Source of the DNA: Fidelibacterota bacterium
GTDB lineage: Bacteria > Fidelibacterota > Marinisomatia > SCGC-AAA003-L08 > D37C17
Direction of reading: 5' to 3'
DNA length: 64,000 bases
NCBI GenBank assembly: GCA_002717625.1
Contig: PBEF01000015.1
Span: 25,052-89,051, forward strand
A program made the position numbers and the translations under genes. The notes under the pieces are model-generated. The model saw only the letters and a program-made list of their open reading frames with translations. It was not told where the DNA came from and ran no database searches. Shown here piece by piece: positions 1-64,000 of the stretch (position 1 is the stretch's first letter; the number at the start of each line of letters is the position of its first letter).

Positions 1-2
1 TT

Positions 3-944
3 GATGGAACTCTTACTCCAGATGGATTTATTAAATTTTTCACTTTTCTTTTTGCTATGTTTACTCCTGCAAAAAAATTAGTCAATTTAAATGCTGAGAT
101 TAATACAGGAATAGCATCTGCTAAAAGAATTTATACATTATTAGATAGTAAATCATTTGATAATCTGGATGATAGCAAAAGTAAGAAAATAGCTATTAAT
201 GATTTTAATCAAAAAATAGAATTTCAAAATGTATTTTATAAATATAATGATAATCAAGATTATACACTTAAGGATATTGATTTTGTAATTAATAGGGGTG
301 ATAAAATTGCATTGGTAGGAGAAAGTGGTTCAGGTAAAACGACTTTTTCTGATTTAATTTCAAGATATTATTCCGTTTCTAAAGGTAATATTATTATAGA
401 TGGTATTGATATTAATAGTTTAGATGTTATTTCATTAAGAAAAAAAATAGGTATAGTATCACAAAATAATTTGTTATTTAATACATCAATTTATGATAAT
501 ATCAAATTTGGAAATATAGATGTTTCAGAAGAAGATATTTTCAATGCTGCAAAGATAGCTAATGCCTGTGATTTTATAGAAAAATTAGATGATAAGTATC
601 AAACCATAGTAGGGGAAAAGGGAAATAAGTTATCTGAAGGGCAAAAGCAAAGGATTGCAATTGCAAGAGCGGTAGTTAAAAATCCTTCTATACTCATTTT
701 AGATGAAGCTACTTCAGCTCTAGATGCAGAATCTGAAGATAAAATACAATTAGCAATGAATACTATTATGAAAGATAGGACTGTCATTATTATAGCTCAT
801 CGCCTATCAACAATAAAAAATTGTGATAAAATCTTAGTATTAGAGAATGGCTCTATTATAGAACAAGGCAATCATGCTGAGTTAATTAATAATAGTGGTA
901 AATATAGTCAATTATATAAATTACAATTTTTAAATAAAAAATAA
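3..944 (+). CDS. ABC transporter ATP-binding/permease protein (MsbA-like), 5' truncated by window edge
   Basis: Walker A GESGSGKTT, LSEGQKQRIAIARA signature, ILILDEATSALD Walker B; the open frame continues upstream of the listed ATG at 57 to the window edge. Confidence 0.9.
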   Translation, partial: DGTLTPDGFIKFFTFLFAMFTPAKKLVNLNAEINTGIASAKRIYTLLDSKSFDNLDDSKSKKIAINDFNQKIEFQNVFYKYNDNQDYTLKDIDFVINRGDKIALVGESGSGKTTFSDLISRYYSVSKGNIIIDGIDINSLDVISLRKKIGIVSQNNLLFNTSIYDNIKFGNIDVSEEDIFNAAKIANACDFIEKLDDKYQTIVGEKGNKLSEGQKQRIAIARAVVKNPSILILDEATSALDAESEDKIQLAMNTIMKDRTVIIIAHRLSTIKNCDKILVLENGSIIEQGNHAELINNSGKYSQLYKLQFLNKK

Positions 945-980
945 TTTTTTATGATTATTAAATTATATAAAATAAACTGA

Positions 981-1652
981 TTGAAAATGAAAAATATTGC
1001 TATCATTCTTGCAGGTGGAAATAGTGAACGTTTTGGAGGGGATATTCCAAAACAATTTATTATGTTAGAGGGCAAACGTATTATTGATTATTCAATTAAT
1101 ACATTTAGAATTAATAAAGATATTAGTGATATTATTATTGTATGTGAAGAAAATTGGATTAATACCATTAAGAATGAATATCCTGATTGTCATATAGTAA
1201 GTGGAGGCAAAAGCAGAAAGGAATCATCTTATAATGGATTAAAAGCTTGTCCAAAAGATACAGAGAATGTTTTAATACATGATTCTGCTCGACCTTTTAT
1301 TAGTACTGATATTATTGCAAGATGTATAGAAGCATTAACTAATTATAAAGCTGTAAATACAGTTATTCCTACAGTAGATACAATTGTTGAAATAAAAAAT
1401 AAATATATTTCTAAGATTCCTATAAGAGATTATATGTTCTTAGCACAAACACCACAAGGTTTTAATTTTGATATTATAAATAAAGCTCACAATACTTTTC
1501 AAGAAGAAACAACAGATGATATAAGCTTAGTGAAAAAATTAGGTATAAAATGCTACTCAATAAAAGGTTCAGTTTATAATTTTAAATTGACTAATTCAAT
1601 AGATATGTATTTAGCTGAAAAAATAGTATCTAATCAGCATGAGTCAAAATAG
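981..1652 (+). CDS. IspD/TarI-family cytidylyltransferase
   Basis: N-terminal AIILAGGNSERFGGDIPKQF, HDSARPFI, IPTVDTIV and AQTPQGF motifs of the IspD/TarI family. Confidence 0.8.
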   Translation: MKMKNIAIILAGGNSERFGGDIPKQFIMLEGKRIIDYSINTFRINKDISDIIIVCEENWINTIKNEYPDCHIVSGGKSRKESSYNGLKACPKDTENVLIHDSARPFISTDIIARCIEALTNYKAVNTVIPTVDTIVEIKNKYISKIPIRDYMFLAQTPQGFNFDIINKAHNTFQEETTDDISLVKKLGIKCYSIKGSVYNFKLTNSIDMYLAEKIVSNQHESK

Positions 1653-2286
1653 TATTAATAAATTAAAAAATAAAATTAAAATAGAAAAAAATACTATTTT
1701 AATTATAGCTAATGGTTCTTCTGTTTTATCATATGAATATGGTGCATTAATTAATACATTTGAAAATGTAGCTCGCATTAATAATTATTCTATCTCTAAA
1801 CATGATAAATATATTGGAGATAAAATAGATATTTGGTTTAATGGTGCAAATCAAGGCTTAAAAAAGAGAAAAATATTAGATCAGCAGCAGGTTGTTGTTT
1901 TTGTTCCTTTATTAATTCATTTAAATAAACAGCATAGACTAAATAAAATATCTAAAAAGTTAGGAATTTCATCAGATAAATATACTTTAGTTCCTAAGGA
2001 TGAAATGTCATTTTATGAGAGTTTTACTAAGATTAATAGACCAACAACAGGATTGTGCTCAATTTTATGGTCTTTGAAACGTTATGATAAAGTGATTATC
2101 CATGGTTTTGATTTTTTCCAAGCCACTAAAGATCATTATTTTGATACTAAGATTAAAAAATTATTAATTAAATATGGCCTTATTAATATAGGTAATAAGC
2201 ATGATAATATTTCAGAAAAACTTTTTGTTGATTATTTAATAGAACAAAATAAAGTAATTACTTTAGATCAATATTTACAAAAATAA
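1639..2286 (+). CDS. Glycosyltransferase family 29 (sialyltransferase)-like protein
   Basis: LIIANGSSVLSYEYG, RPTTGLCSI and IHGFDFF resemble GT29-like bacterial proteins; overlaps the upstream cytidylyltransferase gene. Confidence 0.5.
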   Translation: MSQNSINKLKNKIKIEKNTILIIANGSSVLSYEYGALINTFENVARINNYSISKHDKYIGDKIDIWFNGANQGLKKRKILDQQQVVVFVPLLIHLNKQHRLNKISKKLGISSDKYTLVPKDEMSFYESFTKINRPTTGLCSILWSLKRYDKVIIHGFDFFQATKDHYFDTKIKKLLIKYGLINIGNKHDNISEKLFVDYLIEQNKVITLDQYLQK

Positions 2287-3066
2287 AGATAAATCAATAT
2301 TTTGATTATATTCTAGATGAGCTTTATTGATAAGATAACAATCTTGATTTTGTTCAAATATTATCTTGAAGTTTCCTCCAGGGTTAATAATTTTAATTGA
2401 ATTTTTAAGTTTATTTTTTTGATAAGCATCATATGCACATGCATAGCTTCCAGATGCACATGAATCCATTAACTTTTCTATTCCTTTTTCATAGGTTTTA
2501 ACTTCTATAGATAATGTATTTAATATTTTAAAAAAGTTTACATTTATGCCTTCAGGAAATATTTTTTTATTATATCTGATTTTTTGTGCAGTTTTTATTA
2601 ATATATCATCATTATCAAATGCTTTTACTTGAGTGATAAAATGTTTTGCTCCTGAATCTATATAGTCCCCATTTATATCATCAATCATTACATTTTTTAA
2701 TTTATATTGAGGTAGCGGTATTTTAATTTTTATTTCATTATTATCTATAATATTAATAGGGTATAAGATATTATTTGATTTGATTTTCAGATTTTTTTTG
2801 AACATTTTATGACCTAATAAAAAACCTGAACATGTAAGCCCATTCATACATAATGTCTCCCAGCTACCATCATTATTAAAATAATTCATAATAAATATAT
2901 TTTTATTATTTTTATCTATATCTATTTTAATTAGTCCATCTGTTTGGAACTGATTACATATTTTATTAATTGTTTGTTTTGTTAAAAGATTATTATCAAA
3001 ATTAAAATCATTAATAATGATAAAATTATTTCCATTAGCATTTATTTTTGTAATTTCAATTTTCAT
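2275..3066 (-). CDS. dapF: Diaminopimelate epimerase
   Basis: NANGNNFIIIND start; both catalytic Cys contexts are recognisable (LCMNGLTCSG, DSCASGSYACA), though diverged from CGNGxRC/ACGTG. Confidence 0.85.
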   Translation of the reverse strand: MKIEITKINANGNNFIIINDFNFDNNLLTKQTINKICNQFQTDGLIKIDIDKNNKNIFIMNYFNNDGSWETLCMNGLTCSGFLLGHKMFKKNLKIKSNNILYPINIIDNNEIKIKIPLPQYKLKNVMIDDINGDYIDSGAKHFITQVKAFDNDDILIKTAQKIRYNKKIFPEGINVNFFKILNTLSIEVKTYEKGIEKLMDSCASGSYACAYDAYQKNKLKNSIKIINPGGNFKIIFEQNQDCYLINKAHLEYNQNIDLSLFL

Positions 3067-3126
3067 AAAAGAGTATTATAATACCTGATAATTTTACTAT
3101 TATATACGATAAAATCTTATAAAAAA

Positions 3127-4086
3127 ATGAGTATTAAAAATATGATATTAAATAATATTTTAGATAATGTTGGTAATACGCCTATTGTTAGGTTAAATAA
3201 AATTGGAGTTAATTTAAAGTGTAACCTGTTAGGAAAATGTGAATATTTTAACCCAGGAGGCTCTGTTAAAGATAGAATTGGTAAAAATATGATTGAAGAT
3301 GCTGAAAAAAAAGGATTAATTAAGCCTGGAGATACTTTAATTGAACCTACATCAGGTAATACAGGAATTGGCTTAGCTTTAGCTGCTGCTATAAAAGGCT
3401 ATAGAATGATTATTACTATGCCTGAAAAAATGAGCAAAGAAAAAGAAGTAGTGTTAAAAGCGCTTGGAGCAGAAATTGTTAGAACTCCAACTGAAGCAGC
3501 ATGGGATTCTCATGAAAGCCATATAGGTGTAGCAAAAAAAATGAATCAAGAAATCCCTAATTCTCATATATTAGATCAATATAGCAATTTAAGTAACCCA
3601 TTAGCTCATTATAATTATACGGCAACAGAAATTTTAAATGATTTAAATAATGATATTTCTATGTTAGTTGCTGGTGTTGGAACGGGTGGAACAATTACAG
3701 GAATAGCACAAAAATTAAAAGAAAATAACCCTGATATTATTATTGTAGGAGTTGACCCTTATGGTTCTATATTAGGAGGAGGAACTGATATTCATTCTTA
3801 TCAAGTTGAAGGAATAGGATATGATTTTTTTCCAGATGTATTAGACAATCAATTAATTGATAAATATATTAAAATTAATGATAAAGATTCATTTGATATG
3901 GCACGTCGAGTTATTAAAGAAGAAGGATTATTAATAGGGGGGTCTTCTGGTGGAGCTATTTGGGCAGCTTTACAGGCCGCTAGTCAATTAGATAAAGGTC
4001 AAAATTGTTTAGTGATATTACCAGATTCTATTAGAAATTATTTATCAAAATTTGTTGATGATGAATGGATGTTAAATAATTTATAA
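3127..4086 (+). CDS. cysK: Cysteine synthase (O-acetylserine sulfhydrylase)
   Basis: [14 protein letters not shown]-lysine motif, [27 protein letters not shown]. Confidence 0.93.
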
Positions 4087-4120
4087 ATTATTGATTTACT
4101 ATAAAAAATATCTAGTAAAT

Positions 4121-4147
4121 AAAAAAGCTCCATAAAGGAGCTTTTTT
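4121..4147. terminator. Bidirectional intrinsic terminator between cysK and the small-peptide unit
   Basis: aaaaaagctcc-ataaa-ggagctttttt: perfect 11-bp stem with A-run and T-run. Confidence 0.88.
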
Positions 4148-4202
4148 ACTTTTTATCCGACGAGAGATTAAAAAACTATTTAAATAACCAAATTCTAAGT
4201 AG

Positions 4203-4415
4203 TTATTTTTTCCACCATGTTACAACCAATACTAAGGCAACCAATCCTGCTAATCCTCCATCGCCAATATCATTCATCATTTTTCCGATTCCTGCTATTA
4301 CACCAAATATATCATTGTATAATATTCCTACAAGTATCCCAAGAACGATAAGAGCTTTAAGTAAATCAGTAAAATCGTTTAACCAAGTAGTGATTGTTCC
4401 CATTGCTTTTTTCAT
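4203..4415 (-). CDS. 70-aa small membrane protein (paralog A)
   Basis: Hydrophobic, two likely TM segments, ends GGLAGLVALVLVVTWWKK; SD AGGAGG 4 nt before ATG; paralogous to the adjacent 70-aa ORF. Confidence 0.75.
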   Translation of the reverse strand: MKKAMGTITTWLNDFTDLLKALIVLGILVGILYNDIFGVIAGIGKMMNDIGDGGLAGLVALVLVVTWWKK

Positions 4416-4432
4416 CTGGCCTCCTAGTTAGT

Positions 4433-4491
4433 TTGTAAGAAGTGTAGTTTATGGGCAATCAAATGATTGCCCATCAAACATATTCTTACAA
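4433..4491 (-). repeat. Long intergenic stem-loop between the two small membrane protein genes
   Basis: Outer arms TTGTAAGAA (4433-4441)/TTCTTACAA (4483-4491) and inner perfect 10-bp arms ATGGGCAATC (4451-4460)/GATTGCCCAT (4465-4474) with AAAT loop. Confidence 0.85.
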
Positions 4492-4499
4492 GCGGTTGA

Positions 4500-4712
4500 T
4501 TAGTCCATAAAAGAAACAAATACGCATAGAGCTAAAAGCCCTGCTAATCCACCACCTAAGAACATACCTACAAGGTTCATAATTCCACCTATTACGTTAG
4601 GTATGCCTGTTGGCCACACAATTGCAGCAAAAACAAAGAATACAATAACAGTCTTTAACAATCCAACGATTCCACCTAACCAACCGTTAACATTAGATAA
4701 AGCATTTTTCAT
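4500..4712 (-). CDS. 70-aa small membrane protein (paralog B)
   Basis: Start re-assigned from the track (4754) to ATG at 4712, which has AAGGAG 7 nt upstream; gives MKNALSNVNGWLGG...GGGLAGLLALCVFVSFMD, exactly 70 aa like its neighbour. Confidence 0.75.
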   Translation of the reverse strand: MKNALSNVNGWLGGIVGLLKTVIVFFVFAAIVWPTGIPNVIGGIMNLVGMFLGGGLAGLLALCVFVSFMD

Positions 4713-4774
4713 TGTCATTCTCCTTAACTTATTTAAAATACCTAAAAGACTCATGTAGCTTTTAGATTTTAAAA

Positions 4775-4799
4775 TAAGGAATAAAACATCTATTCCTTA
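4775..4799 (-). other. Leader hairpin upstream of small membrane protein genes
   Basis: TAAGGAATA-AAACATC-TATTCCTTA, perfect 9-bp inverted repeat between promoter and first gene. Confidence 0.6.
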
Positions 4800-4811
4800 C
4801 TTCGGGCGTAA

Positions 4812-4839
4812 CTTATAAATAATATTATATTAGTGTCAA
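4812..4839 (-). promoter_or_regulatory. Sigma70-type promoter for the small membrane protein unit
   Basis: Minus strand TTGACA (4839-4834), 16-nt spacer, TATAAG (4817-4812). Confidence 0.6.
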
Positions 4840-4946
4840 CATTTTATTTAAAGTAACACTTTAAGTTAATTTAAAGTATTTTTTTAGATATTCTTATTTT
4901 AAATTATCGTTGTATAATCTTTTTAAAAAAATCAAATTTAATTATT

Positions 4947-5672
4947 ATGAAGGTAATTTGTGCAGGATGGGGTAGAACTGGTACCCGAAGTCTTAAATAT
5001 GCTTTAGAGCGCTTAACTGGACAGCCCTCTTATCATATGCAAAATATTTTATTAAATAAGAAGGATGCTACATTATGGCATGATTTGATTTTTAATAAAC
5101 AAAATACTATAGATTGGGAAAAAATTTATAAAGGATATGGAGCTTGTTTAGATTTTCCTAGTTGTAATTATTACAAAAATTTGATGGATTATTATCCTGA
5201 TGCTAAAGTGATTCTTACTATTAGGGATGATAAAAGTTGGATTAAAAGTTGGAATGTATTAAATAATCAAATTCTTAAAAGCTTTACATTTAGGTTTTTA
5301 GCGCGCATACCATATACTTCATTTAAATTACAAAAAGATATTCACAATAAAATGATCTTAGGTAAAGAAGGTGCTTTTAGAGGTGCTAAAACTGATTTTG
5401 ATAGAATGAAAGAGTTTAATCGATGGAATCAATCTGTTATCGATTATGTCCCATCTGATAGGCTCTTAATTTATCAAGTAAAAGATGGTTGGGGGCCCTT
5501 ATGCCAATTTTTGAAGACTTCAGTTCCAGATATTTCTTTTCCATATAAAAATAAAACAAAGAATATGGGTCATATGTCAAGATTTATTAATAGTATATTT
5601 GTGATATTTATTTTATTGATTATTGCAATTATTATATCTTCTGTTTTCTTTGGAGTGCAATATTTTGGATAA
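4947..5672 (+). CDS. Sulfotransferase-family protein with C-terminal TM helix
   Basis: N-terminal ICAGWGRTGTRSLKYAL PAPS-binding-like motif; VILTIRDDKSWIKSW; hydrophobic C-terminus. Confidence 0.75.
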   Translation: MKVICAGWGRTGTRSLKYALERLTGQPSYHMQNILLNKKDATLWHDLIFNKQNTIDWEKIYKGYGACLDFPSCNYYKNLMDYYPDAKVILTIRDDKSWIKSWNVLNNQILKSFTFRFLARIPYTSFKLQKDIHNKMILGKEGAFRGAKTDFDRMKEFNRWNQSVIDYVPSDRLLIYQVKDGWGPLCQFLKTSVPDISFPYKNKTKNMGHMSRFINSIFVIFILLIIAIIISSVFFGVQYFG

Positions 5673-6405
5673 TTTTTTTAATTAGAGCACTAAATTTTGT
5701 TTTTACATTTTCTGCATTCTGTAGCACATCCTTATGTAAAACTTTTTCTTTTTTAATTAATCCTGCTCCATAATTTGTTAAGCAGGCTATAATTATAGGA
5801 TTGATTTTTAATTTTTTGCACATTAAATATTCAGGAAATGTTGACATTCCTACTGCATCACCTCCAATGCTTATAATTTCTTTAATTTCTGCTTTAGTTT
5901 CATATGTAGGTCCTGTAGTATATGTATATGTTCCATAATTAATATTTAAATCAAGAGCTAAATTGCGATTATTATCTATATCGTATATTACAGGAGTATT
6001 AGAGTTAATAAATGAAAAATCAATGAATTTTTTTACTAACATAAAACTTCCAATTTCCCAGTCTAATCTAAGACAGCCTGAAGAATTTGTTATAATTATA
6101 TTATATGGTTTATAATGGTTAAAAATTTCTATGATTGACCCAACAGTTTTAAATGAATGACCTTCATAATAATGGAATCTTCCTTGTGCGCATAGTATTG
6201 GAATTCCTTGGATATATCCATATATAAATTGACCTATATGGCCTGGAACAGAGGTTTTAATAAAACCTTCAATTTGACTATAGGCAATTATTTTTTTATT
6301 TGTAATAGAATCTACAAATCCATCTAATCCTGACCCCAATACTATACAGGCTACCGGTTTTTCATTAATAATATTATCTATTTGTTTGATTATTTTATTA
6401 TTCAT
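5632..6405 (-). CDS. Purine nucleoside phosphorylase
   Basis: VLGSGLDGF, GHIGQFIYG, CAQGRFHYYEGH, GPTYETKAEI, GGDAVGMSTFPE. Confidence 0.88.
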   Translation of the reverse strand: MNNKIIKQIDNIINEKPVACIVLGSGLDGFVDSITNKKIIAYSQIEGFIKTSVPGHIGQFIYGYIQGIPILCAQGRFHYYEGHSFKTVGSIIEIFNHYKPYNIIITNSSGCLRLDWEIGSFMLVKKFIDFSFINSNTPVIYDIDNNRNLALDLNINYGTYTYTTGPTYETKAEIKEIISIGGDAVGMSTFPEYLMCKKLKINPIIIACLTNYGAGLIKKEKVLHKDVLQNAENVKTKFSALIKKIIQNIALQRKQKI

Positions 6406-7432
6406 TGTTTGTTGCTAGTTGTCCACAGGCAGCATTAATATCTTGCCCTTTATTTTTTCTAATTAGTACTCTAAAATTACTTTTATATTTATTTAATGTA
6501 TTAATAAAAATCTCAATATTTTTTGATCTTTTATAATCATTATTTATTGTATTATAAGGAATGATATTAATTTTACATGGAATACCTTTAAGCAGGCTTG
6601 CTAATTCTTTTGCATTATTTGAACTATCATTAATGCCATTAATAAGAACATATTCAAACATAATAGGCTTATATTTATTAAATTGATATTTTTTAATAGT
6701 ATTTAATATATCTTCAATTGGCCATTTTTTATTTATTGGAATTAGTTGGTTTCTCATAGTATTGTTTGATGCATTTAATGATATCGCTAATTTATATTTT
6801 TGTTTTTCATTAATATACCTTTCAATTTTAGGAAGTATACCTGATGTAGAAATAGTAATTCTTTTGGTACTTAAATTAAACCCTGCAGGACTTGTAAGAA
6901 TTTCACATGCTTTTATAACATTATTATAATTAAGAAAAGGTTCTCCCATACCCATGAAAACTATATTTGTTATAGGCTTTTTCCTATTATGCTTAATAGA
7001 AATAATTTGTTCTATTATTTCTCCTGTATCAAGATTTCGTATAATTCCCATTTTTCCAGTAGAACAAAAGGAGCAATCAACGCTACATCCAATTTGAGAT
7101 GATATACATAGAGTATGCCTAGAATCGTCAATCATGCTTACAGATTCAATTAATCTTTTATCTTTAGTTTTAAATAAATATTTAATTGTATCATCTTCTT
7201 TGGAGTAAAATTTTTGCTCTACTTTAATTAAGTTTATATTATAATTATGAGATATAACTGTTTTTAATTTTTCAGGTATATTTGTCATATCCTTAATGGA
7301 TGTATTTGTTTTATTATAGAGCCATTTAAATAATTGCATTCCATGAAATTTAGGAAAATTATTTTTTTCGCATAACTCCTCTAATTCTTGCAAGTTTTTT
7401 CCAATTAGATTGATATTTGTATCGCTGCTCAA
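6398..7432 (-). CDS. rlmN: 23S rRNA (adenine(2503)-C(2))-methyltransferase
   Basis: Radical SAM CSVDCSFCSTGKMG, NIVFMGMGEPFLNY, C-terminal AACGQLA. Confidence 0.93.
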   Translation of the reverse strand: MSSDTNINLIGKNLQELEELCEKNNFPKFHGMQLFKWLYNKTNTSIKDMTNIPEKLKTVISHNYNINLIKVEQKFYSKEDDTIKYLFKTKDKRLIESVSMIDDSRHTLCISSQIGCSVDCSFCSTGKMGIIRNLDTGEIIEQIISIKHNRKKPITNIVFMGMGEPFLNYNNVIKACEILTSPAGFNLSTKRITISTSGILPKIERYINEKQKYKLAISLNASNNTMRNQLIPINKKWPIEDILNTIKKYQFNKYKPIMFEYVLINGINDSSNNAKELASLLKGIPCKINIIPYNTINNDYKRSKNIEIFINTLNKYKSNFRVLIRKNKGQDINAACGQLATNNE

Positions 7433-7517
7433 TGTCTTATTTATTTATATTGTAAAATATTTTACTAAATATATTAAATTTTGGTCTCATAATATAAAAC
7501 AAAGAATAAAGGTTATA

Positions 7518-8495
7518 ATGGATAATATTAAGTTGTTAAAAAGTATTAATAAAGATAAAGATAGTTTCTATAATGAGCTTAATAAAGTAATTATTGGGCA
7601 AAAGGAAATAGTTGAGCATATTTTTATAGCTATTTTGTGTAAAGGTCATATTTTATTAGAAGGAGTCCCGGGTTTAGGAAAAACTTTAATTATTAAAACT
7701 ATCTCTGATATAATGGATTTAAAGTTTAGTAGAATTCAATTTACTCCAGATCTTATGCCTTCAGATATAACAGGTTCTGAAATTATTACTAAGGATAGTG
7801 AAATAGATGATAGAGCTTTTAAGTTCATTAAGGGTCCAATTTTTTCAAATATTATTTTAGCAGATGAAATTAATAGAACTCCACCTAAGACGCAAGCAGC
7901 ATTGCTTGAAGCAATGCAAGAGGGCAAGGTTACAGTAGGAGGACAAACTTATGATATAGGTAGCCCCGTTTTTGTTATGGCTACTCAAAATCCAATTGAG
8001 CAAGAGGGGACCTATCCATTGCCAGAAGCTCAGTTAGATAGATTTATGTTTAATGTTGTAATAGATTATCCTCCATATGAAGATGAAATTAATATTGTTA
8101 AAAATAATACTTCAATGGCTAGCCATACTTTAAGTAAAATTATTGATAGCAAAAATCTTTTAGAATATCAAAAATTAGTTCTAAATATTCCTGTATCAGA
8201 TAATTTAATTGAGTATGCAGTTAAATTAGTTCATAATACACGACCCAATCATGAATCTAGTCCTGACATTACAAAAAAATATATTAATTGGGGAGCTGGA
8301 CCAAGAGCCAGTACATATTTAATTTTAGCAGCAAAAGCAAAAGCTGTTTTATCAAATAAACCAACTCCAGATATTGATGATATTATATCTGTAGTTAAAC
8401 CGGTTCTAAGACATAGAATTATCCCAAATTTTAATGCAGAAGCAGAAGGTATAAAAAGAGATGATATCCTTGATGAACTATTAGAATCTATATAA
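7518..8495 (+). CDS. MoxR-family AAA+ ATPase
   Basis: LLEGVPGLGKTLIIKT Walker A, ILADEINRTPPKTQAALLEAMQE; ATG at 7518 (MDNIKLLKS) preferred over 7410. Confidence 0.9.
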   Translation: MDNIKLLKSINKDKDSFYNELNKVIIGQKEIVEHIFIAILCKGHILLEGVPGLGKTLIIKTISDIMDLKFSRIQFTPDLMPSDITGSEIITKDSEIDDRAFKFIKGPIFSNIILADEINRTPPKTQAALLEAMQEGKVTVGGQTYDIGSPVFVMATQNPIEQEGTYPLPEAQLDRFMFNVVIDYPPYEDEINIVKNNTSMASHTLSKIIDSKNLLEYQKLVLNIPVSDNLIEYAVKLVHNTRPNHESSPDITKKYINWGAGPRASTYLILAAKAKAVLSNKPTPDIDDIISVVKPVLRHRIIPNFNAEAEGIKRDDILDELLESI

Positions 8496-8506
8496 TTTGT
8501 ATCAGC

Positions 8507-9403
8507 ATGGATGTTACATATCAAGATTATTTATCGTCATCAGTTATTAAAAAAATCAGTAATATTGCGTTAAGAGCCAAGCTTGTAGTTGAAGGTTTTA
8601 TTATAGGTTTACATAAAAGTCCATATCATGGTTTTTCAGTTGAATTTTCAGAACATAGACCATATAGTTTTGGAGATGAAATTAAATATATAGATTGGAA
8701 ATTATTAGCAAAAACAGATAAGCTTTATATTAAGCAGTTTGAAGAAGAAACAAATTTAAATTGTCATATTCTTTTTGATACAAGTGCATCAATGCAATAT
8801 GGTTCAGGTGAAATTCAAAAATTTGATTATGCTCAAACATTATGTGCTTCTTTAAGTTATATGATGATTAAACAACAAGATGCTGTTGGCTTAACTACAT
8901 TTGATACAAAAATAAATATCTCAATTCCTCCAAAATCTAGACCTAGTCATTTAAATATTCTATTAAATACTTTGCATCATTCTAAGGTTCAAGGAGAGAC
9001 AAAAATTTCTAATATTTTACATTCTTTAGCAGAATCAATGAAAAAAAGAGGTTTGATTATATTGATTTCAGATCTTTTTGATGATCAGGAAGATGTAATA
9101 AAAGGATTAAGGCATTTTAGATATAAGGGACATGAAATTATTGTTTTTCATATTATGGATGATAAAGAGATTTCATTGGATTTTAATGAAAGTGTTAATT
9201 TTATTGATTTAGAAAATAATGATTCAATGAAGACTGACCCTAGACAGATTAAATCAGCATATCAAAAAGCTTATTCAAATTTTTGTAATCAATATAAAAA
9301 TGAATGCAGCAAAAATAATATTGATTATGTTCCTGTAAATACATCAGATTCATTAGATAAATCTTTAATTGAATATTTAATTAAAAGGACTAAGGTTGTT
9401 TAA
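8507..9403 (+). CDS. DUF58 domain-containing protein
   Basis: FSEHRPYSFGDEIKYIDWKLLAKTDKLYIKQFEEE; adjacent to MoxR as is typical. Confidence 0.9.
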   Translation: MDVTYQDYLSSSVIKKISNIALRAKLVVEGFIIGLHKSPYHGFSVEFSEHRPYSFGDEIKYIDWKLLAKTDKLYIKQFEEETNLNCHILFDTSASMQYGSGEIQKFDYAQTLCASLSYMMIKQQDAVGLTTFDTKINISIPPKSRPSHLNILLNTLHHSKVQGETKISNILHSLAESMKKRGLIILISDLFDDQEDVIKGLRHFRYKGHEIIVFHIMDDKEISLDFNESVNFIDLENNDSMKTDPRQIKSAYQKAYSNFCNQYKNECSKNNIDYVPVNTSDSLDKSLIEYLIKRTKVV

Positions 9404-10887
9404 TTATTTAGTATTATTTGGATAATCAAGATTACATCTTGGATATTAATAACGTTATCATTATTAATATCTCCACTCCAAAGTTCTTGATTATTTGCTT
9501 CATAATTATTTAAAATGATATTAATTAATATGATGATATCTAAGACATCTATAACTGAATCTTGATTTATATCACCTAGTATTAGTTCATTTCCTATAAA
9601 AATATTTTGATTGATTGTTTCATGTGGTAAAAAATTTATAGATATCGTGTCTTGTTCATTAATAGAAAAAAGATGTTCTCCCTCTGGAAAGCCTATTATG
9701 AATTCACCATTATTGTTTGAATAATAGGTTTTATTATTTAATAATGATCTAATTGAAGCGTTAGTTAAAGGTATATTGTTGTTGAAATAGATATTCCCGC
9801 TTACCCATCCTGCATTTATTTCATTGAATTCTAATATATATAATCCATTTTGCATATCACTTGCATAAACATAATTGTTGTTTGTAAATGGAAATGCTCC
9901 CCAACATCCATAAAAACCGCTGCCATCATTTTGGGGATATGTATCATAGGCAGCTACTTCTACAGGGTAGCTAGGATTAAATATATCTACAATTTTTAAT
10001 CCTGTTGTATAGTGAGAAATATAAAGAAAGTTATCCTGAATGTGAACATTGTGTGCTAAATTATTTTCTCCTAAATATTCACTTAATAATGTGATATTGT
10101 CTAAACTAGAAATATCCCATATTTTAATTGTCATATTATCGGTTTCTTCAGTTGTTACTAATATATCTTCAGTATCATTTAACCATGCATTATGTGCATA
10201 TCCTTCACAAGGGATAGTCGCGAGTTGAATAATATTATCTAAGTTATTTATATCATAAATTCCAAATTGGTTGCTCCATCCTTCTGATACATATGCTATA
10301 TTGTTTCTAGTATATATATCATGACAGTTTGCTGCTAAGCTACCAAATGTTCCACTGTAAACTGGTGAAGATGGATTAGGGTTTAAGTTAGCTATATGAA
10401 TATTATCTCCAGTTTGATGCTCAATAAATACATATCCTGATGAGTCAATCCAAAGATTATGAGATTGTGCTATATAGTTATAAGTTTCTAATTGTATTGG
10501 AGGATTATAGGGTAATGGTGATAAATCAACAATTTGCATTCCTACATCGCCTCCATACATTTCATTAACTATATATAAGTAATCACCAAAAGTTTTATAA
10601 TCTCTATGAAAGTAATAATCTCCAGTTGAAGGCCCAATAATATTAGCTACTTCATTATAAGTATTAGAATTTGATGAAATATCAATGATTGAAGTCCCAT
10701 ATTGATAGCCTACAATTGCATATTCTATACCAGTTTCATCTGTATATCCCCATACATCTGATACTCCAAAATTATTTGATGCATTTTCAAATTCAATATT
10801 ATGAATTAAATCAACATTGTAATTAATGGTTTGACAGATAATAAAATGCAGTAAAAATAATATGATCGATATTAATCTAACAGTCCC
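9400..10887 (-). CDS. LVIVD-repeat / choice-of-anchor-B-like protein with C-terminal dockerin-like module; N-terminus extends beyond listed ATG
   Basis: LVIVD-type repeats (LKIVDIFNPSYPVEVA), C-terminal GDINQDSVIDVLDII...GDINNDNVINIQDVI. Frame stays open upstream of 10560 and encodes a signal peptide (SIILFLLHFIICQ), without ATG/GTG/TTG. The 5' end is approximate. Confidence 0.75.
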   Translation of the reverse strand, partial: GTVRLISIILFLLHFIICQTINYNVDLIHNIEFENASNNFGVSDVWGYTDETGIEYAIVGYQYGTSIIDISSNSNTYNEVANIIGPSTGDYYFHRDYKTFGDYLYIVNEMYGGDVGMQIVDLSPLPYNPPIQLETYNYIAQSHNLWIDSSGYVFIEHQTGDNIHIANLNPNPSSPVYSGTFGSLAANCHDIYTRNNIAYVSEGWSNQFGIYDINNLDNIIQLATIPCEGYAHNAWLNDTEDILVTTEETDNMTIKIWDISSLDNITLLSEYLGENNLAHNVHIQDNFLYISHYTTGLKIVDIFNPSYPVEVAAYDTYPQNDGSGFYGCWGAFPFTNNNYVYASDMQNGLYILEFNEINAGWVSGNIYFNNNIPLTNASIRSLLNNKTYYSNNNGEFIIGFPEGEHLFSINEQDTISINFLPHETINQNIFIGNELILGDINQDSVIDVLDIIILINIILNNYEANNQELWSGDINNDNVINIQDVILIIQIILNN

Positions 10888-11945
10888 TCCAATGCTGGAA
10901 TAATTTGTTCATCTACTTTTCTAATATCTTTTCTCATTTTTTTCTTATATTCTTTGGTTGTAGTAGATGAATCTTCATCATAATCTAGAGATAATCTATA
11001 ATAATCTTTAGCAGATGAATATAGATTTTTTACAGCCTCAGATCTTTCTAAATTAAGTTCAGTAAGATCATTATTTTTTTCATCAGCTCCTAGATATTCA
11101 ATGATTTCGTTGTAAGATTTATCGGCTTGTTGATTAAAGCATGCAGCTATATTAAAAGCTAGTTCTGATAATTTTGCCATTGATACATTGGGATCTTCTT
11201 CCATTTCAAGAAATAAAGGTTCTCCTATTTTAATAGCTTGTTTGCAATCATCGTTATCCATATAGATTAAAAATAATTCATTCTTTGCTATAATATTTAC
11301 ATTATCATCAGATAAATTTTCAAAAATAGCTAGAGCTTCTTCAGCTTGTCCATTTTTTCTTAAGTATTGGGCTTTATTGATTTTTAAATCTAGCATAACA
11401 TTTGCATCTGTTGTTTTGTTTAGTGCCTCATTAATAAATTCTAAAGCCTTATCAATTTCTTGGTTATTAAAATATATCTCTGAGATTGCACTATAACATT
11501 TTCCTGTTAATTTAGAATCTAATTCACTTGCTATTTTGAAATGTTCAATAGCATCTTCATATTTTCTACTTGTATTGGCATCTACGCCATAATTGAACCA
11601 ATTATAAGCTTCTCTTTCAATTGCTTGATGTACAGTTCTAATCCATTGATCTTTACCAACTCTATATGGATTTTCAATTTTTTTATCAGGTCTTTCTTTT
11701 GCTTTAAGAAACATTCGTCCAGCTTCTAGAGGTTTTTTTTGTTTTCTATAAATATATTGTCCCATAAAGAATGGGATATATGAGTTGTTAGGCTCTACAT
11801 CTAATGCTAATAGACAAAATTCTTCTCCCTTATTAAGATTTTTTTCTACTTTTACATATGTTTTACAAGATGTAAACTCCATGCTACGTGAATAAGATAA
11901 AGTTATTAGAATAGTTAAAATTATAATATAATATTTTTTATTCAT
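10872..11945 (-). CDS. TPR-repeat protein with signal peptide
   Basis: Helical repeats (DAIEHFKIASELDSKLTGKCYSAISEIYFNNQEIDKALEFINEAL); MNKKYYIIILTILITLSYS signal peptide, internal ATG preferred over 11978. Confidence 0.75.
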   Translation of the reverse strand: MNKKYYIIILTILITLSYSRSMEFTSCKTYVKVEKNLNKGEEFCLLALDVEPNNSYIPFFMGQYIYRKQKKPLEAGRMFLKAKERPDKKIENPYRVGKDQWIRTVHQAIEREAYNWFNYGVDANTSRKYEDAIEHFKIASELDSKLTGKCYSAISEIYFNNQEIDKALEFINEALNKTTDANVMLDLKINKAQYLRKNGQAEEALAIFENLSDDNVNIIAKNELFLIYMDNDDCKQAIKIGEPLFLEMEEDPNVSMAKLSELAFNIAACFNQQADKSYNEIIEYLGADEKNNDLTELNLERSEAVKNLYSSAKDYYRLSLDYDEDSSTTTKEYKKKMRKDIRKVDEQIIPALEGLLD

Positions 11946-12006
11946 TGTTAGCGATTCCCCTATGTTTATTACTATCAAAGTTAATCTTTTTTATGTAAAT
12001 TGAATA

Positions 12007-13224
12007 ATGGATTTTTTATTTAAAATATGGTCACTTTTAATTGAAATATCTCCTTTTCTATTATTCGGTTTTTTATTTTCTGGAATTTTATCTGTAGCAT
12101 TATCAGTAGAAACTGTTGCAAAATATTTAGGTGGAAAAGGAATTAAATCTATTTTTTTAGCTTCATTATTTGGAATTCCATTGCCATTGTGTTCTTGTGG
12201 CGTTATTCCTGTATTTAGTTATTTAAAAAAACATGGTGCCAGTAAAGCCTCCACAACATCTTTCCTTACATCTACTCCACAAACAGGAATAGATAGTATA
12301 ATGGTAACTTATGGTTTGTTGGGTCCTGTTTTTGCTATATATAGACCTGTTATTGCGTTTATATCTGGGATTATAGGAGGAACTTTAGTTTCAGTTTTAG
12401 ATAAAGAGGAAAGTCTTAAGGAAGATTTTTCATCTTGCAGTGATGATTGCTGTGATGAAGAAGGATCTGTCATTTGGAGAATTTTTGATTATGGATTTAT
12501 CAAATTAGCTCAAGATATTGCTCAGCCATTAATAATAGGAATAGTTGTAGCGGCATTAATATTCTTTTTTATCCCTCCTAATTATTTTCAATCTATAGGT
12601 ACTGGAATTATAGGGATGCTTATTATGTTGGTTCTAGGATTACCTAGTTATATATGTGCTACAGCTTCTATCCCGATGGCATTGGCTTTGCATGTTCAGG
12701 GTGGATTTTCAATGGGTTCACTTATGGTTTTTCTTATGTGTGGTCCAGCGACTAATATTGCTACAATTTCTGTTTCACTGAAACAAATTGGGAAAAAATC
12801 AACTTTAATTTATATTGCTTCTATTGTTCTATGTTCTATTTTATCAGGTTTATTGTTTGATGTGATGTTTCCAGGTTTAACTATTCAAGATTCTCTTTCT
12901 TCATCTTCCCATATGATTCCACATTCAGTTGGTGTTTTATCAGCTTGGGCTTTAGTTATTATACTTTTAAATTCTATTCGATTAAATTATTTTTCTTCTT
13001 CAATAAAAAATATTGAACAGAGTTCAAATGCAGTTTTATTTATAAAAGGCATGAAATGTAATAGTTGTGTATCTTCTATTAAAAAAACAGTTAATCAGCT
13101 GCCTGGTATTAAGGTGGTAGATTTAGATTTAAAATCTGGAAGAATAGAAGTTGATTGTAATTCTGAAGATTTACCTTTAATTAAAAAATCAATTATTGAT
13201 CTTGGTTTTGAAATAGCAGAATGA
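12007..13224 (+). CDS. YraQ/ArsP-like (DUF318) permease with C-terminal HMA domain
   Basis: FGIPLPLCSCGVIPV, TSFLTSTPQTGIDSI permease motifs; C-terminal FIKGMKCNSCVSSIKK HMA metal-binding motif. TGA stop overlaps the next ATG. Confidence 0.85.
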   Translation: MDFLFKIWSLLIEISPFLLFGFLFSGILSVALSVETVAKYLGGKGIKSIFLASLFGIPLPLCSCGVIPVFSYLKKHGASKASTTSFLTSTPQTGIDSIMVTYGLLGPVFAIYRPVIAFISGIIGGTLVSVLDKEESLKEDFSSCSDDCCDEEGSVIWRIFDYGFIKLAQDIAQPLIIGIVVAALIFFFIPPNYFQSIGTGIIGMLIMLVLGLPSYICATASIPMALALHVQGGFSMGSLMVFLMCGPATNIATISVSLKQIGKKSTLIYIASIVLCSILSGLLFDVMFPGLTIQDSLSSSSHMIPHSVGVLSAWALVIILLNSIRLNYFSSSIKNIEQSSNAVLFIKGMKCNSCVSSIKKTVNQLPGIKVVDLDLKSGRIEVDCNSEDLPLIKKSIIDLGFEIAE

Positions 13225-14363
13225 ATCATATAAAATATATTATAATATCAATTCTTTTGTTTGCATCACTTTATTCTCAGTGAGCCATGTGAGCTAATCC
13301 TTCGCTACCAGTTGGTGGCTCAGATACAGGTATAGGTTTAGGGTCTGGTGAAATTATGGTTTTTGGAGATGTTGCTTATCAGTATTTTGATTGGTGGCAT
13401 GAAATGATTCCTGAGGCAATAGATATTAATGGAAATCAAGAAGATTTTAATCATTATGGTCTATTTAAGAATAAAGCTATTAATTTAGGCCTTACTGTTG
13501 GCCTAAATGATTATTGGAATATCACTATTTCTCAAATGATTAGTGAAAGATGTATGGAATGGGAAGGCCCTGTAGATGAAGATGGAAACTCTTTGACTGT
13601 TCATCATAGAACAGAGTGTAGTTCTAGTGATTTTTTTGACGATGAAAAAAGAATTGCGTTTGGAGGCTATTTAGGTGATGCTAGAATAAATTTTAGATAT
13701 CTCTTGTTTAATCAAGCTAAAGGGCCTGGGCCTAGATTTTTTTTAGGTATAGGCTTTGATATACCTAGTCCAAATGTTATTACAGAATCACCATGGAAAA
13801 AGATAGATATTACTCCTGATGATGGTATTGATAATCCTGTTTATACTCCGCATAGACATTTTTATTTAAGTGATGGTGCTTATAAAATGAATTTGGAACT
13901 TCAATTTTTTAAAAAAAGAATGCAGTATCCTGTATTTTGGGGAGGAACTTTGTCTGGTAATTTCCCTTTAAATGATAGCAGATATGGTTTTTCTCCTTCT
14001 CCAAGATATCAATTGTCTTTACTTGCCATGTCTAGTTCATTGCCGTTTAAAAAAATTAAATTAGGAAAATTATCTATATCTTCAGTTGGATTTACATTTA
14101 CTGTTGCTCATGCTGGGAGGTCTAAATGGGAAGGATTAGGAGATACTCCTAATTCTAAATCAATTTTATATGTTCCTGGGATTAATGTTTTATTTGGATT
14201 AGAGGGCGGAGGAGGGTTTGGCCTTAATTTGACTAGGGGTTTTGAATATTATTTTAATGAAAATGAATCTGACATTGAAGAAAAAACTAAAATCTATGGT
14301 ATTAGTTTAAGTTATAGAAAGGTTCTAGATAAAGTAATTGATAAATTGTATTGGGGAAAATAA
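13221..14363 (+). CDS. Candidate selenoprotein: outer-membrane-type protein with UxxU motif after the signal peptide (two in-frame TGA)
   Basis: ATG at 13221 overlaps the upstream stop (ATGA) and is in frame with the 335-aa ORF at 13356: MNHIKYIIISILLFASLYSQ-TGA-A-M-TGA-ANPSLPVGGSDTGIGLGSGEIMVFGDVAYQY...; ends TAA. Confidence 0.65.
13281..13322 (+). promoter_or_regulatory. Possible SECIS-like hairpin at the in-frame TGA codons
   Basis: TGAGCCA (13281-13287) pairs with TGGCTCA (13316-13322); TGAGC (13290-13294) can alternatively pair with GCTCA (13318-13322). Confidence 0.4.
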
Positions 14364-14386
14364 TTAGTTAAATTATAGTATACTTC

Positions 14387-14461
14387 AAAGAGGGAATTCG
14401 GTGTGTATTCCGAAGCTGTCGCGCAACTGTAATTCTTTTTAGATAAGCCAGATACCTCTTT
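14387..14461 (+). ncRNA. Cobalamin riboswitch
   Basis: P1 AAAGAGG (14387-14393)/CCTCTTT (14455-14461); GGGAATTCGGTG...ATTCCGAAGCTGTCGCGCAACTGT...AGCCAGATAC matches the B12-riboswitch core. Confidence 0.93.
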
Positions 14462-14522
14462 AAATTATTTTTTCGCGATAAGAAAAATAATTTTAATAAG
14501 CATTATCGTATAGGAGGTTAAA

Positions 14523-15716
14523 ATGAAATTTATTTTATCAATATTTATTTTGATATCATCAAGCTTATATGCACAGTGTCAGGGAGATTTAAATGATGAT
14601 GGAACAAAAAATGTTGTTGATGTTGTGGTTTTGGTTGATCAAATTTTATCGGGAGATGTAGTATGTTATGAAGAGGATCTTGAGGGCTGTTTAGATCCAG
14701 GGGCTTGCAATTATAATCCTGATGCATTGATTGATAATAATAGTTGTGATTATGAATGTATTACTGAATGTGGTGATGGCGCTTTATCCTGTTCTTGGGT
14801 GTTTGTTGCTAATGAAGGTAATTTTGGTCAAACGAATGGGACTATATCTATGATTGGTGATCAAGGTGAGGTCTATTCAACTGATATTATTGGCCAAACA
14901 GTGCAATCTTTAGAGGTTTATGATGATAAGCTGATAGTTTTAATTAATGGTGATAGTAAGATGAAAATTTACCATATTACGACTTCTGGTTTATCTATGC
15001 CTGGTATTGAAATTAATTTAAATGGTTCTTCTCCAAGAGAAATGGCAATTGTTAATAATAAGGTTTATTTTACAAATTGGAATACTCAAGATGTTAAGGT
15101 ATTTAATTTATTTACATATGCTATAGAATCATCAATTCCTGTAGTTGGTTTACCGGAAGATATTGAATATGATGGGGAATATTTATGGGTTACTATTCCA
15201 CATTCAGATAATTACTTTTCAACAGGGAATATAGTTTATAAAATAGATCCTTTATTAAACCAAATTATTGAAACATTTGATGTTGGTGAGGGTCCTCAGC
15301 AGATTGCAATTAGTGGTGATGAAGTTTTTATATCTAGAACTTTTTATGATAGTAGCTGGCATACATTCCATGGTGCTAGTAAGATTTCTGATAATGAGGT
15401 TGTTATTAATACTTATGGTTCGGGTGCTCCTTGTGGAGGCTCTATCATAAATCATAATTCTAATATGATGCGCTCATCTGGAGGCGGCCTTGCAATTATG
15501 GATAATGAATTAAACTTATTGCCAGTTTCTATTGGAAGCTTTGATCAAAGTCAAGTTTATCATATAGAGAAGATTCAAGGAAAGTTTTGGTTTGCTTTAA
15601 CAGATTATAGCACCTTTAATGAGGTTCATGTCTTAGATGATTCGGGTCAAATTCTTGATGTATATCAGGTTGGGATAACTCCTGGAGATTTTGCTTTTTG
15701 GTCATATAGCGACTAA
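14523..15716 (+). CDS. BtuG-like cobalamin-binding beta-propeller surface protein with N-terminal dockerin-like half-module
   Basis: Signal peptide; GDLNDDGTKNVVDVVVLVDQIL; NEGNFGQTNGTISMI... propeller repeats (YncE/DUF5074-like); directly behind a cobalamin riboswitch with SD GGAGG. Confidence 0.7.
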   Translation: MKFILSIFILISSSLYAQCQGDLNDDGTKNVVDVVVLVDQILSGDVVCYEEDLEGCLDPGACNYNPDALIDNNSCDYECITECGDGALSCSWVFVANEGNFGQTNGTISMIGDQGEVYSTDIIGQTVQSLEVYDDKLIVLINGDSKMKIYHITTSGLSMPGIEINLNGSSPREMAIVNNKVYFTNWNTQDVKVFNLFTYAIESSIPVVGLPEDIEYDGEYLWVTIPHSDNYFSTGNIVYKIDPLLNQIIETFDVGEGPQQIAISGDEVFISRTFYDSSWHTFHGASKISDNEVVINTYGSGAPCGGSIINHNSNMMRSSGGGLAIMDNELNLLPVSIGSFDQSQVYHIEKIQGKFWFALTDYSTFNEVHVLDDSGQILDVYQVGITPGDFAFWSYSD

Positions 15717-15728
15717 TTGTCATATATA

Positions 15729-15745
15729 GATGACATTATGTCATC
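15729..15745. promoter_or_regulatory. Inverted repeat upstream of hsp20
   Basis: GATGACA-TTA-TGTCATC perfect 7-bp arms. Confidence 0.35.
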
Positions 15746-15847
15746 ATAAGTATGAAAAAATGTTAGTATAATTTTATTTTAACCTTTTTGGTATAAGTAT
15801 TGCCTTATTTATTAATGAATTTAATTTTTTAAATAAGGAGAAATAAA

Positions 15848-16282
15848 ATGACACTAATAAAATGGGTTAATAGACCTACATTAATGAATGAAATAGATAG
15901 TATTTTTGATAGTTTATCTGTAGATAGTCCTATTAATTTTTATAACAATAACATTACATGGATTCCTCAGTTTGAGACTCATGAAGATGATAATAGTTAT
16001 CAAATATTTGCAGAGCTACCTGGTGTTTCAAAAAAGAAATTAGATATTGAAATATCAGATGGTTTAATGACTATCTCAGGTGAAAAAGAAAGAGTGAATA
16101 GCAAAGACAATACATCTAACTATTCTGAATTATCTTATGGTAAATTTTCTAGAAGTTTTAGACTTCCAGAGGATATTCTTTCTGATCAAATATCTGCAAA
16201 AATGAAAGATGGTATTTTAGCTGTTTTTGTTCCACGAATGGAGCAGATTAAGCCAGAAACTAAAAAAATAAAAATTAAATAA
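15848..16282 (+). CDS. Small heat shock protein (Hsp20/alpha-crystallin family)
   Basis: AELPGVSKKKLDIEISDGLMTISGEKE, YGKFSRSFRLPEDI, MKDGILAVFVPR. Confidence 0.93.
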   Translation: MTLIKWVNRPTLMNEIDSIFDSLSVDSPINFYNNNITWIPQFETHEDDNSYQIFAELPGVSKKKLDIEISDGLMTISGEKERVNSKDNTSNYSELSYGKFSRSFRLPEDILSDQISAKMKDGILAVFVPRMEQIKPETKKIKIK

Positions 16283-16306
16283 ATTATTTAATTAGTTTGA
16301 AAAAAT

Positions 16307-16342
16307 AAAGCCCTGTATTAAATATTTAATACGGGGCTTTTT
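16307..16342. terminator. Bidirectional intrinsic terminator
   Basis: aaagccctgtatta-aatatt-taatacggggcttttt long inverted repeat between convergent genes. Confidence 0.85.
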
Positions 16343-16667
16343 AATAGATTAAAATAGAGGAATCAATTTGTTCTGCCCAAGCTATTATCCCCCCACTTAA
16401 ATTCTTAACATCAGTGTAGTTGTTGTGTTCTAAATATTCACACACTTTTGCAGATCTTTTACCTGATTTACAATATACAATAATTTGTTTTTTATTATCG
16501 ATTTGAGAAAGACGGTTTGGGATATCATTCATTGGAATGTGGATTGATTTGTCTGAAATTTTAGAGACTAAAACTTCATTTTCTGTTCGAACATCTAGAA
16601 GAATAAAATCTTCATTATTATCTAGCATGTTCTTTAATTCTTGAACGGTTGTTTCTATATTACTCAT
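16341..16667 (-). CDS. Rhodanese-like domain protein
   Basis: LLDVRTENE, IVYCKSGKRSAKV active-site loop. Confidence 0.92.
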   Translation of the reverse strand: MSNIETTVQELKNMLDNNEDFILLDVRTENEVLVSKISDKSIHIPMNDIPNRLSQIDNKKQIIVYCKSGKRSAKVCEYLEHNNYTDVKNLSGGIIAWAEQIDSSILIY

Positions 16668-16682
16668 TTAAGTAATACTGTA

Positions 16683-16874
16683 TTAATGACCCATTGTTTT
16701 TTTCTTTTTCCATAGTGGCACTTTTGCTTTCGCTAACTTTTTTTGCTCACTAGGTTTAAGATAAAAAGTTTTGCTTTTATACTCTTTAAGTATTCCAGCT
16801 TTTTCCCATTTCTTTTTAAACCTTCTTAGGGCTCTTTCAAATGGTTCATCATGTTTAACTTTTACACTTACCAA
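16683..16874 (-). CDS. rpsU: 30S ribosomal protein S21
   Basis: [33 protein letters not shown]. Confidence 0.93.
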
Positions 16875-16914
16875 AATAAACTCCTTTAGTTGTTTCTATC
16901 AGTGCTTTTTTTGT

Positions 16915-16987
<73 letters not shown>

Positions 16988-17032
16988 AAAAAAGCCACAT
17001 AAATTAATATAGAACAGATAAATAACATAATA

Positions 17033-18817
17033 TTATTTATTTTCATACTTTCCAGTCTGTATATCCCATAATTTTTTATACACACTATTATTGCTAATTA
17101 ATAGATCATGATTACCTTGTTCTATAATATTATTTTCTCCTACAACGATAATATTATCTGCATTTCTTACTGTAGAAAGACGATGGGCAATAACAATTGT
17201 TGTTCTATTCTTTGAAATTACATTTAAAGCTTTTTGTATCAATAGTTCAGTTTCATTATCTATTGCAGATGTAGCCTCATCAAATATTAAGATTGGTGGG
17301 TTTTTATATAAAGCTCTAGCAATAGCTAGTCTTTGTTTTTGTCCTACAGATAATTTTTGTCCTCTATCACCTACCAAGGTATCATATCCATTAGGAAGCT
17401 TATTGATAAACTCTTCTGATTGACTTTGTTGTGCAGCCAAGATGAGTCTATCATTATTAAAACTATCAGGAGGATATGCAATATTATCTTTTATAGAGCC
17501 ATCAAACATAAAAATTTCTTGGCTAACATATCCAATATTCTCTCTTAAATTTTCAATATTAATATTATTTATTTTATGGTCTCCAATTATAATTGAACCT
17601 GATTTTGGATCATAAAATCTAAGTAAAAGTTTTATAATTGTTGTTTTACCAGCACCTGTTTGCCCTACAATACCAACCAATGTATGTTTTTTAATTGTAA
17701 AGTTTAACTCATTAAATAAAGGCTTATCAATTTGATAGTTAAATTCAATATTATTAAAGATGATATCTTGATTAAAATCATCAAGATTTACGCTGTTTTT
17801 ATTATTTGTAATGGTATGTTCTGTTTCTAAAAGATCTAAAACTCGTTTTGTAGAGGCCATTGATCTTTCAAATAAGTCAATTGTTTCACTTAAAGTTGTA
17901 AATGGCCACAGGAATCTTTGTGTTAAAAATATTAATATACTATAAGAGCCAACCTCTATTGTTCCATTTAGTGCAAGATAGCTTCCAATTACCATTGTCC
18001 CTAAAAATCCAGATAAAACACCCATTCTAACAACAGGAACAAATGCAGAACTTAATTGTATTGCATGCCTATTTTTTAATCTATATTGATTGCTGAGTTG
18101 ATTAATTCTATCTGATTCAAGTGTCTCTGTCACAAAGCTTTTTATTGTTGCAATTCCTAATAGATTATTAAATATTGTATTATTTAAAGTACCTACAGAA
18201 TTCCTAACTGCAAGATATCTGGGAGAAAGATTTTTTTGAAAGAAAAAAGCAATCAGTAAAATTATAGGTACAGGTAATATCGTAATAGATGCTACAAGTG
18301 GAGAAATATAAAAAAACCATGCTCCAATAGCTACTGTAGATACAACCAGCTGTATTAATGAATTAAAACCATTATCTAAGAATCGTTCAAGTTGATTAAC
18401 ATCATCATTTAGTTTAGCTGTTATATCACCAACTTTTTTATTTTCAAACCAAGATACATCAAGAGTTTGAACATGATTATACGCATCAAGTCTTAGATTA
18501 TGTTCAATTGATTGTGCTAGGTTTCTCCATGTAATGCCATATAAGTATTGAAAAAGTGATTCAAATACCCAAATAAAAAATGTAGCAATAGCAAGGATAG
18601 CAACTTGTGATTGTATACTTTCAAATCCTAGTGAAGCAATTATACTATTTTCTCTTCTAACAACTAAATCAACAGCAACACCCAGTAAAATTTCAGGAGC
18701 AATATCAAATAATTTATTTACTATTGAGTATATTGATGCACGTATAACTTGCCATCTCCATGGCTTTGCATATTGCATTAAGCGTTTAAATGAAGTAATA
18801 GAGTTATTATTTTGCAT
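17033..18817 (-). CDS. ABC transporter ATP-binding/permease protein
   Basis: TM domain plus GQTGAGKTTIIKLL, LSVGQKQRLAIARAL, ILIFDEATSAID. Confidence 0.92.
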   Translation of the reverse strand: MQNNNSITSFKRLMQYAKPWRWQVIRASIYSIVNKLFDIAPEILLGVAVDLVVRRENSIIASLGFESIQSQVAILAIATFFIWVFESLFQYLYGITWRNLAQSIEHNLRLDAYNHVQTLDVSWFENKKVGDITAKLNDDVNQLERFLDNGFNSLIQLVVSTVAIGAWFFYISPLVASITILPVPIILLIAFFFQKNLSPRYLAVRNSVGTLNNTIFNNLLGIATIKSFVTETLESDRINQLSNQYRLKNRHAIQLSSAFVPVVRMGVLSGFLGTMVIGSYLALNGTIEVGSYSILIFLTQRFLWPFTTLSETIDLFERSMASTKRVLDLLETEHTITNNKNSVNLDDFNQDIIFNNIEFNYQIDKPLFNELNFTIKKHTLVGIVGQTGAGKTTIIKLLLRFYDPKSGSIIIGDHKINNINIENLRENIGYVSQEIFMFDGSIKDNIAYPPDSFNNDRLILAAQQSQSEEFINKLPNGYDTLVGDRGQKLSVGQKQRLAIARALYKNPPILIFDEATSAIDNETELLIQKALNVISKNRTTIVIAHRLSTVRNADNIIVVGENNIIEQGNHDLLISNNSVYKKLWDIQTGKYENK

Positions 18818-20588
18818 CTATATTTTGATATTTAGAAGCTAATTCTTTAATGACTATTTCAGTTGTTGTTATTTGTTTGATAATATTAGAAATATCAGAT
18901 TCTTGATTAGATTTTAAGTTGATTTTAAGCTTAGAGAGCTGTTTTTTTAAAATACGTTTTTCTAATTGTATTAAACAATCCAAAACCATTGTTTTAGTTG
19001 GTTCCATATTATCTAGGTTCAGCACTAAATCTGTAAATTTATTACGGATATTATTATCTGACATATTATTAGTTAAGACATCTATAGGCATTTCATTTTC
19101 TGAATTTAAATGGATATAAATCATATCATAAATAGCTTTATGATTTTTAGATTGTAACCAATCTTTTTGCATATGGTCAAATATTAATTTTCTAATTGAA
19201 TAGTCTTTACTTAAACATAATCGTATAAAATCATCTTCAAGTAATATATTTGGATTATTATCTGATATATTACTTTCCTGTTTAGTAGAGGTATCTTTTT
19301 TAAATTGATTTTTTTTAAATGCTTTTGCATTAACAGCAGCAATAACTTTTTCTTCATTAACATTTACAATCTCAGATAAATTTTTTGCAGTTATTTCTTT
19401 AAATATAGGATCCTTGATTAATGTGATTTCATTGATAGAATCAGTAATAAATTCATTAATTGGCTGATTTTCAGTAGAGGTTTGATAATTATAGTGAAAA
19501 TTAATAATAGGAGTAGCGTTTTTAACAGAGTCTAAGAATGTATCAGCTCCTTGGTTTTGCACCCAATCATCTGGATCTAAATTATCAGGAATCGAAATAA
19601 TTTTAGGATTAATTGAATTTTTTAATAGCGTATATCCTGTTCTAATTGCAGCTTTTTTTCCAGCTATATCACCATCAAAAGCAATCATTATATTTGTAGA
19701 GTATTGCTTTATGATTGATGCGTGCATATCAGTAAAAGCTGTTCCTGAAATTGCTAAAGCATTTGTTATTCCATGTTGATATAGCCTCATTAAATCAAAG
19801 TAACCCTCTACAAGTATAGCATATTTTTCAGATAATATATTTTTCTTTGTTAAATCTAAGCCATAGAACACTTTACTTTTATTATAAATTGGAGTCTCAA
19901 TAGAGTTGATGTATTTTGCTTGATTATTCTTGTCTAAAGATCGTCCAGCAAATGCTATAACATTGCTATGAACATCATTGATTGGGAAAATTAGTCTAGA
20001 ATAAAACCTATCATAGTATCCTCTATCTGAATCATTAAATAGTCCAGATTTTTTCATAGCTTCCGCACTAAACTTTTTTTGTTGTAAAAATTTTAATAAT
20101 TGTGATGAATCTTTATCAGAGAATCCAAGCTTAAATGATTTGATTATATCCTCATCAAAGTGTCTCTTTTTTAAGTATTCTAGTATATGTTGATTTTTTG
20201 AAATAAATAATTGTTCATGATAATAATCTGCTGATATTTGATTGATTTCCATCAATTGTTCTTTTAAATTTTTTGTACGTGTATCTTGTTGAGAAGTCTC
20301 AATTTTTATACCATATTTTTCAGCTAATTTTTTTATAGCATCAATAAAGCTAAGAGCTTCAATTTCCATAATAAAATTGATAACACCACCACCAGTACCA
20401 CATCCAAAGCACTTATAAATCTGTTTTTCTTGATTAACAGAAAATGAAGGAGTTTTTTCACCATGAAACGGACAAAGCCCAAAAAAGTTACGTCCTTTTT
20501 TCTTCAATTCCATATAACCTGATATAACATCAACAATATCAGCAGATGTTCTAACTAGTTCAATAGTATTTTCAGATATTTGAGCCAT
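18807..20588 (-). CDS. dnaG: DNA primase
   Basis: CHC2 zinc finger (CPFHGEKTPSFSV..KCFGCGTGG), Toprim VEGYFDLM, AFDGDIAGKKA. Confidence 0.95.
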   Translation of the reverse strand: MAQISENTIELVRTSADIVDVISGYMELKKKGRNFFGLCPFHGEKTPSFSVNQEKQIYKCFGCGTGGGVINFIMEIEALSFIDAIKKLAEKYGIKIETSQQDTRTKNLKEQLMEINQISADYYHEQLFISKNQHILEYLKKRHFDEDIIKSFKLGFSDKDSSQLLKFLQQKKFSAEAMKKSGLFNDSDRGYYDRFYSRLIFPINDVHSNVIAFAGRSLDKNNQAKYINSIETPIYNKSKVFYGLDLTKKNILSEKYAILVEGYFDLMRLYQHGITNALAISGTAFTDMHASIIKQYSTNIMIAFDGDIAGKKAAIRTGYTLLKNSINPKIISIPDNLDPDDWVQNQGADTFLDSVKNATPIINFHYNYQTSTENQPINEFITDSINEITLIKDPIFKEITAKNLSEIVNVNEEKVIAAVNAKAFKKNQFKKDTSTKQESNISDNNPNILLEDDFIRLCLSKDYSIRKLIFDHMQKDWLQSKNHKAIYDMIYIHLNSENEMPIDVLTNNMSDNNIRNKFTDLVLNLDNMEPTKTMVLDCLIQLEKRILKKQLSKLKINLKSNQESDISNIIKQITTTEIVIKELASKYQNIDAK

Positions 20589-20810
20589 TTATAATTTTTC
20601 AGTAACAATATATGAACCTAGATTATCAGGATGAGACGCATTCATTCTAAGATTATGTTTTATGATAATTTTTGTTAGAATATTTTGCATATCAATAGAG
20701 TTTCCGGTTATAATTTGAACAGGTAATTTAGTGTAATTTTTAATAATAAATTCTTCAATAATAATTTCAGCTTTATCATGTGATATTGTATGTAAATCTA
20801 ATTCTTTCAT
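20589..20810 (-). CDS. Small Smr-domain-like protein
   Basis: ELDLHTISHDKAEIIIEEFI and IITGNS motifs resemble the Smr domain. Confidence 0.6.
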   Translation of the reverse strand: MKELDLHTISHDKAEIIIEEFIIKNYTKLPVQIITGNSIDMQNILTKIIIKHNLRMNASHPDNLGSYIVTEKL

Positions 20811-20816
20811 TATTAT

Positions 20817-21293
20817 TTAATTAATAATGAAAGCTTGTAAATTTTCACATATTGCAAATAAAGTAGATCCTTGATTAGCTTTTAAAAAGAAGTTATTTAT
20901 TATATTAGATGGCATTGGTAAGAGCTTAATAAAAAATAATAATGTAGATATCAATATTAGACTTTTTAATATTGCTAATAATCCTCCAAGTAATTTATCT
21001 ATTCCATATGGGATACTAAATTGGCTAGAATATTCAATAGTAAGATCACTAAAAAAGCCAATTAAGAGGATTAAACAAAGAAAAAATAGAGTGTATAATA
21101 TTACTATTATCATATCTGATTGAGGATAAATTCCTAAAATATACTTTACAATCATAGATGATAAAAATAATGATAGAGATAGATTAATAATTTTTTTTAA
21201 TTCAATTATGAAGCCATTTTTGAGTCCAAATCCACTAATCAGTATTATAAATAATAGGATACTTAATTCTATCGGATTAATAAAATTTATCAT
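20817..21293 (-). CDS. CvpA family protein
   Basis: Four-TM hydrophobic profile with GFGLKNGFIIELKKIINL and GIDKLLGGLLAILKSL. Confidence 0.7.
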   Translation of the reverse strand: MINFINPIELSILLFIILISGFGLKNGFIIELKKIINLSLSLFLSSMIVKYILGIYPQSDMIIVILYTLFFLCLILLIGFFSDLTIEYSSQFSIPYGIDKLLGGLLAILKSLILISTLLFFIKLLPMPSNIINNFFLKANQGSTLFAICENLQAFIIN

Positions 21294-21435
21294 GAATTGT
21301 TTATGTTAATAAGTTATAAATATTTGTATAATTTAATATTTTATATTCAATAATAAAATATTATGTATAACATGTTCTATTGTTTATTCTATAATTAAAG
21401 TAATAAATTAGAGATAACAAATTTATAGGGAATCA

Positions 21436-22170
21436 ATGGGAAATACTAATATAGTTAATGTTATTAACTTGCATAAAGTTGAAAAAAAGTTGATTGATAT
21501 TAATAATAAACGGGGTGAGTTACCAGCAAAAATAGCATCTATAAATGAACAAATAGAATCATTATCAAAGCAAAAAGAAGAGTCCGAAACAAGATTAGCT
21601 GAAATAGAAAAAAGAAAAGTACTTCTTAATGGCACTTTATCTGATATTGAAAAGAAAGTTAATTCTCTTAATGATCAAATGTACAAGGTTAAATCAAATA
21701 AAGAATATGAAGCTTTATTGAGTGAGATTGATCATTTAAATAATGAAAATAATAATCATTTTGAAGAGCTTGGAACGTTTGAAGATGAAATAGGAAGCAT
21801 TAATAGTAATTTAACTGAAAATGCTGAAAAGTTAGAATCTGAAAATAACAAATTATCAGCTAATCAAGAAAAATTAAATGAAGCTAATTTATTAATTGAA
21901 TCTGAAGAAAAAGAGTTAAAAAAAGAAAAGAAAAGCTTAACTGGTTTATTGAGTAATGATCGGTCTATAGAATCAGCATATAATGATAAAAAAGATGAGT
22001 ATGAAGGACTAGCTTTTGCTTCAATTAATCGTAATTGTTGTAATAATTGTTATTCTAGTCTTCCCCCACAATTAATTATTGATATTGAATCACAAAAGAA
22101 ATTGGTTTCTTGTCCATCTTGTAGTATATTCTTATATATTGAAGATGAAAATTTAGAGGAAGAGGAATAA
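21436..22170 (+). CDS. Coiled-coil protein with C4-type zinc ribbon
   Basis: Long coiled coil then NCCNNCYSSLPPQLIIDI...LVSCPSCSIFLY. Confidence 0.8.
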   Translation: MGNTNIVNVINLHKVEKKLIDINNKRGELPAKIASINEQIESLSKQKEESETRLAEIEKRKVLLNGTLSDIEKKVNSLNDQMYKVKSNKEYEALLSEIDHLNNENNNHFEELGTFEDEIGSINSNLTENAEKLESENNKLSANQEKLNEANLLIESEEKELKKEKKSLTGLLSNDRSIESAYNDKKDEYEGLAFASINRNCCNNCYSSLPPQLIIDIESQKKLVSCPSCSIFLYIEDENLEEEE

Positions 22171-22172
22171 TT

Positions 22173-22502
22173 AAAATCAGTTTGATAATCGCTTTTTAAA
22201 AGAGGAAAGTCCGAACTCCGCAGGACAAAACACCTCCTAATAAGAGGGTCCTATATATTTAGGAATGGAAAGTGCAGCAGAAAGTAAACCGCCTGTAAAG
22301 GTAAGGGTGAAATGGTGGTGTAAGAGACTACCAGTGATAATCGCAAGATTGTTAGCTATGTAAACCCTGTTTGGAGCAAGATCAAGTAGCCTAGTGTGGT
22401 CCGCATGTTATAATGGCTGGTAGATTGCTAAAATTAAGTTGTGAAGCTTAATTAAGATGAATGATTATCTGAGAAACAGAATTCGGCTTATAAACTGATT
22501 TT
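22173..22502 (+). ncRNA. rnpB: RNase P RNA
   Basis: GAGGAAAGTCCGAACTC, CAGCAGAAAGTAAACCGCC, GGTAAGGGTGAAATGGTGGTGTAAGAGACTACCAG, ACAGAATTCGGCTTA; 11-bp P1 aaaatcagttt/aaactgatttt. Confidence 0.95.
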
Positions 22503-22522
22503 AAATTTAAATTAATTTTTAT

Positions 22523-23518
22523 ATGATAAATTCTTATATAAAAGGGGTTGCGCATTATGTCCCCGAACAAGTATTAACAAATGATGATTTGTCTAAAATG
22601 ATGGATACATCTGATGAGTGGATTAAAACTCGTACAGGAATTCATCAAAGACATACTACAGGAGATACGAATTTAGGGCCTGCAGATCTTGCTGTTAAAG
22701 CATCTGAAATTTTATTTGATAGATATTCAATTGATAGAGATTCAATTGACTTTGTTGTATTTGCTACTTCAACTCCAGATTATTTTGTTCCTGGATCTGG
22801 TTCAATTTTTCAAAATAAGTTAGGGCTTAAAAATGTTGGAGTCTTAGATATAAGGCAGGGATGTTCGGGTTTCACTTATGCAATTACTGTTGCTGATAAT
22901 TTTATAAAATCAGGTACCCATAAAAATATTTTAGTTGTTGGAGCAGAGGTGCAAACAACACAATTAGATTTTGATGATGCAGGTAGAGGTACAGCTGTAT
23001 TATTTGGTGATGGAGCTGCTGTATGTCTTGTATCTGCGACTGAAAAGAATAAAGGAGTTTTATCATCACATTTACATTCAGATGGAAGATATATTCAAGA
23101 ACTAGGAACAGAATATCCAAGTTCAAAATATAAAGATATTATAACAGGTGATGATGTTAAAAATAGAAAACATCATATCCATATGAATGGAAGAGAAGTC
23201 TTCAAACATGCAGTAAGAAGGTTTCCTGAAGTTATTACTGAAGGTTTAGAACATAATGATTTAACAATGGATGATGTTAGTTTAGTGATACCACATCAGG
23301 CAAATTATAGAATTACGCAAGCAGTACAAAAAAGTTTAAATGTTCCTGATCATAAAATATTTTCAAACATTCATAAATATGGGAATACTACAGCAGCATC
23401 TATTGGAATTGCATTATCTGAATCTTTAGAACAAGGATTAATTAATGATGAAGATATTGTTGTACTTGCTTCATTTGGAGCAGGATTTTATTGGGGATCA
23501 GTTATTATAAAATGGTAG
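22523..23518 (+). CDS. fabH: 3-oxoacyl-ACP synthase III
   Basis: DEWIKTRTGIHQRH, DIRQGCSGFTYA active-site Cys, IPHQANYRI, NIHKYGNTTAASI. Confidence 0.93.
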   Translation: MINSYIKGVAHYVPEQVLTNDDLSKMMDTSDEWIKTRTGIHQRHTTGDTNLGPADLAVKASEILFDRYSIDRDSIDFVVFATSTPDYFVPGSGSIFQNKLGLKNVGVLDIRQGCSGFTYAITVADNFIKSGTHKNILVVGAEVQTTQLDFDDAGRGTAVLFGDGAAVCLVSATEKNKGVLSSHLHSDGRYIQELGTEYPSSKYKDIITGDDVKNRKHHIHMNGREVFKHAVRRFPEVITEGLEHNDLTMDDVSLVIPHQANYRITQAVQKSLNVPDHKIFSNIHKYGNTTAASIGIALSESLEQGLINDEDIVVLASFGAGFYWGSVIIKW

Positions 23519-24675
23519 ATAGTCATAATATATATTTTAATGAAGAGCATTTATTGCTTAGAAAAATGGTTAGAGAATTTTCTAATGAAGAGTTAAAGCC
23601 TTTAGCTCAAGATATAGATAAGAATTCTACATTTCCAAAAGAGTCGATAAAGAAAATAGCAGATTTAGGCCTTATGGGTATTCCTTGGTCAGAGGAATAT
23701 GGTGGAGGAGGAATGGATAACCTTTCACTTGTTATTGCCATTGAAGAAATGGCTAAGGTATGTGTTTCAACTGCAGTGACTGTTATGGCTCATACAAGTT
23801 TAGGTTCAGGTCCATTTGCTTTATTTGGATCTGATAAGCAAAAGGAAAAGTATCTTCCAAAATTATCTGATGGAACAATGATAGGAGCTTTTGGTTTAAC
23901 AGAACCTAATGCTGGTAGTGATGCTGGTAATACTCAGACAACTGCCGTTTTAAAAGATGGCAAATTTATTGTTAATGGTCAAAAGGTATTTTGTACTAAT
24001 GCAGGTGTTGCAGGAGTGATTATTTTTACATCTAAAATTGTTGAAGATGGAGAAGATAAGGGTATTGGAGCATTATATGTCGATGCAAATACAAAAGGTC
24101 TTAGATTTGGAGAACCTGAGAAAAAAATGGGATGGAAGGGTTCTGATACACGATCTGTTTACTTTGATAATATGGAAATTCCGGCTGAACATATTTTAGG
24201 TAAACCAGATACAGGCTTTAAACAATTTTTAAAAACCCTAACAGGTGGTAGAATTTCTATTTCTGCTTTAGGTCTTGGTATATGTGAAGCTGGATATCAA
24301 GCTGCTCTTAAATATGCAAATGAAAGAGATGCATTTGGTAGAAAAATCGGAGATTTTCAATCAATTGCTTTTAAACTAGCAGATATGGCAACACAAATTG
24401 AAGCTGCAAAACATTTAGTTTATCATGCTGCATATCTTAAAGATAATGGTCAGGATATTATTAAAGAGGCAGCAATGGCTAAATTATTCACAAGTGAATT
24501 AGCTATGAATATTACTACAGAGGCTATACAAATACATGGTGGCTATGGCTATATTAGAGAGTACAATGTGGAAAGATTTTTTAGAGATGCAAAAATTCTT
24601 GAAATAGGAGAAGGAACAAGCGAGGTGCAAAGGATTATTATTTCAAGAGAAATTTTAAAATCTTTGAGTTATTAG
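23512..24675 (+). CDS. Acyl-CoA dehydrogenase
   Basis: FGLTEPNAGSDAGNTQT, GRKIGDFQSIAFKLADMAT, IQIHGGYGYIREYNVERFFRDAKI. Likely start MVDSHNI at 23512. Confidence 0.93.
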   Translation: MVDSHNIYFNEEHLLLRKMVREFSNEELKPLAQDIDKNSTFPKESIKKIADLGLMGIPWSEEYGGGGMDNLSLVIAIEEMAKVCVSTAVTVMAHTSLGSGPFALFGSDKQKEKYLPKLSDGTMIGAFGLTEPNAGSDAGNTQTTAVLKDGKFIVNGQKVFCTNAGVAGVIIFTSKIVEDGEDKGIGALYVDANTKGLRFGEPEKKMGWKGSDTRSVYFDNMEIPAEHILGKPDTGFKQFLKTLTGGRISISALGLGICEAGYQAALKYANERDAFGRKIGDFQSIAFKLADMATQIEAAKHLVYHAAYLKDNGQDIIKEAAMAKLFTSELAMNITTEAIQIHGGYGYIREYNVERFFRDAKILEIGEGTSEVQRIIISREILKSLSY

Positions 24676-25118
24676 TGATAGACATTACTGTTATAAATGA
24701 TTACGGTGATACTATTTCCGTAAATGACCTACTTATAAAAAAAAACTTAGAAAATCTTCTTAAAGACCAAGATGTTTTAGAAGCTAAAATATCAGTTATT
24801 TTATCAAATAAATTTCTTTTAAATAAATTAAAGAAGAATTATTTTAATGTAGATCAGTTTACAGATGTAATTACGTTTAATTTAGAAGATGAAAATGATC
24901 CTATTGATGGTGAGGTATATATTAGCATTGATGATGTTTTAGATAATGCAAAAAAATATGAACAATCTTTTAATTTAGAATTTAAAAGAGTATTAGTTCA
25001 TGGAGCGTTACATTTATTAGGATTTGAAGATAATACAAAAGATAAGAAATCTATAATGACACAATTAGAAAATAAATATATAGCTTTAGATGATGAAAAT
25101 ATAATTTCCATAATCTAA
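24675..25118 (+). CDS. ybeY: Endoribonuclease YbeY (rRNA maturation), GTG start
   Basis: VLVHGALHLLGFED metal-binding motif; TDVITFNLED. Confidence 0.9.
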   Translation: MIDITVINDYGDTISVNDLLIKKNLENLLKDQDVLEAKISVILSNKFLLNKLKKNYFNVDQFTDVITFNLEDENDPIDGEVYISIDDVLDNAKKYEQSFNLEFKRVLVHGALHLLGFEDNTKDKKSIMTQLENKYIALDDENIISII

Positions 25119-25122
25119 TCGT

Positions 25123-26349
25123 ATGGCTTTATTACTTATTATATTAATTATTTTATCAGCTTTTTTTTCTGGAAGTGAAACAGCATTTTTTAATATTAAA
25201 GAACATCAGAAAACCTCTAGCCGAGTTACAAAATTATTAAGTAAACCAAGAGAACTATTAACTTTTATACTAGTTGGTAATACGCTTGTTAATGTAGCTA
25301 TTGGTTCTATAGCTGCAAACTATACTATTAATGTTATTGCCAAACAAACCACCTTATTTAATAAGGAACAGTTATTATTAATGGAAGTTTTTTTAATCAC
25401 ACTTATCATATTAATATTTGGAGAGATTATTCCTAAAACATTTGCTATTAGGCAATCTGTTTATTTTTCGAATATAATTAGTTTCCCTATAACTTTTTTA
25501 TTAACGGTTTTAAAGCCTTTCTTTTTTGTTTTTTATAAATTTTCAGATCTTATCATTATTTTAAATCCATTTAAAAAAGAACAAGCTTTTGATTCAGAAG
25601 AAGAACTAAAAATGGTTACAGAAATTGTTGAACAAGAAGGAACTATTCAGGAAACAGAATCTAATATGATTCGTTCTGTTTTTGAGTTTGATGATAAACT
25701 AGTTAAAGAAATTTTAACTCCAAGAGTTGATATTGTTGCTATTGATTCTAAAATGGAATTAGATCAGGCCATGGATTTAATTAAAGATAAAAAATTCTCT
25801 AAAATTCCAGTATATAAAGATTCAATTGATAATATTGAAGGTATACTTTATGCTAAAGATATTATCCCTTATCTTACAGGAGCACGAACGGGTGTTAATC
25901 TTTTACAATTATCTCGAGAGCCTTTTTTCATTCCAGAAACAAAGCCGATAGATGATTTATTAGAAGATTTTAAAATAAAGAAGAAGAACTTAGCTATTGC
26001 TGTAGATGAGTGGGGTGGAACATCTGGACTTGTTACATTAGAGGATGTAGTAGAGGAAGTAATGGGCGAATTAAGTGATCCATATGATAGTGAAGAATAT
26101 TCGTTTAGAAAGGTTAAGGAAAATAATTTTATTGTTGAAGGATCCATCAAGATTTATGATTTAGAAGAAAATATTAATGCTGAGTTTCCTGATGTGAGAG
26201 AGTATGATACCCTTGCAGGTTTTATTCTTGATAAGCTTGGAGATATTCCAAAGGTAGGAGAAACTGTAGAGTATGAAAAATATTCTTTTAAGGTTATCGA
26301 ATTGAATAAAAATAGAATAGATAAAGTTGAAATTAGAGAAGAAAAATAA
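25123..26349 (+). CDS. CNNM/CorC-like transporter with CBS domains (hemolysin family)
   Basis: FFSGSETAFFNI, ILTPRVDIVAIDS, VDEWGGTSGLVTLEDVVEEVMGEL. Confidence 0.92.
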   Translation: MALLLIILIILSAFFSGSETAFFNIKEHQKTSSRVTKLLSKPRELLTFILVGNTLVNVAIGSIAANYTINVIAKQTTLFNKEQLLLMEVFLITLIILIFGEIIPKTFAIRQSVYFSNIISFPITFLLTVLKPFFFVFYKFSDLIIILNPFKKEQAFDSEEELKMVTEIVEQEGTIQETESNMIRSVFEFDDKLVKEILTPRVDIVAIDSKMELDQAMDLIKDKKFSKIPVYKDSIDNIEGILYAKDIIPYLTGARTGVNLLQLSREPFFIPETKPIDDLLEDFKIKKKNLAIAVDEWGGTSGLVTLEDVVEEVMGELSDPYDSEEYSFRKVKENNFIVEGSIKIYDLEENINAEFPDVREYDTLAGFILDKLGDIPKVGETVEYEKYSFKVIELNKNRIDKVEIREEK

Positions 26350-27088
26350 TACTCTAGAAGATTTAATTAGAATTGTTAAAAAGTTAAGATCTCCATATGG
26401 TTGTGAGTGGGATAATAAGCAAACCCACGAATCCCTTATTCCTTATCTTTTAGAAGAATCACATGAAGTTGTAGAAGCTATTCAGTCTAAAGATTATAAT
26501 TTATTAAAAGAGGAACTTGGAGATTTATTTTTACATCTTATTTTTCAAGTTGATTTAGCAGAAGCAGAAAATAGATTTTTACTCGAAGATGTTTTTGAAG
26601 GTATTAATAGCAAATTAATTAAAAGACACCCTCATATTTTTTATGATAAAGATGATCCCAGATGGAAAGAGGGTAATTGGGAAGAATCAAAACAAAAAGA
26701 GAAAAAAAGAGATAGTATTTTAGAGGGAGTACCAATATCCTTGCCTGCATTATTAAGATCTAGGCGAATACAAGAAAAAGCTGCAATGGTTGGATTTGAT
26801 TGGGATAAGCTAGATCAAGTTTTAGCAAAAGTAGATGAAGAAGTAGGTGAGCTTAAAGAATCAATAGTAGATAAGAAAGGTATTGCTGATGAATTAGGTG
26901 ATGTCTTATTTACTGTTGTGAATTTAAGTAGACATTTAGATATTAATCCTGAACAGGCTCTAAATGATTCAACTAACAAGTTCATGAAAAGATTTAAAAA
27001 GATAGAAAAAGAATTAAAAGATAAAAAAATAGATATGAAAAGTTTATCCCTTGAAGAACTGGATGTTCTTTGGGAAAAGAATAAATGA
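26327..27088 (+). CDS. mazG: Nucleoside triphosphate pyrophosphohydrolase MazG
   Basis: RSPYGCEWDNKQTHESLIPYLLEESHEVVEAI; EELGDLFLHLIFQ; TGA stop. Confidence 0.93.
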   Translation: MKLEKKNNTLEDLIRIVKKLRSPYGCEWDNKQTHESLIPYLLEESHEVVEAIQSKDYNLLKEELGDLFLHLIFQVDLAEAENRFLLEDVFEGINSKLIKRHPHIFYDKDDPRWKEGNWEESKQKEKKRDSILEGVPISLPALLRSRRIQEKAAMVGFDWDKLDQVLAKVDEEVGELKESIVDKKGIADELGDVLFTVVNLSRHLDINPEQALNDSTNKFMKRFKKIEKELKDKKIDMKSLSLEELDVLWEKNK

Positions 27089-27095
27089 AATTTTG

Positions 27096-27446
27096 TGGAG
27101 GCGCGCGGATTTGAACCGCGGTCCGAATAAGAGCACTATAAATATCTACATGTTTAGGTTATTTTTTAGTTTAATTCAATAGTCTTCAATAACCATAATC
27201 CTATTAAACGATCCTAAAAAGTTTTCATTTTAATAATTTAGGCCTTATCAAAACTAGATCGCACTAATGATGCCTATTTAACTGGTCGCGAACATCCCTG
27301 TTAATAGACAGCTACTGTCAATTAAGCAGCAGCAACGTAACCGTAATCGGCATTTATAACGTACTCTAACTGATTAAGGAGGTGGATAGAGTATCCTCCA
27401 CATGCAACGTATAGATTATCATTACCCGTCGAAGCCAGTCGCCCCC
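27096..27446 (-). ncRNA. ssrA: tmRNA
   Basis: 5' GGGGGCGACTGGCTTCGACGGG, 3' CGCGGTTCAAATCCGCGCGCCTCCA tRNA-like end, internal tag ORF ending GTTGCTGCTGCTTAA. Confidence 0.95.
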
Positions 27447-27547
27447 AATTTTCAAAAAGCGTGTATATAAAAGTGCTTAATTTATATTATTATTAATATT
27501 ATTCTATAACAATATATTTTTTAAGTCTTGATGCTGGTAATAGTTCC

Positions 27548-30500
27548 CTAATTATCCAGTATAATATTAACCAGTGCAACAATATCAACAATATCAATCA
27601 TTCCATTTGAATTAATATCTGCCTGAATTAAAGCTTCTCCTATCAATGTATCACTTCCTAGTATATGATTTATAAGAGTAATAATATCAATGATATCAAT
27701 AGCTCCATCAAGATTAACATCTCCATCTTGAGGAATAGAACAATCTAAAGGATTTTGAGATCCTACATCTTCTAAGCACTCTGGATAAGGAGCACATAAA
27801 TTATTATTATATAAAGCAGGAGAATCGTCTCCTTGGTTACATATTTCTTCAGGAATCTGTCCAGAAAGTTGATTATCATTCAAATACAAATAATTTAAAT
27901 TAGTTAGATTTCCTATTTCTGATGGAATTTCTTCTTGAATTTCATTATTTTGTAAATATAAAAATTCTAAGTTAGTAAGTAATCCTATCTCATCAGGTAT
28001 AAGGCTTAGTTGGTTTGAACTTAAATTTAAGGTTGTAAGATTAGTAAGATTTCCTATTTCAGTTGGAATTTCTCCTGTTAGTTGATTAGAGCCTAAGCTT
28101 AAAGTTGTTAAATTTGTTAGGTTCCCTATTTCAGATGGAATTGGACCAGATAGGTTGTTATAAGATAAACTTAAAGTTGTTAGATTAATTAATTCACCTA
28201 TCTCTGCTGGTATTTCTCCTTCTAAATCACTTTGATTTAAATTAATTGACACAGTCTGTTCAATGTTATAGCACTCTCCCCATAGTTCAACTTCTGTTTC
28301 TTCATCACAGAAAGGATAACCTTCACAATCTAATATATATTGAGAACCAACATAATTTTCAATACATTCTGGATAAACAGGACACAGGTTGTTATAATTA
28401 ATATAAGAAAAATCAGAGTCAATCCAAGAACTAGCCCAGTTTAGATTTGTGAGATTACAGATACTCTCAGGAATTTCTCCTGATAATTCATTATTATTTA
28501 AGCCTAAATAATTTAAATTAGTTAAATTTCCAATTGTTGAGGGGATTTCTCCTGTAAGTTGATTACTGTATAAATATAATTCTTCCAATTCCGTTAATTG
28601 CCCAATAGTGCTTGGAATTGGTCCAGATAATAGATTCGTAGATAAAGCTAGATAGTTTAAATTAATTAAATTTCCAATAGATGCTGGAATTGGACCACTA
28701 AAATTACTAGTTGCTAATACTAAATCAGTAAGATTCGTTAAATCCCCTATACATTCTCGTATAGGGCCTGACATAGAAGTGCTATATATAATCAAGTACT
28801 CTAAATTAGCTAAACTACAAATAGATTCTGGCAATTGGCTTGATAGTTGATTATTGTGTAAAAGTAATGATTCTAAATTAGTGAGATTACCAATTGTTTC
28901 AGGGATTGGTCCTGATAATTGATTTTCATGTAAAAATAATCTTTCTAAATTAGTGAGATTACTAATTGTTTCATGGATTGGTCCTGATAATTGATTATCA
29001 TTTAAATATAATCTTTCTAAATTAGTTAAATTTCCAATTGTTTCAGGGATTGGTCCTGATAATTGATTTTCATTTAAATATAATATTTTTAAATTAGTTA
29101 AATTTCCAATTGTTTCAGGGATTGGTCCTGATAATTGATTTTCAGTTAAATATAAATATTCTAAATTAGTTAAATCCCAAATTTCTGAGGGAATGTTTTC
29201 AGATAAATCATTAAAGGATAAGCTTAAGTAAGTTAGATTTATTAATTCACCTATTTCTGGTGGAATGGGACCAGATAAATTATTATCATTTAGATATAAG
29301 TCTGTTGTGGTATTAATATTATAACATTGATTCCATAAATTCACATAAATAGGATCCTCCCCTTCACAATTTCCACACTCATCTTCTACAGCATCACCAT
29401 CACATACCCCAGCGCAATCAACATCTACAACACAGTCGCCATTACAATCAAAGTTTTCTTCTGGATATTCACATAATTCATTATAAGCTATAGTTGCTTC
29501 TGGGTTATAATTACATGCATTCTCATTGGTACACCCATAGATATCGTTAGATATTATTATACCATTAGGTGTTGAAACTTCTAATTGCCACATTCCATTA
29601 TAAGTGCTAACTATACCTGTAGCATAAACATAATAGCTATAAAAATTTTCTGAATTTATAATATCTGCTATATCAGATAAGGAAACAACCCAATCCCAAA
29701 TTATAAGATCTAATTCATATCCTTCTAAATCCTGGATTGTTATAGTTTCCGGACCACCAAAAGGAAGAAAATTATTATAATCTACAACCAGTCCCCCAAC
29801 TGTTGCATAACTATCATTTAGATCTCCGTTTACAATATCGGAAATAGTATGAGTAATAAAACAGTTACCGTCACATACACCACATTCATCTATTATAGAA
29901 TCACCACCACACACACCAGCACAATCTGCTATATTACCATCACAATCACAAAAACCTTCATCAGGGATGATACATGAACCATCATTTGAAAAAATATCTG
30001 GGTTATAATTACATGCACTCCCATCAGTACAACCATCTACAATATCTGTTGACCATACTTCACCAGCTGGGGTTAAAACGCCATAATGATTTTCTCCACT
30101 ACTATCATATGTTTCATTTCCAATGCCCTCATCAAATAACATTAGAGAAAAAAGATCTCCATTTTCTGAATTTGGATTATTTTCTCTATAATAATTCACT
30201 TCTTCTAGGGTTAATGATTTATCCCAAATATATAAATTATCTATGCCTCCAAATAAATCTTGATTTCCACTTGCTAAACCTAGCCATAGGTTATCAATAA
30301 TATTATTTGAAACACCACCAGTATGTTCAAAATCAAGTTCTCCATCAATATAAAATTTATAATTTTCACTATTTTTAATAGCTGTCATATGATACCATAC
30401 TCTATCTTCATGGTTCGTTATTCCTTCATCATTGATAATATCAGTTAATCCATCATCTCCAAGAAGATATGAAATTCTATTACTTCCACTGTAATTGAAC

Positions 30501-31510
30501 TTCAAACTAAAATGTTGATCGTTATCACTAATTAAAGTTTGATTAGGTTGATCTGTATATCTTACTTTATACCAAAATGAAATTGTCCAATTTTCATTAT
30601 CAAGTTGGAATGGTGGATCAAAATAAATATTTGCGTGTTCACCTAGTCCATTATCAGGATAAAAGTATAATGAATGATGGTTTCCATCAGAATAAAGACA
30701 GCTACCATCATTAAATTGTGCATTAGGATCATAATTTACAGCATCTTCATCAGTACAACCTGTGCATGATATATTATCACCACCACACTCACCACATTCA
30801 TCTACAATAGCATCACCACCACATACTCCTGCGCAATCAACATCTACAACACAGTTACCATCGCAATCAAAATTTTCTTCTGGATACTCACATGATTCAT
30901 TATCTATAGTTGCCCCTGGATCATAGTTGCATGCTAAATTATCAGTGCAACCTTCACTTGATTGAATACATCTAATTGAACCTCCTAGTTCCTGATTACA
31001 AGAATATTCAATCAAAGTTAAAGCCCCACCCCAATCTAAATTTGCAACATAACAATCTGAGGTCCAAATATACGCAGTACCTCCTCCAGCGCAAGAACCG
31101 GGTATACCAAACTCTGATTCATCTCCATATCTAAATCCCCCAGGAAGAGCAGAAAAACCTGTTTCATTTGTACCGCCTGAAAAAGTTTCATCCATCATTT
31201 GCCATCCTGCATTCTGCCAACCATCAGATTGATCGATGAAATATTGATAATCATATCTTGATGGGATTCGCCATCCCTCTGGACAAACATTTTTATCCTC
31301 TTCAAGAAAAATATCAGGCTCATATAAGTATCCAAAATCAGTACAAATATGATACTCTAAATTTTCTCCATCGTTATATTTTGATACTTTAAGATTCTCA
31401 GCCATCCATAGCTGGTCACCAATAAGAACAGTTTCATACACATTACCATCAATATCTGTAACTGTGGAAAATAAATAAGAAATTAGAAATAGTATAATAA
31501 TTTTACGCAT
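27548..31510 (-). CDS. Large modular surface protein: FISUMP-like + Cys-rich repeats + LamG-like + plant-type LRRs + C-terminal dockerin-like module
   Basis: [26 protein letters not shown]; LamG-like domain; many [20 protein letters not shown] repeats; C-terminal [22 protein letters not shown]...[24 protein letters not shown]. Confidence 0.85.
28830..29180 (-). repeat. Near-identical 72-bp tandem units (24-aa LRR)
   Basis: GGATTGGTCCTGATAATTGATT recurs at a 72-nt interval near 28901, 28973, 29045 and 29117. Confidence 0.85.
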
Positions 31511-31702
31511 GATGGAATTTAATAATATTTAATTTTTAAAGAAAGATAGAAAATAGTTCATCAAAAATATCCATCAAATGGGAACTTCTGAGTAATTATG
31601 AGTATAAATGAACAACAAGATAGGATTACATCATACTATTAAATATAATGTAATTCCTTGTTGTATAGCTTTTATTTATGTTTGTAATTTATCAGTGCTG
31701 TA

Positions 31703-31775
31703 GCGCCATTAGCTCAGCTGGTAGAGCAGTGGACTCTTAATCCATTGGTCCGGGGTTCGAGCCCCTGATGGCGCA
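31703..31775 (+). tRNA. tRNA-Lys (CTT)
   Basis: GCGCCATTAGCTCAG...GGACTCTTAATCC...GGTTCGAGCCCCTGATGGCGCA; anticodon loop CTCTTAA. Confidence 0.93.
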
Positions 31776-31786
31776 CGTAAGATTTA

Positions 31787-31862
31787 GTGACCCAGTAGCT
31801 CAGTTGGTAGAGCAGCACCCTTTTAAGGTGATGGTCGCAGGTTCAAATCCTGCCTGGGTCAC
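31787..31862 (+). tRNA. tRNA-Lys (TTT)
   Basis: GTGACCCAGTAGCTCAG...CACCCTTTTAAGGTG...GGTTCAAATCCTGCCTGGGTCAC; anticodon loop CTTTTAA. Confidence 0.93.
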
Positions 31863-31906
31863 ATCCTTTTTAATTTCATGAAAATAAAATATGCTGGAGA
31901 AAATAA

Positions 31907-32758
31907 ATGGATAGTAAAGAATTTGGTTTGGTTGCTGCTCAGCAGCTGTTTAAAATAGAGGATATCCACTATGGCTTTTGGAAGGATGGAGAAGAGGCAA
32001 ATCTAGGTAATTGGAAAGAGGCTCAAGAAGCTCATACGCAGTTTTTATTTGATCATATTTTTAAGCATCTTGAAAATAAAGAAGAATCTTATATGCTTGA
32101 TATTGGATGTGGTGTTGGTTTTACAACTCAAAAACTCCTTAAATCAGGATACAAGGTTGATGGGCTTGTTCCTTATCAATGGATGGCAGAATATGCATCT
32201 AATTTAGTATCAGATTATAAGCAAGATAATACAGGTAGAATTTATGAGTGTACCTTTGAGGATTTTAAAACCAGCGAAAAAGCAGTAAAGTATCAATTAG
32301 CTTTTTTCAGTGAAAGCTTTCAATATGTTAATTTAGATAAATCATTTAAAAAATTAGATCAGATTTTAAATGATAATGGTAAGGTTGTTATTTTTGATTT
32401 CTTTAAAAAGGATGATGTTGAGGGTAAATCTCCTCTTGGAGGAGGACACCATTTAAGTAGATTTTATGATACTGTTAAGCAGTATAACTATGAGATTTTA
32501 ACTGATCTTGATGTAACTACAAACTTAAGTCCTAATCTAAAGCTTGTTAATGAGGTTTTAGTAGACCGCTTAATTCCTTTTTCAGATACACTTAATAAAT
32601 TTTTATCATCTAGATATCCAAAGGTTTATAAGCTATTAAAATTGATATTTAGAAAGAAACTATCTAAGTTAGCATTTAAATATTCTGAAGATAGAAACGA
32701 AGAGAATTTTATAAAATATAAATCGTATCGATTAATTGTTTTATCTAAGAAAAATTAA
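31907..32758 (+). CDS. SAM-dependent methyltransferase
   Basis: MLDIGCGVGFTTQKLL motif I; methyltransferase fold context. Confidence 0.85.
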   Translation: MDSKEFGLVAAQQLFKIEDIHYGFWKDGEEANLGNWKEAQEAHTQFLFDHIFKHLENKEESYMLDIGCGVGFTTQKLLKSGYKVDGLVPYQWMAEYASNLVSDYKQDNTGRIYECTFEDFKTSEKAVKYQLAFFSESFQYVNLDKSFKKLDQILNDNGKVVIFDFFKKDDVEGKSPLGGGHHLSRFYDTVKQYNYEILTDLDVTTNLSPNLKLVNEVLVDRLIPFSDTLNKFLSSRYPKVYKLLKLIFRKKLSKLAFKYSEDRNEENFIKYKSYRLIVLSKKN

Positions 32759-33395
32759 CAATATAGTTTGTTATTACTGTATTTAATCCATCAATAATAA
32801 ACTGTATTGCAACAACCATAAGTATCATTCCCATAATTCTTTCAATGACTCTTAAACCAGCTGTTCCAAGTTTACGTGTTAATTTTTTACCAAGTTTTAA
32901 TATCATGAATGTGATAAATAAAGTAACAACAATATTTAGATAAAATATAACCTTTTGATCAAATGAATTGGCCTGTGCTGCTAGAATCATTACAGATGTA
33001 ATAGCCCCAGGTCCAGCAATTAATGGAATTCCAATAGGGGTGAGGGCAATATCATCATTTTCAGAGGCTTCTTCAGATTCCTTTGGAGTTGATTTAGTTC
33101 TAGAGACCTTTGCCTCTAACATATTAATCCCAATTCTTAAAAATAAAATTCCTCCTGCAATTTTAAATGCATAGACAGTAATTCCATAAAACGTAAAAAT
33201 GATGTTACCCATCATCGCAAATAAAAGTAAAATCAAGCAGGCAACAACAATACTCTTTTTAATTACTTTATTATATTCTTCAGGATTTAAAGATTCTGTT
33301 AAAGATAGAACAATTGGAGCTGTTCCAATTGGATTTAACAGCGTAAATAACGAAGAGAATGATAAGAGTACAAACGATAAATCAAAGTTTTCCAT
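32745..33395 (-). CDS. MarC family integral membrane protein
   Basis: LLNPIGTAPIVLSLT, GIPLIAGPGAITSVMILA. Confidence 0.9.
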   Translation of the reverse strand: MENFDLSFVLLSFSSLFTLLNPIGTAPIVLSLTESLNPEEYNKVIKKSIVVACLILLLFAMMGNIIFTFYGITVYAFKIAGGILFLRIGINMLEAKVSRTKSTPKESEEASENDDIALTPIGIPLIAGPGAITSVMILAAQANSFDQKVIFYLNIVVTLFITFMILKLGKKLTRKLGTAGLRVIERIMGMILMVVAIQFIIDGLNTVITNYIVNFS

Positions 33396-33396
33396 A

Positions 33397-35010
33397 TTAC
33401 ATTTTTTTAGGAGCCGAAATTCCTAATATTTTTAACCCATTTTTAATTACAATACTTATAGATTGAATAAAAACTAAACGTGATTTAGAAAGTTCCTCAT
33501 TATCGCTAATTACTCTATTTTTTGCATAATATTTATGAAACATTGATGCTAATTCAAGAAGATATGTTGCAAGTATTTGCGGCTCCATATCTTTAGAAAT
33601 TTTTACAACAAGTTCTTTAAACTCAATGAGTTTATATATTAGCTTAATCTCATCCTCTTGATTTAATAATGATAGGTTATAATTTTCAATAGCCAAATCA
33701 TTTTTACTTAGGATGGTCATGATTCTTGCATAGGCATATTGGATGTAAAATATTGGATTCTTTTCTGATTTTTCTTTTGCAATTTCTAAATCAAAGTTTA
33801 GATGTGAGTTTACACCCCTCATGATAAAAAAGTATCTAACAACATCAGAACCAACCTCGTCAATTAGCTCATCTAAGGTAATAAAAGTAGCTTTTCTTGT
33901 AGACATCTTAACTTGTTTACCTTGATTTAAGATTGATATAAATTGATGAATTACAACTTTGATTTTTGAAGCATCATGTCCTAATTGTTTAACAACTTCT
34001 ATAACATCTGGGTATGCATCCATATGATCCGCCCCAAAAATATCAACGCATAAATCATATCCTCGTTCTATTTTTTTTACATGATAGGCCATATCTGGCA
34101 ATCGATATGTTGGTTCTCCAGTGCTTTTAATTAGAACTCTATCATTTTCTCGACCTACCTTAGTTCCATGAAACCATGTTGCATTATCTTTATCATAGAC
34201 TAGCCCTTTTTCACGTAATTGATCGATGACTGTGTAGATATCTTTGTTTTCATATAGAGTATTTTCGTTAAAAAAGGAATCAAAAGAAATATGAATTCTA
34301 TCTAGAGTATTTGTAATGTTTTTGAAAATACTCTTCTCAGCAGTTTCCTTAAAAATAGTATCATTATCAATTAGAGTATTTCCAAACTCTTTAGATAAAT
34401 CATTAGCGATATCATAGATATATTCACCTTCATATCCTCCTTCAGGAAATTCATAATTTTCTTTTTGAATTTCCAAATATCTTGCTCGTACAGATTCTCC
34501 AAGGACTCTCATTTGTCTTCCTGCATTATTGTAGTAATATTCTCTATCAACATTAGCTCCATTCCATTGGAAAATATTACTTAGCGTATCTCCTAATATT
34601 GCTCCTCTTCCATGGCCAACTGTTAATGGCCCTGTAGGGTTTGCACTTACAAACTCAACTAATACTTTTTGATCTTTAAGAGTATTATTTTTACCATACT
34701 CATCATTTAAATTGATAATTTCTTTTAATTCATTTGTAATACTATCAGGATTAAGATTAAAGTTTAAAAATCCAGGACCAGCAATATTGATATCTTTAAA
34801 TAAATCAGATCCATCTAATTTATTTTTTATATCACCTGCTATCTCTAATGGATTTTTATTTAATCTTTTCGATAATAACAGAGCAACATTGCTAGATAAA
34901 TCTCCAAATTCTTTATTCTTAGGTGTTGAGATACTGATTTGTAAATCTGTATCATAGTAATCTAGCTCTACTAATGATTCTTTTAATTGATTGATAATTA
35001 AATCTTTCAC
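33397..35010 (-). CDS. argS: Arginine-tRNA ligase
   Basis: VEFVSANPTGPLTVGHGRGAILGD; KQVKMSTRKATFITLDELIDEVGSDVVRYFFIMR. Confidence 0.95.
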   Translation of the reverse strand: MKDLIINQLKESLVELDYYDTDLQISISTPKNKEFGDLSSNVALLLSKRLNKNPLEIAGDIKNKLDGSDLFKDINIAGPGFLNFNLNPDSITNELKEIINLNDEYGKNNTLKDQKVLVEFVSANPTGPLTVGHGRGAILGDTLSNIFQWNGANVDREYYYNNAGRQMRVLGESVRARYLEIQKENYEFPEGGYEGEYIYDIANDLSKEFGNTLIDNDTIFKETAEKSIFKNITNTLDRIHISFDSFFNENTLYENKDIYTVIDQLREKGLVYDKDNATWFHGTKVGRENDRVLIKSTGEPTYRLPDMAYHVKKIERGYDLCVDIFGADHMDAYPDVIEVVKQLGHDASKIKVVIHQFISILNQGKQVKMSTRKATFITLDELIDEVGSDVVRYFFIMRGVNSHLNFDLEIAKEKSEKNPIFYIQYAYARIMTILSKNDLAIENYNLSLLNQEDEIKLIYKLIEFKELVVKISKDMEPQILATYLLELASMFHKYYAKNRVISDNEELSKSRLVFIQSISIVIKNGLKILGISAPKKM

Positions 35011-35354
35011 TCTTTTACCTTTGTGATTTTAGCATCGGACCAAAGTCTTTCAATGCTATAATATTCACGTTCAGTTTCACTGAATATATTCACAACTATT
35101 GATACATAATCCATTAATATCCATGTTAAGTTTTCATAGCCTTCAATATGTAATGGTTTCATTTCGTATTTTTCAAATAAAGAGTCTTGAATATGATTTT
35201 TTATTGCACGCGTTTGAGGTTCAGATTGTGAAGTGCAATTAACAAAGAAATCAGTTATAGATGTAAGATCTTTAACATTGATAATTTGAATATTAATTGC
35301 TTTCTTATCTAACATAAGTTGTGATATTTTTTTAGCTATAGTTTTATCGTTCAT
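35007..35354 (-). CDS. rsfS: Ribosomal silencing factor RsfS
   Basis: DFFVNCTSQSEPQTRAI, WILMDYVSIVVNIFSETEREYYSIERLWSDA. Confidence 0.93.
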   Translation of the reverse strand: MNDKTIAKKISQLMLDKKAINIQIINVKDLTSITDFFVNCTSQSEPQTRAIKNHIQDSLFEKYEMKPLHIEGYENLTWILMDYVSIVVNIFSETEREYYSIERLWSDAKITKVKE

Positions 35355-35361
35355 TATATTT

Positions 35362-35811
35362 TTAAAAGAGTTCGTAAAAGTTCTTTATTTTTTCAAATGA
35401 GTTTAATTCTTTATAATCATTTCCAATTATAACAGATAAATCCCAAACACTGTCCTTGTTAAATTTAACATTACTATCTTTTACATCTAAAAGATTAGAT
35501 AATCTTTTAGCTTTTTTTTGCATATCTTTTTTATGATATAAAATAGTTGTTTCTTGATAATCAAATTTATCTGCATTTTTTATTTCTATAACATCATACT
35601 CTTCAGCTCTTAAAAATTTTGTAAATAGATTAGCTACTCCAGACTCACCACATCCATTTAAGACCTCTATTTCTGCTCTAACATAACCACTTTTACTGAG
35701 TTGGTTTTGAATGCTGGTTTGGTTAGGTTCAGTGTTATAAGTAGTCTTTATATAGTATACACCTATAATAATTAATACAATTGATAATAGATATGTGATA
35801 GTATTTTTCAT
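35362..35811 (-). CDS. LytR C-terminal-domain-like membrane-anchored protein
   Basis: N-terminal TM; AEIEVLNGCGESGVANLFTKFLRAEEYDVIEIKNAD typical of LytR_C. Confidence 0.75.
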   Translation of the reverse strand: MKNTITYLLSIVLIIIGVYYIKTTYNTEPNQTSIQNQLSKSGYVRAEIEVLNGCGESGVANLFTKFLRAEEYDVIEIKNADKFDYQETTILYHKKDMQKKAKRLSNLLDVKDSNVKFNKDSVWDLSVIIGNDYKELNSFEKIKNFYELF

Positions 35812-35814
35812 TAT

Positions 35815-36537
35815 CTATGCTATAGTCTCTAGTTCTTTTAGTTGCTCAAGAGTATTTACTCCAGAGATTTCACTATGGTTATCTGTTTTATATATTGAGG
35901 TTTGACTTTTATCTATAAAATTAAAAATATCAGGTAGATAATATTCTTTCTGCATGTTATCATTTTTAATTAAAGGTATTTTATCTATTAAAGTTTGTGA
36001 ATCAAATATATATATGCCTGAATTAATTTCTTGTACGGCTCTTTGTTGTTCGCTAGCATCCTTATGTTCTACTATTTCTATTAATTGGTTAGTCTCAGTT
36101 TTTATTACCCTACCATATCCTGTTGGGTCATCTAAACTTGTTGATATTAATGATCCTAGAGCTTGATATTTATTATGATGATCGAAAAATTGTTTAAGAG
36201 TATTTTCTTGAATCATAGGTACATCACCAGATAAGATTAGCACATCTCCATTACAATTTTCTAAAGCTGGGAGACAATTTTTTATTGCATCTGCAGTTCC
36301 CATTAATTGTTTTTGTTCTACAAATTCAATATTATCATGTTTAAACTCATCGATGACTAATTCTTTTTTATAGCCCACTACAACAATAATTTTATCTGGA
36401 GATAATTTTTTAGAAGTATCAATTACATGTGATAAGAGAGGTTTATTTTTTAATAAATGCAAAACTTTTGGTAACTCTGAGTTCATTCGAGTTCCTTTGC
36501 CTGCTGCCAATATAATAACGATGTTAGATTTAGTCAT
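35815..36537 (-). CDS. Nucleotidyltransferase, GlmU N-terminal-like (UDP-GlcNAc pyrophosphorylase)
   Basis: VIILAAGKGTRMNSELPKVLHLLKNKPLL; QKQLMGTADAIKNC; LILSGDVPMI; no C-terminal acetyltransferase domain. Confidence 0.85.
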   Translation of the reverse strand: MTKSNIVIILAAGKGTRMNSELPKVLHLLKNKPLLSHVIDTSKKLSPDKIIVVVGYKKELVIDEFKHDNIEFVEQKQLMGTADAIKNCLPALENCNGDVLILSGDVPMIQENTLKQFFDHHNKYQALGSLISTSLDDPTGYGRVIKTETNQLIEIVEHKDASEQQRAVQEINSGIYIFDSQTLIDKIPLIKNDNMQKEYYLPDIFNFIDKSQTSIYKTDNHSEISGVNTLEQLKELETIA

Positions 36538-37619
36538 TATAGTTCTATTATTCCTCCTCCTATTAATGTATCCTCTAAATAAAATACAATAGATTGCCCT
36601 GGTGTTATTGCTAATTGCGGAGTAGAAAAGTTAACTGTAAAATCATCTTGTTGTTTATGAATTACAGCTTCTGCTCTAGATCCATTATATCTGATTTGAC
36701 AAAGTATATTATAAGGAAATTCAGGCTCATTGATTAGCCAATTTAATCCTTTAACTTTACATGTATCTTTAAATAGGGAGTTTTTTTCCCCTACTGTAAT
36801 TGTATTCGTATCAGAATCAATTTCTTTAACATATAAAGGCTTTTCATTTGAAACTCCAATGCCTCGTCTTTGACCAATTGTATAATTGATATATCCATCA
36901 TTCTCACCAATTTGTTCGCCATCTTCATTAAGTGTTTGCCCTTGCTTTATTGAAGCTGTTTTATCAGGAGCATATTCTTTAATAAATCTTTTATAATTAT
37001 TATCAGCTATAAAACATATTTCCATACTTTCAGGTTCATCAGCAGTTTCTAATTTATGCTCTCTTGCAATATCTCTAACTTGTTCTTTTGTTAAATCCCC
37101 TAATGGTAGAATTGTTTTAGCTAAGGTTTCTTTTGGAATTCCCCATAGCACATAAGATTGATCTTTTTTTGTATCATCTCCTTGTTTAATATAATAAGTA
37201 CCATCTTTTTCTTCTATTTTAGCATAATGTCCCGTTGCAATATATTCAGCTCCTAAAATTTCAGCCTGTTCAATAAAAGTATCCCATTTTATAAAAGAAT
37301 TACATCTAACACATGGATTTGGGGTTCTGCCTTGCACATATTCATCCACAAAATTATCCACAACATTTTTTTTAAAACTTTCTGTAAAATCAATTGTGTA
37401 ATGTGGTACCCCCATTCTTTCACACACCATTTTTGCTTTATTAATAGAACTTACAGCACAGCAATTATTTTCTTGAAGATTCTCAGCACCTCCAACATCA
37501 CTATATTCCCATAATTTCATTGTAACACCTATTGCTTCATATCCCATTTCAATAATTCTTAATAGCGTAACAGAACTATCTACTCCTCCAGACATAGCAA
37601 CTAAAACTTTTTTCTTCAT
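36537..37619 (-). CDS. mnmA: tRNA-specific 2-thiouridylase MnmA
   Basis: VLVAMSGGVDSSVTL PP-loop; GRTPNPCVRCNSFIKW; YTIGQRRGIGV. Confidence 0.95.
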   Translation of the reverse strand: MKKKVLVAMSGGVDSSVTLLRIIEMGYEAIGVTMKLWEYSDVGGAENLQENNCCAVSSINKAKMVCERMGVPHYTIDFTESFKKNVVDNFVDEYVQGRTPNPCVRCNSFIKWDTFIEQAEILGAEYIATGHYAKIEEKDGTYYIKQGDDTKKDQSYVLWGIPKETLAKTILPLGDLTKEQVRDIAREHKLETADEPESMEICFIADNNYKRFIKEYAPDKTASIKQGQTLNEDGEQIGENDGYINYTIGQRRGIGVSNEKPLYVKEIDSDTNTITVGEKNSLFKDTCKVKGLNWLINEPEFPYNILCQIRYNGSRAEAVIHKQQDDFTVNFSTPQLAITPGQSIVFYLEDTLIGGGIIEL

Positions 37620-38746
37620 TTTTTTTGTATCCTTACAATAATTGCAGATAGAGATTTGATTAATTTATCTATATCTTGCTTTGTAATCATTTTTCCAATT
37701 GAAATCCTCACAGAACATGCGGCTTCTTCTTTAGGCATACCTATTTCTAATAGTGCTAGTGGTGCATTTGCAGAGCCAGATGAACATGCTGAACCATAAG
37801 ATATGGCAATACCCATTATATCTAAATTCATAAGTAGAGAATGTCCTTGTACATTAAAAAATGTAATATTAAAAATACCAGCCAGCCTATTTGAACCATT
37901 AACTCTATAATTTATATCAGCTTTATTTAATGTATCTATAAAATAGTTTTCAAGTTCTAATATATTTTTTTTATTCTCATCATAGGTATTATGCGCAATT
38001 TCAAGAGCTAAGGCCATCCCTGCAATAGAACTAATATTTTCTGTTCCAGCTCTAAGTCCACTTTCTTGTCCTCCACCAGAAATTAAAGGATTTACTTTTT
38101 TCCCACTTTTACAATAAAGAAGGCCAATTCCTTTTGGTCCATAAAATTTATGAGCTCCTATACTTAAAAAATCAATATGCGAATCATTTAAGTTAATATT
38201 TTTTTTGCCTACATATTGTACAGCATCAGTATGAAACAGAATATTATGTTCATTACAAAATTGAGCAATATCCTTAATAGGATTAATTGTTCCAAGCTCA
38301 TTATTAACATACATTATAGAAACCATTTTAGTATTTTCTTTAAATGCTTTTTTAATATCTAAAGCATTAAGCATCCCATCTTGATTAGGCTTTATAAATG
38401 TAACCTCTATTCCTTTTTCTTGAAGCTCATCTGTTAAACCAAGTACAGAGGGGTGTTCATATGAGCTCGTTATAAAATGGTCTCCTTTTTCAAGAACTCC
38501 TTTTAATACAATATTATTTGATTCTGAACCACCTGATGTAAAAAATAGTTCTGATGATTTGCAATTTAATATTTTGGCAATTTTTTCTCTTGATCTCTCT
38601 ACAATATTATGAGATTTTTGTCCAAATGAATGTATACTTGAAGGATTCCCAAAATTTTCAAGATTTATAGTATTCATTAAATTAGCAACATCCTTATCTA
38701 AAGGAGTAGTTGCTGCAATATCAAAGTATAATGGCGAATTAGACAT
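37616..38746 (-). CDS. Cysteine desulfurase (NifS/IscS family)
   Basis: FDIAATTPLD, FTSGGSESNN, FHTDAVQYVGK, SIGAHKFYGPKGIG, SYGSACSSGS. Confidence 0.93.
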   Translation of the reverse strand: MSNSPLYFDIAATTPLDKDVANLMNTINLENFGNPSSIHSFGQKSHNIVERSREKIAKILNCKSSELFFTSGGSESNNIVLKGVLEKGDHFITSSYEHPSVLGLTDELQEKGIEVTFIKPNQDGMLNALDIKKAFKENTKMVSIMYVNNELGTINPIKDIAQFCNEHNILFHTDAVQYVGKKNINLNDSHIDFLSIGAHKFYGPKGIGLLYCKSGKKVNPLISGGGQESGLRAGTENISSIAGMALALEIAHNTYDENKKNILELENYFIDTLNKADINYRVNGSNRLAGIFNITFFNVQGHSLLMNLDIMGIAISYGSACSSGSANAPLALLEIGMPKEEAACSVRISIGKMITKQDIDKLIKSLSAIIVRIQKK

Positions 38747-38821
38747 TTATATTTCCTGTTAAATTCATATGAAAATTTAATATGGTTTTTAGCATTTTAT
38801 AATAAATTGTTTATCAATATT

Positions 38822-40309
38822 TTATGGTAGATTTAAGTCCTTGCCATAATTTATTTCATGATTTGTTGTTATAATAGGAAAATTAGGAACTGTATATGAG
38901 TAAGGAAGTCCCTTTTTATATGCATAAAGATCAATATTTGTTAATTTTATTTTATCAAATAAGTTGAAATTAATTGATATTGTTGATGAATATTTTTGAT
39001 TCATTGATTGTACATATGTATTTAAATGATTTTTAATAATATTAATATAATCTTCATTAAATTTTTCTATAGATATGTCTTTCCCTTGTAGATAAGTTAA
39101 AATATGTAAATTAGATAATGCGGCATCTCTGAACATCTCTAAATCTTTTATTAGATCTGGATGTTTATCGTAATTTTTAGCATATGCCATAATATTTAAT
39201 TGTTCATCTCTTATTAAATCAGCAAATGCATATTTGAGTTGATCAGGATACTCATCTTTATTAATTATTTCTTTTCTAAATACTAAGGGGTGTTTTTGGA
39301 TTAATGTATTTACTTCATTTATAGTATATGAATCTCCCGTAAAATCAAGTAAAGGTTTATTTGGATCTAGATTATATTGTTCATTATTCAAATCTAGATT
39401 AGCTACATCAATACTCTTAATTTGATTGGTCTTAGTTTTAAATTCTTTAAATGTATGTTCTGCTAGAGCAATAAAAGGTTTTTTATGAAAATTAATATGT
39501 AATCCAGACATTAATTCTTGTATATACTGATCATATAATCTGATAGATTGCATTTCATATATTTTTTCTCTAACTAATTGAATTTGATTTCTATAGTCTG
39601 ATTGTGTTACTATAGGATTATCTTCCCAGCCTATGATATGTATAAATAATACTTTTTTATCTTTTGTGTAAACCGGACCAATGATGTCATTTTTTTTATT
39701 TATTGTTGAAAAAATAGCAGAGTGTATAGATGGATCATACTCTTCATTATAGCTTATAGTCCTTTCAGGTATTTTTTCTATTTTAATATAATTATGGCAT
39801 ATATCTTTAAAATCAATAGATTGCTTTATAAGATTTTCAACCATCATAGATACGCTATCATTATTCATACTTAAAAATTGAATATCATATTTTTTATTTA
39901 CATTATAAAGGTGATTTTTGATTTCTGTTGAATCAATAATAATATTATCATAGATTTCTTCTGCTAGTAAGAGTTCTCTCATTTTTTGTTCTTTTAGACC
40001 TTCTAAAAATGGGGTAGAGTAATCTTTTAATAAATTTTGTTCAATATCTATTGCTAGTATTTTCTCAGCAATTAAAGAATTTAAAATAATCTTTTTATGA
40101 ATAATATTATCCCCCTTACAATAAGGCGGTCGGATTGTATATTCAGCTCTTTTTATAAAATCATTTTTTGTAATAATTCGATTTCCTATTTGCACTAAAG
40201 TGGAATCTTGAGTGCTAGAAAATGAAAAAGATAATAAGAATAATAGAGAGCTTAATATCATAATTAAATTACTAGAAAGAAAACTTGAAAGTGTATAAAT
40301 GAATATCAC
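38822..40309 (-). CDS. SurA/PpiC-like periplasmic foldase (putative)
   Basis: Signal peptide then VQIGNRIITKNDFIKRAEYTI and SurA_N-like LNSLIAEKILAIDIE; PPIase-like segment IGPVYTKDKKVLFIHIIGWED. Confidence 0.55.
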   Translation of the reverse strand: MIFIYTLSSFLSSNLIMILSSLLFLLSFSFSSTQDSTLVQIGNRIITKNDFIKRAEYTIRPPYCKGDNIIHKKIILNSLIAEKILAIDIEQNLLKDYSTPFLEGLKEQKMRELLLAEEIYDNIIIDSTEIKNHLYNVNKKYDIQFLSMNNDSVSMMVENLIKQSIDFKDICHNYIKIEKIPERTISYNEEYDPSIHSAIFSTINKKNDIIGPVYTKDKKVLFIHIIGWEDNPIVTQSDYRNQIQLVREKIYEMQSIRLYDQYIQELMSGLHINFHKKPFIALAEHTFKEFKTKTNQIKSIDVANLDLNNEQYNLDPNKPLLDFTGDSYTINEVNTLIQKHPLVFRKEIINKDEYPDQLKYAFADLIRDEQLNIMAYAKNYDKHPDLIKDLEMFRDAALSNLHILTYLQGKDISIEKFNEDYINIIKNHLNTYVQSMNQKYSSTISINFNLFDKIKLTNIDLYAYKKGLPYSYTVPNFPIITTNHEINYGKDLNLP

Positions 40310-41312
40310 CTAGAATCCCTAATGTTTTATGGGTGTAGTCAATATCAAAAAAATTAAAATCAGATAAATAGAATCGTAAGCCTGCTCCATAGGTTAGACC
40401 GTATTCAGAATCTTTTAAAAATAAACCCTTATAACCAGCTCTAACAAAGAAAGAAGCCTTCCCAGGTATGATACGCTCAATTTGAGTTCCTACATTTACA
40501 GATTCATTATTATTATTTGGATGTAGAGCGTCTACTGCAAATAATACTCTGAATTTTTTAGTATAAATTGGTTGTACAGAAAAACCTAATCTAAAAATAA
40601 GTGGTAATTCCCATTCTGCCATTTTATATAAACCTTCTACATCATCAAAATTCCCAAATACTGGACTTGGATCAATAGGAACCATAATATCTATTCCATC
40701 GTATCTTAATCGTGTTCCATAGTTAGATATACTCATCCCAATTTTCATCCCTTGGCTTCTTTTATTAGTTGGGGAGAAAAATTTTGTAGTTACTAAAACT
40801 CCAAAATCAAGAGCCATGGCACTTGCATTCATATGCCAAATATTAGATGAGATATATTTAAAGGATGCTCCGAATGCGAACCAATCAACCATTCTTTTTC
40901 CATAGGATACGCTGGTTGCAAATTCATTAGCTGAATAATATTCCCCAGTACCTTCTGGATTATCAACGGTAGTAACAGCCTCATCTCCATATCCCATATA
41001 GTTCATTGTAAACGCGAGTGTACCATAATCTTTAAAGTTAAGGGCAACTCCAGAATAAACACTTGAGATATCTAAAATCCAAGGCTGATACATAAAAAAT
41101 ACTTGTCTATTATTAATATAGGCTAATCCAGCAGGGTTCCAATAAGATGACGAAACATCATTTGCTAAACTAACATATGCACCACCCATTGCAGTAGGAG
41201 CACTCCCAACATCAATTTCTAAAAAATTAGCTGCAGTAGTACCATTCCCATTTATTTCTGTTGATAATGATAAGGAAATAAAAATAATAATATTGATTAA
41301 ATACTTTTTCAT
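40272..41312 (-). CDS. PorV/PorQ-family outer membrane protein
   Basis: ANFLEIDVGSAPTAMGGAYVSLANDVSSSYWNPAGLAYI. Confidence 0.88.
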   Translation of the reverse strand: MKKYLINIIIFISLSLSTEINGNGTTAANFLEIDVGSAPTAMGGAYVSLANDVSSSYWNPAGLAYINNRQVFFMYQPWILDISSVYSGVALNFKDYGTLAFTMNYMGYGDEAVTTVDNPEGTGEYYSANEFATSVSYGKRMVDWFAFGASFKYISSNIWHMNASAMALDFGVLVTTKFFSPTNKRSQGMKIGMSISNYGTRLRYDGIDIMVPIDPSPVFGNFDDVEGLYKMAEWELPLIFRLGFSVQPIYTKKFRVLFAVDALHPNNNNESVNVGTQIERIIPGKASFFVRAGYKGLFLKDSEYGLTYGAGLRFYLSDFNFFDIDYTHKTLGILGDIHLYTFKFSF

Positions 41313-44300
41313 TTTAGAATAGCAAATTTTCCAAGTTTTGTTTTATTATTTGTTTTAGATTCAACATGATATAGATACATTCCTGCTGCTACTTCTAGAC
41401 CTTCATTACTTAAAAGATCCCAATAGGCCATTCCATTATCAAAGTTGTTATTAACCTCTATTATATCTACTAATACTCCGCTTGTTGTAAATATTTTAAT
41501 AGTACATTCATGAGGAAGATGTGTAAACATTATTTTTCTTTCCTGACTTTGATTTGGATTTGAAAAAGCTTCTTCCATTAAGTTTGTTCCTACGTATGGA
41601 TTTGGTACAACTTTAATATCATTAATTTCAATATCATGTTTTGTAATACTAATAGAATCAGGAACTTGAGTATTAATAAATAAAGAGTCAGTACTTAAGA
41701 ATGGGGAATTATAAGTAATACCATAAATATCACCTGGTTCTGGATATTCATTAAAAGAAATAGAAAAATGTGTACCGCTCCAAAATTTATAATCTAAACC
41801 AGTACTATTATCTAGATAGGTTGAACCTACTAATATTTTATCTTCTAGAGGTTCATATGCATTTGTATTATTCATATCTAAAATAAGTACATCAAGCAAG
41901 GTATTATTAATTGTATTTTCAATATAAAAATCAATATTTATTTGTTGAGATAGAACAGATCCATTATTTAATATTAAGTAATTTGGATTACTGTTAAGGC
42001 TGATATCTTGATCAGCTTCATCAAGTACATAATAATTCCAAGGTGGGGCATTGTATATAAAAATTTCTTCTGTTTGAATATTTTCATTTTTATTAGTAAA
42101 GACTATTTGACAATCCCACGGTTTGATTTTTGCCATTCTATTATTAATGCTAATAATAGGCTCAGAAACACCACTATAACTATTAGTGGGGAGCCAAGCT
42201 TTTGATTTAAAACTACCTATTTCAATATTTTGTATAGAAAATAAAAGCCCATCAATAACATCAGTTGTAATTATCTTATTAGGATCTAATGTCCAATATT
42301 GGTATTCAGGATTATTATTTTCCCTTAGAATAAAATGATTTTGGTAAAAGCTTGTAGGAGAATCTTCTCCTGTTTCATTATAAACTAATTTTAATTTATT
42401 CCATTCACATCCATCTTGTTCATCACAAATATCTTGTTCACTAAATTCTTCACAATAATTATCTCCAAAATCATCTATTTCGCAGAATTCGTTTATATAC
42501 ACTTTAAAAGAACCATTATTAGCATTTTGATTCCAAAGGTCAAATGTATTTATTGGATATTCACTTGTATAAGAAATCCAATTTCCTCCAGAATCAGTAC
42601 ACTCTATTTCATCGAAAATACCATAATTATCTGATTCACAGTATCCTAGTATTTGGTTTCCCAAGCAGTTGCTATTGCCAAATCTTGAAATATAATCTAT
42701 ATCATATTTAAGTGTATCATCATTGATGCTTTCTAATATAAAATTAAATTTATAACAATCATTTTGTTCTATTTGGTTATCAAATATTTCAAGATTTAAA
42801 TTATCTTGACTCTTAAAAGCTATTGAATTTGTAAAATATGTATCGCCAGTGAGTAGTAAGGAATCGCTAAAGGCACTTTTAATCCATCCACCATTAAAAA
42901 TTCCATTATTCCAATAACATTCATTATTTAGGTTGCAATCTTCATTATTATCGCTATTAAAGCATGGATATGTTATGCAGGTATCATTTATCCAGTCACA
43001 ACCATATTGATTAAAACAATCTTTTTGATTATTTATTTGCTCACAATCAATGCCTGAACAATATTCATCTTTTTTAAAGATACTAAATCCAGATGTTGAT
43101 AAATAATTGAATTCATCAGTATCATTTTCAAATGTTAAAATATAATCTTGATTATTTTCTATTAAGCTTTGAGAATAAACTTCAACATCAATTATCCCTG
43201 TTCCAGAAACATTATTTTCAAAATTTAAAGAAGGTTCAATAAATCCTGAAGATGGGGCAGTAGGAGTTACAACAGCAACATTCGGTCCTGTACCAATTAC
43301 ATATTCATTTTCATCAAGTTGTATGAGAGCCTTGTTTTCAGATGGAGGAATTCCATTTTCAAGTTGTCCATTAGGCTCTAATCCATAATCATATGCTACA
43401 ACAGCATAGTAATAGGTCCTTCCATTATTAACATCTGTATCAATATATTTATGTTCTATGCCACTATCATCTCCTAGGTAATATGCCGCTCCAAATACTG
43501 TGGCATAATCTGCAAATCCTTGAATTGAATCTATTTTATCACATTGGAAAATTGGCTCATAAAACATTGGGTTTCCGTATCCATCAGTAATAATTTGTGC
43601 ATCTTTAAAATATTTATCTGTTGATTTATAAATTTTATATCCTTCAAAATCATTTTGTAGACTATCAGGTAAAAATCTATCAATTGAACTCTCAGCAATA
43701 TTATCCCATGTTAATATTACTTTCTCATCACCTGCTTCTGCTGTCAATGTTGGAGTATTTGGTGGAACTGCAAATCTATAATCTGTTTCATATATTAATT
43801 GTACAGTTTGTTTGAGAGCAAATAGTGCAGGGACACTAGGCTCTGTTCCGCCAGGAGAACCTTGTATATTATCCATTGAATGAATTTCAGCCATTGAAAT
43901 TCTTTCTGTCCTTCCTTTATTTAAAGGGAAAGTTGATGATGAAAAAACTTCAATCATGTTAGATGGAGTTCCTTCAAATTGATCAAATGCATTATTAATA
44001 TCATTGATGACCATTAAGGAATCCCACATTATTTGATCATTTTTAAACCATTTTGTTGTAGCATCTTCTTGGTGACCATCAACTGGAAATAATTTAAAAG
44101 CTGTTAATCCTAACATATCAGATTCTGAAATATCTGTTTCTCCAAAATTAGGTTCACACCCAACACCTTCTATACAATCAGGCTTACCATTACATTCTCC
44201 TTCATCTGGAGCAGTATAATTAATATCGTTTGGTCCAACACCATCTAAACCAACATCATCATTAATAATAGCACAGATTTGATTGTTTTCTAATACATCA

Positions 44301-45700
44301 TCTCCACTACTTGTTTTAGCAGGAGTCCAATCTTGATCTTCATCTCCTTCATAATGTTCTTTTAAATCTTCAACTTTCAAATCATATGCTTCAAGAAATA
44401 ATGTTTCATTTGATATGCCACATGTAGCACAAATATAATTTCCAGCATCATTATCTCTAGATTCATCAATTAATCCATCATTATCATTATCAATATTATC
44501 GTTTGATATACCTGGACTTTCTAAAAATGCAAATCCCATAATTCCAGGTGTTCCACCACCAAAACCTGTAGCATTATGATCCCATGAGTACGCTAAATCA
44601 AGTTGTACATCAAAATAACCAACCTCATCATCTCCAGAGCTTCCTCCTTCACCTCCTATTGCATTATCAACCCAATAACCAAAAGCCATTTCATTGATAT
44701 CATAATCAGAAATATTTGTAATATTATATTCCCAAAAAAGAGCATCTCTAACTAAGGGATTATTCCATTGAAATGATCGAGCTTCAACACGTAGACCAAG
44801 ACCTCCCCAAGGTAAACCAGGTTGAACAGAAGCATCATCTTGAATGAATTTATTTTCAATTGGATAATACTCAAAATTTTCTGTTGGATAACATTCATCT
44901 GAATTTTCATTAATTAAGCATTCTCCATCACAGTATAACTCACAATTATTTAAACCATAAAAAGAGCTTCCTAAACAATTATAGTATGCACATCCTTCTA
45001 AACATTGGGATTGTGTTTCATATAACTGCCTGATATTATTAGCTTCTGCAGCTCTACATTGCCATTTATTTTGTAGGTATTCTTGGTCTTGCGCATCATT
45101 TACGACAAAGTATGTTTCAAGGTCTGCATATTGAACCCCTCTTCCAAATCTACCATCCCATTCACCTGGCCATTTAGTCATAGATCCTGAAGATGGCCAT
45201 GCAGTTGGCCATGTATTTGAATCATCACTCATAGCGGGATAATCTTGATAAGGATTCATATAGCCAAATGTTGGATAAAAGCCCCATTTTACAAGATCAA
45301 GTTCATCATGATCCATCTCTTCTCTATAGCTTGTTTGTAAAAAATAAATTTCATGGTGGGGATTATTTTCAATATCATTTTTATCATCTAATATTTGAGT
45401 GTCGAGTGTTTTTTCATTGTTATCATCATAAATATATGTTTTACCTCCAACTAATAATGCAACACCATCAAGCATCCTATATCCTGTACCATCATTTGGC
45501 CAAATTGATACATCATATAATCCATCTGGAGGCTCCCAATTAGATAGTTGAGTAGTATTTTTAAAATATAGAAGGATTCTATTTCCATCCATTCTTTCTT
45601 CTTTGATTGCAGAAGGGTCTCCAGCTTGGTCATCTGGACCATTATACTCTTGACTTATTAAGGATGAAAATATTAATAATATATTAATTAGTAATTTCAT
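41309..45700 (-). CDS. Large secreted surface protein with T9SS type A-like C-terminal domain
   Basis: Signal peptide; C-terminal VVPNPYVGTNL...RKIMFTHLPHECTIKIFTTSGVLVDII...YWDLLSNEGLEVAAGMYLYHVES...GKFAILK. Confidence 0.82.
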   Translation of the reverse strand: MKLLINILLIFSSLISQEYNGPDDQAGDPSAIKEERMDGNRILLYFKNTTQLSNWEPPDGLYDVSIWPNDGTGYRMLDGVALLVGGKTYIYDDNNEKTLDTQILDDKNDIENNPHHEIYFLQTSYREEMDHDELDLVKWGFYPTFGYMNPYQDYPAMSDDSNTWPTAWPSSGSMTKWPGEWDGRFGRGVQYADLETYFVVNDAQDQEYLQNKWQCRAAEANNIRQLYETQSQCLEGCAYYNCLGSSFYGLNNCELYCDGECLINENSDECYPTENFEYYPIENKFIQDDASVQPGLPWGGLGLRVEARSFQWNNPLVRDALFWEYNITNISDYDINEMAFGYWVDNAIGGEGGSSGDDEVGYFDVQLDLAYSWDHNATGFGGGTPGIMGFAFLESPGISNDNIDNDNDGLIDESRDNDAGNYICATCGISNETLFLEAYDLKVEDLKEHYEGDEDQDWTPAKTSSGDDVLENNQICAIINDDVGLDGVGPNDINYTAPDEGECNGKPDCIEGVGCEPNFGETDISESDMLGLTAFKLFPVDGHQEDATTKWFKNDQIMWDSLMVINDINNAFDQFEGTPSNMIEVFSSSTFPLNKGRTERISMAEIHSMDNIQGSPGGTEPSVPALFALKQTVQLIYETDYRFAVPPNTPTLTAEAGDEKVILTWDNIAESSIDRFLPDSLQNDFEGYKIYKSTDKYFKDAQIITDGYGNPMFYEPIFQCDKIDSIQGFADYATVFGAAYYLGDDSGIEHKYIDTDVNNGRTYYYAVVAYDYGLEPNGQLENGIPPSENKALIQLDENEYVIGTGPNVAVVTPTAPSSGFIEPSLNFENNVSGTGIIDVEVYSQSLIENNQDYILTFENDTDEFNYLSTSGFSIFKKDEYCSGIDCEQINNQKDCFNQYGCDWINDTCITYPCFNSDNNEDCNLNNECYWNNGIFNGGWIKSAFSDSLLLTGDTYFTNSIAFKSQDNLNLEIFDNQIEQNDCYKFNFILESINDDTLKYDIDYISRFGNSNCLGNQILGYCESDNYGIFDEIECTDSGGNWISYTSEYPINTFDLWNQNANNGSFKVYINEFCEIDDFGDNYCEEFSEQDICDEQDGCEWNKLKLVYNETGEDSPTSFYQNHFILRENNNPEYQYWTLDPNKIITTDVIDGLLFSIQNIEIGSFKSKAWLPTNSYSGVSEPIISINNRMAKIKPWDCQIVFTNKNENIQTEEIFIYNAPPWNYYVLDEADQDISLNSNPNYLILNNGSVLSQQINIDFYIENTINNTLLDVLILDMNNTNAYEPLEDKILVGSTYLDNSTGLDYKFWSGTHFSISFNEYPEPGDIYGITYNSPFLSTDSLFINTQVPDSISITKHDIEINDIKVVPNPYVGTNLMEEAFSNPNQSQERKIMFTHLPHECTIKIFTTSGVLVDIIEVNNNFDNGMAYWDLLSNEGLEVAAGMYLYHVESKTNNKTKLGKFAILK

Positions 45701-48700
45701 TTAATATCTCATTTCTATGCCTACTTTAATTGATCTTGGTGCACCAAATTGACTAGGATCTTGAAATGTATCTTCAATATTTGTATAGTTATTTTTAAAT
45801 GAAGCGATATCACTGTCACTTAATATGGCGCTATATGCTCTACCTGTTTGACTATTGATTCCATACTCATTTAGAGTATCAAATAAATTATAAATTTCAA
45901 ATGTTAATCTTAATTTAGGTTTTTTAATATCAGGTAATAAATTAAAATAACTTGATAAGTTCACGGTATAGTTTGCAGGTTTATATGCGTTATTTGGTAA
46001 TAGATTAATATTAGCTAAAGCATTTTCTGAAATTGGTTCAAACGTAAATGCTGTTCCTGAATTAAAGTAAGCACTTAATGTAATCCCATAATTTTCTTTA
46101 TTATATCCAAAGGTTACATTAAATGTATGTCTTTGATCCCAACTTAATGGAATAAGTCTTGTTATGGGGTCCTGATTAGATCCTTCTCTACTAAACGATG
46201 TTGTAGGGGAGTCCGCAATCCCTTTGGTATATTGAAAAGTATAATTTGCTACCATGCTTAGAGGCCCCTTTTGATAATCAAATGTAAATTCTAAACCTCT
46301 AGCATTTCCATAGTCTTTATTAGTATAGAGTCCATATTTTATAGTGTTATATGTTGTTATTGTTTTTGTTGTTAATAAATTATAAATATCTTTATTAAAA
46401 AGAACAATTTCATAGCTCATGTTATTATTGATTTCTTGCCAATATCCTAATTCATAATTAATTGTTTTTTCTGCTTCAAGATTTGGATTCCCAAGAATAG
46501 TTTGATAACTATTTGGAGAAATTAGCCAATTTGCATTCGAATACATTGCATAAAGTGGAGGCATTTGGAAAAAATGTCCATAACTAAATCTTAATAAAGC
46601 TCCATAAATTTGGTATGAGAGAGCAAATCTTGGACTTACTTGATATTTACTTTTTGTTTCAATTAATTCGGATTGATTTACATTAATTAGATCATTTCCA
46701 GGATTACGATAATCTGATGGGTAGTACGTATTTGGATTAAACATATCATACCTCATGCCAAAATTAATAACCATTTCATTGAATTCCATCTTATCTTGTA
46801 TATATGCTGCATATTCATAACATGTTACATCATATTCTTCAGAATAAGAGCTACGAACTCCTTTAAAAATATAAGGTGTATAAATATTATCTGTAGCAGA
46901 ACTGTCTCGTATTGTATAATTTCTAATTGATAAATCATGAGTTAGTTTATCTCCACCTAATTTCAAATTATGTATAGCATTAACTTGCCAATTAAAATCA
47001 AATTTTATATTCCAATCGGTACTTATTTTGGTATTATGAACTTTATCATGACCTCCTTGCAAAAAGCCTGATCCACTTCGTGAATATCCATCGGATATAT
47101 ATCTATTGTCATTTGGATTATTGTATACATATGCTCCATCATTTTTTTTATTGTGAGATAATTTTAAATCAATAAATGCAGATGTACTTAACATATAATT
47201 AATAAAGAATGATGAAAAATTATTTTTTGAATAATTTGTCGATCTTGAATCTGGAGAATATTTATAAAAATGATTGTACCAGTGACCTTCATACTCATTA
47301 GAGGAATTCATCAATGATATCCTTAAGTTTTGTTTTGGTCTAATTGTTATTTTCCCTAATAGAGATGATGAGATAGAATTATTCATTGGCATATTACCCA
47401 TTTTTTCCGATCGTATTTGGGCAGGAATAAATCTAGTTGTAATAAAATTTTCAGATTCATATATTGAGATACTTTGTTGTGAACCAAGAAGCGTTTCCAT
47501 CTGTGTATAATCAGAACATATATCTTGAGTAATCATATCTTGATTATTTGTTTTGATTATATATGAATCAGTTTGAAATATTGTTCCTTGCGCGTGACTA
47601 CAATCATAATTATCTGTATTTGGAGTAACAAAATTTCCATTATTATCATAACAGCCTCCAAATATGATTTCACAATCTCCATATTGGCTGCATGTAGAAT
47701 GTTCTAAAATATGTTCTCCTGTATCTGGATGATATATTTCTCCTCCTTGAGAATTAGAACAGTAAGGTTCAATAACATGTGAACCAGAATGTTCAGAATA
47801 GTAATTTTTTGGATTATCTGCTGTGAAATTACTATAATCATCAACATTAAAAAAATCATATCCATTTAAATGGCCTAAATTATCTTGATATCTATAGTTT
47901 AAAAAAAATGATATTTTATCCTTTATAATTGGACCGCTAATTTGAAGATTGTAATCTTGATTTAAATTCATCATAGGGTTATCTATGCCTGGGAAAATAT
48001 GTTCATTTGAGCTTAAGTAATTTTCATATTGAGTAGATATTGAACGTTCTAATTTATTTCCGCCATCTTTTGTAACTTGATTAACAACACCACTCATTGC
48101 TCGTCCATATTCTGCATTAAAAGTCCCAGTAATTACTTCTAAATCTCTTAATACGGAGGGTTCTAGATAAACAGATTGTGAAACTCCACCATATGCATCA
48201 TCTGTACGTATTCCATCAATTAGGTAAGTGACTTCCGTATTTCGTCCTCCTCTAAAATGTCCATCAACAATACCTGCTTGCATGCTAACGATAGATGCAA
48301 CATCTTTGATTGGAAGAATTTCAATTTGTTTTTCAGAAATATTTTTAATTGTACCAGATTGATCCTTTTTAGTAGATATTTTTGATGCTGTTACGATTAC
48401 TTCTTGTCCATCAATAACAGTTTGATCCATATCAACATCAATTCTTGTTGTTTTGTTTACGGATATTATAACTTCATTAACCGTGACAGTTTTAAAGCCA
48501 ATCATGTTGAATTTTAAAGTATATGCTCCAGGATATAAATTGATTATATAATAAAAACCTTGATCGTCAGTAAAGGTTCCATTTGAAGTTCCCTCAATGG
48601 ATACTGTAGCTCCTGTTAAAGGGCTTTGATTAGAATCATAAACAACACCAGATATTTTACCTGTTGTTTGAGCATGAAGGCTACAAACTATAAACAGTAA

Positions 48701-48718
48701 AACAATTTTTTTATACAT
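45701..48718 (-). CDS. TonB-dependent receptor with N-terminal carboxypeptidase-regulatory-like domain
   Basis: KISGVVYDSNQSPLTGATVSIEGTSNGTFTDDQGFY; plug VSMQAGIVDGHFRGGRNTEVTYLIDGIRTDD; C-terminal barrel. Confidence 0.92.
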   Translation of the reverse strand: MYKKIVLLFIVCSLHAQTTGKISGVVYDSNQSPLTGATVSIEGTSNGTFTDDQGFYYIINLYPGAYTLKFNMIGFKTVTVNEVIISVNKTTRIDVDMDQTVIDGQEVIVTASKISTKKDQSGTIKNISEKQIEILPIKDVASIVSMQAGIVDGHFRGGRNTEVTYLIDGIRTDDAYGGVSQSVYLEPSVLRDLEVITGTFNAEYGRAMSGVVNQVTKDGGNKLERSISTQYENYLSSNEHIFPGIDNPMMNLNQDYNLQISGPIIKDKISFFLNYRYQDNLGHLNGYDFFNVDDYSNFTADNPKNYYSEHSGSHVIEPYCSNSQGGEIYHPDTGEHILEHSTCSQYGDCEIIFGGCYDNNGNFVTPNTDNYDCSHAQGTIFQTDSYIIKTNNQDMITQDICSDYTQMETLLGSQQSISIYESENFITTRFIPAQIRSEKMGNMPMNNSISSSLLGKITIRPKQNLRISLMNSSNEYEGHWYNHFYKYSPDSRSTNYSKNNFSSFFINYMLSTSAFIDLKLSHNKKNDGAYVYNNPNDNRYISDGYSRSGSGFLQGGHDKVHNTKISTDWNIKFDFNWQVNAIHNLKLGGDKLTHDLSIRNYTIRDSSATDNIYTPYIFKGVRSSYSEEYDVTCYEYAAYIQDKMEFNEMVINFGMRYDMFNPNTYYPSDYRNPGNDLINVNQSELIETKSKYQVSPRFALSYQIYGALLRFSYGHFFQMPPLYAMYSNANWLISPNSYQTILGNPNLEAEKTINYELGYWQEINNNMSYEIVLFNKDIYNLLTTKTITTYNTIKYGLYTNKDYGNARGLEFTFDYQKGPLSMVANYTFQYTKGIADSPTTSFSREGSNQDPITRLIPLSWDQRHTFNVTFGYNKENYGITLSAYFNSGTAFTFEPISENALANINLLPNNAYKPANYTVNLSSYFNLLPDIKKPKLRLTFEIYNLFDTLNEYGINSQTGRAYSAILSDSDIASFKNNYTNIEDTFQDPSQFGAPRSIKVGIEMRY

Positions 48719-48724
48719 ATTGTT

Positions 48725-50902
48725 TTAGCCTAAGATTAGGCCAACAACGGCAACTATATCAACAACATTAATAATGGTATCTCCATTTAAATCAGCAGCA
48801 CAAATTTGGTTTTCAGAATATTCTATTGTTCCTAGAATATATCCAACAAGAGATACTACATCAACAACATTGAGAATTCCATCTCCATTTGTATCACCAT
48901 TAGCAGTACATTCTACATTTTCACATGTTTCTTCACAGCCTCCTGCGCAGAGAGATATGGTCATATCAGCATCTGAAACTGTAAATCCATAGTTAGCATA
49001 TTCATCAGATGAATCCCAATCACATTCTATTGGAGCAGAGAATTGAGTTGAATTTCCCCAGATATCATTCCACCATTCATTAGCTGAAGTATCAACACAT
49101 AAAATTGTATATTCATATTCACCATTAGTGATAAAGGTTGTCATTCCATTATCAGTATGAGCTCCCCAGCCTGACCAGTTATCAAACGTGCCTGTTACAC
49201 TGACAAATCCACATTCATCTACACCATCAATATCAAAAGTAATAGCATATTCAATATTATTGTCAGAGCATATTCCATCTATATCTTCTATAGGTTCATC
49301 ACAATTATCTGGACCGCAAGCTGTTGGATATAATTCAGCACCAAAACAAGTTAATACTTCTGCACATATTAAATCAGGATTACAATCTAAAGAACAAGTG
49401 TCTTCACAGCTTCCAGCACAATAAGAAATATCAATATCTGAATCTGTTATACTAAATCCATAATTTCCATATTCATCAGAATTATCCCAATCGCATTCTG
49501 ATCCAATATCTGGTCCTAGTTGAGTTCCCCAACCTGAAAAATTATCAGCTACACCACTACAAAAAACAACAAATTCATAATCTCCAGAAGATACATCTTC
49601 TAAAGTTCCTGTAAAGATATTATCATTGTCATCATCACTTAATGTTAAGCACCATCCTGGCCAATCTCCACTTTCTGTTGCACACCAAGAACCATTAACA
49701 CCACATTGATCATAGTCTGTATTTGGTAATTCTGTATAATTAAAGTCTATTGAAAAATTAACATCTGCAAGAACAAGCTCACATGAATTAAATGTATCTA
49801 TTTCAGTAGTTATTGGTTCTAAAGTGCAATCTCCACTTTCATCTATTTCACAACTTGGTACTTGAAATTCTCTATTATTACAATCAGGTCCTGGAAAATC
49901 ACATGTTGAATCAGGGTTATTCCCACATGAGCCTATACTACTATTTGCTTCAACAGATGTTCCATTAACAAATTTATATTCTATAGTATCATCGCTTAAA
50001 ACACTAATTGTAGTTGTGTAGATTCCATCTCCATCATTATCTAGCATAATAGTTGGTAAAATTTCTGTAGTCCATGGGATGATTTGAAAATTTCCAATCA
50101 TATAGACATTATCTAAGACATTTTCATTACTCATATCAACATTAAATGTTACATCTACTTCAGCTGGAGGCTGACAGGTTTCCCAACATGTTCCAAAGCA
50201 ATATGGGCCAAGAAGCAAATCTTGTTCTTCTAATATAAAGCCATAATTACCATATGAATCTCCTTGCAGCCAATCACAATCACTTCCTACTGGTGCGTTA
50301 CCTTGTAATCCATCCCAACCATTAGTAGTGAAAATATATTCATATTCTCCAATTGGTAATTCTAGAGTAAGCTCCCAGATATCATCGCCATTAAAATCGC
50401 TCATAGGATTACAATATCCGCACCATCCATTAAGTGTTCCTTGTATATAAACAATATCATCATTAGATAAATTTTGATCACTCATATCTACTTGAAAAGT
50501 AACATTAGAATATATAGTTTCAATACATTCCTCAGTACATCCTCCAAAGCAAACTACATCTAGGGTTATATCCATATCATTTTCAACAATAAGTTCTCTA
50601 TCACCCCATTGCCCAACTTCACATTCCTGAGGGACTTCTTCCCAACCATTACCCGTATTCCAATCGTCCCACCATCCATTTCTAAATTTATAAGTATAAG
50701 ATCCTGGTTCTAAATCTAATGTGTAAGACCAAATATTATCTTCATTATCATCAGTCATGATAAATCCAGCATCTGGATATAAATGTCCCATCCATAATGT
50801 AGGTCCTTCATTTCCAACATCTTGCTCTTCCATATTAACATTAAACGTTATGTTTGCTGTAAATGTAAAAGTTGTAAAAATTAATATAAATAATATTTTC
50901 AT
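48725..50902 (-). CDS. Surface glycan-binding-like protein with tandem CBM-like domains and C-terminal dockerin-like module
   Basis: Repeated ITFNVNMEEQD.../VTFQVDMSDQNLSNDDIVYIQGTLNGW.../VTFNVDMSNENV... modules; C-terminal GDTNGDGILNVVDVVSLVGYIL...ADLNGDTIINVVDIVAVVGLILG. Start MKILF preferred. Confidence 0.8.
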   Translation of the reverse strand: MKILFILIFTTFTFTANITFNVNMEEQDVGNEGPTLWMGHLYPDAGFIMTDDNEDNIWSYTLDLEPGSYTYKFRNGWWDDWNTGNGWEEVPQECEVGQWGDRELIVENDMDITLDVVCFGGCTEECIETIYSNVTFQVDMSDQNLSNDDIVYIQGTLNGWCGYCNPMSDFNGDDIWELTLELPIGEYEYIFTTNGWDGLQGNAPVGSDCDWLQGDSYGNYGFILEEQDLLLGPYCFGTCWETCQPPAEVDVTFNVDMSNENVLDNVYMIGNFQIIPWTTEILPTIMLDNDGDGIYTTTISVLSDDTIEYKFVNGTSVEANSSIGSCGNNPDSTCDFPGPDCNNREFQVPSCEIDESGDCTLEPITTEIDTFNSCELVLADVNFSIDFNYTELPNTDYDQCGVNGSWCATESGDWPGWCLTLSDDDNDNIFTGTLEDVSSGDYEFVVFCSGVADNFSGWGTQLGPDIGSECDWDNSDEYGNYGFSITDSDIDISYCAGSCEDTCSLDCNPDLICAEVLTCFGAELYPTACGPDNCDEPIEDIDGICSDNNIEYAITFDIDGVDECGFVSVTGTFDNWSGWGAHTDNGMTTFITNGEYEYTILCVDTSANEWWNDIWGNSTQFSAPIECDWDSSDEYANYGFTVSDADMTISLCAGGCEETCENVECTANGDTNGDGILNVVDVVSLVGYILGTIEYSENQICAADLNGDTIINVVDIVAVVGLILG

Positions 50903-50922
50903 TGTTTTTTCTCCTATCAAAA

Positions 50923-52521
50923 TCAACTAAATATATACCAAATAATTAATACGAATATAATTAGTAGAAATGTTAATGATTTATCAATTTTTAAGTCTTC
51001 AGCATCCTTAGTATCTGATGATGTATAAATTACGTTTTTAATTTTTTCATAATCAGGTTCTGGTGTCATATAACTTATAATTAACATAATTCCAGAACAG
51101 ATTAAAAATAAATATAGTGCAAAATGTAAAAAATGTGGCTGTGTAAGTAAGTTGGCCCAACCCATTATTTCGCTAATTAATCTCCCTAGTCCAAGTAAAG
51201 CCCCTGTATAAAAAGCCATCATAACACCTTGCGAGTTAATTCTTTTAATAAACAATCCTAATAGAAAGGCTGCAGCAATAGGCGGAGAAATATAAGCTTG
51301 AATACCTTGTATATATTGGAAAAGTCCCCCTCCAGATAAAGATTTTTGAAAAGGAATCCATAGCATTCCAGTTATTACCAGTACTCCTGTTGCAATTTGT
51401 CCAACTCGAACTAGCTTTTTTTCTGATTCTTCTGGATTGTATTTTCTATATATATCCCATGTTATTAGAGTAGAACAAGAATTAAAAACAGATGACAATG
51501 AACTCATTAGTGCTGATAAAATACCTGCAGCAACTAATCCTCTTAATCCAACAGGAAGAAGAAATTGAACCATTGCAGGAAGAGTTCCTGAACTGATGGC
51601 ATTTCCTTCTGCATCTAATGCTAATTTAAATGCTGAATTTGGATCATTATGCAATGTATAGGCAATCATTCCAGGTAATACAAAAATAAACATTGGTGTT
51701 AATTTTAAAAATCCTGCAAAAATAGTTGCTTTTCTACCTGTACTTTCATCTTTAGCTGCTAAAACTCTCTGAACTATAAATTGATCTGTACACCAATACC
51801 AAATACCTAAAATAGGTGCTCCAAATAAGATTGCTGTCCAAGGATAGTTTGCATCAGATGCAGACCTCCATAGACTCATAAACCCTTCTCCAGAATTAGC
51901 TACGACGTTATTCCATCCTCCTGCAGCATCAAGTCCAAATATAGTAACTAAAATAGATCCACCTAAAAGTAAAAACATTTGAATTGTATCTGTATAGATT
52001 ACGGCTTTTAATCCTCCTAAAATTGTATAAAAACCTGTGACAACTACCACAATAATTGCTCCAGTCCAAAAATCAATTCCTAATAATGTTTCAAATACAA
52101 TAGCTCCTGCAAAAATAGTTACAGATATTTTAGTAATAACATATGCGAAGATAGACACTAGAGATAGATACATACGTGCAGATGGGGAAAATCTAATTTC
52201 TAAAAATTCAGGCATAGTTGTCACACCGCTTTTTTTATAGAATGGTACAAATACCCAGCCTAATGTTAATAACATAAAAGCAGCAAGTATCTCAAATTGT
52301 GATTCTATTAGACCTTTTTTAAAACCACTTTCTGCCAAGCCTACTAAGTGTTCTGAACCAATATTTGAAGCAAATAAAGATGCTCCAATAACAAACCAAC
52401 CTAAATTTCTGTTTGCTAAAAAATATTCTGATGTATCTTCTTTGCTTCTAGACGAGTATATACCTACACCAAGTATAATGGTAAAATATAAGCCTAAAAC
52501 TAAAAAATCTAAAAATTCCAT
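50923..52521 (-). CDS. Sodium/solute symporter (SSS family, SGLT-like)
   Basis: EYFLANRNLGWFVIGASLFASNIGSEHLVGLAESG; GFYTILGGLKAVIYTDTIQMFLLL. Confidence 0.92.
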   Translation of the reverse strand: MEFLDFLVLGLYFTIILGVGIYSSRSKEDTSEYFLANRNLGWFVIGASLFASNIGSEHLVGLAESGFKKGLIESQFEILAAFMLLTLGWVFVPFYKKSGVTTMPEFLEIRFSPSARMYLSLVSIFAYVITKISVTIFAGAIVFETLLGIDFWTGAIIVVVVTGFYTILGGLKAVIYTDTIQMFLLLGGSILVTIFGLDAAGGWNNVVANSGEGFMSLWRSASDANYPWTAILFGAPILGIWYWCTDQFIVQRVLAAKDESTGRKATIFAGFLKLTPMFIFVLPGMIAYTLHNDPNSAFKLALDAEGNAISSGTLPAMVQFLLPVGLRGLVAAGILSALMSSLSSVFNSCSTLITWDIYRKYNPEESEKKLVRVGQIATGVLVITGMLWIPFQKSLSGGGLFQYIQGIQAYISPPIAAAFLLGLFIKRINSQGVMMAFYTGALLGLGRLISEIMGWANLLTQPHFLHFALYLFLICSGIMLIISYMTPEPDYEKIKNVIYTSSDTKDAEDLKIDKSLTFLLIIFVLIIWYIFS

Positions 52522-52623
52522 AGAGTTACTCCTAATATTATTTTAAATTAGAGGATTATTGTGCGCTTAATATAATAATATTTCCAATAAAATTTTAATT
52601 ATTAATAGAGGTATATCAAATCT

Positions 52624-54423
52624 ATGAAAATATCAAAATACATATATATATTTATATTTGTTTCTTTTTTATTCCCTAAAAAATCTATAGATAAAAAGGT
52701 TGCTAATTTGCTTGATAAAATGACTATGGATGAAAAAATTGGGCAAATGACACAAGTAGATAGACGATTTTTAAATCCACAAGACATTATTGATTTTGGA
52801 ATAGGTTCTATTTTAAGTGGTGGTGGCTCTGTTCCTGAAGACAATTCGATTGAAGGCTGGGCTAATATGTATGATTCATATCAAGAATTAGCGCAACAAA
52901 CACGATTAAAGATTCCTTTAATTTATGGGATAGATGCAGTGCATGGACATAATAATGTTAAAGGTGCAACTATTTTTCCTCACAATATAGGTCTTGGCTG
53001 TACTTTTGATAAAAAATTAGTTTACAAAGTTGCTGATATAACAGCTAGAGAAGTTGCAGCAACAGGTATTGATTGGAATTTTGCTCCTTGCCTTGCAATC
53101 CCTCAAGATGAAAGATGGGGAAGATATTATGAAGGATATTCTGAGGATCCAGACTTAGTAGCTGATTTGGGAACAGCAACAATTAAAGGCTATCAAAATA
53201 AATTAGGAAAAAAACATTCTATTGCAGCATGTGCAAAACATTTCATAGGAGATGGCTCTACTCTTTGGGGTACAGGAGATAATGATTATAAAATTGATCG
53301 TGGAAATGCTGTTATTAGCGATGAAGAGTTATATAATAAACATTTAATTCCATATCAAAAAGCAATTGATAATGGAGTATTAACAGTTATGGCTTCATTT
53401 AATAGTTATAATGGGCTCAAGTGTCATGCTAGTGGATATTTATTTAATGATTTACTTAAAGAAGAATTAGGTTTTGAAGGCTTTGTAATATCTGATTGGA
53501 GAGGAATTGATGAAATACCTGGAGATTATAAGTCTGATATTATAACATCTATTAATGCGGGTATTGATATGGTTATGGTTCCTGGAGATGTTATTTGGGG
53601 CGGTCAAGATTATCATGATTTTTTAAGATTATTTAAGGAAAGTGTTTTAGAAGGTTCAATATCTGAAGAAAGAATTAATGATGCTGTGAGTAGAATTTTA
53701 AAAGTTAAATATATGATGGGTTTATTTGATAATCATTATGCAGATAGAAGTTATATTGATGATTTTGGTTCTAGCAAACATAGAGATGTTGCAAGAGAAG
53801 CAGTTAGAAAGTCTATTGTATTATTAAAAAATGAAGGGATACTCCCTTTATCAAAGGATGTGAAGCATATTCATGTTGCAGGTTTAGGGGCTAATGATAT
53901 TGGAATGCAATGTGGTGGATGGACTATGGAATGGCAAGGTAAATTAGGTGATATTACAAAAGGAACCACAATATTAGAAGGAATTCAATCTGCTGTATTA
54001 AATAATTCTAAAGTAACTTATGATATTAATGGTGAAAATGGACAAAATGCAGATGTAGGTATAATAGTTATAGGTGAAAAGCCATATGCTGAAGGTGTAG
54101 GAGATAGAGAAAATTTAAATCTATCAGAAGAAGATATAGCAACTTTAAAAAATATGCAAAAGTATAATTATCCATTAATTGTTATTATGCTTTCAGGAAG
54201 ACCATTGATGATAAGTGATCAAATAAATAATTGGGATGCTTTTCTTGCAGCATGGTTGCCTGGTACTGAAGGTGATGGAGTATCAGATGTCTTATTTGGA
54301 GACTATAACCCAACGGGAAAATTATCATTTTCATGGCCAAATTCGATATCTCAGATACCACATGATTATCAAGATAAAAAGAATCCTGCCTTATTTGATT
54401 ACAAGTATGGTTTGAATTATTAA
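52624..54423 (+). CDS. Glycoside hydrolase family 3 beta-glucosidase with signal peptide
   Basis: GIDAVHGHNNVKGATIFPHNIGLG, CAKHFIGDG, GFVISDWRGID nucleophile motif, LPGTEGDGVSDVLFGDYNPTGKLSFSWP. Confidence 0.94.
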   Translation: MKISKYIYIFIFVSFLFPKKSIDKKVANLLDKMTMDEKIGQMTQVDRRFLNPQDIIDFGIGSILSGGGSVPEDNSIEGWANMYDSYQELAQQTRLKIPLIYGIDAVHGHNNVKGATIFPHNIGLGCTFDKKLVYKVADITAREVAATGIDWNFAPCLAIPQDERWGRYYEGYSEDPDLVADLGTATIKGYQNKLGKKHSIAACAKHFIGDGSTLWGTGDNDYKIDRGNAVISDEELYNKHLIPYQKAIDNGVLTVMASFNSYNGLKCHASGYLFNDLLKEELGFEGFVISDWRGIDEIPGDYKSDIITSINAGIDMVMVPGDVIWGGQDYHDFLRLFKESVLEGSISEERINDAVSRILKVKYMMGLFDNHYADRSYIDDFGSSKHRDVAREAVRKSIVLLKNEGILPLSKDVKHIHVAGLGANDIGMQCGGWTMEWQGKLGDITKGTTILEGIQSAVLNNSKVTYDINGENGQNADVGIIVIGEKPYAEGVGDRENLNLSEEDIATLKNMQKYNYPLIVIMLSGRPLMISDQINNWDAFLAAWLPGTEGDGVSDVLFGDYNPTGKLSFSWPNSISQIPHDYQDKKNPALFDYKYGLNY

Positions 54424-55503
54424 ATGTACCTTTTTGCTTTATATTGCTTATTGGTTTTTTTTATTGGATGTGAAACATCGGTTGATGATTATAATCCTTT
54501 AAATTTTTCTTGTTTAGAATCTCCAGGCTTAGTTTTAGATCTAACAGGCACATGCTGTTTACCTGAAGAGCGTGATTGTACAAATATTTGTTTTGGAACC
54601 AAACAGGCTGATAATTGTAATGTCTGTGGTGGTAATAATTCTTCTTGTGATATTGCTGGCTGTAATGATCCCCTAGCTCAAAATTATGATGATGGATCTA
54701 CCAGTAATCACAATTGCATATATGATCAAATTGATGATGGTTGGAAATGGGTATGGGGAGATGAATTTAATACTGATATTCTAGATGCGACAAAATGGGA
54801 GCATCAATTTGGGACTGGAACTGATTATGGTTTGTATTTGTGGGGGAATAATGAAGATCAGTATTATACAGATACCCCTAACAATATTCATTTTGATTCT
54901 TGTGGCTCTGATAAATACTGTTTGATTATTGCTGCTCAGCGTGAAACTTATTTTGAATCAGAATATACATCTGCTAGAATTAGATCTGTTGGTTCTGGAA
55001 TTAGGACTTATGGTAGAGTTGATATTAGAGCAAAATTACCTTTAAGTGATGGAACTTGGCCTGCTTTTTGGATGTTGCCTGAAAAATCAGTTTATGGTGG
55101 TTGGCCTGCAAGTGGAGAAATAGATATTATGGAGCATATTGGATGTGATGCTGGAACTATACACGGCTCTATTCATTGCAATAATTATAATCATCAAAAC
55201 GAGAATGGAATTCAAAAAACTGGTTCAAAAGACAATATAAATATTCAAGATTTTAATGTTTATCGTATAGATTGGGATGCTCAATCTATAAAATGGTATA
55301 TTAATGATATTCTTTATTATCAATATGATAATGATACTACAGGTATTGATAGCTGGCCCTTTAATCAAGATTTTTATCTTATTATAAATTTGGCAATAGG
55401 TGGTGTTTGGGGTACTCTGGATGGAACGTGCCCGATTGATTATGGTTCTTTCCCTCAATCAATTCAAATTGATTATGTAAGGTTTTTTGAAAAGATAGAT
55501 TAG
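54424..55503 (+). CDS. GH16 (laminarinase-type) lipoprotein
   Basis: Lipobox-like FFIGC; GDEFNTDILDATKWEHQFGTG; GEIDIMEHIG catalytic motif; starts directly after the GH3 stop. Confidence 0.92.
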   Translation: MYLFALYCLLVFFIGCETSVDDYNPLNFSCLESPGLVLDLTGTCCLPEERDCTNICFGTKQADNCNVCGGNNSSCDIAGCNDPLAQNYDDGSTSNHNCIYDQIDDGWKWVWGDEFNTDILDATKWEHQFGTGTDYGLYLWGNNEDQYYTDTPNNIHFDSCGSDKYCLIIAAQRETYFESEYTSARIRSVGSGIRTYGRVDIRAKLPLSDGTWPAFWMLPEKSVYGGWPASGEIDIMEHIGCDAGTIHGSIHCNNYNHQNENGIQKTGSKDNINIQDFNVYRIDWDAQSIKWYINDILYYQYDNDTTGIDSWPFNQDFYLIINLAIGGVWGTLDGTCPIDYGSFPQSIQIDYVRFFEKID

Positions 55504-56846
55504 TTTACAATAAGGTTTACTATACTAACAACATCTACAATATCTAGATTTCCATCGGAGTTTAAATCGGAGCAATTATTGATTTCGAGATTATTAATAC
55601 CATTAAGTATATAATCTACAAGCTGTACAATATCTACAACATCTACTGATCCATCTTGTGATATATCACCATAAACACATGAACTTTTTTGGTAAACTCT
55701 AACATAATCAATTTCTAATCGTTGAGGAAATAAATCATTGTCTGTATTACATTGCATAAAGTGACTACCTACAGCTAGATTTAATATAATATAGAATTCT
55801 TGGTCATATGGCCATTGTTGCCATCCACCACTTGTTTTAAAGTAAGTTCCTAAATATTCTTCATCTACATAAAAATTTAATTCATTTTCATTCCACTCAG
55901 CTTCATATATATGAAATTCTTGTGTTGCGTTTGTATAAGTGCTGTAGCTAGTAGGAGGAATGCCTCCATTCCAGTTGTATGTGTTATTATGAACTGTAGC
56001 ATGAACATGGTCATTATCGCAACCATAATGTTCCATAATATCTATTTCTCCGCTATTTGGCCATCCTCCATATACGGAATTAGTTGGCATCATCCAAAAT
56101 GCTGGCCATGTTCCTCCTGCATTTGGAACTTTTATTCGAGCAGAAATTTTTCCATAAGTCCAATCACCTTTATCCTTTGTTGTCATTCTTGCAGAAGTAT
56201 AGTTCGATCCAGAATAATTTTCAAATAGAGCTTGAATGACTAGTTTTCCATCCTCAATAAAAGCATTTTCACTTCTAGCTGTATAGTATTGGTGTTCACC
56301 ATTTCCCCAGCCCCAGCTCCCTGTACCTATTTGGAAATTCCATTTTGACTGGTTAATTATATCCCCATTAAATTCATCACTCCAAACCAAGGTATATTCT
56401 CCATCATTTTGATTATTACTATCATCATTATTTTCACATATATTATTACAGGTACCTGCGCAATATGACTGTTCTATATTGTTGGAAGATATTGTGAAGC
56501 CATAGTTTGCCCATTCATCATCAGGATTAAAATCACAATTAGAGCCTAAAGGAGCATTGATTATTTGTCCCCATCCAGACCATCCATCTGCAGATCCTGT
56601 AGTTGCAATCACATATTGATATGTTCCATCTTCAATATTTAGATCACCAGTGAAAATTTGATCATTATCTTGATCAGTTAACGTAACCCCCCATCCAGCC
56701 CAATCATTCCAGCTCCCATTTATTACAATATTATCATATTGATCATTAGGAAAATTTTGATTAGACATATCTATATTAAATGTTACTGTAGCTGATATAG
56801 CTAATGAAATCATTAAAATATATATAGTAAGAGTATTTTTAATCAT
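55500..56846 (-). CDS. GH16 laminarinase-type enzyme with N-terminal CBM-like domain and C-terminal dockerin-like module
   Basis: VTFNIDMSNQNFPNDQ...; SDEFNGDIINQSKWNFQIGTG; GEIDIMEHYG; GDISQDGSVDVVDIVQLVDYIL...SDLNSDGNLDIVDVVSIVNLIVN. Confidence 0.93.
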   Translation of the reverse strand: MIKNTLTIYILMISLAISATVTFNIDMSNQNFPNDQYDNIVINGSWNDWAGWGVTLTDQDNDQIFTGDLNIEDGTYQYVIATTGSADGWSGWGQIINAPLGSNCDFNPDDEWANYGFTISSNNIEQSYCAGTCNNICENNDDSNNQNDGEYTLVWSDEFNGDIINQSKWNFQIGTGSWGWGNGEHQYYTARSENAFIEDGKLVIQALFENYSGSNYTSARMTTKDKGDWTYGKISARIKVPNAGGTWPAFWMMPTNSVYGGWPNSGEIDIMEHYGCDNDHVHATVHNNTYNWNGGIPPTSYSTYTNATQEFHIYEAEWNENELNFYVDEEYLGTYFKTSGGWQQWPYDQEFYIILNLAVGSHFMQCNTDNDLFPQRLEIDYVRVYQKSSCVYGDISQDGSVDVVDIVQLVDYILNGINNLEINNCSDLNSDGNLDIVDVVSIVNLIVN

Positions 56847-56922
56847 TTAACTCATTAAGATAGTTCAATAGTATTAATTTAACATTGCATATTTTATAAA
56901 AAATAATGCAATATATATTAAT

Positions 56923-58233
56923 ATGAAAAGAGTATTAAAAATATTACTATGTGTAACAATGCTAGGTATATCATACCCCTATTGTGTTACATTTAATTTA
57001 GATTTAAATGATTTTACTGATAGTCCAGATGGTAATTGGGTTGTTAGGGCAAATGGCAATTGGAATAATTGGGGTGTTGGAATTACTTTATTTGATGATG
57101 ATGATGATGGTTTGTATACTGTTACTAATTGTAGTTTTTCAACTGGAGAATATCAATTTGTCTATGTTATTACAGGAGAATTTGACCAATGGTCTAATTG
57201 GGGGATAGTCAGTAATCCTCCTATGGGTGGAGATTGTGATTTTAATCCAAATGATACTTATGCTAATTATGGATTTTCAATACAAAATAACAATATAAAC
57301 CTTCAAACTCATAGTTGGAATTGTTGTGGCTTGAATGACTGTGATTATTGGGAGGGTTGTAATTCAGGAGCATTAGCAACAGATCAATCATATTTATATG
57401 GTCGATTTGAAGTAAGGATGAAATCTGCAGATGGAGATGGACTTATTAGTTCTTTCTTTACATATAATACAAATTGGGAGTCTGATTTAGGAAATTTAAA
57501 TTGGAATGAGATTGATATAGAAATGACAGGAAATCGTGATAATAGTGTACAATTCACAACGCATCATCCAGGAGATCCCCATTCTTGGTCAATTGGAGAA
57601 ATTGTAGAGGTAAATTTTAATCCACATTTAGATTTTCATGATTATGCTTTTGAGTGGACCCCTGATTTTATAAAATGGTTTGTTGATGGGCAGGAGGTAT
57701 ACCATCAAGGATATTCGATTGTAAATGATTTAAATTTCTCTCAAAAAATTATGATGAATTTATGGCCTGCTATATGGGAAAATTGGGCTGGAGAATGGGA
57801 TAATCAGGATACTCCAAAACATGCTTATTATGATTATGTTAAATATTATACTTATGATAGCTTAGATGGTAGTTTTAGCCTTTTGTGGGAAGATCATTTT
57901 GATTCATTTGATTCTTATATTTGGGAAGATAATTCTTCTGGTTCTTTTGGAGGGAACCTTTGTTCTTTTTCCCCATCTAATACTAATTTTTATAATGGTC
58001 ATTTAATTCTAAGCTTAACAGATATTAGTCAACAGATTGATTGCAACGAAATCACGGGAGATATTAATATTGATTCTATGGTTGATATTGTTGATATTGT
58101 AGTTCTGGTTGATACTGTTTTGAATAATAATGAATTACAAATTTGTCAAATTCTTTCATCTGATATGGATTTTAATAATGTTTTAAATGTGAGTGATATT
58201 GTATCTTTAATACATATTATTCTTAATGGTTAA
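56923..58233 (+). CDS. GH16-like enzyme with N-terminal CBM-like and C-terminal dockerin-like modules
   Basis: NEIDIEMTG catalytic motif; YGRFEVRMKSADGDGLISSFF; C-terminal GDINIDSMVDIVDIVVLVDTVL... Confidence 0.88.
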   Translation: MKRVLKILLCVTMLGISYPYCVTFNLDLNDFTDSPDGNWVVRANGNWNNWGVGITLFDDDDDGLYTVTNCSFSTGEYQFVYVITGEFDQWSNWGIVSNPPMGGDCDFNPNDTYANYGFSIQNNNINLQTHSWNCCGLNDCDYWEGCNSGALATDQSYLYGRFEVRMKSADGDGLISSFFTYNTNWESDLGNLNWNEIDIEMTGNRDNSVQFTTHHPGDPHSWSIGEIVEVNFNPHLDFHDYAFEWTPDFIKWFVDGQEVYHQGYSIVNDLNFSQKIMMNLWPAIWENWAGEWDNQDTPKHAYYDYVKYYTYDSLDGSFSLLWEDHFDSFDSYIWEDNSSGSFGGNLCSFSPSNTNFYNGHLILSLTDISQQIDCNEITGDINIDSMVDIVDIVVLVDTVLNNNELQICQILSSDMDFNNVLNVSDIVSLIHIILNG

Positions 58234-58235
58234 AT

Positions 58236-59141
58236 ATGAAATATATTGTAGCAATTGATATTGGTGGAACAACATTTAATACTGGAATTTTTTCAGAATC
58301 ACTAAATGAAATTTTTATATCTAATAAAGATAAAATAAGATACTATGATGGCAAAGAGCAGGTTGTGGATGCTATTATTAAACAAGTTAATACTGCAATA
58401 GATGAAAATAATATTATTAGGGATGATATCCTTGGTGTTGGGATTGCCTCTCCAGGACCACTTGATTCTAAAAAAGGTATTATTTTGAATACCCCAAATC
58501 TTAAGATTTTTCAAAATTATAAAATTGTAAATGATTTTACAAAAAAATTAAAAATTGATACCTTTATTGAAAATGATGCGAATCTATTTTCTATAGGAGA
58601 GTGGTATTCTCAATATAGAAAAAATAGTGTTATTATTGGAGTTACTTTGGGGACTGGTTTGGGATTCGGTATGGTTATTAATGGAAAATTATTTACTGGA
58701 GGAAGTGGTTTAGCTATGGAATATGGTTTATCTCCTTTTGATTGGGGACTATGTGAGGAAGCTGTTTGCATTAGGTATATTAGAAAACGAGCAAAAGAAT
58801 TATATGGAGAAGAGCTAAGTCCAAGGGTCGTTGAAGAATATTACCCTAATGATAAAAAAGCTGTTCAGATATATGATGAATATGGTCGCAATTTAGGAAT
58901 TGTATTAAGTCATATTGTTAATATGATAGATCCTCAAATAATAACAATTGGTGGAGGTTTATCTAAAGCGTTTAAATGTTTTGAAGATTCTATGCGTTTA
59001 ACATTAAAAAAACATGCTCCATCGTTTAATCTTAATCCTATTGTTATTTCTCAGAGTATTTTAAGAGAAAGATCGACTATGTTGGGTGCTTCAATGTTGG
59101 TTAAAAATACAAAGGATAAAGAAAGTTTATTTATAATTTAA
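58236..59141 (+). CDS. ROK-family sugar kinase (glucokinase-like)
   Basis: AIDIGGTTFNTGIFS, GVGIASPGPLDSKKG, ENDANLFSIGEW, GVTLGTGLGFGMV; zinc motif lost (GLCEEAVC). Confidence 0.9.
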   Translation: MKYIVAIDIGGTTFNTGIFSESLNEIFISNKDKIRYYDGKEQVVDAIIKQVNTAIDENNIIRDDILGVGIASPGPLDSKKGIILNTPNLKIFQNYKIVNDFTKKLKIDTFIENDANLFSIGEWYSQYRKNSVIIGVTLGTGLGFGMVINGKLFTGGSGLAMEYGLSPFDWGLCEEAVCIRYIRKRAKELYGEELSPRVVEEYYPNDKKAVQIYDEYGRNLGIVLSHIVNMIDPQIITIGGGLSKAFKCFEDSMRLTLKKHAPSFNLNPIVISQSILRERSTMLGASMLVKNTKDKESLFII

Positions 59142-59146
59142 AAGTA

Positions 59147-59983
59147 CTATATTTCTATAGATAACCCTTGATATGCTGCAATAGTATTAATGAATTTTTT
59201 TTGCGCATTTTTTTCATTTATTTCTACTTGAGAATCATCATAATCGGGGCAATAATGAAATAAAACGAGCTGTTTTACTTCAGCTGTAATAGCTACATCT
59301 GCTGCTTGTTTCCAACTGCTATGACCCCAGCCTTTATAGTTTGTAAAATCTTTAATACTGAAATGTGAATCATGGATTAGTATATCGCATCCTTGTGCAA
59401 TGTTCACTACATTTTTATTTAATCTTCCTTCAGGATGTTCGCAATCAGTAATATATACAATTTGTTTATTTTTTGTATCTACTTTAAATGAGTTGGCTCC
59501 ATTTGGATGTGGATGGAGGGAATAGTGAATTTTATTTTCATTCAGTTTAATTGATTTTATTTGATTGGAACTTTCTGGTAAATCAATAAAATTAATTTTT
59601 GCTTTATATATATCCTTTTCTACAGGCCAGAAGCTTTTATTGATTAATGCATTTGATAATTCAGACAGTGATGTTTTTTTATTGTATCCATAAATATTTA
59701 TTGTGTATTTAGCATCATATAGAGGTTTAAAATATAGAAATCCTATAATGTGATCCCAATGGTAGTGGCTTAAAAAAATATTGATTTCTTTTGGATACGA
59801 TGAATCTTTAATTATTTCTTCACCAAGCCTTCTAATACCTGTTCCCATATCAAGAATAATAACATCATTTTGGGATGTCCTGATTTCTACGCAGGATGTA
59901 TCTCCTCCATATTTCATTTTATTTTGATCAGGAGTTGGATTTGAGCCTCTAACTCCCCAAAATTTGATATAAGCTTTATTCAA
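59147..59983 (-). CDS. MBL-fold metallo-hydrolase
   Basis: FWGVRGSNPTPDQ, FLSHYHWDHIIGF, DCEHPEG, HDSHFS. Confidence 0.88.
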   Translation of the reverse strand: MNKAYIKFWGVRGSNPTPDQNKMKYGGDTSCVEIRTSQNDVIILDMGTGIRRLGEEIIKDSSYPKEINIFLSHYHWDHIIGFLYFKPLYDAKYTINIYGYNKKTSLSELSNALINKSFWPVEKDIYKAKINFIDLPESSNQIKSIKLNENKIHYSLHPHPNGANSFKVDTKNKQIVYITDCEHPEGRLNKNVVNIAQGCDILIHDSHFSIKDFTNYKGWGHSSWKQAADVAITAEVKQLVLFHYCPDYDDSQVEINEKNAQKKFINTIAAYQGLSIEI

Positions 59984-60086
59984 AATAGTTTTTAATAATA
60001 TTTATAATTAATTAGATAATTAATTTAATGTTATCTAATATATAATATAAAGTATATGTAATTAAAATCTAACTAAAGTTATTATT

Positions 60087-60773
60087 ATGCAACAAGCATC
60101 AGATAGACTCTATATTATATTATCAGGAGTATTTATAGCTTCATTGATTTCTTGCAATTTGATATTCCAAAAATTTTTTCAAATAGATATATGGATTCCT
60201 TTTGTTGGTTCTTATACTTTTGAGCAATCTGTAGGTTTACTTCCATATCCTATTACTTTTATTGTTACCGATATTATTTCTGAAATATATGGACGTGAAA
60301 AAGCAAATAGAGTAGTAACCTCTGGATTGATTGCAAGTTTATTTATGCTTATTGTGATAACTGTTTCTGATATATCTACAGCAACACCTTGGTCTCCTGT
60401 TGATGATCAAACGTTTAGCAAGGTTTTTGGTTTATCGGGAGCTGCTGTTTTTTCTTCAATGATGGCTTATTTGATTGCTCAATATTTAGATGTTAGAGTC
60501 TTTCATTTTTGGAAGAACTTAACTGGAGGGAAACATTTGTGGCTTAGGAATAATGCATCTACTGTTTTTTCTCAATTTGTAGATACATTTTCTGTTTTAT
60601 TTCTTTTATGTTTTTTAGATGTTATAGCATGGGATCGTTTTTCCACCTTGCTTTTAAATGGTTTTTTATTTAAAGTTTTTTTTGCAGCTTTTGATACACC
60701 TATAATTTATGGACTAACATATATAATACGTAAAAAACTTGGTTTGCAATTTGGCGAAGAAGTTAAATCGTAA
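60087..60773 (+). CDS. Queuosine precursor transporter (YhhQ/VUT family)
   Basis: PITFIVTDIISEIYGREKANRVV; hydrophobic; NNASTVFSQFVDTFSVLF. Confidence 0.88.
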   Translation: MQQASDRLYIILSGVFIASLISCNLIFQKFFQIDIWIPFVGSYTFEQSVGLLPYPITFIVTDIISEIYGREKANRVVTSGLIASLFMLIVITVSDISTATPWSPVDDQTFSKVFGLSGAAVFSSMMAYLIAQYLDVRVFHFWKNLTGGKHLWLRNNASTVFSQFVDTFSVLFLLCFLDVIAWDRFSTLLLNGFLFKVFFAAFDTPIIYGLTYIIRKKLGLQFGEEVKS

Positions 60774-62051
60774 TTAATCTAAAATTATATTAATCAACTC
60801 TACAGCATCTACTATATTCATAAAACTATCAGTGTTGACATCTAATTTATGTTTTTCAAATAGACTTGAATTTTCAGAATTATCATATAATATATAGTTG
60901 ATTAAGAATATTATGTCAATAATATCAACAGTATTATCTAGGTTGCTATCACCTTTAATTAGGTTGATATTAAAATCCCAATCATTTTTTGTTGCTCTAT
61001 ATGTATAATATCCTGGAGGATATGTTAATTCAAATACGATATTTTTATCATAATCAACTTCCATTATATATGATCCAATATTTAGGATATTGGTTTCAAA
61101 GAAGAAGCCCCAATTAATTAATGTATTATTATTAGGTAATCGCTGTACGCTTCCCATAGACATTGCAACAATACTATCAGGATGCGTGTACTCCCAGACT
61201 AATCGTGCTGTTTTATCATCTTCATCAATTTGATACTCAACTGCTCTTGAAAGCATAGGCTGATGTTGTGTCCCATTATCAAATAAAGTAATATTGCCGT
61301 TAAAGATTCTTCTTACATCATGCTGTTTGTTAAATCCCCCTAAGGGATCATCAATAAAAGTAAATTCATTTAGGGGCCCTCCCATAATCCAAATAATTTC
61401 TCCAGTTGTTCTATCAAGCTTAAAAATTTCATTGCTTGTTCTATTTGAAATTAGAAGATTGTTATCAAAGTCTATTTCAATACTATTCCCATGCATAAAT
61501 GTTATTTGCGGGTTATTTAAATTAATATTAGGATAATCATGTAATGATAAGTGATTAAGAGCATTCCAATTTAGTATAAGATTGTTGTCTCTATCAAATT
61601 CTTGAATAACTAAAATATCTCTAATTAACTGAGGCATGCTTGATCCTAAATCAACCCAAGTTGAATCATAACATTGCAATATATATCCTCCATCATCTAG
61701 TAATCTAATATCGTGATAATCTGTTATTCCATTCAAGCATTGCAATGTGTCAACCTCTTGCATAGCATTATTTGCAACAATCCAGTGCTTATATATTTTA
61801 TCATAATATGTGAGATTTTGATTATTATTACGAAAATCAAAACCTTGCTGGCCACTATTAACGTGCCAATATAATGATAAATCTGGATTCATTATTCCTA
61901 TATGTGACTGCTCTCCAGACATAGAATGAATGAATAATTTTGAATTAAAAGGACTTTCATTGATAGTGATGTTATGTTCAGGATAATCACATAGCCCCAA
62001 GCTTAATACTAAGGTAAAAGTTGTAAATAATATTAGTATTTTATATTTCAT
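60774..62051 (-). CDS. Arylsulfotransferase (ASST)-like protein with C-terminal dockerin-like module
   Basis: HGNSIEIDFDNNLLISNRTSNEIFKLDRTTGEIIWIMGG, QHDVRRIFNGNITLFDNG; C-terminal GDSNLDNTVDIIDIIFLINYIL... Confidence 0.8.
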   Translation of the reverse strand: MKYKILILFTTFTLVLSLGLCDYPEHNITINESPFNSKLFIHSMSGEQSHIGIMNPDLSLYWHVNSGQQGFDFRNNNQNLTYYDKIYKHWIVANNAMQEVDTLQCLNGITDYHDIRLLDDGGYILQCYDSTWVDLGSSMPQLIRDILVIQEFDRDNNLILNWNALNHLSLHDYPNINLNNPQITFMHGNSIEIDFDNNLLISNRTSNEIFKLDRTTGEIIWIMGGPLNEFTFIDDPLGGFNKQHDVRRIFNGNITLFDNGTQHQPMLSRAVEYQIDEDDKTARLVWEYTHPDSIVAMSMGSVQRLPNNNTLINWGFFFETNILNIGSYIMEVDYDKNIVFELTYPPGYYTYRATKNDWDFNINLIKGDSNLDNTVDIIDIIFLINYILYDNSENSSLFEKHKLDVNTDSFMNIVDAVELINIILD

Positions 62052-62270
62052 AGTGATAGTCTAATAATAAAAAAATAATATTTTTATCATTTTATAATAT
62101 TTGTTACTTATTGATACAAAAAATAAAGTGTAAATATTAAAATAAGTACTCTTAAAATTACAAAAATCAAAAAAAGTTGTGGATTATAAAAAAATTTTTA
62201 TTATATTGTTATCCCGCTAATAAGTGGGAGGATGATACTTTTATATAAAATTTGACCTTGCCAAGAGATA

Positions 62271-62284
62271 GTGACATATGTCAC
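62271..62284. promoter_or_regulatory. CRP/FNR-family-like operator palindrome
   Basis: GTGACATATGTCAC perfect 14-bp palindrome within aGTGA-N6-TCACa, matching TGTGA-N6-TCACA at 9/10 positions. Confidence 0.4.
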
Positions 62285-62395
62285 AATTTCAATGTTTTTT
62301 TGGCTATAAATTTTTTGTGTAGAATTAATTAAATAAAAGAATTATTGTATTTATTGAAAGTAAAAAAGTTAAATAATAACGAGGAGGAGTAGATT

Positions 62396-64000
62396 ATGAA
62401 AACATTGACAAAGATGTTTGGTGTTTGGTGTTGGAGTCTTTTACTTATGTCTCTTAGTTTTTCTGCTAATGATAAAGCAGCAGAAGAATTAAGAATAGCA
62501 CAAGAAAAAGATGCTAACAAAAAAGCTCAATTAGTTGAGCAAAAAATGGCTGATACCTTTTTAAGAGATAAAATCTCTATGGGAGATATTACAGCTGAAC
62601 AAAAAAGAGCTATTTCAAATTTAATTAATGCTAGAGAGAAATTTGAACAAATCAGTTTAGAACTTGATTTTGACATTAACTCTCCATCAATTACAGCAGA
62701 AGAAAAGAAAGCTATGTTTGATGATGTAATTGAAGCTAGAGATAAATTTGATAAAACTAGTCTAGAAATTAATTTTAGCACTAGATCCGCATCAATTACA
62801 AAAGAAGAAAAGAAAGTTATTTTTGACTTGATTGATGCTCAAGAAAAATTTAATCAACTTAGCTTAGCGATTGATTTTGATACTAAATCTCCATCAATTA
62901 CAGCAGAAGAAAAGAAAGCTATGTTTGATTTAGTTGATGCTCAAGAAAAATTTAATCAACTTAGCTTAGAAATTGATAATTCTCCATCAATTACAGCAGA
63001 AGAAAAGAAAGCTATGTTTGATGCAATTGATGCTCAAGAAAAAGCTGAGCGTGTGACTGCTGAAAAAGATTCATATTATTTTAATTTAAAAACAGAAACA
63101 ACAGGTCAAGAATATCCTAACTCAGGTTCTAGAGACTGTGAAAGCAGTGCTGACTTCTATGATAACTGGGGTGATGGATGTGATTATTATGATACTAACA
63201 CTTGGGCTTGCTCATACACTGATTGGTGGTCTGCAGGTAGTGGTGATGCTCTAGTTGATTGTTGTGGTTGTGGTGGTGGAACTGAAGTTGCTGATGAGGA
63301 AGAAAATACTGATGAATGCGGTGAAGGTGAAACTGCATATACGTGGTCATATGCAGGCTCATGGGCAAGTGAAGTTGCTTGGACTTTAACTGATGCTGAT
63401 GGAAATGAAGCTGCAGCTGGTGATGGTAGTTCTGGTACAGTATGTTTAGCAGATGGTGATTATACAGCAACTATGATTGATTCTTATGGTGATGGTTGGA
63501 ATGGTGCGGTTGCATTCTCTGATGCTGATGGAAACGTTGTAGTTACAATTGCAATGAACGCTTGTTCATCTTGGGAAGAATATTATGGATATTGTAATGG
63601 TTCTCTAATAACTGCAGGTGTTAGTTTTGGTGGTACTCCTCCAGTATCTGGTTGTACAGATTCAAGTGCTCCAGAATATAATGCTGATGCAGAGGTTGAT
63701 GATGGTTCATGTTGGGCTAACTGTGCAGGAAATGCTGGTTGGATAGGTGATGGTTACTGTGATGGATCAAACAATAATGAAGGTTGTGCTTATGATGGTG
63801 GTGACTGTTGTCCTGGTGACTGTGTAGATGGATCCTATTCATGTGCTTCTTATGGTGGTACATGTGATGATTGTGTGAATCCAGATTCTGCTGATAATGC
63901 AGATGATGGTCAGTGTGCAACACCTCCTTCATGTGCTGATCAAGGATTATGGGACTGTGGTGATGGACAATGTATTCCAGAATCATTCGTTTGTGATGGA
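62396..64000 (+). CDS. Large modular secreted protein, 3' truncated by window end (not in the supplied ORF track)
   Basis: SD GAGGAGGAG, ATG at 62396: MKTLTKMFGVWCWSLLLMSLSFSANDKAAEELRIAQEKD...; 535 open codons to the window edge; helical repeats, LNR-like CAGNAGWIGDGYCDGSNNNEGCAYDGGDCC and LDLa-like CADQGLWDCGDGQCIPESFVCDG. Confidence 0.9.
   Translation, partial: MKTLTKMFGVWCWSLLLMSLSFSANDKAAEELRIAQEKDANKKAQLVEQKMADTFLRDKISMGDITAEQKRAISNLINAREKFEQISLELDFDINSPSITAEEKKAMFDDVIEARDKFDKTSLEINFSTRSASITKEEKKVIFDLIDAQEKFNQLSLAIDFDTKSPSITAEEKKAMFDLVDAQEKFNQLSLEIDNSPSITAEEKKAMFDAIDAQEKAERVTAEKDSYYFNLKTETTGQEYPNSGSRDCESSADFYDNWGDGCDYYDTNTWACSYTDWWSAGSGDALVDCCGCGGGTEVADEEENTDECGEGETAYTWSYAGSWASEVAWTLTDADGNEAAAGDGSSGTVCLADGDYTATMIDSYGDGWNGAVAFSDADGNVVVTIAMNACSSWEEYYGYCNGSLITAGVSFGGTPPVSGCTDSSAPEYNADAEVDDGSCWANCAGNAGWIGDGYCDGSNNNEGCAYDGGDCCPGDCVDGSYSCASYGGTCDDCVNPDSADNADDGQCATPPSCADQGLWDCGDGQCIPESFVCDG
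62570..63060 (+). repeat. Five tandem ~31-36-aa helical repeats (SPSITAEEKKAMFDxxDAQEKFNQLSLEID)
   Basis: Direct reading of translated repeats R1-R5; R3-R5 highly similar at DNA level. Confidence 0.88.

Follow-up and report, generated by a model that had tools for sequence, protein, structure and literature searches.

The closest described design is that of PorA/PorH from Corynebacterium, in which two short alpha-helical peptides that lack a signal sequence, encoded by closely spaced genes that are thought to be duplicates, form one hetero-oligomeric channel of the cell envelope (PMC3792995). The two peptides comprise 40–57 aa and belong to the mycolate outer membrane of Actinobacteria (PMC3792995). 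Other small membrane proteins are comparable in part, i.e. AcrZ and similar proteins, phage holins with two transmembrane (TM) helices, and the TrbC/VirB2 pilins (PF04956) of type IV secretion systems.

Here, we describe a unit of two small genes, termed A and B, from SAR406/Marinimicrobia, an abundant uncultured marine phylum with a hardly known cell envelope. The unit lies in a stretch of DNA of 64,000 nt that was analysed as a whole (the window). A-B resembles PorA/PorH in having two small putative subunits, adjacent genes, and no signal peptide in either product, as judged from the sequence alone. The resemblance is one of design only. The sole indication of homology was a match of the PorH model NF033938 to a phage member with an E value of 0.14, which is not significant, and A-B was thus not filed as a member of that group.

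Layout of the A-B unit and structure of its message

The unit (window 4121-4839, minus strand) consists of two tandem, paralogous ORFs of 70 aa on one predicted transcript. The promoter, the two leader hairpins, the two 70-aa ORFs with Shine-Dalgarno (SD) motifs, and the terminator that a preliminary description had listed were all confirmed in the sequence. Two elements absent from that description were found, i.e. a palindrome upstream of the promoter (4864-4848) and a hairpin between the two cistrons (4491-4433). In the direction of transcription, the features are as follows:

4848..4864, minus strand: 17-bp palindromic operator TTAAAGTGTTACTTTAA (family consensus TTAAAGTAATACTTTAA), 8 bp 5′ of the −35 element
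4834..4839, minus strand: −35 element TTGACA, from the sequence; its position relative to the operator is conserved
4812..4817, minus strand: −10 element TATAAG, with a 16-bp spacer; most loci of the family have the form xATAAGTT
4775..4799, minus strand: leader hairpin 1, 9-bp stem TAAGGAATA/TATTCCTTA, from the sequence and RNA folding
4742..4765, minus strand: leader hairpin 2, CTAAAAG/CTTTTAG; a hairpin of different sequence recurs there in many relatives
4719..4725, minus strand: SD motif of ORF A, AAGGAGA, from the sequence
4500..4712, minus strand: ORF A, 70 aa, MKNALSNVNGWLGG..., predicted two-helix membrane peptide (conservation, AlphaFold2, dN/dS)
4433..4491, minus strand: intercistronic hairpin (TTGTAAGAA...TGGGCAATC/GATTGCCCA...TTCTTACAA), supported by its folding energy; the SD motif of B is free downstream of it
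4420..4425, minus strand: SD motif of ORF B, AGGAGG, from the sequence
4203..4415, minus strand: ORF B, 70 aa, MKKAMGTITTWLND...WWKK, predicted two-helix membrane peptide (conservation, AlphaFold2, dN/dS)
4121..4147, minus strand: intrinsic terminator AAAAAAGCTCC/GGAGCTTTTTT, from the sequence

Further ATG codons in frame with ORF A are present upstream at 4718 and 4754, but 4712 is the likely start because the homologues begin with MK or MA. Divergent from A-B is a gene (window 4947-5672, plus strand) for a sulfotransferase (PF17784) that carries an extra transmembrane helix at its C-terminus. Elsewhere in the window (9400-10560, minus strand), an ORF ends in a dockerin-like repeat (DINQDSVIDVLDIIILINIIL), as judged by eye.

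The whole A-B unit folds far better than shuffled sequences (z = −4.4). The gap between A and B has a mean z value of −3.4 in 50 relatives, 80% of them being below −2, and reaches −5.7 at the locus studied here. The stretch 3′ of B has a mean of −4.1, with z < −2 in 83% of the relatives, and the leader has a mean of −1.9, with z < −2 in 51% of 53 loci. The starts of the coding regions, which served as controls, have values of about 0. The sequences of the hairpins vary widely among genera. Sites that stabilise or process a message, and so fix the proportions of its two products, are usually built in this way, as a stem that separates the cistrons and has no run of U residues. By this analogy, the intercistronic hairpin would probably serve to stabilise or process the message and thereby set the A:B ratio.

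The unit itself gave only sub-threshold matches to Rfam, and none of the known RNA elements reached the gathering score in the leaders of the strongly diverged “D” type of A-B, which is present in families f5, f14, and f19. In these families (loci L099-L104), the 100–200 bases before A form long 5′ leaders that have little in common, except that several contain the motif CTCGGAGC. It is possible that the leaders with CTCGGAGC represent a regulatory RNA element.

Distribution, evolution and predicted fold of the two peptides

Within the same GTDB family, 21 of 23 genomes contain relatives of A and B, nearly always as two genes side by side. Across the phylum, 141 of 245 Neomarinimicrobiota genomes contain relatives according to a broad profile (140 of 245 with the first profile), and the usual state is one adjacent A-B pair per genome. 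An undescribed family of small proteins is present in most genomes of one SAR406 class. A precedes B in the loci that were read, including those of the D type, and in one locus of family f20 (L096, 14-1094) the whole unit is duplicated head-to-tail, i.e. A-B-A-B. The named relatives stem from metagenome-assembled genomes (MAGs) of Candidatus Neomarinimicrobiota (SAR406) and from two MAGs, TMED6 and TMED198, that bear no label other than “bacterium”. All matches from one scan of genome contigs beyond the phylum, performed with a strict pattern, belonged to Neomarinimicrobiota or to marine MAGs that match this phylum.

A and B are homologous to one another (hhalign E value of 1.5e-20 in a profile comparison). 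In a protein tree, A occupies one side of a branch (support 76/99) and B is nearly a clade, and therefore the duplication appears to be old; the tree is rough, as it is based on about 70 columns, and the long branch of one phage row (L194) is meaningless because this row is in the wrong frame. For pairs with measurable dS, dN/dS values of 0.04–0.2 were obtained, revealing purifying selection on both A and B, far from the value near 1 that would have spoken against conserved peptides. The tandem homologues throughout the phylum, the dN/dS values, and the folding of the unit exceed chance expectation, and A-B is a unit of real, conserved genes that are kept as a pair.

AlphaFold2 predicted a hairpin of two long helices for B (residues 2-32 and 39-69; mean pLDDT 82.5, pTM 0.49) and, with less certainty, a similar two-helix hairpin for A (pLDDT 73.6). 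Together with hydropathy, the models suggest two TM helices in each peptide of about 70 aa. In the broad A/B alignment, conservation is highest at two glycines and a leucine, which form a G-x-x-G-L motif in the second helix. Searches of Pfam, NCBIfam, PHROGs, and the PDB with A and B yielded zero matches above threshold, the fold of the B model had no match in the PDB or BFVD, and no literature on A-B-like proteins in Marinimicrobia was found. As judged by every library searched, A and B are a new protein family. The preliminary description had inferred small membrane proteins that are strongly expressed and work as a pair, and this is supported by the phylum-wide pairing, the purifying selection, the predicted hairpins, and the sound promoter, SD motifs, RNA hairpins, and terminator.

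Below the thresholds, the profile similarity of A to TrbC raises the question of a type IV secretion pilin. Eight of 28 A proteins match TrbC (best E value of 1.9e-4, all below the curated cut-off), and a two-helix hairpin is common to A and the TrbC/VirB2 pilins. However, these pilins need a type IV secretion system, and none is present in these genomes: VirB4/TrbE was found in 0 of the 23 genomes of the family, while the control was positive in Caulobacter, the TrbC model gave nothing over its cut-off in the family genomes, and no conjugation genes surround A-B. The absence of VirB4 and the low scores of TrbC led us to reject a pilin function as extremely improbable.

The preliminary description had also proposed a two-component pore, which A-B may possibly be, as well as bacteriocin-like peptides or a toxin-like pair. 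The peptides are indeed short, hydrophobic, and paired, but they occur phylum-wide, mostly as one pair per genome, are encoded in a transcription unit of their own, and are under purifying selection. Genes for immunity, export, or an antitoxin do not recur beside A-B, and the operator is common to porin genes and a regulator gene (see below). We thus regard a bacteriocin or a toxin-like pair as very improbable. A two-peptide bacteriocin was rejected since the sequence contains no double-glycine leader and immunity or export genes do not recur, and a toxin-antitoxin pair was rejected since such systems have dissimilar partners and a patchy distribution, whereas A and B are similar paralogues found throughout the phylum.

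The genomic neighbours of A-B differ from family to family. Recurring neighbours are an upstream BI-1-like gene (several genera), cysK, yajC-def-fmt, and amidase-murI-folC-rho. Each of them represents the local synteny of some families, and a conserved neighbour was thus rejected as a functional clue. In f14, f15, and f19 (L091, L099-L102, L104, L107), A-B lies upstream of a series of yajC-like, def-like, and fmt-like genes.

An operator common to A-B, porin genes and merR

A 17-bp palindrome, TTAAAGTNNNACTTTAA, is located 5′ of A-B in 20 of the 20 loci examined in f1, the GTDB family of this genome, if the three middle bases of the consensus are free to vary (18 exact, two as a 15-bp core), and it usually ends 8 bp before the −35 element. 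The exact pattern was found 56 times in 23 genomes, compared to 5 times for the reversed control. Sites with two mismatches in the source genome showed no enrichment over the reversed control (40 versus 97), and therefore the analysis was confined to sites with zero or one mismatch. We disregarded exact matches within coding genes as due to chance or codon usage, e.g. an invariant one in an unrelated 211-aa ORF of genus g3.

The source genome contains three exact sites, which belong to A-B, to a 124-aa gene of the MerR family (PF13411), and to a gene for an outer-membrane-protein-like product, at which the spacing between operator and promoter is the same as at A-B. In 10 genomes of five genera, the operator is situated 12–27 bp before the start codon of merR, and palindromes of this type are also found 5′ of merR in family f16, which belongs to the same class. 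In a porin-like outer-membrane family, an operator with at most one change precedes 10 of 11 genes at positions −170 to −249 (p ≤ 0.007 each). The members of this family were assigned as porin-like from a signal peptide and a beta-barrel-like sequence; they have no Pfam match above cut-off. The operator also precedes A-B in one locus of family f4, and in f2 and f4 the gene immediately 3′ of A-B encodes a member of the same porin family. A-B of families f16 and f18 lacks this operator; in the respective loci (L071-L092, L105, L106), the A-B promoter has another conserved form, AAATATTG-N17/18-TAAATT, and no palindrome. Tandem operators, one exact and one with one change, are present in the source genome before a gene for a 173-aa outer-membrane-protein-like product (L133, 1467-1517).

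A-B, the porin genes, and merR have the operator in common and therefore seem to constitute one regulon in this family, and their co-regulation is strongly supported by the distribution of the sites. As in known MerR regulons, the regulator gene and its presumed targets would be linked by one operator, and the MerR protein is most likely the binder, because the operator sits at merR itself. Classical MerR sites lie within the spacer of 19–20 bp between −35 and −10. In contrast, the operator of A-B is located 8 bp 5′ of the −35 element, so the binder could also be a different factor. The positions appear activator-like at A-B, i.e. 5′ of −35, and repressor-like at merR, i.e. just before the start codon; MerR would thus activate A-B and repress its own gene. 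The operator, the candidate regulator, and the candidate targets (A-B, porins, and merR) form a set that is amenable to tests in a laboratory organism.

The porin regulon would fit equally well if A and B, similar to AcrZ or KdpF, acted as accessory subunits of a larger transporter or assembly machine in the inner membrane or stabilised it, with the porins and A-B being parts of a shared nutrient-uptake programme. Size, topology, and an amphipathic N-terminal stretch agree with this, and A/B would share with AcrZ-like proteins a tiny helical form in the inner membrane and a link to envelope transport. However, AcrZ has a single TM helix and occurs in single copy, its sub-threshold match to A/B is not significant (E value of about 1), no transporter gene is a conserved neighbour in 60 loci, and two paralogous subunits would be unusual for such a role. 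An accessory function is thus possible, although unlikely. The regulon also bears on the idea that A and B are abundant proteins that shape the membrane or pack its lipids as a structural pair, without a role in transport. The G-x-x-G-L motif, a Gly-rich helix-packing motif kept in every member, and the signals for strong expression are compatible with it, but alone it leaves both the porin operator and a porin operon in phages unexplained, and we consider it quite improbable.

Phage copies and a proposed role in envelope permeability

An IMG/VR contig with T4-type gp55 and gp25 genes encodes a protein that is 40% identical to B. Further scans revealed homologues of A/B on about 28 contigs from at least two T4-like groups. 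In six contigs, the gene order is porin-like outer-membrane protein, A/B, phoH. Phage and host members of A/B are homologous (hhalign E value of 2.5e-20), and no relationship was detectable between the phage and host porins. A tblastn search of named phages and plasmids gave no convincing relative.

The carriage by phages, together with an Amidase_3 gene (N-acetylmuramoyl-L-alanine amidase) that lies directly or two genes 3′ of A-B in several families, including f13, f16, and f18 (L093-L095, L071-L090), is the reason why a holin-like role was retained as an alternative. A-B would then control the passage or activity of a cell-wall amidase, and the phage copies would serve lysis. Phage holins with two TM helices are indeed similar in length (about 70 aa), topology, and presence in T4-like phages. 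In contrast to holins, no endolysin or other lysis gene was seen beside the phage copies, the neighbours of which are porin/phoH or gp55/baseplate genes, and A-B appears to belong to a conserved chromosomal porin regulon. Neighbours in other families are on the yajC or cysK side, and the distribution resembles that of housekeeping genes. A holin-like role is therefore of similarly low probability as membrane shaping.

We tentatively prefer the reading that A-B is a two-subunit membrane complex involved in envelope permeability, because there are three independent links to porins: the shared operator, the position of porin genes next to A-B in further host families, and the operon of the phages. 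The activity of the complex could be that of a pore, of a transporter partner, or of a membrane organiser. Operator sharing and phage linkage are direct observations. A and B would be the two subunits of an abundant complex of two-helix hairpins within the programme of Neomarinimicrobiota for the outer membrane and its permeability. The palindrome 5′ of the A-B promoter and of the porin genes would be bound by a regulator, for which the autoregulated MerR-type protein is the best candidate, so that A-B and porins would be made together. T4-like marine phages encode their own porin together with A/B, presumably keeping or altering the envelope traffic of the host during infection.

A bolder version of the permeability reading, which we judge to be clearly unlikely, is that A and B assemble into a hetero-oligomeric pore or gate of alpha-helices, the inner partner of the SAR406 outer-membrane porins, and thereby a new two-component permeability system. 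The phage module of porin and A/B might then take over the uptake of the host, perhaps that of phosphate, given the adjoining phoH.

The porin-linked phage copies point to auxiliary genes of a new, envelope-related kind in T4-like viruses of the sea, and phage A/B genes could possibly serve as a host marker for these viruses. The copies are not uniform in context: one contig of 168.8 kb (G245) contains two members, one linked to the porin and one beside gp55, another phage contig has two members within 2 kb, and one T4-like lineage carries an A/B gene that has no porin beside it.
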